Below, piece by piece: positions 1 to 42,164 of a stretch of 42,164 nucleotides of DNA. A program made the position numbers and the translations under genes. This DNA comes from Clostridiales bacterium (GTDB taxonomy: Bacteria; Bacillota; Clostridia; Oscillospirales; CAG-272): contig DURE01000026.1 in the NCBI GenBank assembly GCA_012837425.1, forward strand, positions 1 to 42,164, in the 5' to 3' direction. The notes beneath the pieces are model-generated. The model did no database searches and was not told where the DNA came from. It saw nothing but the letters and a program-made list of their open reading frames with translations. Each line of letters starts with the position of its first letter. Position 1 is the first letter of the stretch.

Positions 1-140
1 CCCCCCGAGCCCCCGCTCAAGAAACTTTTTAAAAAAAGTTCCTTGAGAATCCTCAAAAACTTCCTCAACAATATTTGCACGCAAATAAAGCAGCGCGGGA
101 GCCATATCCCGCGCCCTGCTGCATTTAGTACACCGCGCAA
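1..140. repeat. Dispersed intergenic hairpin repeat, copy 1
   Basis: A C-rich leader is followed by a near-perfect hairpin (about 16-46, arms CTCAAGRAACTTTTT and AAAAAGTTCCTTGAG). An AT-rich stretch follows, then a second GC-rich hairpin with arms GCGCGGGA and TCCCGCGC (about 94-116). The same two-module layout recurs at 16.8, 23.45 and 36.0 kb, always between genes. No open frame of note lies here. The element sits upstream of the mreB promoter. It could end transcription entering from the left or be a mobile palindromic element of REP/MITE type. Confidence 0.75.
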
Positions 141-169
141 ATAAATGCACATTAAACCCTAAAACAAGA

Positions 170-198
170 TTGCTTTTCGCACCAATTTATAGTATAAT
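170..198 (+). promoter_or_regulatory. Sigma-A promoter of mreB
   Basis: The -35 box TTGCTT (170-175), a 17-base spacer and the -10 box TATAAT (193-198) are present. The predicted transcript starts near 205. This rules out the TTG at 204 as the mreB start and favours the ATG at 255. Confidence 0.75.
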
Positions 199-254
199 TA
201 AAATTGCGGCGGTATGCCGTCAAAGCAAAAACTTCGGAAAGGCAAGCGGTCGAG

Positions 255-1307
255 ATGATAAAAAAAATCCGGGAACTTGCACGCAAGTTTGACAGCAAGG
301 ATATCGGCATCGATCTCGGTACGGCTAACGTGCTTGTCTATGTCGAGGATAAAGGGATTGTACTAAACGAGCCCTCGGTAGTCGCTATTGACACCGAAGC
401 CGACAGAATAATTATGGTCGGGCAAAAGGCGCAGGCCATGATGGGCCGCACACCCGAGCATATCAAAACCATACGGCCGCTGAAAAACGGGGTTGTCGCG
501 CAGTATGACGTGACGCTCAGGATGCTGCAGTATTTCATCCGGCGGGCCTGCGGGGACATGTTTTTCAGGCCGCGGGTGATGATATGCATACCCGGCGGCG
601 TCTCGGATGTCGAAAAAAGAGCGGTAATAGACGCCGCCCTTGAAGCCGGCGCGCGGGCCGTGAAGCTTATTGATGAGCCGGTGGCGGCGGCAATCGGCGC
701 CGGGCTGAGTGTCAACGCCCCTGAGGGGCATCTTATTCTGGATATAGGCGGCGGGGTAACCGATATTGCGGTGGTGTCGCTCGGCGGCATCGTGGTGTCG
801 GATTCGATCCGGGTTGCGGGGTATCAGTTTGACGAGGCAATTGTCGCACATATTCAAAAAAAATACGCGGTTCATATCGGCGAGCGCACCGCCGAGCAGA
901 TAAAAATAAAAATAGGCGCGGTTTACGAGCACAAAAACGCAAAGACCATGAAAGTGCGCGGGCGCTGCATGAAAGAAGGGCTGCCCAAGGAGATAACAAT
1001 AAGCTCAAAGGAAATGCTTGAGGCGATGATGGAGCCGATATCCGGGATTATGGAGGTGCTTTGCCGGGTGGTCGAGCGGACGCCGCCCGAGCTTGTGCCC
1101 GACATCATAAACAACGGCATTACCATGACCGGCGGCGGCAGCCTGCTGGCCGGACTTGACCTTCTGATAACCGATGTCACCGGAATTAAAACCCGGGTTG
1201 CAAAGAATCCCGCGCACTGCGTGGTTAACGGGTGCGGCAGGTCGCTCTCAAAGTTGGCCTTCTGGCAGGAGCGGGAGAATGTCGAGGACACCCTGCCGCT
1301 TGCCTGA
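255..1307 (+). CDS. mreB: MreB/Mbl-family rod-shape actin homologue
   Basis: This is a bacterial actin homologue that forms membrane-bound filaments and organises lateral wall synthesis with MreC/MreD, RodA and PBP2. Visible actin-fold motifs include the phosphate-1 loop IGIDLGTANVLVY near the N-terminus, then RPLKNGVVAQYD, IPGGVSDVEKRAV and DEPVAAAIGAGL. Phosphate-2 is LDIGGGVTDIAV, and the adenosine loop is TGGGSLLAGLD near the C-terminus. The protein is 350 residues, normal for MreB. I chose the ATG at 255 because a frame-matched TTG at 204 coincides with the predicted transcription start. The gene stands alone; mreC and mreD are not adjacent, so it may be a second paralogue (Mbl or MreBH type). 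Family is certain, paralogue is not. Confidence 0.95.
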   Translation: MIKKIRELARKFDSKDIGIDLGTANVLVYVEDKGIVLNEPSVVAIDTEADRIIMVGQKAQAMMGRTPEHIKTIRPLKNGVVAQYDVTLRMLQYFIRRACGDMFFRPRVMICIPGGVSDVEKRAVIDAALEAGARAVKLIDEPVAAAIGAGLSVNAPEGHLILDIGGGVTDIAVVSLGGIVVSDSIRVAGYQFDEAIVAHIQKKYAVHIGERTAEQIKIKIGAVYEHKNAKTMKVRGRCMKEGLPKEITISSKEMLEAMMEPISGIMEVLCRVVERTPPELVPDIINNGITMTGGGSLLAGLDLLITDVTGIKTRVAKNPAHCVVNGCGRSLSKLAFWQERENVEDTLPLA

Positions 1308-1341
1308 GCCGGGTACATAAATTTTGCGCAAGGAGGATTCT

Positions 1342-2778
1342 GTGAGCAAATATATAATAAGCGGTTATAAACCCGAGGCGCTGTTCCGCTTTTTTGAGGA
1401 CATTTCGGCAATACCGCGCGGCTCAAAGAACGAAGCCAAAATTGCAGATTACCTTGAAAAATTCGCCGCCGAGCGCCGGCTCTTCTGCTGGCGCGACAAG
1501 CTGCATAACGTGCTCATCAAGTCGCCGGCCTCGCCCGGTTATGAAAACGAGCCGGCGGTGCTGCTTCAGGGGCACACCGACATGGTCTGCGAGAAGAATT
1601 CGGGAACCTGCCATGATTTTCTTTCAGACCCGCTTGAGCTCTGTGTTGAGGGCAATTGGCTGTGCGCGCGGGGAACCACACTCGGGGCCGACAACGGAGT
1701 GGCCGTCGCGCTCATGCTGGCGATGCTTGACTGCGGAGCCGAGCACCCGGCGCTCGAATGTCTTTTTACGGTGCAGGAGGAAATAGGACTTATTGGCGCC
1801 GGCGGGTTTGACTACTCGCTGATTGAAGCCCGGCGCATGATTAACCTGGACGGCGAGGGCGAGGGCCAGGCAATTGTCGGCTGTGCCGGCGGCTGCCGCA
1901 CCGATATAAGACTACCCTATGTCCCGGTTCCGGCCGCCGGTGAGGCGGTGCTGCTGAAGCTCGGCGGACTTATGGGCGGCCATTCGGGAATGGACATAGG
2001 CCGCGGCCGCGCCAATGCCATAAAACTCATGGGCCGGCTGCTGCTTGTGCTGCGGCGGGATGTAGATTATAATATTATCAGTGTTTCGGGCGGGCTTGCC
2101 GAAAACGCCATCCCCCGCGAGTGCGAGGCGGTACTGGCTGTGGCCGACGCCGGCCTTATAAAGGAAAGAGCTTTCCGGATTGCCGTTGAGATTCACTCGG
2201 AGCTGGGCCGGGAGGACTCGGGGTTTTCGCTCTCCTGCAGCCGGGTTGAGCTGCCCGGGCGGATGCTGAGTGCTGCCGACACAAGAAAGGTTTCCGCCAT
2301 GCTGGGCTCTTTCTCAAACGGCGTCCTTGAGATGAGCCGCGACATCCCGGAGCTGGTCGAGTATTCCCGTAATCTGGGAATTGTCGCCACGCATGCAGAT
2401 CATATATGCTTCTCCATATCCACGCGCTCGTCGCTCGAGTCGAGGATTGACGCCTCCTGCGACTACCTGAGCGCTTTTGCCGAACTCTGCGGCGCTTCTG
2501 CCGAGCACCATTCAAGGTACCCGGGCTGGAAATACGAGGCGCTGTCCCCCCTGCGCGACAAATATATCGAGGTTTGCCGGCGGGTGCTGGGGCGCGAGCC
2601 GACTGTGATGGCCATACACGCCGGGCTTGAGTGCGGGATTATCAAGGCCGCCATACCCGATATGGACATAATAACCATAGGGCCGATAGTCGATAACATC
2701 CACACTCCGGACGAGAGGCTGAGCCTTTCGAGCTTTGAGCGCTTCTGGCAGATAGTTTCCGGGATTCTTGAGAAATAG
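1342..2778 (+). CDS. pepD: Aminoacyl-histidine dipeptidase (PepD, M20 family)
   Basis: This is a cytosolic di-zinc exopeptidase that splits Xaa-His and other dipeptides. M20 landmarks are present: QGHTDMVCEK (first metal ligand and catalytic Asp), GTTLGADNGVAVA (bridging Asp), VQEEIGLIGA (catalytic Glu pair), NLDGEGEG, the lid-domain GGHSGMDIGRGRAN, and the late ligand HAGLECG. The length of 478 residues fits PepD (about 485). The start is the GTG at 1342, placed 5 bases after a perfect AGGAGG (1331-1336); an upstream TTG in the same frame overlaps that site. It lies 34 bases after mreB and is probably co-transcribed with it, though no functional link is known. Confidence 0.94.
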   Translation: MSKYIISGYKPEALFRFFEDISAIPRGSKNEAKIADYLEKFAAERRLFCWRDKLHNVLIKSPASPGYENEPAVLLQGHTDMVCEKNSGTCHDFLSDPLELCVEGNWLCARGTTLGADNGVAVALMLAMLDCGAEHPALECLFTVQEEIGLIGAGGFDYSLIEARRMINLDGEGEGQAIVGCAGGCRTDIRLPYVPVPAAGEAVLLKLGGLMGGHSGMDIGRGRANAIKLMGRLLLVLRRDVDYNIISVSGGLAENAIPRECEAVLAVADAGLIKERAFRIAVEIHSELGREDSGFSLSCSRVELPGRMLSAADTRKVSAMLGSFSNGVLEMSRDIPELVEYSRNLGIVATHADHICFSISTRSSLESRIDASCDYLSAFAELCGASAEHHSRYPGWKYEALSPLRDKYIEVCRRVLGREPTVMAIHAGLECGIIKAAIPDMDIITIGPIVDNIHTPDERLSLSSFERFWQIVSGILEK

Positions 2779-2786
2779 CCATATGA

Positions 2787-2830
2787 CCACACAGAACCTC
2801 CGCATCACCCGATGCGGAGGTTCTGTGTGG
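2787..2830. other. 20-bp perfect hairpin between convergent genes
   Basis: The arms 2787-2806 and 2811-2830 are perfectly complementary over 20 bp around a 4-base ACCC loop. No T-run follows on either strand, so it is not a textbook intrinsic terminator. It lies between pepD and the convergent winged-helix gene, so it probably blocks read-through or protects 3' ends in both directions. Confidence 0.6.
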
Positions 2831-2833
2831 ACT

Positions 2834-3178
2834 TCACATGTACCTGTTGAGGATATACCCCATCCCGCGCTGTGCGATAACAAGCCTTCTGCCACCGATT
2901 TTAGCCGACTTTTTGTTTATCGCGTTGATGTGTACCGGAACGCTGCCGGCGCCCAGTCCTTCACAATCTTTGCAGATAGCCTTGACCGACGCGGCCCCGG
3001 GATAATGGCGGATTATCGACATGAGAACTCCGTACTCCCGCGGAGTCAGCTCAAGCGGGCAGCCGAGCAGCATCAGCCTGCCGAAATGGTCCTCCGAGAG
3101 CCAGAAAAGGTTCAGTTTGAAATCCGGGGCTGCATATGAGTTTGTGGGATAGATAGTATGACTTGTTGACAGTGGCAT
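2834..3178 (-). CDS. Stand-alone OmpR/PhoB-type winged-helix DNA-binding protein
   Basis: The 114-residue product matches only the C-terminal effector domain of OmpR-family response regulators. About residues 35-114 contain LELTPREYGVLMSII, a recognition-helix region ending VPVHINAINKKSAKIGG, and the hallmark wing ending QRGMGYIL. There is no receiver domain, so it cannot be phosphorylated in the usual way. Small Clostridia regulators of this build are known, but their roles mostly are not. The ATG at 3178 has no clear ribosome-binding site. The frame stays open for at least 22 codons upstream without a normal start codon, so the true start, or intactness of the gene, is uncertain. A good promoter and a GGAGG lie upstream at 3297-3245. 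Confidence 0.7.
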   Translation of the reverse strand: MPLSTSHTIYPTNSYAAPDFKLNLFWLSEDHFGRLMLLGCPLELTPREYGVLMSIIRHYPGAASVKAICKDCEGLGAGSVPVHINAINKKSAKIGGRRLVIAQRGMGYILNRYM

Positions 3179-3268
3179 GGTTCGTTTTTTGCCGATATAA
3201 GCACTCCGGCCCGGGGTATTGTGCTTTAAGAGCGGCTGTATACACCTCCGACAAGTATCTTTTTTTTA

Positions 3269-3297
3269 ATATTAGCATAATTTCGGGGAAATTACAA
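3269..3297 (-). promoter_or_regulatory. Promoter of the winged-helix gene
   Basis: On the minus strand TTGTAA (3297-3292), a 17-base spacer and TAATAT (3274-3269) form a good sigma-A site. A GGAGG follows at 3249-3245, but no standard start codon lies at the right distance in the gene's frame. Confidence 0.5.
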
Positions 3298-3456
3298 GTG
3301 TTTGCCGAAAAATCATTATATCCAGTAGCCGTCCCTGACAGCGGCACAGGGCCCACAAAAATCGCTATCCGGCCTTATTTTCCGACAGCACAAAAGGCCG
3401 GGGAATGTGAATAATTGCAGGAAAATCCGAGTTTTATCTATACAAAAAAGAGCTAT

Positions 3457-3467
3457 TATGCTATAAT
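3457..3467 (+). promoter_or_regulatory. Extended -10 promoter of the rRNA methyltransferase gene
   Basis: TG at 3459-3460, one base, then TATAAT at 3462-3467 is an extended -10 element, 37 bases before the ATG. The -35 region is poor, as is common with extended -10 sites. Confidence 0.55.
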
Positions 3468-3504
3468 CTAATGTAATAGGCCGCGGGGGAAATATTGAAA
3501 TAGT

Positions 3505-4329
3505 ATGAAAAAAAATACTGATAGCAAAAAGGAAAAACATAAAAATTTCAAAGAACCGGCGCCGGGGAGCAAAGCCGGCACACCGGCAGAGGGGGCGGTT
3601 GTTGGCCGGCGAGCCGTGCGGGAGCTGCTCAAATCCGGTCGGGAGATTGACAAGATATTTGTCCGCCGGGGCGAGCGCGAGGGCTCGATTACCGTCATTG
3701 TCGCCGAGGCGCGGGAGGCGGGGATACCTGTTGTCGAGGTCGAGCGGGCAAAGCTCGACTCACTCTCCGGGGGCGCCAACCACCAGGGCGTGGTGGCGAT
3801 GGCGGCCGAAAAGGAGTATTCGACGATACCCGATATTCTCAGGGTTGCCGAGTCGCGGGGCGAGGCGCCGCTTATTGTGATAGCCGACGGGATAACCGAC
3901 CCTTACAACCTCGGAACCCTGATTCGCTGCGCCGAGGGGGTAGGGGTTCACGGGTTGATAATCCCCAAGCGCCGGGCTTCGGGGCTAACCCCGCTGGTCA
4001 GCAAGGCCTCGGCCGGCGCCATTGAGCATCTGGCCATAGCAAAAGTGCCGAATATCGCTGCGGCTATTGAATACCTCAAATCACAGGGTTTCTGGATTTA
4101 TGCGGCCGATATGGGCGGCCGGGCTTATTACGAAACCGACTTTTCAGGTCCTGCTGCGATAGTTTTCGGGAACGAGGGAGAGGGAATTTCCCGGCTGGTG
4201 CTCGAGCGGTGTGATTTTATTGTCTCAATTCCGATGTACGGCAGGGTGGGGTCGCTTAATGTCTCGACAGCCGCGGCGGTGATTCTTGCCGAAGCCTCAA
4301 GACAGCACCATGCCGCAACCGGTGAATAA
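3505..4329 (+). CDS. rlmB: TrmH/SpoU-family 23S rRNA ribose methyltransferase (RlmB type)
   Basis: This SPOUT-fold enzyme is predicted to methylate the 2'-OH of a guanosine in 23S rRNA using S-adenosylmethionine. After a basic, low-complexity leader of about 30 residues comes the substrate-binding domain (VVGRRAVRELLKSGREIDKIFV). The catalytic domain follows with the three SpoU motifs: DPYNLGTLIRCAEGVGV (motif 1), VFGNEGEGISRLV (motif 2) and IPMYGRVGSLNVSTAAAVIL (motif 3). The length of 274 is slightly above the family norm because of the leader. In Bacillota this gene is commonly called rlmB or yacO. The exact target nucleotide cannot be read from sequence. Confidence 0.9.
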   Translation: MKKNTDSKKEKHKNFKEPAPGSKAGTPAEGAVVGRRAVRELLKSGREIDKIFVRRGEREGSITVIVAEAREAGIPVVEVERAKLDSLSGGANHQGVVAMAAEKEYSTIPDILRVAESRGEAPLIVIADGITDPYNLGTLIRCAEGVGVHGLIIPKRRASGLTPLVSKASAGAIEHLAIAKVPNIAAAIEYLKSQGFWIYAADMGGRAYYETDFSGPAAIVFGNEGEGISRLVLERCDFIVSIPMYGRVGSLNVSTAAAVILAEASRQHHAATGE

Positions 4330-4383
4330 TACTCAGAGTTACAGGCAGCGACAGGCTCAGCGACCTACCGAAAGGAGAAACAT

Positions 4384-7095
4384 ATGAACGATATGGGCGG
4401 AAAGAGTGTCAACGATAAGGACAGCCGCGAGATTGACGATATAATAAAACGCCTTCGGGAATCTGTCGGGGAGGGAAGGCCAAAGCCTCACGGGCGGGGG
4501 TATTCCTCCGGCAGCTTTGAGCAGAAGCTGGCCGAGCTGCTTGAAAAACATTTAAACGAAAAAAAAGATTCCGGCGAGCTCAGGGAAGACAGAGCCGAGT
4601 ATGCCGCCGACGACCTTGAAATAGTAAAAGAGGGCAACATCAGCTCCGAACTGCTCGAGCAGGCGACAAAACCTGATTTTGAAAGGGGCGGAAACAGGGC
4701 CGAAGCTGATGGCGGTGCCGATGCTACGTCCGGAGAACCGCAGCGCGAGCCGGAGAATGTTGTGGCCAGCGTGGAAACTCCGGCCCTGACCGACACCCGG
4801 CCGGCAGCTGCCGATGACCTTTTGGAGCCCGAGCCCTGGGAGGATTTGGCCGGGCAGGAAATGATGCCGGCAATCTTCCCGGACAAGCCGGATGAGGATA
4901 TAGTCGGGACATCCGGTCCCAAGGCCGGAGAACCGGAGTGTGATGACCAGCCTGCCGGGGGCGGCTGTGATTTGCGGGAGGACAACGACAATGAAGCGCT
5001 CTCTGCCGGCGGGTATGAGCCCTGTGTCGCACAGCCCGGGCAGGGGGACGAGGACGTTGTTTTATCAGCCGGGGAGTTTGGGGACGCTGATGCCGGGGAG
5101 CCGGAGGTTACCGGGGATGGCGGGGCCGGATTTGAGTTTTCGGTGCCTGTATCCGGGGCACAACCGCGACTCCAGTCCGACGCTCTGGCAGACGAGCCCG
5201 CAGACCCCGATACTTCCGGCAAGCAGGAAAGCGACGCAAAAACAGCGTCACAAAGTGAAAAAGATAAGCTCCAAATCAGCGAAGATGAAATGAATGTGAT
5301 GCTTGCGCTCGGATACGAGAAGGAGCTCGGTTCGCGTATCGGACAGGACAAGTTGAATGACATAAAACAGAACCTTAAGAATCACAAGGCAAAAACCGAA
5401 CAAAAACCGGCCGGCGACCAGCCTGTCGGCACCGAGTATACAAGCCATGGCCAGGATGCCGGGATAAAGCAGGACTGCCGCCGCCGGGTGCTTGAGGCCG
5501 GGTTCAGGCTCGCCGGAACTGTATTTATCGCGCTTTTGCTCGGGCTGCTTGAAAACCTCGGGTTTTTCGGGGTGCACATCCCGGGAATACCCTCCCCGTC
5601 AAGTCCGGTGTACTTTTCGCTGCTGGCAGGCGCGCTGCTGGCCTGCGCCACCGCAATGTCCTACAGCAGCCTTGCCGGGGGGCTCTGCGGGATATACAGG
5701 TTTTACCCCGAGCCCCATTCACTGAGCGCGCTGGCGGTGGTGCTGGCTGTGGTCCACAACCTTGCTATAATAATCATTCGCCCGGAGCAGGCGCAGCTTT
5801 ACAACTTCCCGGCGGCGCTCTGCCTTGTGATGTCGGCGCTCTCCGAGCTGCTTGACACACTTCGCGAGAAGAAAACCTTTGAGGTTATATCCTCGGACGA
5901 AAGAAGATACGGCCTGCAGCGCGCAAAGAGTGCCGGGGAGAAAATTCCGGTTTACAATGTCAGGTGTTCGAAGTTCACGTCCGGGTATGTCAGGCGCACG
6001 AACACGAAAAAGAAGGGCATTTACCTTTTGAATTATACTTTGGTTCCCGCACTCGTGGTCGGGGGTGTTATGGCGATTATCACCGCAGCCAGCACCGCCG
6101 ACGCCGCGGCGACACTTACGGCGCTTGTCGCGACGGTGTTTATCTGTCTGCCGGTTCCGGTCCTTTTGCTGGCATTGCCCCCGGCATACGCGGTGGCGCG
6201 GCTGAAAAAGCAGGGCTGCGCCCTTGTAGGGCTCTTGGGTGTTGAGGAATACTCAAAGGAGAAACTTATTGTCTTTGAGGATAGCGCCATGTTCCCGGTG
6301 CAGTGCATCCGCACCAAGGGGATAAAGCTCTATGATGGCTTTGAGATATACGACGTGCTGATGAAGGTCGGATCGCTCTTTTGTGTTATCGGCGGGCCGC
6401 TGGGCGAGATATTTGAGGGTGGCAGTGAAAGATACCGCCGGTTAAGCGATGTAAAGCTGATTCGGGTCGAGCGGGGAGGTGTCGAGGCGCAGGTTGGCGG
6501 GCTGCAGATGATTTGCGGCAACTATGATTTTGTGGAGAAATACGGGATCTACCCTAAACGGAATCCGCGTGACGAACAGCTTCTGGCCGCCGGCGAGGTG
6601 TCGATAATCTATATCGCCATAGACCGGCGGGCGGCGGCAAGGCTTTATATCGACTATAGGGTAGATCCGATATTTGAGGAGGCTGCACGAAGGCTCGCCG
6701 CCTGCAATTGCAGAGTCGCCATACGCACCTGCGACCCGGGAATTGACGAGGCGATGCTTGAGCGCAAGCGCAGCGAGGCTGCCTGCCGGGTGGAGATAAT
6801 CCGGACAGCCCCGGGCGGGCGGGAGCCTGAGGAGACTGTCGACTCGGGCATTGTCGCGCTCGGCTCGCCCTACAAACTTGCAGCCCCGCTCTGCGCCGTG
6901 GCAAAGCTGAGCAAAGTTCGCCGCCGAACCCTTGCAATGTCGCTCGGGGTGTTTATCCTGAATATCCTGCTCACGGCACTGCTTGCCGTGACCGGTCTTG
7001 TGACCTATGCCGTCTCGGGATTTGTCGGCCTTTACATGCTGCTCTGGACCCTGCCGGTCTGCCTTATGACATATCGTGCGCTCGGCGACGGTTAG
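4384..7095 (+). CDS. Degenerate P1B-type ATPase-like membrane protein with acidic N-terminal extension
   Basis: This 903-residue protein has three parts. Residues 1-60 are a charged helix. Residues 61-300 are acidic, Gly/Pro-rich and probably disordered. Residues 365-903 carry eight hydrophobic segments spaced as in heavy-metal P-type ATPases. TM6 has LPVPVLLLALPP (589-600) where the CPC motif would be. The phosphorylation loop DKTGT is replaced by FEDSAMFP (631-638). GGVEAQVGGLQMICGN (698-713) matches the P1B nucleotide-domain pattern GxGVxAxVxGxxxxxGN. RTCDPGID (781-788) stands where TGDN is expected. The TGE actuator motif and the HP dipeptide are missing. I infer an ATPase fold without catalytic turnover, perhaps a sensor or scaffold. 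AAAGGAG lies at 4371-4377. The fold assignment is by eye. Confidence 0.65.
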   Translation: MNDMGGKSVNDKDSREIDDIIKRLRESVGEGRPKPHGRGYSSGSFEQKLAELLEKHLNEKKDSGELREDRAEYAADDLEIVKEGNISSELLEQATKPDFERGGNRAEADGGADATSGEPQREPENVVASVETPALTDTRPAAADDLLEPEPWEDLAGQEMMPAIFPDKPDEDIVGTSGPKAGEPECDDQPAGGGCDLREDNDNEALSAGGYEPCVAQPGQGDEDVVLSAGEFGDADAGEPEVTGDGGAGFEFSVPVSGAQPRLQSDALADEPADPDTSGKQESDAKTASQSEKDKLQISEDEMNVMLALGYEKELGSRIGQDKLNDIKQNLKNHKAKTEQKPAGDQPVGTEYTSHGQDAGIKQDCRRRVLEAGFRLAGTVFIALLLGLLENLGFFGVHIPGIPSPSSPVYFSLLAGALLACATAMSYSSLAGGLCGIYRFYPEPHSLSALAVVLAVVHNLAIIIIRPEQAQLYNFPAALCLVMSALSELLDTLREKKTFEVISSDERRYGLQRAKSAGEKIPVYNVRCSKFTSGYVRRTNTKKKGIYLLNYTLVPALVVGGVMAIITAASTADAAATLTALVATVFICLPVPVLLLALPPAYAVARLKKQGCALVGLLGVEEYSKEKLIVFEDSAMFPVQCIRTKGIKLYDGFEIYDVLMKVGSLFCVIGGPLGEIFEGGSERYRRLSDVKLIRVERGGVEAQVGGLQMICGNYDFVEKYGIYPKRNPRDEQLLAAGEVSIIYIAIDRRAAARLYIDYRVDPIFEEAARRLAACNCRVAIRTCDPGIDEAMLERKRSEAACRVEIIRTAPGGREPEETVDSGIVALGSPYKLAAPLCAVAKLSKVRRRTLAMSLGVFILNILLTALLAVTGLVTYAVSGFVGLYMLLWTLPVCLMTYRALGDG

Positions 7096-7132
7096 GCGGC
7101 CTTGCGTAAAAACTATAATCGAAAAAAGAAAA

Positions 7133-9016
7133 ATGGAACAAAAAAAAGACATCCGCAAATTAAGCTCAGTACTCAGGTCGGTCTCAAAGCCGGGGAGATA
7201 TACCGGCGGCGAGTTCGGCGAGGTAATCAAAGAAAAATCAAATGTCAAGGCAAGGTTTGCCTTCTGCTTTCCCGACACGTATGAGATAGGCATGTCAAAT
7301 CTCGGCATGCGCATTCTGTACGGCCTGCTAAACGAGCAGCCCGACATCTGGTGCGAGCGGGCCTTCACCCCCTGGGTCGACATGGAGGAAAAACTGCGCG
7401 AGTACAATATACCCCTCACAACACTTGAGAGCGGCGACCCCTTAGGCGAGTTTGACATAGTCGGCTTTTCGCTGCAGTACGAGCTCTGCTACACCAACGT
7501 GCTGAACATGCTGAGTCTGGCAAATATCCCGCTGCGCGCCGCCGACCGGGGAGAGGGTACCCCGATAATAATCGGCGGCGGGCCCTGCACATACAACCCC
7601 GAGCCTCTGTCCGACTTTTTCGACTGCTTTGCCATAGGAGAAGGCGAGGAGCTGATAATTGAGTTTACCCGGCTGTATATTGAGATGAAGGAGAGCGGGG
7701 AGTACACCCGTGCCTCCTTTCTGCGCCGGGCAGCGGCCACAGTCGGCGGGATTTATGTTCCGTCGCTCTATGAGGTTTCATACAATGCCGACGGCACGAT
7801 AAGGGAGTATGCACCGGCCTGCGGCGCCATACCTCCGCGCGTGAGGAGGCGGGTAGTCTCAGACCTTGACGCCGCATACTTCCCGCGCCGGCTGGTAATG
7901 CCCTATATTGAGACGGTGCACGACCGCATTATGCTTGAGATTGCCCGGGGCTGCATACGTGGCTGCCGCTTCTGTCAGTCCGGGATGGTCTGCCGGCCGA
8001 TGCGCGAGCGGTCGCCGGAGCTGCTTTGCGGGCAGGCAAGGGCGCTCTTTGAGGCCACCGGATACGATGAAATATCGCTCTCCTCGCTCTCGGTCAGCGA
8101 CTACACAAGACTCCCCGAGCTTACCGGGCGTCTGCTTGACTGGACAGATGAGCACATGGTCAGCCTGTCGCTGCCCTCGCTGCGGGTCGACAGCTTCTCG
8201 GTGGAGCTGATGGAGAAGGCGGCGTCGGTGCGGACCTCGGCCCTTACTTTCGCGCCCGAGGCCGGGACCCAGCGGCTGCGCGACGTGATAAACAAAAACG
8301 TGACCGAAGAGGACATTCTGAGAGCCGCGAAAGCGGCCTTCGGGTTCGGGAAAACCTCGGTAAAACTTTATTTTATGCAGGGGCTTCCGACCGAAACCCT
8401 CGAGGACCTTGACGGGATTGCGGCGGTGGCGCGGGCTGTGGTCGGGGAATACTACCGGAGCCCGGGCCGGCCGAAGGGAAGGCGGCCGACTGTCACGGTC
8501 AGCGTGTCGAACTTCATCCCCAAGCCCTTTACCCCCTTTCAGTGGGAGGCGCAGGACAGCCCGGAGCTGCTGCGCGAAAAGCAGGAATACCTGAAATATA
8601 AGCTCGGAGACCGTAATATTCGTTATCAGTACCACGATGTCGGAACCTCGCATGTCGAGGCTGTGCTGGCGCGCGGGGACAGAAGGCTCTCGGCCGCGCT
8701 TGAGCTTGCCTGCCAAAAGGGCTTTCACTTTGACGCCTGGGACGAGCATTTTGACTACGGGCGCTGGCTTGAGGTTTTTGAGTGTGCCGGAATTGACCCG
8801 TCCTTTTATGCCAACCGCGAGTACCAACCAGATGAAGTGCTGCCCTGGGATATTATTGATGCCGGAGTGACAAAAAAGTTCCTTTGGCGCGAGCGCGAGC
8901 GGGCATATCAGGGGAAAACCACGCTAAACTGCCGCCAGAGCTGCTCGGGCTGCGGCGCAAACCGGCTTGCGACGGGCTTATGCCGGCCGTGTGGGGGTGC
9001 TAGTGAAACTGACTGA
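7133..9016 (+). CDS. TIGR03960-family B12-binding-type radical SAM protein
   Basis: This is a radical S-adenosylmethionine protein of the widespread Clostridia family TIGR03960; its reaction is not known. The N-terminal half resembles the B12-binding fold (DIVGFSLQYELCYTNVLNML, then a Gly-rich IIIGGGPCTYNP). The radical SAM core begins at RGCIRGCRFC, giving the [4Fe-4S] cysteines at about residues 274, 278 and 281. A further Cys cluster, CRQSCSGCG, closes the protein. I prefer the ATG at 7133, giving 627 residues, because an upstream in-frame start at 7076 would overlap the preceding gene. The next gene overlaps its 3' end and encodes the usual partner, so the two are translationally coupled. 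Confidence 0.88.
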   Translation: MEQKKDIRKLSSVLRSVSKPGRYTGGEFGEVIKEKSNVKARFAFCFPDTYEIGMSNLGMRILYGLLNEQPDIWCERAFTPWVDMEEKLREYNIPLTTLESGDPLGEFDIVGFSLQYELCYTNVLNMLSLANIPLRAADRGEGTPIIIGGGPCTYNPEPLSDFFDCFAIGEGEELIIEFTRLYIEMKESGEYTRASFLRRAAATVGGIYVPSLYEVSYNADGTIREYAPACGAIPPRVRRRVVSDLDAAYFPRRLVMPYIETVHDRIMLEIARGCIRGCRFCQSGMVCRPMRERSPELLCGQARALFEATGYDEISLSSLSVSDYTRLPELTGRLLDWTDEHMVSLSLPSLRVDSFSVELMEKAASVRTSALTFAPEAGTQRLRDVINKNVTEEDILRAAKAAFGFGKTSVKLYFMQGLPTETLEDLDGIAAVARAVVGEYYRSPGRPKGRRPTVTVSVSNFIPKPFTPFQWEAQDSPELLREKQEYLKYKLGDRNIRYQYHDVGTSHVEAVLARGDRRLSAALELACQKGFHFDAWDEHFDYGRWLEVFECAGIDPSFYANREYQPDEVLPWDIIDAGVTKKFLWRERERAYQGKTTLNCRQSCSGCGANRLATGLCRPCGGASETD

Positions 9017-9716
9017 GAAGAATATCAGAGCCACGGTGCCGCGTGTGGTACGAATTAAGTTTATTAAGGTCGGGTCGCTGCAGTATATCTCGCACCTTGA
9101 CCTGCAGCGCACCATGGCGCGCGTGCTTGCCCGGACTAAAATCCCGGTCTGGTATACCGAGGGATTCAACCCGCATATAAAGCTGGTTTTCGCGGTGCCA
9201 CTTGCCGTGGGGGTCGAGAGTATTTGCGAATTTCTCGACATCAGAATAACCGGGGACATCTCCTGTGAGGAGATAGTCGAAAGGGTCAATGCCGGGCTGA
9301 CGAGTGAGCTCCGTGTAATCGAGGCTTATTATCCCGAAACCAGATTCTCGGATATTGAGGCGGCAGACTATATTTACAAAATAAAAACCGTCGGCGCGGG
9401 ATATGAGCTGGCCGACCGGATAAAGAGGTTTCTCACAACGCCGCCGGTAATGGTGACAAGGAAAACCAAGTCGGGCGAGCGGGATGTTGACATTGCTCAA
9501 GCGATAAGCCGGCTTGTGGTTTCATACTCTAAGGCCGAGGGGGGCATTGAAATGACGGCAAGACTGCCGGCCGGCAGCAGGCTTAGCATCAACCCCGCGC
9601 TGCCGCTTGACGCGCTGCGCAGTCGGGGGTTGGCGCTCGCCGGCGACATAACGAAAGAAAGTTACTCCATTATGCGCGTCCGGCTGCTTTTTGCCGACGG
9701 GAGAGAATTCAAATGA
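9003..9716 (+). CDS. DUF2344 / TIGR03936-family radical-SAM-associated protein
   Basis: This protein of unknown function almost always accompanies TIGR03960 radical SAM proteins, sometimes fused to them. The family signature is clear: IKFIKVGSLQYISHLDLQRTM at the start, then IPVWYTEGFNPHIKL and VGVESICEFLDI. The start is uncertain. GTG codons at 8991, 8997, 9003, 9036 and 9045 are all in frame. I picked 9003, which follows a G-rich stretch and overlaps the upstream stop by 14 bases. Homology proper begins near residue 13. In many relatives the next genes are rng and rplU; neither is here. Confidence 0.82.
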   Translation: MKLTEKNIRATVPRVVRIKFIKVGSLQYISHLDLQRTMARVLARTKIPVWYTEGFNPHIKLVFAVPLAVGVESICEFLDIRITGDISCEEIVERVNAGLTSELRVIEAYYPETRFSDIEAADYIYKIKTVGAGYELADRIKRFLTTPPVMVTRKTKSGERDVDIAQAISRLVVSYSKAEGGIEMTARLPAGSRLSINPALPLDALRSRGLALAGDITKESYSIMRVRLLFADGREFK

Positions 9717-10267
9717 TGGGGGGCTGTATGACCGGCAAAGATTATAATCCGGATTATGTAAAACAATGCCGCAGGCGGGCAAGATTTGAAAAAATAAAAT
9801 TTCTTTTGTTCTGGCTTGTCCCGCTGATAATCTTTTTGGCATTTGTCATATGGCTGGCGTCTCATTTTCTGCTAAGGAACGCCTGGCAGAAGTTTGGCTG
9901 GGAGCTGGCCTGGGACATGGTCTACGCCAGGGAGCAGGACTCGGCGCGGGTGACCTATGTAGGCGGGGATGTGCGCCTGTCCGACCATAACTGTAGTAGC
10001 GTGTATAAGCTGATATTGGACGCCGACCCGACCGGGATATATTTAAGCAGGGGCGACAAGGCCATACATATTGATTTCGGAAACGGGCATACGCTGGATA
10101 TTGTCAATACCGGTGGTGACCGCTGCGCCGTGGTATACCGCGGCGAGAAAAACTACAGGTTCAGGATAGGGTTTCAGGGGATGTTCAGCAAGCTTGAAAA
10201 GGTTACAAGCCTTGAGGGCGGCAGCGTTCCGAACTCCCGATGGGATGAGGGCGAGGCAACCGAATAG
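9713..10267 (+). CDS. Small single-pass membrane protein, unknown
   Basis: I do not recognise this 184-residue protein. Residues 1-25 are polar and basic, residues 29-52 form one strong transmembrane helix (FLLFWLVPLIIFLAFVIWLA), and the rest is soluble and beta-rich. The positive residues before the helix suggest the C-terminal domain lies outside. The ATG at 9713 overlaps the upstream stop (ATGA). A second in-frame ATG at 9728, after a G-run, is an equally good start. It closes the run of genes beginning at 7133 and occupies the place where rng would often be found. A terminator follows at 10505. Confidence 0.65.
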   Translation: MMGGCMTGKDYNPDYVKQCRRRARFEKIKFLLFWLVPLIIFLAFVIWLASHFLLRNAWQKFGWELAWDMVYAREQDSARVTYVGGDVRLSDHNCSSVYKLILDADPTGIYLSRGDKAIHIDFGNGHTLDIVNTGGDRCAVVYRGEKNYRFRIGFQGMFSKLEKVTSLEGGSVPNSRWDEGEATE

Positions 10268-10504
10268 GCGAGAGTCAAACCGTGGGGCACGGGATTTTAT
10301 ACTTAAAAAATTCCTCACAAAAGAAGGCTATTCCGACATGAGAGGTGTGATAAACAGAAACAGGTACTACATAAAACACACACGGTAGTAAAATACTAAT
10401 CATTGTATCGACAATTGCTTGAAGTGGCTGTCATGCAGCCGTTCAAGAAAGTTCCTTGTGTTGAGTGCGGGGCAAAGCCCCCGCCGCGTTCTCTACACGC
10501 AGCA
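10268..10504. other. Intergenic region with a partial copy of the hairpin repeat
   Basis: No convincing gene is present. Bases 10438-10494 hold a shortened, reshuffled version of the dispersed repeat: a CAAGAAAGTTCCTTG core followed by a GGGGC-GCCCC type G/C block. A short AT-rich stretch precedes it. Confidence 0.4.
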
Positions 10505-10546
10505 GGGCTGCCGCAAATCAATCTGATTTGCGGCAGCCCTTTTTTG
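10505..10546 (+). terminator. Intrinsic terminator
   Basis: A 15-bp perfect stem (10505-10519 with 10525-10539), a 5-base loop and six Ts (10540-10545) on the plus strand. It ends the operon that finishes at 10267. On the minus strand the stem lies just past tyrS but has no following T-run, so it may only protect that 3' end. Confidence 0.8.
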
Positions 10547-10570
10547 CGTTTATTTATTTGTTATTCGGCT

Positions 10571-11791
10571 CTATTCAGCTACAACCTTTCTGTAGCTCTT
10601 TTTCCCACGGCGGAATATTATGCCGTCGGCAAGTTCGGATTTGGTGAAGGTCGCCCTGATGTCGGTGACCCGCTCGCCGTCGGCCGACACGCCGCCCTGC
10701 TCGACCGCACGCCGCGCCTCGGACCGGGAGCTCACCAGCTCAGCCCGGGTCAGAATCGTGAGGATGTCGACCACACCGTCCTTGAAATCATCGGCGCCTA
10801 GTGTGACGGTGGGGATTTCGGACTCGGGGCCCGAGCCGAAGAGAGCGCGCGCCGCATCCTGCGCTTTTTTGGCCTCATCCTCGCCGTGGACCAGCGCGGT
10901 CAGCTCATAGGCAAGGATTTCCTTGGCCTCGTTGAGCCGGGCGCCCTCCCAGTCGTCCATCTCGTCAATCTGCTCAAGCGGAAGGAAGGTCAGGCGCCTT
11001 ATGCACCTGAGCACGTCGGCATCGTCCACGTTGCGCCAGTATTGGTAGAAGTCGTAGGGGCTGGTTTTGTCGGGGTCGAGCCATACTGCATTGCCGGCCG
11101 TCTTGCCCATCTTAACCCCCTTTGAGTCGAGCAAAAGCGGGAAGGTCAGGGCGTGTGCATCCCTCCCGAGCTTGCGGCGAATCAGCTCGGTGCCGCCCAG
11201 AATATTCGACCACTGGTCGTCGCCGCCGCACTGCAGGGTACAGCCGTATTTTTTGTAGAGCGAGTAGAAGTCATAGCTCTGCATTATCATGTAGTTGAAC
11301 TCAAGGAAGGAGAGCCCCTTTTCAAGCCGCTGCCGGTAGCACTCGGCGGCAAGCATCCGGTTTACGCTGAAATGCGTTCCGACGTCTCGGATAAAGTCGA
11401 CGTAGTTGAGCCCGAGCAGCCAGTCGGCATTGTTGACAAGCAGCGCCCGGTTGTCGGTAAAGTCGATGAAGCGGGCCATCTGTTTCTTTATGGACTCACA
11501 GTTGCACTCTATGGTCTCCTTTGTCATCATCCGGCGCATGTTGGTCCGGCCGGAGGGGTCACCTATCATAGCGGTCCCGCCCCCGATAAGGGCAATAGGC
11601 GTGTTTCCGGCGGCCTGCAGGCGCTTCATGAAGGTGAGCGCCATGAAGTGACCCGCCGTCAGCGAGTCGGCAGTCGGGTCAAACCCGATATAAAAAACCG
11701 CCTTGCCGTTGTTAATCAGGTCTTTGATTTTTTCCTCGTCGGTAAACTGGGCTACAAGCCCGCGGGCGACGAGTTCCTCGTATAGCGTCAT
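10571..11791 (-). CDS. tyrS: Tyrosyl-tRNA synthetase
   Basis: This class I synthetase charges tRNA-Tyr. GFDPTADSLTAGHF carries the HIGH-type signature. Tyrosine-binding residues lie around QSYDFYSLYKKYGC and QCGGDDQWSNI, and KMGKTAGNAVWLD is the KMSKS loop. An S4 RNA-binding domain fills the C-terminal 60 residues or so (SEARRAVEQGGVSADGERV). The 406-residue length is normal. Its transcript leader is only about 74 nt, because a perfect consensus promoter lies at 11900-11872. That leaves no room for the T-box that controls tyrS in many Bacillota. Confidence 0.97.
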   Translation of the reverse strand: MTLYEELVARGLVAQFTDEEKIKDLINNGKAVFYIGFDPTADSLTAGHFMALTFMKRLQAAGNTPIALIGGGTAMIGDPSGRTNMRRMMTKETIECNCESIKKQMARFIDFTDNRALLVNNADWLLGLNYVDFIRDVGTHFSVNRMLAAECYRQRLEKGLSFLEFNYMIMQSYDFYSLYKKYGCTLQCGGDDQWSNILGGTELIRRKLGRDAHALTFPLLLDSKGVKMGKTAGNAVWLDPDKTSPYDFYQYWRNVDDADVLRCIRRLTFLPLEQIDEMDDWEGARLNEAKEILAYELTALVHGEDEAKKAQDAARALFGSGPESEIPTVTLGADDFKDGVVDILTILTRAELVSSRSEARRAVEQGGVSADGERVTDIRATFTKSELADGIIFRRGKKSYRKVVAE

Positions 11792-11871
11792 GTTAATATC
11801 CCCGGTTTTTGCAGTGCTGCGCAGCTGTTAAGAAGGCCTGCGGCAGGTTTATAATTGCCGCCCCAGTACGC

Positions 11872-11900
11872 ATTATATACCATACTGAAATAATTGTCAA
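11872..11900 (-). promoter_or_regulatory. Consensus sigma-A promoter of tyrS
   Basis: Minus strand: TTGACA (11900-11895), 17 bases, TATAAT (11877-11872), a perfect match to consensus. Transcription should begin near 11865. The short leader contains one small GCGGCA/TGCCGC hairpin and nothing resembling a T-box. Confidence 0.9.
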
Positions 11901-12152
11901 CACAAAAAGGGCGCCGCATCGGCGGCTGGTTAATTTTATCCCGGTATAATCTGCTGCGTTTGCCATGCGGTTGGTTTTTGCCGGGGCAGATTTGTTTGTA
12001 CCCGCCGGCGAAAAGACCCGGCAAATTGTATAAAAGCGCTTTTTAATTACCAAAATATCATTAGTCTGCAGCCTGCCAGACGGCTTTGCCAGAACCGAAA
12101 GTGCCACCGGCAGGGAATAATCACCGCCGCATGGCGGGGTGTGGGATTGAAT

Positions 12153-12809
12153 ATGAACGAAGCAAAAGACGGCTGGGAGCTGTCGCTCGGCAAACCGATA
12201 GCACCGGCGCGAGCGGTGCGGCCGGGCTACGGCGGCCTGCCAAAGCGCCTTTTTGATATAGTTGTCGCCTCCCTTCTGCTAATCCTTGCGGCCATACCGA
12301 TGCTGCTGGCCGCCGCCGCGATAAAGCTTGAGGGTGGCGGGAATGTAATTTTCCGACAGATAAGGGTTGGCGCCAACCTAAGGCCCTTTGTATGCTATAA
12401 ATTCCGCACGATGCGGCCAGAGGCGCCCCGCGACTGTGCGAGTGCGGAGCTTGAGCAGCCCGAACGCTATATCACAAGGGTCGGCACCGCCCTGCGCAGA
12501 ATGAGCATAGACGAGCTTTCGCAGCTTTTCAATGTCCTCTCAGGGGACATGTCGCTGGTCGGCCCTCGGCCGGTTATTCCGGGGGAGACCGAGCTTGTCG
12601 AGCTGCGCCGCCAGTTGGGGGTGTACCGCGTGAGCCCCGGCATCACCGGGCTGGCACAGGTGCGGGGGCGAGACTGCATTACCATCGAGCGCAAGGCCGA
12701 GCTTGACGCCGAGTATATCAGCCGGATGTCCCTGTGGCTTGACATAAAACTGATATTGCGAACCTTTTTCTGTGTAATATTTTGCCGGGATGTGCATGAG
12801 GGCAAATAG
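12153..12809 (+). CDS. Bacterial sugar transferase (undecaprenyl-phosphate glycosyl-1-phosphate transferase)
   Basis: This is a monotopic membrane enzyme that moves a sugar-1-phosphate onto undecaprenyl phosphate, the first step of polysaccharide or glycan assembly. The family core is intact: KRLFDIVVASLLLILAAIPM (membrane helix), the RQIRVGANLRPFVCYKFRTM motif, the DELSQLFNVLSGDMSLVGPRP block with the catalytic Asp-Glu, and GITGLAQVRGRD. I chose the ATG at 12153 with GGGA six bases upstream; a GTG at 12141 is possible. The gene precedes a Wzx-like flippase by 49 bases. No glycosyltransferase or polymerase is nearby, so sugar and final product cannot be inferred. Confidence 0.9.
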   Translation: MNEAKDGWELSLGKPIAPARAVRPGYGGLPKRLFDIVVASLLLILAAIPMLLAAAAIKLEGGGNVIFRQIRVGANLRPFVCYKFRTMRPEAPRDCASAELEQPERYITRVGTALRRMSIDELSQLFNVLSGDMSLVGPRPVIPGETELVELRRQLGVYRVSPGITGLAQVRGRDCITIERKAELDAEYISRMSLWLDIKLILRTFFCVIFCRDVHEGK

Positions 12810-12858
12810 TGGTGGGAAACTCAAGGCGGTTGGCGCACTTATTTGACAGGTACTACAA

Positions 12859-14250
12859 ATGGATAAGCATAAGCTGATAAGAGCCTCTGCCGCGGCCTTC
12901 ACGGCGCAGGGGATAACCGCCGCGGTGAGCGCGGGGACCGTGCTGCTTCTGGCCGGTAGGCTTAACGCCGCCGATTACGGGCTCTGGCAGTTATATACGC
13001 TGGCCGGCTCGTTCTCCGGCCTTTTTCATCTGGGGCTCTGCGACGGGGTATACCTGCGGCTGGGCGGGCAGAAATACGAAAACCTGGATTTCGGCAGGCT
13101 GGGTTGCCAGTTCAGGCTGATGGCGCTCCTTCAGATTTTAGCGGCGGCGGCGATTCTTCCCCCGGTTATATTTCTGTGGGGTCGGAGCGGCAGAGCCTTG
13201 TCGCTCTGCGCGGCGCTGATTTACATGCCGGTATTCAATGCCGCGGCCTTTTTGGGGTATCTGCTCCAGGCGACCGGCAGAACCTCGGTCTACTCGATGT
13301 CAACGGTCATAGACCGGTCGGCCTTTGTAGCTCTTGCGGCGCTGGCCGCCCTTTTGGGGGGCGAGAGCTACGGGGTATATATTGCTGTGAGCATTGCCGC
13401 AAAGCTGATCTCACTGCTCTTTTTGATATCAAAAAACCACCGCGTGGTCTTTGCGCCGGGGCGGGTGTCATGGACGCAGACCGCCGCCGACATCTCGGCC
13501 GGCTCGCGGCTGCTCTGGGGCAACCTTTTGGGGCTGCTTGTGGTGGGCACGGCGCGGATTGCGGTAATTTTGCGCTGGGGGGACGCCGAGTTCGGGCGGG
13601 TTTCGCTGGCTATCACGCTCTCGGGACTTATTTTGCAGTTTGCCGCACAGCTCGGAATGGTGATATTCCCGGCACTCCGGCAGGAGGGAGGGGAGGCGCG
13701 GCAGCGCATTCTCGCGCGGATGCGAAGCGCCTCGGGGCTGGCGCTGCCGGCCGTTTTTCTTATATACTTTCCGGCGAGGCTTGCGGTTTCTGCGTGGCTG
13801 CCCCGAAACACGCTTGAGGCCTCAAGCCTTGTGCTCCTTTTGCCGCTCTGCCTTTTTGAGGGGAAGACCCAGCTGGTGCACCAGACCTATCTGAAGGTCA
13901 GCCGGATGGAGACCCGCCTCTTTAAGGTGAATCTGCTGTCGGCCGGGGTGAGCATTGTGCTCAGCTTTTATTCGGCATTTGTGCTGGGGAGCCTTGAGGC
14001 GGTGCTGTTAAGTGCTGTTCTCGCGGCGGCCCTGCGTTGTTTTATAAGCGCATATCCCATGTCGGAGGCCGGGGAGCGGCTGACTGTTTTAATGGAGCTT
14101 TTGTCGGATTTGGCAGTCTCGGCGGTGTTTGTATGCGCGGCGCTGCTTTTGCCCGGCATCGCGGCCTTTTTTGTGTATGTCCTGTTTTATGCCGGGTTTC
14201 TTCTGATCAGGCGCTCTGAGCTGTCGGTGTTGCTGCCCGGCAGGGTGTAA
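12859..14250 (+). CDS. Wzx-like polysaccharide flippase (MOP/MATE superfamily)
   Basis: A 463-residue integral membrane protein with about 12-14 hydrophobic helices. The N-terminal pattern is typical of oligosaccharide flippases: TAQGITAAVSAGTVLLLAGR followed by NAADYGLWQLYTLAGSF. It is predicted to turn lipid-linked glycans across the cytoplasmic membrane. It follows the sugar transferase in the same direction and is probably co-transcribed. The N-terminal signature and helix count support the family; substrate is unknown. A polytopic wall-assembly exporter of the same superfamily is the main alternative. Confidence 0.75.
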   Translation: MDKHKLIRASAAAFTAQGITAAVSAGTVLLLAGRLNAADYGLWQLYTLAGSFSGLFHLGLCDGVYLRLGGQKYENLDFGRLGCQFRLMALLQILAAAAILPPVIFLWGRSGRALSLCAALIYMPVFNAAAFLGYLLQATGRTSVYSMSTVIDRSAFVALAALAALLGGESYGVYIAVSIAAKLISLLFLISKNHRVVFAPGRVSWTQTAADISAGSRLLWGNLLGLLVVGTARIAVILRWGDAEFGRVSLAITLSGLILQFAAQLGMVIFPALRQEGGEARQRILARMRSASGLALPAVFLIYFPARLAVSAWLPRNTLEASSLVLLLPLCLFEGKTQLVHQTYLKVSRMETRLFKVNLLSAGVSIVLSFYSAFVLGSLEAVLLSAVLAAALRCFISAYPMSEAGERLTVLMELLSDLAVSAVFVCAALLLPGIAAFFVYVLFYAGFLLIRRSELSVLLPGRV

Positions 14251-14360
14251 AAGAGTGCTCGGGCCAGCGCCCCGCACCCAAAGACGCGGCGGAGCCCGAA
14301 CCATTAAAACTTTCAATTTTTATTGTGCGCACAAAAAAACGAACCAAAAAAAAGGCGTAG

Positions 14361-14395
14361 AGGGGGAAACCTTAGGTTTCCGCCCTAAGAACCCC
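14361..14395. repeat. Short nested inverted repeat in intergenic DNA
   Basis: GGAAACC (14365-14371) and GGTTTCC (14375-14381) form a tight hairpin inside an outer AGGGGG/CCCCCT pair (14361 to about 14397). It lies in the 500-base gap after the flippase gene. No T-run follows, so it is probably another palindromic intergenic element. Confidence 0.45.
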
Positions 14396-14480
14396 CTTCC
14401 TCTTTGCCGTCGCATTGCGCGGCGGATTATGAAGGGACTTGCCATAAAGACACCGGCAAACCGGCTGACACGTCAAAGTT

Positions 14481-14627
14481 TTATGCCCGGTTTGCCCAAG
14501 TTGAGTGGTGTTGAATAGGCGAGAAGGACTTGGCGAACCTGCGCTTTCTTTTCTTTGCCGGTGCAGCAGGTGTGCCCATGCATTCCGTGGCGGTTTTCTC
14601 TGTCGTCGTGTTGTTCTCAATAGCCAT
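14481..14627 (-). CDS. Possible small basic protein, 48 residues
   Basis: This small frame is supported mainly by its start: an AAGAGG lies five bases before the ATG at 14627. The product has an acidic, Thr-rich head (MAIENNTTTEKTATE), then a strongly basic KKRKRRFAKSF stretch, ending WANRA. I do not recognise it. A TATATT lies upstream as a possible -10 element, but no good -35 is seen. It is antisense to nothing and occupies an otherwise empty gap. It could be a real small protein or chance. Confidence 0.35.
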   Translation of the reverse strand: MAIENNTTTEKTATECMGTPAAPAKKRKRRFAKSFSPIQHHSTWANRA

Positions 14628-14756
14628 ATTTACCTCTTGCCGCTTTTGCGGCTAAATGGATTTAAGTCCGGTAATATAGCACCGGGACACTTCGCATATC
14701 TGCAGCCACTTAAGGCAATAATCAAACCGATAACAAAAAAGGACGGATCGTGATAC

Positions 14757-15314
14757 ATGGACAGGCCGCAAATCCGACAGCTTGGCGCTATTCCTAATCT
14801 TTTCAGCTGCCTGCGGATACTCCTGGTGCCCGAATTTCTCTGGCTCTACGTCGGGGGCGAGCGGCCGGCCGCGCTGGCCGTGCTTGTGCTCTCGGGGGTA
14901 TCGGATTTTCTGGACGGCCGGGCGGCCCGCCGGCTCGGGCTAGTAACCCCGCTGGGCAAAATCCTCGACCCTGTGGCCGACAAGCTGACCCAGTTTGCGG
15001 TTATCTCCTGCCTTGCCACCGAATACAACCCGGTCATCTTTCTTCTTTGTATACTTTTTGCAAAGGAAGCGTCGGCTGCGGTCTGCGGCGCGGCGCTGCT
15101 CGCCTCGGGGGGCGGCAGCTTCAGCTCGCTCTGGTACGGCAAGCTCTCTACCGGTGCGCTTTATGTTTTCTCGGGAATACTGCTCTTGTGGAGGGTCGGC
15201 AGGGGGGCTCTGCTCTGGCTTACGGTCGCCGCCTCCTGTGTCGTGCTCGCGGCGTTTGTGCTTTATACATTTGAATTCGTAAGGAAAATCACCGGGGCAT
15301 ACCGGGATGGCTGA
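14757..15314 (+). CDS. CDP-alcohol phosphatidyltransferase (PgsA-like)
   Basis: This membrane enzyme transfers a phosphatidyl group from CDP-diacylglycerol to an alcohol, probably glycerol-3-phosphate in phosphatidylglycerol synthesis. The full catalytic signature DGxxARx8GxxxDxxxD is present as DGRAARRLGLVTPLGKILDPVAD (about residues 45-67). Several hydrophobic helices follow. The length of 185 residues fits PgsA. Because small CDP-alcohol enzymes share this motif, the acceptor alcohol is not proven. It ends one base before the convergent fumC stop, so transcripts must meet head-on. Confidence 0.85.
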   Translation: MDRPQIRQLGAIPNLFSCLRILLVPEFLWLYVGGERPAALAVLVLSGVSDFLDGRAARRLGLVTPLGKILDPVADKLTQFAVISCLATEYNPVIFLLCILFAKEASAAVCGAALLASGGGSFSSLWYGKLSTGALYVFSGILLLWRVGRGALLWLTVAASCVVLAAFVLYTFEFVRKITGAYRDG

Positions 15315-15315
15315 C

Positions 15316-16680
15316 CTATACCATATCCTCCGGGCGGACCAGCTCGTCAAACCTCTCTCCCGTAAGGTAGCCGAGCTCAATGCAGGCATCCCGCAGCGGG
15401 ATGTTTTTTTCGTATGCGGTCTTTGCGACCTTAGCCGCCTTATCATACCCGATATGCGGGCTGAGCGCGGTCACCAGCATGAGCGAGTTGTAAAGGTTGT
15501 CCTTCATTTTTTCTCGGTCGGGCTGAATACCCGCGACACAGCGCCGGGTAAAGGAAAAAATGCTGTCGGTAAGCAGGCGCGCCGACTGGAGGAAGTTATA
15601 TATCTGCACCGGCATGAACACGTTTAGCTGGAAATTGCCCTGCGACGCCGCCATGCCTACCGCCACGTCGTTTGCCATGACCTGCACGGCGACCATTGTC
15701 AGCGCCTCGCATTGGGTGGGGTTGACCTTGCCGGGCATAATAGAGCTGCCGGGCTCGTTTGCCGGGATTTTTATCTCGCCCAGCCCGCAGCGCGGGCCCG
15801 AGGCCAGCCAGCGGATGTCGTTTGCGATTTTCATCAGGTCTGAGGCCAGCGCCTTGAGCCCCCCGTGCGCAAAAACCAGCGCGCCCATCGAGGTCAGGGC
15901 ATGGAACTTGTTTTTTGCGCTGATAAACTGAGTGCCGGCGAGGCGACTTATCTCCCCCGCGCAGATGTCTGCAAAGCCGGCCGGGGCATTCAGCCCGGTG
16001 CCTACCGCCGTGCCGCCTATAGCCAGCGGGCGCAGGCCGGCGAGCGAGGATTTTATCATTTCCGAGTCAACCTCGAGCATCACGCGCCAGGCGCTTATCT
16101 CCTGTGAGAAGGCAATCGGCGTCGCGTCCTGAAGGTGCGTACGCCCGCATTTAATAATACCCTGACATTCCTCCTCAAGTCGGGCAAATTCGGCTATAAG
16201 CCCCTCTATAGCCGGGAGCAGGGTGTTCTCGATTTTCAGCACCGCCGCAACATGCATGGCAGTAGGGAAGGTGTCGTTTGAGCTCTGCGACATGTTTACG
16301 TGGTCGTTGGGATGGAGCAGCTTCTCCCCGGCAAGCTGATTGCCGCGGTTGGCTATGACCTCATTGAGGTTCATGTTGGTCTGAGTGCCGCTGCCGGTCT
16401 GCCAGACCGCGAGCGGGAAATGACTGTTTAACTCCCCGGCAAGAATCTCGTCGCAGACCTGCACAACAAGCTCCCGCCGCCGGCCGTCGAGCCTGCCGAG
16501 CCTGAAGTTGGCCTCGGCCGCCGCTTTTTTCAGAATCGCCAGGGCCTCTATAAGTTCAACCGGCATTTTTTCAGTCCCGATGTTAAAATTCTGTCGGCTC
16601 CGCTCGGTCTGGGCGCCCCATAAGGCGTCTTGTGGGACGTCTATCTCGCCCATTGTGTCGCGTTCTCTGCGATATTCCAT
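15316..16680 (-). CDS. fumC: Class II fumarate hydratase
   Basis: This iron-free fumarase reversibly hydrates fumarate to malate. The aspartase/fumarase superfamily signature [15 protein letters not shown] is intact. [25 protein letters not shown] and [16 protein letters not shown] supply the other active-site blocks (the catalytic His is in GRTHLQDA). The 454-residue length is normal. Aspartase is the main alternative in this superfamily. The pattern [12 protein letters not shown] and the FumC-like C-terminus ([21 protein letters not shown]) favour fumarase. Confidence 0.93.
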
Positions 16681-16789
16681 ACAGCCCTCCGCGCCGCCCC
16701 CAGCGGCATTATCCGCTCAATATATCAACATTTTAACATACGATAAAATAAATTTCAAGGATTCATTTTGATAATTGCGAGCCCGGGCA

Positions 16790-16975
16790 AGAAGGGGACA
16801 CGCGACAGGGGCTCTGCCCCCACACCCCGCGGGAACGATTGTGGGGCTCAGCCCCACACCCCGCTCAAGGAACTTTTTTGAAAAAAGTCCCATGAGAATC
16901 CTCAAAAAGCTTCAAATATTAATATCGCTAATTACGTAGCTCGGGCCCCATATCCCGCGCTATACTTCCTTTAAC
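16790..16975. repeat. Dispersed intergenic hairpin repeat, copy 2
   Basis: Two GGGGCTCnGCCCC(CACACCCC) blocks precede the CTCAAGGAACTTTTTT/AAAAAAGT(C)CCATGAG hairpin (16864-16895). After an AT-rich stretch comes the second module, CGGGCCCCATATCCCGCGC (about 16943-16962). Further bases to about 17060 (GCGCGAGGTTCCGGCGCGCC) match a tail also seen at 23.5 kb. It separates the divergent fumC and glycerophosphodiesterase genes. Confidence 0.75.
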
Positions 16976-17119
16976 CCGCTGACTGACATGGGGAAGTAGC
17001 GCGAGGTTCCGGCGCGCCGGGTCGTCGCGTCCTACAATTCAAGGCACGGGGATTGCGCCAAAGCGCCGGGCTGTCCGGCTTTCAGTCAGAAAATATAGCG
17101 AAAAATTTTACTACTATTG

Positions 17120-17148
17120 TTGAATCCTGATACAACATGTGATATAAT
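17120..17148 (+). promoter_or_regulatory. Promoter of the glycerophosphodiesterase operon
   Basis: TTGAAT (17120-17125), 17 bases, TATAAT (17143-17148). The gene's AAAGGA ribosome-binding site follows at 17165-17170. Confidence 0.75.
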
Positions 17149-17177
17149 TGCTGTAATAGTATTGAAAGGAAAATATT

Positions 17178-17924
17178 ATGCACAACCTTTTCGCACAGCG
17201 CAACTCCTGGCGACACCCGAAAATCATAGCCCACCGCGGCGCGCTTGCTCTCGCGCCCGAGAATTCGCTGCCGGCCTTTGTCACAGCCGGCAGGCTTGGG
17301 GTCTGGGCAATAGAGACCGACGTACATATGACTGCCGACCGCGAGCTGGTCTGCTTTCACAACAAAAAAGTTGACGGCATGACAGAAGGCCAGGGTGTAA
17401 TCGCCGAGATGAGGTTTGACGAGATAAGGGCACTGCGCATCACAGCCGGCAGCAATGTCGGCTCCTTTGCCCCCGACGAGCTGCGGATTCCGACCTTTCG
17501 CGAGTACCTGTCGGTCTGCCGCCGGTACGGCTCGGTGCCCTTTATCGAACTCAAGGCCGACATAGTGGGTGAGGCGCTCTGCCTTGTCCGCCGCATGGGG
17601 CTTGAGGAATACTGCGTCGTCTCAAGCGGCAGGCTTGAGCACCTTGAAGAGGCGAGGGCGCTGTCGGATAAGGTTTTTATCCATCATATTTTCAGCAGTG
17701 AGGACAATATCCCGCGGCTGGTTGAGCTTGGATATGCGGGGATGTCATTTAAAATTGCCGACCTTGACGACGTGCCCGGTGGGCTGGTCGAGAAGGTCCA
17801 CGATGCCGGGCTGCGGGTCTGCTTCCGCGCCGCCGATACCACTGAAGTTATGCGGCGCGCTATTGACATGGGCGTCGATTATGTCCCGACGAATTGCGTG
17901 TACACTCTTGGGAGCCCGCTGTAA
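17178..17924 (+). CDS. Glycerophosphodiester phosphodiesterase
   Basis: A TIM-barrel enzyme that splits glycerophosphodiesters to glycerol-3-phosphate and an alcohol. Diagnostic motifs are IAHRGALALAPENSLPAF at residues 15-32 (catalytic His and metal Glu), AIETDVHMTADRELVCFHN (ExD metal site and second His) and PFIELKAD. The length of 248 residues is normal for the cytosolic form, and no signal peptide is seen. It leads a plus-strand run with pepT (28-base gap) and radC. Confidence 0.92.
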   Translation: MHNLFAQRNSWRHPKIIAHRGALALAPENSLPAFVTAGRLGVWAIETDVHMTADRELVCFHNKKVDGMTEGQGVIAEMRFDEIRALRITAGSNVGSFAPDELRIPTFREYLSVCRRYGSVPFIELKADIVGEALCLVRRMGLEEYCVVSSGRLEHLEEARALSDKVFIHHIFSSEDNIPRLVELGYAGMSFKIADLDDVPGGLVEKVHDAGLRVCFRAADTTEVMRRAIDMGVDYVPTNCVYTLGSPL

Positions 17925-17952
17925 ATCTTATACCGCCTATTAGGAGAAATAA

Positions 17953-19197
17953 ATGAAGGCATACGAACGGCTTATCAAATATACAAAAGTAAACACGGCC
18001 TCAAGTGAGGGCGGGAATACCACGCCCAGCACGCCGGGGCAGTTTGAGCTTGCGCGCTTGCTGGTTGATGAGCTCAAAGAACTCGGGGTCAAGGACGCCC
18101 GGGTTGACGACAAATGCTATGTCTACGGGATAATACCGGCGTCGGCGGGCTGTGAGGGGGCGGTGAGGCTCGGGTTTATCGCGCATCTTGACACTTCCCC
18201 GGATTTTTCGGGTGAAGGTGTAAACCCCCGGGTGATTGAAAACTACGACGGCGGCGACCTTCCCCTCGGGCAGAGCGGGCGGGTGATGCGCGTCTCGGAT
18301 TTCCCTCACCTAACAAAACTCCGTGGCAAAACCCTAATTGTGACCGACGGGAACACCCTGCTTGGCGCCGACGACAAGGCCGGAATTGCCGAGATAATGA
18401 CTATGGTCGAGCGCCTGCAAAAGAGCGGCGAGCCGCACGGGCAAATTTCAATCTGCTATACACCCGACGAGGAAGTCGGGGCCGGCGCCGATTATTTTGA
18501 TATTGCGGGCTTCGGGGCTGATTTTGCGTATACCGTGGACGGCGGCGAGGCCGGCGAGGTTGTTTTTGAGAACTTCAACGCCGCGGGCGCCGAGTTTGAA
18601 GTGAGAGGGGTGAGCATCCACCCGGGCGATGCCAAGGACAAAATGGTAAACGCACAGCTTGTCGCAATGGAGATAAACTCCATGCTACCGCCCGGTGAGA
18701 CTCCGCGCGACACCGAGGGTTACGAGGGCTTTTTTCATCTCTGCCGCACCGAGGGCAGTGTCGGGCAGGCAAAGCTGACATACATCGTCCGCGACCATGA
18801 CGCAGAACTTTTTGACAGACGCATAGAAATTCTTCGCGACATCGAAAGCGCGATAAACTCAAAATACGGCGACGGCACGGCCCGTCTGAAAATCAAAGAG
18901 CAGTACAGGAACATGCGCGAGGTGATAATGCCACATTATCATCTGATTGAAAATGCCATGGCCGCGTCCGGGGAAGCCGGGGCAGGACTCCGGATACGCC
19001 CGATACGCGGCGGAACCGACGGCGCCCGGCTCTCATTCATGGGGCTGCCCTGTCCCAACCTCGGCACCGGTGGCTATGCTTTCCACGGCCCGTTCGAGCA
19101 TATAACCGCCGAGGATATGGAGGATGTTGTAAATATCCTTCTCGGCATTGTGCGCAGGTATCGCACAATGCGGCGAGGGGATGCGATAAAGGCATAG
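17953..19197 (+). CDS. pepT: Tripeptide aminopeptidase PepT (M20B)
   Basis: A di-zinc enzyme that removes the N-terminal residue from tripeptides in the cytosol. M20B motifs: IAHLDTSPDFSG (ligand His and catalytic Asp), LLGADDKAGIAEI (bridging Asp), YTPDEEVGAGAD (catalytic Glu-Glu), TVDGGEAGEV, and RPIRGGTDGARLSFMGLPCPNLGTG near the C-terminus. The 414-residue length is typical. AGGAGA eight bases upstream supports the ATG at 17953. This is the second M20 peptidase in the window (see pepD), which suggests peptide use as a nutrient. Confidence 0.96.
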   Translation: MKAYERLIKYTKVNTASSEGGNTTPSTPGQFELARLLVDELKELGVKDARVDDKCYVYGIIPASAGCEGAVRLGFIAHLDTSPDFSGEGVNPRVIENYDGGDLPLGQSGRVMRVSDFPHLTKLRGKTLIVTDGNTLLGADDKAGIAEIMTMVERLQKSGEPHGQISICYTPDEEVGAGADYFDIAGFGADFAYTVDGGEAGEVVFENFNAAGAEFEVRGVSIHPGDAKDKMVNAQLVAMEINSMLPPGETPRDTEGYEGFFHLCRTEGSVGQAKLTYIVRDHDAELFDRRIEILRDIESAINSKYGDGTARLKIKEQYRNMREVIMPHYHLIENAMAASGEAGAGLRIRPIRGGTDGARLSFMGLPCPNLGTGGYAFHGPFEHITAEDMEDVVNILLGIVRRYRTMRRGDAIKA

Positions 19198-19227
19198 AAA
19201 TAAAAGAAAGGCGAAGGATAAAGCAAA

Positions 19228-19995
19228 ATGCACGACGGTCATCGGGAACGGATAAGGCAGCGTATAATCGCCGAGGGGACAGACGGCTTTGATGAACACC
19301 AGCTGCTTGAAGCCCTCCTGTTCTATTCGATTCCGCGCTCCGACACAAACGAGACAGCGCACCGGCTCATAGAGGAGTTCGGCTCGCTTGCCGGCGTGTT
19401 TTCGGCCTCATATGAGGAGCTGCTGCGCGTTTTTGGTATCGGTGAATCAAGTGCGCTGCTAATTCGGCTTATTGCCGGTATCAACCGGAAAATTGCGATC
19501 TCGAAGAACAGGGGAGGGCAGCGCTTCGATTCGCTGGAGAAAATCTGCAGATACTTAGCTAATCTTTATGTCGGTATCAATGTCGAGCGGGTTTATCTGA
19601 TGATGTTCGACAACGGCATGAAGCTTATAGACTGCGCCAGAATCTGTGACGGGACGGTTAACACTGCGGTCATGCTTCCGCGTCTGATGATTGAAAAGGC
19701 GCTGCTCAAGCGCGCCTCGAATGTGGTGGTAGCCCACAATCACCCGGACGGGGTGGCGGTACCGTCGGGCGACGACATCTCAACCACCGAAATGCTGCGC
19801 TCGGCCTTTGATTTGGTGGGGATACATATGCTTGAGCATGTGATAATCGCGGGGAATAGCTATGCGCCGATTATGAGAGGGCGCAACTTTGAGAGCATGC
19901 GGGTAGGAATGAAGCAATCGTTGAAAACAGATACTCGCTCAAGAGAATTTATGACGACGCTCCGGAGTCCTCCGCCCCCGAGGACCGGAAGATGA
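19228..19995 (+). CDS. radC: RadC-family JAB-domain protein
   Basis: The protein has a helix-hairpin-helix region in its first third (FGSLAGVFSASYEELLRVFGIGES) and a C-terminal JAB/MPN domain. The metal site is complete: HNHPDGVAVPSGDD, with a Glu further upstream in the fold. Once called a DNA-repair protein, RadC has no proven repair role, and its biochemical activity is unknown. The C-terminal tail of about 35 residues after RNFESM is polar and longer than usual. An intrinsic terminator follows within 45 bases. Confidence 0.88.
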   Translation: MHDGHRERIRQRIIAEGTDGFDEHQLLEALLFYSIPRSDTNETAHRLIEEFGSLAGVFSASYEELLRVFGIGESSALLIRLIAGINRKIAISKNRGGQRFDSLEKICRYLANLYVGINVERVYLMMFDNGMKLIDCARICDGTVNTAVMLPRLMIEKALLKRASNVVVAHNHPDGVAVPSGDDISTTEMLRSAFDLVGIHMLEHVIIAGNSYAPIMRGRNFESMRVGMKQSLKTDTRSREFMTTLRSPPPPRTGR

Positions 19996-20038
19996 AATAA
20001 TAATCCGGAAGTTTTAAGGCTAAAGCATACATAAACAT

Positions 20039-20068
20039 CCCGGTGCAACCGCACCGGGGCGTTTTTTT
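20039..20068 (+). terminator. Intrinsic terminator after radC
   Basis: An 8-bp stem CCCGGTGC/GCACCGGG (20039-20046, 20051-20058) with an AACC loop, followed by GGCG and seven Ts (20062-20068). Confidence 0.85.
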
Positions 20069-20137
20069 GCCCGGCAGGGAGTAACAGAATTAATTGCAAT
20101 ACAGTACTATAATTTTACCATCAACAATAAGAAAGTT

Positions 20138-20180
20138 CTAAATTTTGTGTCGAAAAATGAGGATAAAATTTAGTACGACA
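20138..20180. promoter_or_regulatory. AT-rich inverted repeat with a Spo0A-box-like core
   Basis: CTAAATTTT (20138-20146) and AAAATTTAG (20165-20173) are perfect arms. Between them lies TGTCGAA (20147-20153), the core of the Spo0A box, and TACGACA (20174-20180), a near match in the other direction, follows the second arm. Similar sites lie upstream of murA at 21.8 kb. The surrounding 20069-20289 region has no gene. Confidence 0.3.
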
Positions 20181-20289
20181 TGAAATCGGCGGGTCAAAAT
20201 AACAGTCAAATAACAGAACGACAGGCACAAAAATTAGTATAAAACCTCGCAAAAACGGTAAAAAAACAGAAACAAAGCGCCATCCCGAG

Positions 20290-20324
20290 AAAAAACCCGG
20301 ACGCTGTCGATTCAGCGTCCGGGG
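20290..20324 (-). terminator. Intrinsic terminator after murA
   Basis: On the minus strand a CCGGACGCTG/CAGCGTCCGG hairpin is followed by GTTTTTTC (T-run at 20295-20290). It lies about 75 bases past the murA stop. Confidence 0.8.
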
Positions 20325-20397
20325 TTTTGGGTGCAATATTAAATTGATTCAGAATAGCATGTTAAAGTTAAAAAAGCGGTGCAGGTCGGCTTTCAGC

Positions 20398-21702
20398 TCA
20401 GTTGACCATTCTTATTTCTCCGGCCTCGGAGACCTTAACCCGTTTGATGTCAGCGCCTACCTGGCGGAGTTTGCCGACAATGTCGTAATACCCGCGGTCG
20501 AGCGTGTTTTCTATTCCCTCAATGGTGGTGGTGCCCGAGGCTGCAAGCCCGGCAATAATCATGGCCGCGCCGGCGCGAAGGTCGACAGATCTGACCGGAG
20601 CGCCCGACAGCCGCTCGACACCGACAATTGTCGCGGTTCTCCCGTCGGCCGATACGTTTGCCCCCATGCGGCGCAGGTCTTCAAGGTATCTGAACCGGTT
20701 GTCGCATACCCCTTCGGTTATTGTGCTGATTCCCTCGGCGGTGCAGAGCAGGGCTGCGGCCTGTGGCTGCATGTCGGTGGGGAAGCCGGGATAGGGCAGG
20801 GTTTTGACATTGGCGCGATTGAGCCGGCCGTTTGAGGAAACCGTGATATAGTCATCGTTCTCGACAATCGCAACGCCCATTTCGAGGAATTTTGCCGATA
20901 TTGATTCGATATGCTTAGGAATAACATTCCGGATTTTCAGCCTTCCGCCGGCCGAGGCTACCGCCGCCATGTAGGTGCCGGCCTCAATCATGTCCGGGAT
21001 AATGGCGTATTCGCAGCCGTGGAGCTTTTTGACGCCGTGGATCTTTATCATATTTGTGCCAGCGCCGGTTATGTTTGCGCCGCAGGTGTTGAGAAAATTG
21101 GCCAAATCGACAATATGCGGCTCTCTTGCGGCATTGTCGATTATAGTTGTGCCCTCGGCAAGGCACGCGGCAAGCATGATATTGCAGGTTGCGCCCACAG
21201 AACTAATATCAAAATATATCGACGAGCCTGTTAGCTTACCCGGGCAGCGTGCGTTTATGTAACCGTTTTCGATGAAAATTTCGGCTCCTAATGCCTCAAA
21301 CCCCTTGACATGCTGGTCAATCGGACGCACGCCGAAGTCGCAGCCGCCGGGCATACCGACCTTGGCCCAGCCGAACCTGCCGAGTTCGGCGCCGATAAGA
21401 TAGGTTGAGGCCCTCATTTTATTGACAAGACTGTATGGAGAGATGCCACAGGTAATATGAGTGGTGTCGATTTCGGCAGTGGTTTTGTTTAGCATCCGCA
21501 CGACGGCGCCCATTGCGCTGAGTATGTCAAGCGCTACGCTGACATCAGTGACGGGGGGCAGGTTTTCAATGACACACCTTTCACCCGTGAGGATACTTGC
21601 AAAAATTATCGGAAGAGCAGCGTTCTTCATGCCGTCGATACGGACATCTCCGTAAAGCCTGGCACCGCCGTTGATTATTATTTTTTCCATTATATATATC
21701 AT
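20398..21702 (-). CDS. murA: UDP-N-acetylglucosamine 1-carboxyvinyltransferase
   Basis: This enzyme performs the first committed step of peptidoglycan synthesis, adding enolpyruvate from PEP to UDP-GlcNAc in the cytosol. The substrate loop GMKNAALP holds the Lys-Asn pair (26-27). PGGCDFGVRPIDQHVKGFEALGA carries the catalytic Cys121, equivalent to Cys115 and the fosfomycin target. YPGFPTDMQPQ and the C-terminal Gly-rich repeats complete the inside-out barrel. The 434-residue length is normal. The start is either the ATG at 21702 (GGAT five bases upstream) or 21690. Bacillota often have two murA copies, and which one this is cannot be told. Confidence 0.96.
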   Translation of the reverse strand: MIYIMEKIIINGGARLYGDVRIDGMKNAALPIIFASILTGERCVIENLPPVTDVSVALDILSAMGAVVRMLNKTTAEIDTTHITCGISPYSLVNKMRASTYLIGAELGRFGWAKVGMPGGCDFGVRPIDQHVKGFEALGAEIFIENGYINARCPGKLTGSSIYFDISSVGATCNIMLAACLAEGTTIIDNAAREPHIVDLANFLNTCGANITGAGTNMIKIHGVKKLHGCEYAIIPDMIEAGTYMAAVASAGGRLKIRNVIPKHIESISAKFLEMGVAIVENDDYITVSSNGRLNRANVKTLPYPGFPTDMQPQAAALLCTAEGISTITEGVCDNRFRYLEDLRRMGANVSADGRTATIVGVERLSGAPVRSVDLRAGAAMIIAGLAASGTTTIEGIENTLDRGYYDIVGKLRQVGADIKRVKVSEAGEIRMVN

Positions 21703-21802
21703 ATATATCCAGGTTCCGTGAAGGTTCGGAACGCATCCCTTGCTGTAATAGTAAGTAATTTATATGGAAACCGAACAAAAATCAGCCAATAAGTGACAGA
21801 TG

Positions 21803-21835
21803 TTCGACAAAAAACGCTAAAAATAACGTACGACA
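21803..21835 (-). promoter_or_regulatory. Tandem Spo0A-box-like sites upstream of murA
   Basis: TTTTGTCGAA on the minus strand (21812-21803) matches the classical Spo0A box in full, and TGTCGTA (21835-21829) is one base off the core. A TATAAA at 21764-21759 is a candidate -10 element, placing the full box roughly 50 bases upstream of transcription start. The 380-base gap up to 22083 is AT-rich and holds no gene. Confidence 0.35.
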
Positions 21836-22024
21836 TTAGGTTTACATAATTATAACACATTTAGAATAATCTTAAAAGATGTTCTGCAAAAATTCTTCCA
21901 AAAAAAATGTACGAAATTTTAACATAATTCTTATGCAATATGCCCTCATATATAAAATATGCCGCATAAATCTGTTATGCGACAAGTATTTATGGTTATT
22001 GCCCTGATTTGATTTTAGGACCTG

Positions 22025-22059
22025 AAAAACAGAAAACCGGCGGGAAAACCCCCCGCCGG
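22025..22059 (-). terminator. Intrinsic terminator after the DUF3810 gene
   Basis: Minus strand: CCGGCGGG/CCCGCCGG stem (22059-22052 with 22044-22037), then TTTTCTGTTTTT (22036-22025). Confidence 0.85.
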
Positions 22060-22083
22060 GAAAAGCTCGAAAAATGTCTAATA

Positions 22084-23349
22084 TCATTCGTTTCTATAGT
22101 AGGCTACCGCAAGGTCGGTTACCATTCCGTAGCTCCTCGTGCCTTCGGTCCCCTGCGATTTGAGGTAGGCGTCGTTTATGGCCTGGCTGACCTTTGCGGC
22201 TTTTGAATGCTTATATTTTTTAAAGAATTCAGAGTATGCGCTCATCTCGTGGCGGACCGCAGGCTCAAGCTTTCGCATCAGTTTTGCATGGAGCTCGGGG
22301 TCGGCAGAGTTGAGTGAGCCTGAAACGAATTCGTATAGATTGAGGTAACCACTGTATCTGATATAGGGGTCGTCGCTTGCTATGCAGACCAGGAAGGCGA
22401 CAAAGTTGGCCTCGTCCTCTCTGGCAATTCCGCGCTGGTGGGCAAGCTCGTGGGCGGCGGTGTAGGGCAGGGTGTAGTCCGGAAAATTCACGTTGAGGTT
22501 GGCCTCACCTGTAAAGTATGTGTAAACGCCGGTTGTATGGAGATAAGACATCAGCTCGCTGAGCATCACCGGCTTTACCCGACTGTAGAGCCGCGGGATA
22601 AAGTCATGCTCGTCGCACACGCCGTCGTAGGCTGCGTTGAGCTTTTTGTTCATTTCCTCAAGCGTGTAGGGCATGACCGAGAAGTTCTTATGGCGGAAGG
22701 TTAAATGCTCCGCCTCTTCGTTGACCTTCCCTGCGAGTATCAGCGCCGTGTTGTAGAGCTCCTCAACGCTAACCTCCCGCCGGTCAAGCCCCAGCTTTTT
22801 GTCGAGCGTGGTCGTGTGATAGGCCGGGCCAAATCCCAGGGCGAATATCGACAGAAACACCGAGGCGACCGACAGGAGTATTCCTACATAAACCGCGGTG
22901 TCGCGCCATGTGTCGCTGTATTTTTTTATCGCAGCCCTGATTGTAAAAAAAATAACCACCGGAAGGAAGAGTACCATGCATTCAGCCAGCGAGAAGGGAA
23001 TCCAGCTTGTCAGATACGCAAGGATAGCCCGTACTGCCGCCCCAGGATACCTTGAGAAGAAGTCGGCAAAGGGAGTAAAGGCAACCGCGGCGGCGTATAT
23101 CAGGATGCTAAAGCCGGCTATGGCAAAAAGGACAATAGAGTATTTCGGCAATTTCAGCCCGGAGGGATTGTCAACCGTCTCAGGCGGTGTTTTATCGGGG
23201 GAAGTATCATCTGCCCCCACCCGGGGCCTGTCTGACCGGCCGGCGGACAGGTTTAAATCAGCCGGGTTGCCGAATGTCTCTGACCCGGGCGGAGGTTCAG
23301 GCGCGGGAGATTTTTCTTCTTTTTCAATTCTAATATTCTCGTCGTTCAT
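22084..23349 (-). CDS. DUF3810-family membrane protein with HExxH motif
   Basis: The 421-residue protein begins with about 65 polar, Pro-rich residues and then has three transmembrane helices (about 71-95, 112-138, 152-174). A large C-terminal domain follows, containing AAHELAHQRGIAREDEANF (299-316). HELAH plus the downstream Glu residues form a gluzincin-like zinc-peptidase site. DUF3810 proteins are widespread in Clostridia and Bacteroidota, with no proven substrate. The predicted topology puts the metal domain outside, so a role in envelope protein processing is likely but not shown. It ends with its own terminator and stands alone. Confidence 0.8.
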   Translation of the reverse strand: MNDENIRIEKEEKSPAPEPPPGSETFGNPADLNLSAGRSDRPRVGADDTSPDKTPPETVDNPSGLKLPKYSIVLFAIAGFSILIYAAAVAFTPFADFFSRYPGAAVRAILAYLTSWIPFSLAECMVLFLPVVIFFTIRAAIKKYSDTWRDTAVYVGILLSVASVFLSIFALGFGPAYHTTTLDKKLGLDRREVSVEELYNTALILAGKVNEEAEHLTFRHKNFSVMPYTLEEMNKKLNAAYDGVCDEHDFIPRLYSRVKPVMLSELMSYLHTTGVYTYFTGEANLNVNFPDYTLPYTAAHELAHQRGIAREDEANFVAFLVCIASDDPYIRYSGYLNLYEFVSGSLNSADPELHAKLMRKLEPAVRHEMSAYSEFFKKYKHSKAAKVSQAINDAYLKSQGTEGTRSYGMVTDLAVAYYRNE

Positions 23350-23439
23350 GAAGATACCTCACGGTTCGATAAAGCAATATCCCTGTCTGAATAGTATAAC
23401 ACCTATTTGTGGAGTTTACAAGGCGGCAGGGTGAATTTT

Positions 23440-23560
23440 TGCGGGGCGCCGCCCCGCACCCCGCTCAAGGAACTTTTTTTTCAAAAAAGTTCCTTGAGAA
23501 TCCTTAAAAAACTTCCTGAACTAAATCGCAAGTCAAGCAGCGCGAGGTCCCGGCGCGCCG
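23440..23560. repeat. Dispersed intergenic hairpin repeat, copy 3
   Basis: A GCGGGGCGCCGCCCCGCACCCC block leads into the best copy of the hairpin: CTCAAGGAACTTTTTTT and AAAAAAGTTCCTTGAG (23464-23498, 16 paired bases). The tail GCAGCGCGAGGTCCCGGCGCGCC (about 23536-23558) matches the tail of copy 2. It lies between the 3' end of ilvE and the start of the DUF3810 gene. Confidence 0.8.
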
Positions 23561-23603
23561 TGTCGTCGCGTCACACAACGCGGGATTTGATGCGCGGGCA
23601 AAC

Positions 23604-23636
23604 AAAAAAGCCGGGAACGCCGCACGGCGTTCCCGG
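23604..23636 (-). terminator. Intrinsic terminator after ilvE
   Basis: A 12-bp stem CCGGGAACGCCG/CGGCGTTCCCGG (23636-23611) is followed by CTTTTTTG on the minus strand (T-run 23609-23604), starting 13 bases past the stop. Confidence 0.9.
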
Positions 23637-23649
23637 TAAAATATATTAA

Positions 23650-24723
23650 TCAGCAGACTTTAACAACCCAACCTTCGGGCCCCTCAATCCGTCCCCACTG
23701 GATGCCGGTTAGCGAATCGTAGAGCTTTTGCGCTATGGGGCCGATTTTATTGTTGTTGATGACAAGCTTGTCGTCGCCGCTGTCAAGCTCGCCTATCGGA
23801 GAGATAACGGCGGCCGTGCCGGTGCCGAAGGCTTCGTTGAGCCTGCCGTTCTTATAGGCCTCTATAACCTCCGAGAGGGCCAGCCTGCGTTCGGTTACGG
23901 TATACCCCCAGGAGCGGAGCAACTCGATACAGGAGGCGCGGGTGATGCCCGGGAGGATATTGCCCTCGTCAAGCGACGGTGTGATAATCTCGCCGCCGAT
24001 GACGAAAAACACATTCATCGAGCCCACTTCGTCGATATATTTATGCTCGATACCGTCGAGCCAGAGCACCTGGGCATACCCGAGCCGCTCGGCCTCGGCC
24101 TGTGCAATAAGCGAAGCCGCATAATTTCCGCCGACCTTGGCAAATCCCGTGCCGCCCCGCACCGAGCGGACATACTCGGTTTCAACGAATATCCGGATGG
24201 GATTTATACCGGCTGCATAATAGGAGCCAACGGGCGAGAGAATTATTGCAAAAATATATGTTTTTGAAGGATGTACGCCGAGTTGCGGGTCGGTGGCGAA
24301 TATGAAAGGCCTGATGTAGAGCGAGGTACCTTCGGCACGCGGCACCCAGTCCCGCTCAAGCCTGACAAGCTCAACGACCGCCTGGAGCGCGTCGTTTAGG
24401 TTTACCTCGGGAATGCAGATGCGGCGGTTGGTTTTGTTCATGCGTTCAAAATTCTTTTGCGGCCTGAAGAGCAGGATGCTGCCGTCGGCAGCGCGGTAGG
24501 CCTTGAGCCCCTCGAACATCTCCTGCGCGTAATGGAAGACCATGCATGACGGGTCGAGCACAAAGGGGCCGTAGGGAACAATCCTCGCGTCGTGCCAGCC
24601 TCTCGACTCGGTATAGTTCATGATGAACATGTGGTCGGTAAATATCCTGCCGAATCCGAGCTTGCTCTCATCGTCAGGCTTTGGTTTTAAGTCCTTCCGT
24701 TGTGTGATTTTAATGTCCAGCAT
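23650..24723 (-). CDS. ilvE: Branched-chain amino acid aminotransferase
   Basis: A fold-type IV PLP enzyme that interconverts Val, Leu and Ile with their 2-keto acids. The PLP lysine is Lys196 in FAKVGGNYAASL. LWLDGIEHKYIDEVGSMNVFF and LPGITRASCIELLRSWGYTVTER are the class-IV signature region. The length of 357 residues fits the larger, eukaryote-like (BCAT) branch of the family. AAGGAG eight bases before the ATG at 24723 and a good promoter at 24814-24786 give a short leader with no room for a T-box. It is a single-gene unit with its own terminator. Confidence 0.96.
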   Translation of the reverse strand: MLDIKITQRKDLKPKPDDESKLGFGRIFTDHMFIMNYTESRGWHDARIVPYGPFVLDPSCMVFHYAQEMFEGLKAYRAADGSILLFRPQKNFERMNKTNRRICIPEVNLNDALQAVVELVRLERDWVPRAEGTSLYIRPFIFATDPQLGVHPSKTYIFAIILSPVGSYYAAGINPIRIFVETEYVRSVRGGTGFAKVGGNYAASLIAQAEAERLGYAQVLWLDGIEHKYIDEVGSMNVFFVIGGEIITPSLDEGNILPGITRASCIELLRSWGYTVTERRLALSEVIEAYKNGRLNEAFGTGTAAVISPIGELDSGDDKLVINNNKIGPIAQKLYDSLTGIQWGRIEGPEGWVVKVC

Positions 24724-24785
24724 GATTTTTCTCCTTAATGTATATAAGCGGCAAAACCGCGGTAAGGTCGGAGTTTTATTTATCT

Positions 24786-24814
24786 ATTATAAACCAAAAA
24801 AAGTTTTTTGACAA
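24786..24814 (-). promoter_or_regulatory. Promoter of ilvE
   Basis: Minus strand: TTGTCA (24814-24809), 17 bases, TATAAT (24791-24786). Confidence 0.8.
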
Positions 24815-24864
24815 TAGGTGACGGCAAAAAATCAGGTTTTATTTCGGGGAATATAACTCTTTAT

Positions 24865-24975
24865 GGTTGACGTGCGGCGTAGGCAGGCCGCTGCACGTCT
24901 GCACCAGCGGCGTCAATGCCCCGTCGGTTAGTATAAGCTCCGAACACAAAGCCGACGGCAGCCCAAAGGGCAGCG
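24865..24975. other. Structured intergenic segment, possible small RNA
   Basis: Three hairpins follow one another in a gap without genes. GACGTGC/GCACGTC (24869-24875 with 24893-24899) is extended by GGC/GCC. CCGTCGG/CCGACGG (24921-24927 with 24952-24958) closes a 24-base loop. GCCC/GGGC (24961-24971) is last. TTGACG and CGTCAA (24867, 24911) offer an alternative pairing. The segment is GC-rich within AT-rich flanks and lies upstream of the ilvE promoter, so it is not in the ilvE leader. No known RNA family is recognised. Confidence 0.3.
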
Positions 24976-25088
24976 CGGTGTATAGAAAAACCCCGATAAA
25001 GGAATATAACCGAAATGTAATAAATAAACTTTAGAAGACGGACATACCGTTACAATATGATGCTTGATTTAAGTGGGGGTCAGATATT

Positions 25089-26378
25089 ATGAAGAGAACT
25101 GTTTTGTTGTCTATATCGGCGCTTTTGGTGACCCTGTTTCTGTCGGTCACCGCAAACGCCGGTCTGCCCGGTTCCGGGGGCGAACCGAATCGGGCGGTCT
25201 CGCCGGCGCTGCAGATAATTGCGCACTACACGCCGATGGCCAAAGCCGGACTTTTAGGGCATGAAATTTTATTTACCGCCGACGACTTTGAGCGGGCGCT
25301 GAATTTGTCCCGGCTGTCGACGATTACCATCACACAGGTACCAGATGTGACCGAGGGCGAGCTTTTTGTTGGGTCGGTCAAGCTCAGTGCCGGGCAGACT
25401 GTCTCGCGCGGCAACCTGTCTCAGCTAAGCTTTGCCGCCTCAAACGAAAAGGTGTCGCGGGCAAGCTTTAGCTTTGCGGTCAACAATTCCGCATACAGCA
25501 TAGACTGCAACCTGTATCTGCTGAGCAAAATCAACCGCTCGCCATCAGCCGTCTCAAGAGGCCCTCTTGAAGTCAGCACATACCGCGACATAGCCGTATA
25601 CGGCCGGCTGCACGCAATTGACCCCGAGGGCGACAAGCTGACCTATCAGATTGTAACATATCCGAAAAACGGAGCGTTGATTTTCACCGACGACAACGGC
25701 AGCTATGTTTATTTCCCGAACGCCGGATTTACCGGCCGCGACAGGCTTACTTATGTGGTGTACGATACATACGGCAACTACTCCGCGGCCGCGTCGGTCA
25801 CTTTGAGGGTGGAGAAGAACTCAACGTCACTGGCCTATGACGACATGAAATGGCACCGTGCCTACAGCGCCGCCATAAAACTTGGCGGCGAGGGAATTAT
25901 GAGCGGCACGCAGATAGGAGACGGATATTATTTCTATCCCGACCAAACGGTAAGCCGCGCCGAGTTTTTGGTGATGGCAATGAAGGCTGCCGGAGTGAGC
26001 AGGCTTCCGGATGTTGAGGACACCGGATTTTACGACGACGACGATATAGCCGGCTCGATGAAGAGCTATGTGGGGGCGGCGGCAAGGGCCGGGTACATAA
26101 AAGGCAGCTATGTCGAGGGCAAAATATGCTTTCTACCCGACAAGGACATCACAGTGTCCGAGGCGGCGGTCATGCTAGCCAATATCATGGGCCTGGGCAG
26201 CGACGGCAGTGTTGCGGTCTTCGCCAAAAACTCCGGAATACCGGCCTGGGCCGAGGATGCGGTATGGGCGCTCTGCTCGGCCGGTGTGCTGGTGTATGAG
26301 GACTACGACTACAATGCGCCGGTCACCCGCGGGGACGCCGCTGTTATGCTTGATGCGATGATGAGGCTGCTTGACTGA
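25089..26378 (+). CDS. Secreted protein with cadherin-like domain and SLH repeats
   Basis: A signal peptide (MKRTVLLSISALLVTLFLS, cleavage near ANA at 22-24) starts this 429-residue protein. Residues 45-150 are beta-rich and unassigned. Residues 165-243 form a cadherin/Big_9-like domain (IDPEGDKLTYQIVTYPKNG, then AGFTGRDRLTYVVYDTYGN). Three S-layer-homology repeats follow at about 255-301, 315-368 and 385-428, with FYPDQTVSRAEFLVM, FLPDKDITVSEAAVM and APVTRGDAAVML as their cores. SLH repeats bind pyruvylated wall polymers, so the protein should sit on the cell surface. A G-rich ribosome-binding site lies 10 bases upstream. Ligand and role are unknown. Confidence 0.85.
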   Translation: MKRTVLLSISALLVTLFLSVTANAGLPGSGGEPNRAVSPALQIIAHYTPMAKAGLLGHEILFTADDFERALNLSRLSTITITQVPDVTEGELFVGSVKLSAGQTVSRGNLSQLSFAASNEKVSRASFSFAVNNSAYSIDCNLYLLSKINRSPSAVSRGPLEVSTYRDIAVYGRLHAIDPEGDKLTYQIVTYPKNGALIFTDDNGSYVYFPNAGFTGRDRLTYVVYDTYGNYSAAASVTLRVEKNSTSLAYDDMKWHRAYSAAIKLGGEGIMSGTQIGDGYYFYPDQTVSRAEFLVMAMKAAGVSRLPDVEDTGFYDDDDIAGSMKSYVGAAARAGYIKGSYVEGKICFLPDKDITVSEAAVMLANIMGLGSDGSVAVFAKNSGIPAWAEDAVWALCSAGVLVYEDYDYNAPVTRGDAAVMLDAMMRLLD

Positions 26379-26715
26379 CGCGCCGCGATAAAAAACGCTT
26401 TGGCTATTGCAATATTGAATGAAATATGTTAAAATAAACACAGACATAACATCCGGCGGGGGGTTTTTGACCGACGGCGGGAGGTTCTCGTCAATAGAGT
26501 CAACGGCATTCAAAAGCACGGGCGCTCGGAACCGTAGGTCTGCCGGCAACAGTTTTTGTGTATAATTTGCAGGTCTTAAGGCATAATATCAGTGCTATGC
26601 GCCGTTGACCCGAAGGCATTTGCCGGGTTTGCCGAAAACCTCTGATTTATCAAAAAAATTTCCGTGTAGAGAAACGAATAAATCGCTGTGTGAGTGATAA
26701 TAATAAACGGTGTAA
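26379..26715. other. Intergenic region before SRP RNA
   Basis: No gene is supported here. TATAAT at 26561-26566 and GATAAT at 26696-26701 are candidate -10 sites. The second fits the start of the SRP RNA, but neither has a convincing -35. Confidence 0.35.
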
Positions 26716-27022
26716 AGCAGGCTGCGAAATAAGACCATACCAGCCGGGGAGTTAGCGGTGCCCTGTACCTGAAATCCGCTATAGCAGGGGTGGATTCCCT
26801 TTTGAGGACAGCACTTCTATGTATTGAGCCCGAGTCTTCTGTGTTGACGAACGGGTCTTGCGCAATCGTGAGCCGTGAACCATGTCAGGTGGGGAACCAA
26901 GCAGCATTAAGCGGTCAACCCGATGTGCCGCAAGGTTGCCTGTTCCGAGCAGAGATTCGGGATATCGCGTGGAAGGAAAGTTCGACTAAAGGGTGTATGG
27001 TCTTACTTTGCAGCCTGTTTTG
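26716..27022 (+). ncRNA. ffs: Signal recognition particle RNA (large bacterial type with Alu domain)
   Basis: This RNA scaffolds Ffh in co-translational targeting. The 5' and 3' ends pair: CAGGCTGC with GCAGCCTG and AAGACCATA with TATGGTCTT. The Alu domain is evident from GCCGGGGAGTTAGCGGTGCC and the later CCGCTATAGCAGGG. Domain IV reads GAACCATGTCAGGT, then GG-GGAA-CC, then AAGCAGCATTAAG. The GGAA tetraloop closing pairs are GG/CC, where B. subtilis has CC/GG. Placement just upstream of dnaX-ybaB-recR is the usual Bacillota arrangement. Ends are approximate. Confidence 0.93.
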
Positions 27023-27080
27023 CCTGTTTGTATCGGCAGGAATACTGCCGGCTGAATATTAAGCAGGCCGCAGGATCGGG

Positions 27081-28934
27081 ATGAAAAACAGCATGGAGAA
27101 GAAAGCGCATCTGGCCTTATACCGCAAGTGGCGCCCGCAGATCTTTGATGAGGTTTGCGGGCAGGACCACATTACCTCGGTGCTTAAATACGAGATTGCA
27201 AACAACCGCATATCCCACGCATACCTTTTTTCGGGTTCGCGCGGGACCGGGAAAACTTCCTGTGCCAAAATATTTGCCAAGGCGGTCAACTGCGAAGCCC
27301 CGCAGGGAGGAAACCCCTGCGGCCTTTGTGCCGCCTGCCGGGCGGTCGATTCGGGCAGGGCTACCGAGGTGCTTGAGCTTGACGCCGCGTCAAACAACGG
27401 TGTCGAGAATATAAGAGACATACGGGACGGGGTTATATACGCCCCCTCGGCGCTGCGCTACCGGGTTTACATAATCGACGAGGTTCACATGCTCTCGACC
27501 AGTGCCTTCAACGCGCTGCTCAAAACGCTTGAGGAGCCGCCCGAGCACGTGATTTTTATACTTGCCACCACCGAGCAGCAAAAGCTCCCGGCAACCGTAA
27601 TCTCGCGCTGCCAGAGATTTGAATTCAGGCGGATTACGACCGAGCATATCATCTCCCGGCTTGGCTATATCGCACAAGAGGAGGGAATAGAGCTTGACCC
27701 GGACGCGGCCCGCCTGATCGCCCGGCTCTCTCAGGGCGGCATGCGCGACGCTATCGGTCTGCTTGAGCTATGTGCGGGCGGAAAGACCAGAATAACCCCC
27801 GAGTACGTGAGCGAGGCAACAGGCTCGACAGGGAGGGGCCAGATAGTTGAGACCGCCCGGGCGGTGGCACAGGCCGACTATGACAAAATACTTGACATTA
27901 TAGCCGGGATAGTGAGCTCGTCAAAGGATATTGCGGTCTTCTGCCAGGACTTGCTCTCGCTCTGGCGCGATATGCTTGTGATGAAGACCATACCCGACAC
28001 GGCGGCGCGCTACCTTGACCTGACCGACTCCGAGACGTCGCAACTAACCGAGCTTGCCGGGCTGTACAGCCGCGAGACTCTCCTGGCCCATTGCCGGCAG
28101 CTTGAGGGGGCCATACAATCTATGCAGCGCTCAAATGCAATTAAGCGCACCATAGCCGAGCTGACCCTGCTGAGCATGAGCGACGGCAGGCTTGACACCC
28201 GGGTTGAGTCGTTGCTTGCCAGAATTGCAAGGCTTGAGGACGCGCTGGCAGGCGGGGCATTTCAGCCGACGCCTCATAGTGTGGATAACAAGGAAGCGCC
28301 GTCCCGAAAGGCCAGACAGGCTAAAGAAAAGGCCGGGGCGCCGGCCGGAAAAACCGAACAGCCCGCCAGGACGCCTGCTGAAAACAATGTCACAAATCCT
28401 GCAAAAGGCGATAATACGCAAGCGGATATTACGATAATTGACATAAAATCAAGTTTCCGGGAGCAGTCCGACAAACCGGAGTCCAAGGAGCAGGCCGAAG
28501 AGCCACGGCCACAGGAACAGACCGTAATACAAGAGCAGGAACTAAAGGGGCAGCCCGAAAAACCAAAGCCAAAACCCAAAGAGCAAAAGTCTGTGTCTCG
28601 GGAGCCGACCGAAAAGCCAACGCTAAAAACCCTAAATCAGTGGACCGATATTATAGCCCGCATTTTAGATACAAATCCGGCGCTCGCGGCGGTGCTTACC
28701 GGCAGTCGCGCCTTTACACGAGCTGACGGCAGAGTAATTATCCGGTTTGAAGAAACGTTTCATATTATGACGATTGATATGATGAGGAAAAGGGATTTGA
28801 TAAGGTCGGAGCTTGGCGCCGTGCTCGGCCGGGAACTCAGCGAGGGTGACCTGATATTTGAGGTGACTCCTTCTATCACGCCCGACCGGGACGATGCCAT
28901 CTTTGATGAAATAACAAAATTCACAAAAAGCTGA
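27081..28934 (+). CDS. dnaX: DNA polymerase III subunit gamma/tau
   Basis: This is the clamp-loader AAA+ ATPase. Walker A is GSRGTGKTS (52-60). The zinc module has Cys71, 80, 83 and 86 (CEAPQGGNPCGLCAAC). Walker B/DEVH is at 133-136, and sensor 1 is in FILATTEQQKLP. Clamp-loader domain III extends to about 385. Residues 400-520 are a low-complexity Lys/Glu/Gln/Pro linker with repeated EQxxKP units, and the last 95 residues form the tau-like C-terminal domain. The 617-residue length is normal. Translation may start at ATG 27081 or at the in-frame Met5. Confidence 0.96.
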   Translation: MKNSMEKKAHLALYRKWRPQIFDEVCGQDHITSVLKYEIANNRISHAYLFSGSRGTGKTSCAKIFAKAVNCEAPQGGNPCGLCAACRAVDSGRATEVLELDAASNNGVENIRDIRDGVIYAPSALRYRVYIIDEVHMLSTSAFNALLKTLEEPPEHVIFILATTEQQKLPATVISRCQRFEFRRITTEHIISRLGYIAQEEGIELDPDAARLIARLSQGGMRDAIGLLELCAGGKTRITPEYVSEATGSTGRGQIVETARAVAQADYDKILDIIAGIVSSSKDIAVFCQDLLSLWRDMLVMKTIPDTAARYLDLTDSETSQLTELAGLYSRETLLAHCRQLEGAIQSMQRSNAIKRTIAELTLLSMSDGRLDTRVESLLARIARLEDALAGGAFQPTPHSVDNKEAPSRKARQAKEKAGAPAGKTEQPARTPAENNVTNPAKGDNTQADITIIDIKSSFREQSDKPESKEQAEEPRPQEQTVIQEQELKGQPEKPKPKPKEQKSVSREPTEKPTLKTLNQWTDIIARILDTNPALAAVLTGSRAFTRADGRVIIRFEETFHIMTIDMMRKRDLIRSELGAVLGRELSEGDLIFEVTPSITPDRDDAIFDEITKFTKS

Positions 28935-28950
28935 TAAAGGAGAGCAGAGA

Positions 28951-29304
28951 ATGAAAGCCAGAATACCGGGCGGCAGGGGCGGCGGAGCCCAGAGCAACAT
29001 AAGCGCGATGCTGCGTCAGGCGCAGAAGCTGCAGGAGGATATGGCCGCGCTTCAAGCCGAGCTCGACGAGCGTGAGTATGCAGTCACGGCCGGCGGGGGT
29101 GCTGTGACCGTGAAGATAAACGGGAAGCGGGAAATACTGTCGATTGACATACAGCCAGAGATTGTGGACCCCGACGACATAGAGACGCTGAGCGACATAC
29201 TTACCGCCGCGATAAACGAAGCGATAAAGCGGGTCGATGAAACCAACAGTTCCGAGATGTCAAAAATAACAGGCAAAATGCCGGGGCTACCGGGGATGTT
29301 CTGA
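28951..29304 (+). CDS. ybaB: YbaB/EbfC-family nucleoid-associated protein
   Basis: A small dimeric DNA-binding protein encoded between dnaX and recR in most bacteria. An N-terminal Gly-rich stretch (GGRGGGAQSN) precedes the helix MLRQAQKLQEDMAALQAEL. The conserved GGGAVTVKINGKREILSIDI block and a C-terminal helix follow. The 117-residue length is usual. AAGGAG lies 9 bases before the ATG. It binds DNA and may link to replication restart or repair, but the exact role is unsettled. Confidence 0.94.
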   Translation: MKARIPGGRGGGAQSNISAMLRQAQKLQEDMAALQAELDEREYAVTAGGGAVTVKINGKREILSIDIQPEIVDPDDIETLSDILTAAINEAIKRVDETNSSEMSKITGKMPGLPGMF

Positions 29305-29305
29305 T

Positions 29306-29905
29306 ATGGCCGACTATATCGAATCGCTTCAGGTGCTCTGCGAACAGTTTGCAAGGCTGCAGGGAGTGGGGCGTAAGAGCGCTTTGCGAATGGCCTTCTC
29401 TGTGCTCGATTTTACAGACGAGGAGGCCGAGTGCTTTGCGCAGGCGATACTCGACGCCAAGCGAAAAATCCACCTCTGCCCGGTCTGCCAGAATCTTACC
29501 GACCAAGAGCTGTGCAATATTTGCCGGGACGAAACCCGTGACGTCACTGTGATTTGTGTGGTAGAGGACGTGCGTGTGCTGATGGCAATAGAGAAGGTGC
29601 GCGAGTACCGGGGTACCTATCATGTGCTGCACGGCGCAATCTCGCCGGTCTCGGGCGTTACCCCCGACAAAATCCGGATTGCCGAGCTGCTCGAGCGTCT
29701 CAAAGACGACAGGGTCAGCGAAGTTATTATCGCCACCGACCCGGATGTCGAGGGCGAAGCGACGGCTATGTACATAGCCAAACTGCTGCGGCCTCTGGGC
29801 GTTAAGGTCTCGCGGCTGGCCTACGGGGTCCCGGTTGGCGGCGACCTTGAATACGCCGACGAGGTGACCCTCTCCCGTGCCCTCGACGGCCGGAGGGATT
29901 TTTAA
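29306..29905 (+). CDS. recR: Recombination protein RecR
   Basis: RecR forms a ring clamp that works with RecF and RecO to load RecA at gaps. The N-terminal HhH region reads LQGVGRKSALRMAF. The four-Cys zinc finger is CPVCQNLTDQELCNIC, and the Toprim domain begins at VICVVEDVRVLMAIE. The Walker B-like C-terminal part contains ATDPDVEGEATAMYIAK and ends in the tetramer loop RLAYGVPVGGDLEYAD. The 199-residue length is normal. It starts one base after the ybaB stop, so translation is coupled. Confidence 0.97.
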   Translation: MADYIESLQVLCEQFARLQGVGRKSALRMAFSVLDFTDEEAECFAQAILDAKRKIHLCPVCQNLTDQELCNICRDETRDVTVICVVEDVRVLMAIEKVREYRGTYHVLHGAISPVSGVTPDKIRIAELLERLKDDRVSEVIIATDPDVEGEATAMYIAKLLRPLGVKVSRLAYGVPVGGDLEYADEVTLSRALDGRRDF

Positions 29906-29914
29906 GGGACGTCT

Positions 29915-30010
29915 GGGACTCCGCCCCGCGCCCCGATTTTACTGTGGGGGATCCGCCCTTTACTTCGGGGGCGCTGCCCCCGCACCCCCGCTTAAGGGAC
30001 TTTTTGAACA
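29915..30010. repeat. Dispersed intergenic hairpin repeat, degenerate copy 4
   Basis: Two G/C blocks (around 29925 and 29968, GGGGGCGCTGCCCCCGCACC) are followed by CCGCTTAAGGGACTTTTTGAA, a truncated form of the hairpin's first arm. The second arm is missing; the sequence runs instead into the transposase relic. Confidence 0.6.
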
Positions 30011-30128
30011 GAATTGTCAAGTCAAGTGCAAGGATTTATGATAAAAAACTTCTTCAGGACACTTCCAACCGAGGCATTTTCGAGGCCGGCGGTTGAGAAG
30101 CTTAGCAACAGCATCTACATCTTCCTGA

Positions 30129-30299
30129 ATCCAGACAGACAACGGAACAGAATGGACAAATGCGCTGCTTGTAAAAAAGTCAACCCACAAAACGCTTTTT
30201 GAAGAGGGTCTTGAAAAACTCGGAATTATATATCACCGCATCCGGATAGCCACGCCGCGTCACAATGGCAAGGTGGAACGCCAGCACAGAATAGATGAT
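30129..30299 (+). pseudogene. IS481/IS3-like transposase relic (rve domain)
   Basis: The frame reads IQTDNGTEWTNAL, then KTLFEEGLEKLGIIYHRI, then RIATPRHNGKVERQHRIDD. QTDNG holds the second Asp and GKVERQHR the Glu of the DDE triad of integrase-core transposases. A stop lies just upstream in this frame, and the homology seems to continue in another frame back to about 30040, so the gene is frameshifted as well as cut at both ends. The right end stops abruptly at the uvrB promoter. It cannot be active. Confidence 0.8.
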
Positions 30300-30317
30300 A
30301 AATCCCCCCTTCCTCAC

Positions 30318-30346
30318 TTGAATTATTGTATGATTTTTGATATAAT
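30318..30346 (+). promoter_or_regulatory. Promoter of uvrB
   Basis: TTGAAT (30318-30323), 17 bases, TATAAT (30341-30346). It begins within 20 bases of the end of the transposase relic. Confidence 0.8.
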
Positions 30347-30403
30347 TATATATTAAAAGCAAAATCGCCGGCGGCATACAGTGCAAAAAAGAGCGAGGAC
30401 GAA

Positions 30404-32395
30404 ATGCAGTACAATAAATTCAACCTGAGGAGCGAATTCCGCCCCACCGGCGACCAGCCCGAGGCCATCGAGGCTCTTGTGAGCGGGATTGAGCACGGCT
30501 GTCGCATGCAGACCCTGCTCGGGGTCACCGGCTCGGGCAAGACCTTTACCATGGCCAATGTTATCGCCGAGCTCAACCGCCCGACACTCATACTTGAGCC
30601 TAATAAGACTCTGGCGGCGCAGGTCTGCACCGAGTTCAGGGAGTTCTTCCCCGACAATGCGGTAGAATTTTTTGTTTCTTATTACGACTACTACCAGCCC
30701 GAGGCGTACATCCCGGGCAAGGACATGTATATAGAAAAGGACGCGCTCATTAACGACGAAATTGACCGCCTTCGGCACAGCGCCACCTCAGCGCTCTTTG
30801 AGAGGCGGGACGTGATTATAGTCGCCAGCGTTTCCTGCATCTACTCGCTCGGCGACCCCGGGGAGTATCGCAAGCTGGTACTGGCCGTCCGCCCGGGGAT
30901 GCTTATGAGCCGCGACGAGCTGATAAAAAGGCTGGTCGCAATCAGCTATGATCGCAACGACATAAACTTTGTCCGCGATAAATTCCGGGTTCGGGGGGAC
31001 ACGGTTGAGATTTTCCCGGCAGGGAGCGGCGAGCGCGCTATCCGCGTGGAGTTTTTCGGCGACGAGATTGACCGGGTGTCCGAAATCAACACCGTGACCG
31101 GCGAGCTTTTGCGCCTGCTTCATTACGCGGCGATTTACCCGGCGACCCATTACGCGGTATCCGACGACAAAAGGGAAGCGGCGCTGGCTGAAATCGAGCA
31201 GGAGATGCGCGAGCGGGTCGAGTTTTTCCGCTCGCAGGACAAGCTGCTCGAAGCGCAGCGGATTGAGGAGCGGGTGAAATACGACCTTGAGATGCTGCGC
31301 GAGATAGGCTACTGCTCGGGGGTTGAAAATTACTCGCGGATACTCTCGCGCCGCCCGCCCGGCTCGACACCCTATACTCTGATGGACTACTTCCCCGATG
31401 ATTTTCTGCTTTTTGTCGACGAGTCGCATGTGGCGCTTCCGCAGGTTCGGGGCATGAGCGGCGGGGACACGGCGCGCAAGAAGAACCTTGTCGATTACGG
31501 CTTCCGCCTGCCCTCGGCCTACGACAACCGCCCGCTTTTCTTTGAGGAATTTGAAGAGAAGATAAACCAGGCGGTATTTGTCAGCGCGACGCCGGGGGAT
31601 TATGAAAGGGAACATTCTGACGCAATAGTCGAGCAGATAATCCGGCCTACCGGGCTGGTCGACCCCGAGGTTGAGGTTCGTCCGGTAGCCGGACAGGTTG
31701 ACGACCTGATGGGCGAGATACGCGAGCGGGCAAAGCTCGGAGAGCGGGTGCTTGTCACCACTCTGACCAAACAGATGGCCGAGGACCTGACCGACTATCT
31801 TGAGAGCAACGGCATCCGGGTCAGATACATCCACCACAATGTCGAGACTATAGAGCGAATGGAGATTCTGCGCGACCTGCGGCTCGGCGTATTTGACGTG
31901 CTTGTCGGCATAAACCTCTTGCGCGAGGGGCTTGATTTACCCGAGGTGTCGCTGGTCGCCATACTTGACGCCGATAAAGAAGGCTTTCTGCGCGCCGAGC
32001 GGTCGTTGATACAAACAATAGGCCGCGCCGCGCGCAACGAGCGCGGCAAGGTCATTATGTACGCCGACAGCATCACAAAATCAATGCGGGCGGCGATAGA
32101 CGAGACCAACCGCCGCAGAAAAATCCAGAGCGAGTACAACCGCCTGCACGGAATTATACCGCGCACGGTTCAAAAGAGCGTGCGGGATATAATAGAAATA
32201 TCGGCCGGCGACGATTACGGTAAAGACAGAAGCCGGAGCGGCCGAAAGGACAAGGCGGTAAAGTTTAGCGCCGGGGAGCGCGAAGCCTTAATCGAGCGGC
32301 TGACAAAGGAGATGAAGGAGGCCGCGCGCCGGTTGGAGTTCGAGCAGGCGGCATATCTGCGAGACCGAATCAAGCAGCTGCGGGAGAAAAACTGA
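30404..32395 (+). CDS. uvrB: Excinuclease ABC subunit B
   Basis: This is the damage-verifying helicase-like subunit of nucleotide excision repair. Walker A is [10 protein letters not shown]. The beta-hairpin region [12 protein letters not shown], which probes the damaged strand, is intact. Helicase motifs follow: [11 protein letters not shown] (II), [11 protein letters not shown] (III), [29 protein letters not shown] (V) and QTIGRAARN (VI). The C-terminal UVR motif that binds UvrC closes the protein ([22 protein letters not shown]). The 663-residue length is normal. uvrA and uvrC are not nearby. Confidence 0.98.
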
Positions 32396-32440
32396 TGGGA
32401 CGCGCCGCACACTATAAAGCAACAGCGAAAGGACAGAAGA

Positions 32441-34597
32441 ATGGACATTATCGCAACACTGGCAAAGGAATTCAGCCTAGGAGTGCAGCAGGTTGAGCGT
32501 ACTGTCGAGCTTTTTGACGCGGGGAACACAATCCCCTTTATCGCGCGCTACCGCAAGGAGGTCACCGGCTCGCTTGACGACATGGTGCTGCGCGAGCTAT
32601 TCGACCGCCTCGCCTACCTGCGGAACATCGAAAAGCGCAAGGCCGAGGTAAAGGAACTGATAGCAGCTCAGGATAAGCTGACCCCCGAGATAGAGAAGGC
32701 AATCGACGCCGCGGTGACGATAACCGAGGTTGACGACATATACCGCCCCTTCAGGCCCAAGCGCAAGACCCGTGCCTCTGTGGCGCGCGAGCGCGGCCTT
32801 GAGCCGTTGGCAGGCCTGCTGCTCGCCCAGAAGCCGTCCTATACCCCCTCAATTGAGGAGCAGGCCGCCTCATATGTGAGCGAGGAGACCGGAGTTGCAA
32901 GCGCCGGGGAGGCTTTATCCGGCGCCTGCGACATTATCGCCGAGGATATATCCGACAACGCCGACTACAGAAAGGCAATCCGCGCCATGACCTGGGAGCG
33001 GGGAGTGCTGAATTCTTCCGGCGAGGGCGACTCGGTTTACACCCGGTATTATGAGTATTCCGAGCCGGTCTCAAAAATCCCAGGCCACCGCATACTTGCA
33101 GTCAATCGCGGTGAGAAGGAGGGTTTCCTCAAGGTGACGCTGACCGCCCCGCACGAGCAGATTCTGCAGTATCTCGGTAAAAAGCTGCTGTCCGGGGGCG
33201 ACAGCCCGGCAAAAAAATATGTGGCGGCGGCTATAGAGGATTCCTACATCAGGCTTATTGCCCCGAGCGTCGAGCGGGAAATAAGAAGCGATATGTTCGA
33301 CACAGCCAGCGAGGGTGCGATAAAAGTATTTGCCGATAATTTGAGGCATCTGCTTATGCAGCCGCCGCTGCGAGGCAGGGTTGTAATGGGCCTTGACCCG
33401 GGCTATCGCACCGGCTGCAAGCTGGCCGTGGTCGACCAGACCGGAAAAGTAAAAGATACCGCGGTGATTTACCCGCACAAGCCGCAGGAGAGAATCAGGG
33501 AGAGCGGCGAGATTGTCACAAGGCTAATAAGAAAGCACGAAGTCAATGTAATTGCGATAGGTAACGGCACCGCCTCAAAGGAGAGCGAAATTTTCATCGC
33601 CAACCTGCTGAAAACCATCCCTGAAGATGTAAAATACATTGTGGTGAGCGAGGCCGGGGCGTCGGTCTACTCGGCCTCAAAGCTCGGCGCCGAGGAGTTC
33701 CCCGACTTCGACGTCACGCAGCGTTCGGCGGTATCAATTGCCCGGCGGCTCCAAGACCCGCTCGCTGAGCTGGTCAAAATCGACCCGAAATCCATCGGGG
33801 TGGGGCAGTACCAGCACGACATGAAGCCGGCAAGACTGGGGGCGGCGCTCTCGGGCGTGGTTGAGGGCTGCGTCAACGCGGTGGGCGTCGACCTGAATAC
33901 CGCATCCTACTCGCTGCTTTCATATATTTCGGGAATCAATGCGACAGCTGCAAAGAACATTGTTAAACACCGTGAGGAGCACGGTGCATTCAACTCGCGT
34001 GCCGAAATTCTCAGGGTGCCGAAAATAGGCGAGAAGTCCTTTGAGCAGTGTGCCGGGTTTTTAAGGGTCCCGGGCTCGGCCGAAATCCTTGACAACACTG
34101 GAGTGCACCCCGAGTCATACGACGCCGCGAGGGGGCTGCTGGGCATGTTCGGATACACTGAAGAAGATGTCCGCTCAGGCGGCCTCTCGCTTCTCTCGGT
34201 GAAGGTAAAGCTCAAGGGAGAGGAAAAAGTGGCCGCCAGGCTCGGTATCGGCGTGCCGACCCTCAGGGACATCATCGCCGAGCTTGAAAAGCCCGGGCGG
34301 GACGTCCGGGACAGCCTGCCTCTCCCGGTACTGCGCGAGGACATCCTTGATTTGAGCGACCTTAAAGAGGGCATGGTTTTGACCGGAACTGTCCGGAACG
34401 TCATAGATTTCGGGGCATTTGTGGATATAGGTGTGCACCAGGACGGGTTGGTTCATATTTCGCAGCTATCCGAAAGGTATATCAAGCACCCCTCCGAGGT
34501 GGTGTCGGTGGGAGATATTGTCAGCGTTAAGGTGATTGGCGTTGACCTGCAAAAGAAAAAAATATCACTTTCCATGAAGGGCCTGCTAAAAACTTAA
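32441..34597 (+). CDS. tex: Tex-family S1 RNA-binding protein
   Basis: A conserved cytosolic protein linked to transcription and to translation quality control. Order of domains: the helical N-terminal Tex region (NTIPFIARYRKEVTGSLDD), a YqgF/RNase H-like domain (VVMGLDPGYRTGCKLAVVD), helix-hairpin-helix segments (VGVDLNTASYSLLSYISGINATAAKNIV), and a C-terminal S1 domain (TGTVRNVIDFGAFVDIGVHQDGLVH). The 718-residue length is typical. AAAGGA lies about 8 bases before the ATG, 45 bases after uvrB, so the two may be co-transcribed. Confidence 0.95.
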   Translation: MDIIATLAKEFSLGVQQVERTVELFDAGNTIPFIARYRKEVTGSLDDMVLRELFDRLAYLRNIEKRKAEVKELIAAQDKLTPEIEKAIDAAVTITEVDDIYRPFRPKRKTRASVARERGLEPLAGLLLAQKPSYTPSIEEQAASYVSEETGVASAGEALSGACDIIAEDISDNADYRKAIRAMTWERGVLNSSGEGDSVYTRYYEYSEPVSKIPGHRILAVNRGEKEGFLKVTLTAPHEQILQYLGKKLLSGGDSPAKKYVAAAIEDSYIRLIAPSVEREIRSDMFDTASEGAIKVFADNLRHLLMQPPLRGRVVMGLDPGYRTGCKLAVVDQTGKVKDTAVIYPHKPQERIRESGEIVTRLIRKHEVNVIAIGNGTASKESEIFIANLLKTIPEDVKYIVVSEAGASVYSASKLGAEEFPDFDVTQRSAVSIARRLQDPLAELVKIDPKSIGVGQYQHDMKPARLGAALSGVVEGCVNAVGVDLNTASYSLLSYISGINATAAKNIVKHREEHGAFNSRAEILRVPKIGEKSFEQCAGFLRVPGSAEILDNTGVHPESYDAARGLLGMFGYTEEDVRSGGLSLLSVKVKLKGEEKVAARLGIGVPTLRDIIAELEKPGRDVRDSLPLPVLREDILDLSDLKEGMVLTGTVRNVIDFGAFVDIGVHQDGLVHISQLSERYIKHPSEVVSVGDIVSVKVIGVDLQKKKISLSMKGLLKT

Positions 34598-34655
34598 TGT
34601 ATTAAGATTGTGGCGGGTCATATGCTTGATGTTGGGCGTTGCATAGACTCTTGTG

Positions 34656-34672
34656 TTGTACAGGTTGTACAA
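34656..34672. promoter_or_regulatory. Palindromic operator-like site upstream of the ABC ATPase gene
   Basis: TTGTACA-GGT-TGTACAA is a perfect 7-bp inverted repeat with a 3-base centre. It lies 131 bases before the ATPase start and about 55 bases upstream of a candidate -10 TACAAT (34728-34733). This fits binding by a dimeric regulator that I cannot identify. Confidence 0.35.
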
Positions 34673-34802
34673 ACAACGCTTAGAAATTTTGGGGAAATAA
34701 CATCTTCCATTTTAATCGATTATTTGATACAATATATGTTGTTAAAAACCCATGTCCCGAATTCTGCCCGAGTGGCAGCATCGGACCAAGGAAGGAGCAT
34801 TT

Positions 34803-35918
34803 ATGGCAAGCTTATCATTTAGACACGTGTATAAGAAGTTCCCCGGCGGCGTTACCGCCGTGTCCGACTTCACTCTTGAGGTTAAAGACAAAGAATTTCT
34901 CGTTCTCGTAGGCCCTTCGGGCTGCGGAAAAACCACCACTCTCCGCATGATTGCGGGACTTGAGGAGATAACCGAGGGCGAGCTGTTTATCGGCGACCAG
35001 CTGGTCAACGACATTGCCCCCAAGGACAGAAAAATCGCAATGGTGTTCCAGAACTACGCGCTGTATCCCCATATGTCGGTTTTTGAAAATATGTCCTTCG
35101 GGCTCAAGCTCAGCAAAACCCCGAAGGAGGAGATCAAGCGCCGCGTCGAGGAGGCCGCAAGAATTCTTGATATTGTCCACCTGCTTGACAGAAAGCCGAA
35201 AGCCCTCTCAGGCGGTCAGAAGCAGCGTGTGGCGCTGGGTCGTGCAATTGTCCGCAATCCCAAGGTCTTCTTGCTCGACGAGCCGCTCTCAAACCTTGAC
35301 GCGAAACTCCGTGCGGCGATGAGAACCGAGCTTATCAAGCTTCATCAGAGCATCGGTACCACCTTCATATACGTTACCCACGACCAGGTTGAGGCTATGA
35401 CCATGGCGACAAGAATCGTCGTTATGAAGGATGGACTCATTCAGCAGGTCGATACCCCGCAGAACCTCTATGACTACCCCTGCAACCTCTTCGTCGCGGG
35501 ATTCATCGGGACGCCGCAGATGAACTTTATAAATGGCACACTCGAAAAGAAGGGCGAGGACATTTTCTTCAACTTTGAGGACAAATCAGTGAAGCTGCCC
35601 GCCGAGAAGGCCAACAATCCCGCCATTAAGGATTACATAGGGCGAGAAGTTATCCTCGGCATCAGACCCGAGTGCATCCACGATGAGCCGGTCCACATTT
35701 CGACCTTCAAGGACAGCGTTATCGATGCATATGTCGACGTCACCGAGCTCATGGGCGCTGAGATTTATCTTTACCTCAAGGTCGGAGAAGAAACATCGCT
35801 CATTTCGCGTGTTTCCTCGCGTTCGACCTCAAGGGCAGGCGACACCATCAAGGTTGCCTTCGATATGTCGAGAATTATCCTTTTCGACAAGGACACCGAG
35901 CGCTTCATAATTCACTGA
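34803..35918 (+). CDS. ugpC: UgpC/MsmK-type sugar ABC transporter ATPase
   Basis: The cytosolic ATPase of carbohydrate importers. Walker A GPSGCGKTTTLRM, Q-loop MVFQNYALYPHMSV, signature LSGGQKQRVALGRA, Walker B VFLLDEPLSNLD and switch His VTHD are all intact. The last 130 residues form the MalK-like TOBE/regulatory domain. The start is ATG 34803 after GGAGC, giving 371 residues. No permease or binding protein is nearby. In Bacillota such lone ATPases often serve several sugar importers encoded elsewhere, so this is probably a shared energiser. Base composition is smoother and closer to that of highly expressed genes. Confidence 0.93.
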   Translation: MASLSFRHVYKKFPGGVTAVSDFTLEVKDKEFLVLVGPSGCGKTTTLRMIAGLEEITEGELFIGDQLVNDIAPKDRKIAMVFQNYALYPHMSVFENMSFGLKLSKTPKEEIKRRVEEAARILDIVHLLDRKPKALSGGQKQRVALGRAIVRNPKVFLLDEPLSNLDAKLRAAMRTELIKLHQSIGTTFIYVTHDQVEAMTMATRIVVMKDGLIQQVDTPQNLYDYPCNLFVAGFIGTPQMNFINGTLEKKGEDIFFNFEDKSVKLPAEKANNPAIKDYIGREVILGIRPECIHDEPVHISTFKDSVIDAYVDVTELMGAEIYLYLKVGEETSLISRVSSRSTSRAGDTIKVAFDMSRIILFDKDTERFIIH

Positions 35919-35929
35919 TAGACAACACC

Positions 35930-35966
35930 AAAAGCGGCTGCAGGGCAGCCGCTTTTGAGTTTCTTG
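35930..35966 (+). terminator. Intrinsic terminator after the ABC ATPase gene
   Basis: AAAAGCGGCTGC/GCAGCCGCTTTT (35930-35941, 35945-35956) with an AGG loop. The U-tract is in the descending arm, followed by GAGTTTCTT. The matching A-run makes it potentially bidirectional. Confidence 0.8.
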
Positions 35967-36117
35967 TGGGTCTCCGCCCCCGCACCCCCGAAAAAGAACG
36001 CACGGGGGCGCTGCCCCCATACCCCTCTCAAGGAATTAAAAAAAGTTCCTTGAGAATCTCAAAAGATCTAAATAATCAAATCGCTAATACTGTAGCGCGG
36101 GAGCCCATATCCCGCGC
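35967..36117. repeat. Dispersed intergenic hairpin repeat, copy 5
   Basis: G/C blocks (CCGCCCCCGCACCCCC, then GGGGGCGCTGCCCCC) lead into CTCAAGGAATTAAAAAAAGTTCCTTGAG (36026-36052), whose outer arms are perfect. After ATCGCTAAT comes the second module GTAGCGCGGGAGCCCATATCCCGCGC (36093 to about 36118), ending at the stop of the convergent TauE gene. Confidence 0.8.
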
Positions 36118-36855
36118 TCATAAAACCGACATCGCAATATTGACAACCCCGCTTGCCGCCATCATTGCATAGACAAGCTTTTTTATAAGGCCTGCATTGA
36201 GCTTGCCGCAAACCTTTTTCCCGGCATAAACGCCGGCGAGCATTCCGGCAGCACCAAACAGCCAGAAAATCAAAACACTGCCACTGACAAAACCGGCGGC
36301 CGCCTTTATGGCGGTATTGAAGAGATTTGTAAGGGCGAAATAAGCCTGGATGGTGGCTAAATACCTGTTGACATCGTTCTCGGATTCCATGAAATACACC
36401 ACGACCGGCGGGCCGCCCATTGCAAACAGGCCGCTCATAATCCCCGACAAGCCCCCTGAAGCAAGACCGCCGTACCAGGTGGGTTTTATATGTATTCTGT
36501 CCGAGAAAAACATAAGGTAAACACTGAGCAGTATAAGAAAGACACCGAGCAGAACCCGGAGCAGCGCGTCCTCCTGCCCGCTCATAAAGCGCACCGCAAA
36601 AAAGGAGGCTGCAACCGACGCGCAGGAGGGAAGTATAAGGTTTTTCCAGTCAACAAGCCTGAAAAGAGAGGCGGTTACCACAAGACAGGACAGGAGCGAC
36701 AACATACCTGCCAGCGCATTGGCCGCCTTATATGAGCTGAGCAGATGCGGCAGGAAGATCATGGCAAAAATGCCGAATCCGAATCCGGTTATCCGCTGCA
36801 GAAGGCTGCCGAAAAAGCTGACAAGTACTACAAAAATGTATTCCATAAGGTGCAT
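36118..36855 (-). CDS. TauE/SafE-family membrane transporter
   Basis: A 245-residue membrane protein with about eight hydrophobic segments. Both halves carry the family's Gly-rich signature: FFGSLLQRITGFGFGIFAMIFLP at the N-terminus and LASGGLSGIMSGLFAMGGPPVVVYF in the middle. TauE/SafE proteins move sulfite, sulfonates or organic anions out of the cell, and the substrate here is unknown. The start is uncertain between ATG 36855 and 36846; the second has a GGA at better spacing. A perfect consensus promoter and a palindrome lie upstream. The 3' end abuts the hairpin repeat. Confidence 0.85.
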   Translation of the reverse strand: MHLMEYIFVVLVSFFGSLLQRITGFGFGIFAMIFLPHLLSSYKAANALAGMLSLLSCLVVTASLFRLVDWKNLILPSCASVAASFFAVRFMSGQEDALLRVLLGVFLILLSVYLMFFSDRIHIKPTWYGGLASGGLSGIMSGLFAMGGPPVVVYFMESENDVNRYLATIQAYFALTNLFNTAIKAAAGFVSGSVLIFWLFGAAGMLAGVYAGKKVCGKLNAGLIKKLVYAMMAASGVVNIAMSVL

Positions 36856-36878
36856 TCCGCCACATTATACATAATAGA

Positions 36879-36932
36879 GTTGAACTTGAGTCCAACAGAC
36901 GAAATTATACCATGCGGCATTCAAATTGTCAA
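36879..36932 (-). promoter_or_regulatory. Consensus promoter and operator-like palindrome of the TauE gene
   Basis: Minus strand TTGACA (36932-36927), 17 bases, TATAAT (36909-36904). Just past the predicted start of transcription lies GTTGGACT-CA-AGTTCAAC (36896-36879), an imperfect 8-bp inverted repeat. A repressor bound there would block initiation, so the strong promoter is probably held off until an inducer is present. Confidence 0.7.
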
Positions 36933-37020
36933 ACTGGGCAGGTGTTTTTCGTAACGGAGCCGACCTTCCGGCAGGCAAAAACATAAGCATGCAATGCCGC
37001 CATAATATGAATGATATAGC

Positions 37021-37077
37021 AAAAGCAGGGCATGGCCCTGCAAAAATGAAAATGCAGACATCACGTATGTGGTGTCT
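37021..37077 (-). terminator. Tandem terminators of the cyclic-di-GMP-linked operon
   Basis: After the HEPN gene the minus strand has an AGACACCAC/GTGATGTCT hairpin (about 37077-37056) followed by a T-rich run. A second hairpin GCAGGGC-CAT-GCCCTGC with TTTT (37041-37021) comes next. The second is the stronger terminator. Confidence 0.7.
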
Positions 37078-37111
37078 GTTTCTTGTTGTTGCTGCTTTGT
37101 GCGGTGTCAAG

Positions 37112-37561
37112 TCACCTGTCGTCCCCGGCGCCGGGACCAAAGGTCTTAAGCCAGGATATCACCCTCTTGGCTTTCTCAAGCACTTCGAGGGCGGTGTTCT
37201 CTTCGATGAAGCGGTCGAGTGTTTTCTGGTAGGAGAAGGGGTAGTCGTTTATCCGGTAGTATGTGATGTCTATTATCAGGTCAAGGTATTCCTCTTTCTC
37301 GGCTTTGAAGCGCTGGCCTCCCTCGGTGGCCGAGAAGGTCTGATTGCCGCCAAGCCTGTTCATCAGGAAAACCAGATTGTCGGATTTGGGGGTCTCTTTG
37401 TTCGTGTTGTATACTATTAGCCCTTTTAGCAGTCGCCCGATAGCGGTGTGACAAATAGAGGCAACATACATCCACCGCTTGGCCTTGACCATATCCTCGG
37501 CGGTTCCCATATCGTAGTCTGATATCATTTCCCAGTAGCGATATTTTTCGGTAGCCGTCAT
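37112..37561 (-). CDS. HEPN-domain protein
   Basis: The 149-residue, all-helical product matches the HEPN fold. It reads SDYDMGTAEDMVKAKRWMYVASICHTAIGRLLKGLIV, then a Pro/Ser loop and NLVFLMNRLG, then ITYYRINDYP, which stands where many HEPN proteins have the ARYPD motif. The ribonuclease motif Rx4-6H and the RX4HXY motif of HepT toxins are not seen, so it may bind RNA or nucleotides without cutting. Its ATG overlaps the HD-GYP stop (ATGA), giving strict translational coupling. It is the last gene of the riboswitch-controlled operon. An MNT partner is two genes upstream, not adjacent as usual. Confidence 0.75.
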   Translation of the reverse strand: MTATEKYRYWEMISDYDMGTAEDMVKAKRWMYVASICHTAIGRLLKGLIVYNTNKETPKSDNLVFLMNRLGGNQTFSATEGGQRFKAEKEEYLDLIIDITYYRINDYPFSYQKTLDRFIEENTALEVLEKAKRVISWLKTFGPGAGDDR

Positions 37562-38415
37562 TTGTTATCTTCCTCCTCCCCGGATGTAATTATGTTGACA
37601 TGGTTGTTGCACAACTTATATATCTCGCCGCTGTCCACCAGCTTTTTTAGAGCCCTTACCGCGCGCATATCGTAAAGGTCGGGCATTCCGAGCAGTTCCT
37701 CCACCGCGTCCTTGAAATTCTTGGGGGAATTGTAGGGGCGCTTGGTAGTTATGGCGTCAAAGGAGTCGGCAACCGCAATTATCCGGGACTCGAGCGGTAT
37801 CTGGTCACCGAAGATTCCCTGGGGATAACCCGAACCATTAAGCCGCTCGTGGTGGCAGAGCACAATATTAGCGATTTCCTCCCCGAAGTTGGGCTCCACA
37901 AGCTCTTTTGAATGTATAGGGTGCTTGTATATGGCCTTGGACTCCTCGGGAGTGAGCTTGTCGGGCTTTTGCAGGATATGGTCCGGGATATAACATTTCC
38001 CGACATCATGGAACAGAGCCGACAGCGCAAGTTTTTCAACAATTGATGTGCTGCACTTCATGTTGCGGCTGATTGCGATTGCGTAATTTGTCACATGCTC
38101 GCAGTGGGTTTTGGTGTAGTGGTCCTTTTCGTCTACCTTTTTTATCAGTTCGTCAAGATTGCTGAAGTACATTTTTACACGATTGAACATCGGTTTTGAT
38201 GTAACGTAAATAAAGGTGACGGGGACATTGCACCGCATCAGTATCGTATTTTTTATGTTGGAAAAAGAAAAAAAATCATTTTTTCCAAGCTTTACGGTTT
38301 CCTTCTCGGATTCAAGAATCAAATCCCCTTCTATTATGTAGACATGCTCGCAAACATCCGCATCCTCTGCAGGAGTAAGCATTACAACATTGTTGGCGTT
38401 TATAGTTTGCAACAT
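37558..38415 (-). CDS. Cupin-like plus HD-GYP domain protein, predicted cyclic-di-GMP phosphodiesterase
   Basis: Residues 1-75 look like a small beta-barrel (cupin) sensor (CEHVYIIEGDLILES, then DFFSFSNIKNTIL). Residues 90-285 are an HD-GYP domain: His104/His107, HDVGK (136-140), KHPIHSKEL, CHHERLNGSGYPQG (GYP at 196-198) and IIAVADSFDAITT (Asp217). All metal ligands expected for cyclic-di-GMP hydrolysis are present. From the ATG at 38415 the N-terminus is too short. The frame stays open for 35 more codons, back to a strong AAGGAGGAG (38531-38523) followed by ATT (38520) and ATA (38517) codons with no ATG, GTG or TTG. The real start is probably one of those, giving about 320 residues. Confidence 0.85.
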   Translation of the reverse strand: MLQTINANNVVMLTPAEDADVCEHVYIIEGDLILESEKETVKLGKNDFFSFSNIKNTILMRCNVPVTFIYVTSKPMFNRVKMYFSNLDELIKKVDEKDHYTKTHCEHVTNYAIAISRNMKCSTSIVEKLALSALFHDVGKCYIPDHILQKPDKLTPEESKAIYKHPIHSKELVEPNFGEEIANIVLCHHERLNGSGYPQGIFGDQIPLESRIIAVADSFDAITTKRPYNSPKNFKDAVEELLGMPDLYDMRAVRALKKLVDSGEIYKLCNNHVNIITSGEEEDNK

Positions 38416-38547
38416 AACTTCAGTGCCGTGGCTTTCTCCCAGCAGTGTAAGCTGTGCTTTGTTAAGCCCCGGAAAATAATCTTTTCCGGCGCGCTTAATT
38501 GTAACCCCCTTTATTATAATGACTCCTCCTTCCGAGAAAGCTTGAAT

Positions 38548-38901
38548 TCAGATGTATGATATATCCCGTCCGTATTCGACTATTTCCTCTACTATGCCTA
38601 TCGGATTGTCAAGCGACGAGGCGGTAAATATCAGAATCTGAATATCAAAGTTGTATTTCGCAGCACAGCGGACGGCTTGTCTGAAAATCATGAGCATTTT
38701 GCCCGCTGCCGAATTACGGACAAAGACAGCGATATCAATATCGCTGTCCTTGCCGTAGGTTCCCCTGCTGTATGATCCGAATAAAACGACCGAAACGATG
38801 TCTTCAATAGATATAAGTTCATTTTTCAGATTTTTTAGCATTGCGAGGATATCCGGCGGGACAATCGGGCATTGCTCATCGTATCTGACGACTGCTACCA
38901 T
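38548..38901 (-). CDS. MNT-type minimal nucleotidyltransferase
   Basis: This 117-residue protein has the minimal nucleotidyltransferase fold. The active-site motif FGSYSRGTYGKDSDIDIAVFV gives Gly42-Ser43 and the metal Asps 54 and 56. The third Asp is at about 86 in NFDIQILIF. MNT proteins often act as antitoxins that AMPylate or otherwise neutralise a HEPN toxin; a HEPN protein is encoded two genes downstream. It begins 13 bases after the secreted-protein stop with a weak ribosome-binding site, so expression probably depends on upstream translation. A generic nucleotidyltransferase without a toxin partner is the alternative. Confidence 0.85.
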   Translation of the reverse strand: MVAVVRYDEQCPIVPPDILAMLKNLKNELISIEDIVSVVLFGSYSRGTYGKDSDIDIAVFVRNSAAGKMLMIFRQAVRCAAKYNFDIQILIFTASSLDNPIGIVEEIVEYGRDISYI

Positions 38902-38914
38902 TCCGAATTATTAA

Positions 38915-39295
38915 TCATTCTTCACCAATCGGAATAACGATTATCGGGTCGATTTCAACAAGCTGGCCGCCGACTTCATATGTGACATATTCGCAAACCG
39001 CGTCAAATCCGAGGGCGTTAATAACGGCAATCGCTGCTGATGAAATCGCGTTGGTTGCGGTGACAAGCGCCTGAATATTGGGGTTGGGCATGGCCTGGAA
39101 TACAGCGACAAGCCTTTCGATCTGGGCGTTTGCTACGTCGGCGATGGCCTGAGCGAGTTGGAACTTGATTTCCTCTACCCTGTTGAGCACCTTGATGCCG
39201 GGGTTGCTCACTGCGGCGGAAGCGGGCAGAGAGAGTGCCGTTGCGAGCATTGTGGCGGTGAGGACGATGATGATGACTTTCTTCAGGCTTTTCAT
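38915..39295 (-). CDS. Small secreted protein, first gene of the cyclic-di-GMP riboswitch operon
   Basis: I do not recognise the family. A clear signal peptide (MKSLKKVIIIVLTATMLATA with cleavage near ASA-A at about 27) gives a mature protein of about 99 residues. This is mostly helical (VEEIKFQLAQAIADVANAQI, then a second helix) and ends with a hydrophobic, acidic tail IDPIIVIPIGEE. A perfect AAGGAGG seven bases before the ATG indicates strong translation once the riboswitch lets transcripts through. Cyclic-di-GMP-I riboswitches often control surface or secreted proteins, which fits. No LPxTG or lipobox is seen. Confidence 0.75.
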   Translation of the reverse strand: MKSLKKVIIIVLTATMLATALSLPASAAVSNPGIKVLNRVEEIKFQLAQAIADVANAQIERLVAVFQAMPNPNIQALVTATNAISSAAIAVINALGFDAVCEYVTYEVGGQLVEIDPIIVIPIGEE

Positions 39296-39311
39296 TGGTA
39301 TTAACCTCCTT

Positions 39312-39350
39312 AAAATAAAAAATTTTAGATGATAATGCCAATCACCTAAA
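39312..39350 (-). terminator. Riboswitch expression-platform terminator
   Basis: Minus strand TTTAGGTGAT (39350-39341), loop TGGCATT, ATCATCTAAA (39333-39324), one G-U pair in a 10-bp stem, then ATTTTTTATTTT (39323-39312). It ends directly at the AAGGAGG of the first gene and starts about 30 bases after the aptamer, so ligand binding can plausibly decide termination. Whether ligand turns the operon on or off is not clear by eye. Confidence 0.75.
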
Positions 39351-39380
39351 TACTAAACCCATATGTAGTTATGAAGTTTA

Positions 39381-39472
39381 ATATCGGTAACTGGCTGCCA
39401 TAGGCGGGTACCCGCCCTTAGACCCTGTAGCTTCGCGCCCCTGCCTTTCGACAAGTTAGCCTTTGCGTGGGG
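39381..39472 (-). ncRNA. Cyclic-di-GMP-I (GEMM-I) riboswitch aptamer
   Basis: The minus-strand RNA carries the GEMM-I landmarks in order. These are CACGCAAAGGCTAAC (39469 onward), a helix capped by a GAAA tetraloop (TCGAAAGGC), GGGGCGCGAAGC, GGGTCTAAGG (tetraloop-receptor side), a variable hairpin GGCGGGTACCCGCC, and the closing TATGGCAGCCAGTTACCG (ending near 39385). ATATC before and GATAT after can form the P1 stem. A promoter lies just upstream and a terminator just downstream. The assignment is from memory of the consensus, not from a covariance model. Confidence 0.85.
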
Positions 39473-39492
39473 ATATGTGCATATCCATGATA

Positions 39493-39521
39493 ATATTACC
39501 ATCATTTTTTATGCTTGTCAA
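39493..39521 (-). promoter_or_regulatory. Promoter of the riboswitch operon
   Basis: Minus strand TTGACA (39521-39516), 17 bases, TAATAT (39498-39493). Transcription should begin near 39486, just before the aptamer. Confidence 0.85.
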
Positions 39522-39649
39522 TATAATTTATAATTTTATCTGAAATTTTTTATATTTTTTCGCATCTTGTTTCGAATTTTATGAAAAACCTATCATTCTC
39601 CATAAAATTCCTCAGGGCGGGCTTGCAGAGCACCCCGCATTGCGGCAGG

Positions 39650-39673
39650 ATTAGCCCGGCTCGCCGGGCTAAT
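39650..39673. other. Perfect inverted repeat between divergent promoters
   Basis: ATTAGCCCGGC-TC-GCCGGGCTAAT has 11-bp arms. An A-run follows on the plus strand, so neither strand gives a terminator with a T-tract. The flanking 39550-39740 DNA is AT-rich and shows no gene. Confidence 0.5.
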
Positions 39674-39746
39674 ATAAAAAAATCCGTAATTTGCGGCTTA
39701 TTTTTCGCGAAAATATCAAAATAGGAAAATATATTACAAAATACTA

Positions 39747-39775
39747 TTGCATTCTTCAAGGATAAATGATATAAT
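39747..39775 (+). promoter_or_regulatory. Promoter of the DUF3795-containing gene
   Basis: TTGCAT (39747-39752), 17 bases, TATAAT (39770-39775), 33 bases before the ATG. Confidence 0.75.
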
Positions 39776-39807
39776 TATTCCAAAACAGGGATATTGAGGT
39801 TGAGCAA

Positions 39808-40914
39808 ATGACCGCATACGATCTGATGATAAGGACAAATCACCGAATGATATGCGGCGGGGACATACCGGACAGAGAAAAATCATACATCGCGCGCCGG
39901 CTGCTCGATGCGAGGAGCAGTTCTGCAAGGGTTAAGCGGTTTTATGACGATGTCAGATGTTCGGGGGTCATCGAAAACACAAGCCGCATATATCCCGAGT
40001 TTTATATTCCGCCGCACAATGGAAAAAAGCTCAGAACCGTCACGGGTCAGCTGCCTAAAACGCAGATATTGTCCTCAAACATGTACGAGCTTGAGATTCT
40101 GCGGCTGCTTGTACTGTTTGCCCCCGAGCGGACCGAGGTCAGAGAAATGGTCGGGCGGACGCTTGCCCGTCTGCGTACCACCTGCTTCGGCGCCGGGGGG
40201 TGTATTGGCGGAGAGTGCCATGACACCTTACTTGTCGTGCTGCGCTTTATTGCGGCCGCCGCCCCCTGGGATATGCGCTGGATGCGCAATCTCATATACA
40301 AATTCAACCGTGGGGCCGGCAAAAGAAAAAGCCCGCGGGCTCTGCTCTGGTATTATTGGCTATGCCTGTCCGAGCTGCCGCCGCTTGTCGCGGTCTCCGA
40401 ACTCAAAAGAAACAGAGAGCGGGTGCTCAGAACGCTTGAACGCCTTGACAGGCAGGGCGCGCTAATCCGCGGGGAGGCCGACCGGGAAAGGCAGACAGTA
40501 GGCTGCTGCATTATGCGGAATCTGCTTTGCGGCATGGCCGAATACGGGTACATAAAGGGCCGCCGGCCTTATGTCGATGCCGATGACGGCCGGCTGCATT
40601 TTGATATGTCCCGGCAGATAGTCACCGCCGAGAACGTATCTCCCTGCGGCAGAAGCTGTGACTTTTGCAATTACCGGCGTGAGGGGGCATGCCGGGGCTG
40701 CCGGCAGATCGGGGGGCGGGAGGTTGCGTTATGGAGAAACGGGTGCAAAATTTATGCCTGCTCACTTGAGCATTTTGCCTGGCATTGCGGGCTGTGCGAG
40801 GAGTTCCCCTGCAATTTGTACTTAAGGGCAACTGCTGCGTGTGGTCAGACGGGGCTTGAGGAGCTCAGAAGGCTTGCCGGAAAAGATAACAATATGAAAG
40901 AAATTGAGCGATGA
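39808..40914 (+). CDS. Cys-rich DUF3795-like protein with helical N-terminal domain
   Basis: The first 270 residues are basic and helical, with no family I recognise; FAPERTEVREMVGRTLARL could be a repeat-type helix pair. Residues 277-340 match the DUF3795 cysteine pattern: SPCGRSCDFCNYRREGACRGC, then CKIYACSLEHFAWHCGLC, then EEFPCNLY. About ten Cys in 60 residues suggest a zinc or Fe-S site. DUF3795 function is unknown. A GAGG lies seven bases before the ATG, and a good promoter is upstream. It is transcribed away from the riboswitch operon. The predicted protein has no signal peptide. Confidence 0.75.
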   Translation: MTAYDLMIRTNHRMICGGDIPDREKSYIARRLLDARSSSARVKRFYDDVRCSGVIENTSRIYPEFYIPPHNGKKLRTVTGQLPKTQILSSNMYELEILRLLVLFAPERTEVREMVGRTLARLRTTCFGAGGCIGGECHDTLLVVLRFIAAAAPWDMRWMRNLIYKFNRGAGKRKSPRALLWYYWLCLSELPPLVAVSELKRNRERVLRTLERLDRQGALIRGEADRERQTVGCCIMRNLLCGMAEYGYIKGRRPYVDADDGRLHFDMSRQIVTAENVSPCGRSCDFCNYRREGACRGCRQIGGREVALWRNGCKIYACSLEHFAWHCGLCEEFPCNLYLRATAACGQTGLEELRRLAGKDNNMKEIER

Positions 40915-41049
40915 AACAAATGTCCGGAAAGGGGGCTGCGATATGCCGCCGCAGCCCGCAGAAGCATCCGGGGTTCCTATTGACGCGCAGATTTGGCATC
41001 GGGAGGGATTAATTGTAGGGTTCCTTCCTTTTGACCTTATCGTTAATCG

Positions 41050-41664
41050 TTAATCATACGGATTTATATAATACACACCTCCGGTTAATATGTTTATCCG
41101 CATTATTTTTATTTTTGTTCCACTGTTGCTTTGATAGCAATCCGAATCGGTAAAAACACCATCACTGTCGGAATCAGTCCAGTCAGTATATGTGGCATAT
41201 ACATAGTTACCGATGGCATGCCACTCGATGAATCTCATATTTGCGTATTCACCTTCAAATTTCCAGACCAGCTCATCGCCGCTTCCGTCATGCGCGCATC
41301 TTCTCAACTCGCTGCCTGTCAGGACCAACTCGCTTGACTATATGGATTTTGACTGTAGTTTACCAACAGTTATTTTATCATATGTTAGGTAATAGATGTA
41401 ATTTGTCGTAAGCTTCCACGACCATGCGTCGACGTTAAGAGCGGTTTGGTCGCTGCCGTCTATATTCATACTGAAAAGAGATATGCTCCCGTCACTGTTT
41501 TTTTCTTCCCAGAAAATCCGTCTGCCGTCCGTTAACATTTGATCGGAAAATTTTCCTTCTACGACGGTTTTCTTTTCTTTCAAGTCATAATCGGTGGAAT
41601 ATACAGATTTCAAATCGCTGAAATGTTTGCTTCGGCCTCGGATACCTTTGTGTAAGTTTCCCAT
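41050..41664 (-). pseudogene. DUF5050-like fragment with in-frame TAG
   Basis: One reading frame is broken by a single TAG at 41340-41338. The part before it reads DLKEKKTVVEGKF, MLTDGRRIFW and SLFSMNIDGSDQTALN; the part after reads LRRCAHDGSGDELVWKFEG and IKIMRINILTGGVYYINPYD. The IDGSD and DGSGDELV repeats are the propeller-like units of DUF5050 secreted proteins. The true N-terminus, with any signal peptide, is missing, and the 5' end runs into a transposase N-terminal fragment. A decayed gene is most likely; TAG read-through or a sequencing error is less so. Confidence 0.65.
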
Positions 41665-41693
41665 AGTGAGATTTGCACAACCTTATTTTGCAT
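41610..41693 (-). pseudogene. Transposase N-terminal fragment (IS1182/IS5-like)
   Basis: An ATG at 41693 with a GGAG eight bases upstream opens a 27-residue frame (MQNKVVQISLWETYTKVSEA) that looks like the conserved start of IS1182-type transposases. It stops at 41610, inside the DUF5050-like fragment and in a different frame. It is therefore a truncated copy that joined the two sequences. Confidence 0.55.
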
Positions 41694-41837
41694 GACTTTT
41701 TTCTCCTGCTTTTTTGGTGATTTCTTGGTTTTGCTACCTTTATTTTACCATAAAAGCGGAGAAAAGTCAGTGGATGTTTACTTTGATTTGCCTTTTATTT
41801 ATTGGCTTTTCGGAGTTTCGCAATCAACACTATATAT

Positions 41838-42011
41838 TTATTGAAATGGAGAAACCGATGACGAATATTGTAGTATGGCCAGCATGGATTCAAGCGAATA
41901 TGTGTGCGGCCGCCCGGTATACGAATAATACGCATGCCGGAATTGTTCCGGGATGATTTCATCCCAGTCAAGGTATTCGTCGAGCAGGCGAAGAAACTCG
42001 AGCGACGCTTC
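41838..42011 (-). pseudogene. Transposase internal fragment (IS1182/IS5-like)
   Basis: EASLEFLRLLDEYLDWDEII, then IPEQFRHAYYSYTGRP and TYSLESMLAILQ, match the N-terminal DUF772-like domain that follows the SLWETY start in such transposases. It is open only for this stretch and lacks the DDE domain. Confidence 0.6.
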
Positions 42012-42057
42012 AGCGCATAATAGGCGTGGAAATCGATAAGCTAAGAAAGGCACTTCA

Positions 42058-42164
42058 AGGGTCTGCACCTGCGAGAACCCTTGCACCGATTCCCCTTACG
42101 GCCGCTGCGTCTATGTCTATCCTCACAAAAACCTCCGCCTGCACCCCGGCATTGAGCGGGGCTC
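42058..42164 (+). pseudogene. Transposase C-terminal-half fragment, runs off the window
   Basis: The plus-strand frame reads CENPCTDSPYGRCVYVYPHK followed by NLRLHPGIERGS. This resembles the central Cys-containing segment of IS1182-like transposases (SPYGRxVYxYP...R.RGS). It has the opposite orientation to the two neighbouring fragments. What follows lies outside the window, so intactness downstream cannot be judged. Confidence 0.55.

Follow-up and report, generated by a model that had tools for sequence, protein, structure and literature searches.

An order-wide family of putatively non-catalytic P1B-type ATPases in the Oscillospirales

What becomes of a heavy-metal pump when its fold is kept and its catalytic motifs are not? 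The question is raised by an open reading frame in a contig of 42,164 nucleotides from a Clostridiales bacterium (DURE01000026.1; the window, meaning the whole stretch of DNA that was analysed). The frame starts with ATG, with a Shine-Dalgarno-like AAAGGAG directly 5′ of the start codon, and its 903-residue product has a P1B-type ATPase body behind an acidic head that is largely unstructured and about 350 residues long (Table 1). No family name is available from Pfam or NCBIfam models. In particular, scans of the 903-residue protein, 29 relatives and 10 divergent members with both collections returned nothing above any cut-off, and no recognised signalling domain was found attached to the protein by family scan. 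For PF00122 (E1-E2_ATPase; gathering score 28.1 bits) the protein had no match and the gathering criterion was not met; the best E-value among the 29 relatives was 0.063, and none of the 10 divergent members matched. A single-sequence phmmer search of the PDB with the entire protein likewise gave no match.

Table 1. Positions of the gene, its parts and its neighbours within the window.
Feature	Position	Strand	Remarks
Promoter-like site 5′ of rlmB, 10/12	3439..3467	+	Consensus match, little above shuffled expectation
rlmB, 23S rRNA Gm2251 methyltransferase, upstream neighbour	3505..4329	+	TIGR00186, E = 8.6e-64
Pseudo-P1B-ATPase gene	4384..7095	+	903 codons and stop; homologues in 185/197 genomes of the order
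Acidic, largely disordered head (inferred), residues 1-354	4384..5445	+	Replaces the metal-binding domains of P1B pumps
Head motif A, residues 16-28, EIDDIIKRLRESV	4429..4467	+	By eye and regular expression, no statistics
Head motif B, residues 299-320, SEDEMNVMLALGYEKELGSRIG	5278..5343	+	Majority consensus of alignment A3
Helices MA, MB (kinked), M1 and M2, residues 355-502	5446..5889	+	AlphaFold2 helices (predicted)
Actuator (A) domain remnant	5890..6015	+	TGE absent; 64 residues vs 140 in the genome's CopA
Helices M3 and M4; M4 breaks next to Pro590	6016..6210	+	CPC place reads L-P-V
Pseudo-phosphorylation site FEDSAMFP, residues 631-638	6274..6297	+	Replaces FDKTGTLT; 139-homologue alignment
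N-domain, fold kept, ATP-contact residues replaced	6307..6657	+	Menkes N-domain match, Z 14.0
TCDPGID, residues 782-788, remodelled TGDN motif	6727..6747	+	D 138/139, T 118/139, P 116/139
Shortened P-domain segment, contains DSGIV, without PEDK and GDGxND	6751..6861	+	53 residues vs 89 in CopA
Helices M5 and M6, YN and MxxSS metal-site motifs absent	6868..7086	+	Trp888 conserved
TIGR03960 B12-binding radical SAM protein, downstream neighbour	7133..9016	+	E = 1.5e-268

Profile searches and structure prediction place the body among the copper pumps. A family profile built from 29 homologues (A1) matched LpCopA in the PDB (3rfu, E = 5.1e-15) and the ATP-binding domain of CopB (AfCopB, E = 1.7e-6), and its alignment by hhalign with the two canonical P1B ATPases of the same genome gave a probability of 96% and an E-value of 1.9e-9. 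The AlphaFold2 model of residues 285-903, calculated from 66 input sequences, has a mean pLDDT of 88.5 and a pTM of 0.82, and copper-transporting P1B ATPases take the top rank in a Foldseek search with it (E = 2.5e-16). VIA-align superposes 474 residues of the model on 3rfu with a Z-score of 22.5 and an rmsd of 8.7 Å, and this large rmsd is read as a difference in the predicted domain orientation; the N-domain, aligned with that of the Menkes protein (2kmv), gives a Z-score of 14.0 and an rmsd of 2.6 Å over 119 residues. The predicted membrane part has eight helices, which run as MA, MB and M1-M6, with a kink in MB, where Gly433 is kept in 123 of 139 homologues. The eight-helix plan of heavy-metal P-type ATPases, which the earlier note had proposed from the sequence, is therefore found in the model as well, and structure prediction returned the P1B-ATPase fold and not a different one.

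Sequence homology and the eight-helix, P-domain and N-domain fold together satisfy the criteria for membership of the P1B branch. The same MA-MB-M1-M6 plan, with M4 broken at a Pro, is found in LpCopA (PDB 3rfu/4bbj) and in the CopA of the same genome (G000:C65), and the P/N headpiece fold and detectable sequence homology are held in common with CopA-type P1B-1 ATPases. Unlike CopA, the window protein is without DKTGT, TGE, CPC, SEHP, PEDK and GDGxND, half of its A-domain is missing, and an acidic head stands in place of the metal-binding domains. A P-type fold is also shared with KdpB (Z up to 14.7), which, unlike the window protein, is an active pump subunit with DKTGT and part of KdpFABC.

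The extent of these losses was counted in an alignment of 139 homologues that represent most of the order's 25 family groups and include 31 members from about 19 other groups. DKTGT is in place in none of them. In the window protein the site reads FEDSAMFP, and the profile-profile alignment to the genome's own P1B ATPases pairs EDSAM with DKTGT. The acceptor position holds Asp in 82 homologues and Glu in 16, most others having Ala, Ser, Asn, Thr or Arg, while the position of the DKTGT Lys is Asp in 128; the Phe and Pro of the site are present in 124 and 126, respectively. Because Asp remains at the acceptor position in 82 homologues, it is from the other motifs that a loss of phosphorylation is inferred: Asp in place of the Lys, together with deletion of the Mg loop, makes phosphorylation very unlikely even where the acceptor Asp is kept. 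This deletion adds to the earlier reading: the GDGxND columns are gaps in all 139 homologues, so that the loop is removed and not merely changed. PEDK is not retained in the family alignment.

The remaining catalytic and metal-site motifs fare no better. TGE is absent, and the A-domain segment, with 140 residues in CopA, is reduced to 64 in the window protein and to a median of 77 in the family. The CPC site reads L-P590-V; its Pro is kept in 129 of the 139 homologues, both Cys are lost in every one, and no CPC-, CPH- or SPC-type motif is found in any of them. The predicted M4 helix breaks at model residues 305-306. The replacement of DKTGT and CPC and the absence of TGE are thus as the earlier note had described them. 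Its nucleotide-domain pattern held only in part: the pattern is present, but the residues that contact ATP are gone, the Glu having become Phe in 108 homologues and the His of SEHP having become Gly (Gly671 in the window protein) in 115. None of the defining motifs of a functional P-type ATPase (DKTGT, TGE and GDGxND) is therefore met, and neither are the two of a functional P1B pump (a CPx site in M4 and the nucleotide-binding SEHP). Other positions have become conserved within the family, namely the Phe and Pro of D..vFP, GGPL, Tyr758 (136 of 139), the nearly invariant Asp784 (138), Trp888 (128) and the Asn and Ile of DPNI, a set summarised as [DE]D..vFP, GGPL and T.DPNI.

The same losses are spread across an entire order. 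A homologue was found in 57 of 59 related genomes, and the wider sample of the Oscillospirales gave one match in 185 of 197 genomes and in 111 of 116 genera; family strength was defined as E ≤ 1e-20 in the order-, class- and phylum-wide searches. Family-strength matches in a class sample of 293 genomes were confined to the same order, and a phylum sample of 299 genomes gave four matches at 1e-20, all inside it. Sixteen of the closest matches beyond the order, drawn from the class sample, are all intact P1B pumps with DKTGT, TGE and GDGxND. The named records of the relatives are all metagenome-assembled genomes, mostly from ruminant guts and digesters, with titles such as Oscillospiraceae, Ruminococcus, Lachnospiraceae, Clostridia, Eubacteriales or similar. 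In a quick maximum-likelihood tree, 48 pseudo-pump and 18 canonical sequences are split by one branch (SH-aLRT 99), the pattern that one loss of catalysis would leave; the tree has long branches and comes from the quick search only.

A chance reading frame is excluded by this distribution. Moreover, dN/dS between the window protein and that of a species of the same genus is 0.23-0.26 in the body, which indicates purifying selection, and a pseudoenzyme, taken as a conserved and selected protein without the catalytic motifs of its fold, is what these data describe. No family member, close or distant, has DKTGT, which makes this an old conserved pseudoenzyme and not a decaying copy. The earlier note had named a shared loss of DKTGT and purifying selection as the tests of its proposal; both were passed, and its conserved non-catalytic P-type ATPase is supported, with catalytic inactivity itself inferred from the sequence.

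A second P-type-like protein is encoded in the same genome (L188:1159-3537, at G000:C7:17001-19379; L188/L189). Its A-domain is recognisable (PF00122, 47-51 bits), it is nearest to the P2 Ca-ATPases (TIGR01522), and the place of DKTGT reads NDGAF, with TGE and GDGxND absent. It thus lacks the same three motifs as the pseudo-P1B protein but differs in keeping its A-domain and in being P2-like, and a separate origin is inferred. Other genera of the order have similar motif-less proteins too (L190, L191, L192, L198, L202, L203 and L208).

No report of a bacterial pseudo-P-type ATPase was found in the open-licence literature searched, an absence that is not proof. A keyword search of a 2023 review of P-type ATPases (PMC10654040) found nothing on inactive or non-catalytic members. 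Plasmodium falciparum guanylyl cyclase beta (PfGC-beta; PMC6592433) provides the nearest published analogue found, a degenerate P4-ATPase domain. That domain is eukaryotic, of the P4 class and fused to a cyclase, whereas the present family is bacterial, of the P1B class, stand-alone and order-wide.

The head had been described as long, acidic and disordered. Its acidity is plain, with 85 Asp and Glu against 38 Lys and Arg in residues 1-365, and the heads of 75 relatives have a median length of 317 residues, with 29% Asp and Glu and 10% Lys and Arg; the evidence for disorder is indirect, namely the composition and the low pLDDT of the first residues of the model, which covers residues 285-903 only. 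It is not featureless, since short motifs are common to the relatives. Motif A is the counterpart of xxDELLxxLK / DIQxLLxKYLP in relatives, and motif B, located before the membrane part, is that of D.TD.NLM.AFGM..EL....G and is mostly helical in the AlphaFold2 model (block pLDDT 71-86). The head evolves fast, with dN/dS of 0.41-0.59 between the window protein and that of a species of the same genus. Some relatives (L085, L100, L102 and L104) have heads of 700-870 residues within proteins of 1285-1447 residues, and head length is thus weakly constrained.

The genomic neighbourhood is stable upstream. The rlmB gene ends 54 bases before the pseudo-pump gene and precedes it in most loci, in the majority of the order's family groups; no terminator-like site was found on the + strand between the two, and they are probably co-transcribed. 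Downstream, the window's own bacterial family has genes for the radical SAM protein (TIGR03960) and for a DUF2344 protein, and other family groups often have an elongation-factor-G-like gene (named from its sequence, without a family scan). No recurring metal genes were seen near the pseudo-pump loci, and the neighbours do not reveal a pathway. In many relatives rlmB is itself preceded by genes for DUF4364, a sigma-70-like factor and a double treble-clef zinc-finger protein in a row (L042:1337-2910), possibly a conserved housekeeping cluster. Within the window's own bacterial family, a membrane-protein-like frame, which we take to be DUF421-like, is often encoded on the opposite strand, downstream and a few genes away (L106:9808-10668 and similar). 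Behind the DUF2344 gene, window positions 9713-10267 encode a protein of 184 residues that has a single apparent membrane helix and matches no NCBIfam family.

That these proteins are catalytically dead P1B-type ATPases, and that they form an old family spread across the order in single copy, is held with high confidence, although the loss of activity is inferred from motifs and a predicted structure, without enzymology. Their function is much less certain. Every part for ATP use or metal movement is gone, which makes a scaffold or a sensor probable; the earlier note's suggestion of such a role remains an inference. Under the explanation preferred here, the pseudo-pump would neither hydrolyse ATP nor pump metal, and would be a membrane-anchored scaffold or receptor in a core task other than sporulation. 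The rebuilt P-domain pocket and the N-domain would be the binding site of a partner or of a small ligand. Soluble partners would be captured at the inner membrane face by the head, which is long and acidic and contains short helical motifs, and the membrane body would serve as an anchor and perhaps as a sensor. Against it, there is no known partner, ligand or phenotype, and the head is fast-evolving, with motifs that lack statistical support. The scaffold or receptor mechanism is accordingly tentative, falling slightly short of an even call, and the whole statement, from dead P1B family to scaffold or receptor in a core non-sporulation task, stands at an even balance.

The rival that survives best is a ligand sensor without scaffold function, in which the cavity or the P/N pocket would bind a metal ion, a lipid or a nucleotide and the head would signal. 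Retention of the whole fold, of the M4 break at a conserved Pro and of near-invariant Asp784 speaks for this reading, which is doubtful even so, as both Cys of CPC, YN, MxxSS and the ATP-contact Glu and His are gone and no recognised signalling domain is attached. Further, dead paralogues often regulate live ones, and the pseudo-pump could be a regulatory subunit that pairs with the canonical P1B pump CopA and modulates it; at E ≤ 1e-60, a canonical P1B ATPase is present as well in 97 of 98 genomes of the order. The 14 control genomes, though, most of which are distant from the order, all have canonical pumps, which makes the co-occurrence uninformative. Metal genes were not seen linked to the pseudo-pump, and one draft genome (G433) has the pseudo-pump (1e-25) without a canonical pump at 1e-60, leaving the subunit unlikely. 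Residual passive transport, as a channel or lipid scramblase that uses the old membrane path without ATP, would account for the complete eight-helix membrane domain but not for the conserved headpiece and the head, and the known metal-site residues are not kept; it is given little credence. Subunit, pure sensor and passive channel are not excluded.

A sporulation protein is less likely again. Spo0A occurs in 92 and SpoIVA in 90 of 98 genomes of the order, but the pseudo-pump is kept in seven of eight SpoIVA-negative and in all six Spo0A-negative genomes, and the remainder of the class (293-genome sample), which includes spore-formers, gave no family-strength match. Occurrence tied to sporulation alone is rejected, as four genomes without Spo0A and SpoIVA matches (G023, G347, G364 and G374) keep the gene. 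Finally, a recently broken pump whose frame is open by chance, for which the loss of all catalytic motifs and the fast sequence evolution could be cited, is rejected with near certainty, given open frames with the same losses in 185 of 197 genomes of the order, purifying selection and newly conserved residues.

What appears to be new is a family of pseudoenzymes with the P1B fold. Few membrane machines have been studied as thoroughly as P-type ATPases, and no report was found of a bacterial family that has lost catalysis and kept the whole body. It is conceivable, though doubtful, that copper-pump ATPases and, in a separate event, P2-type ATPases became non-catalytic membrane receptors across a whole order, with disordered arms for capture, and make up a new class of membrane scaffold in the core genome. 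The losses are uniform across the sampled family groups, which makes the family a natural test of the P-type fold without ATP. The pseudo-pump is a near-universal, unnamed core gene of bacteria that are common in ruminant and other gut metagenomes, and its removal in a tractable member would therefore be a direct experiment.
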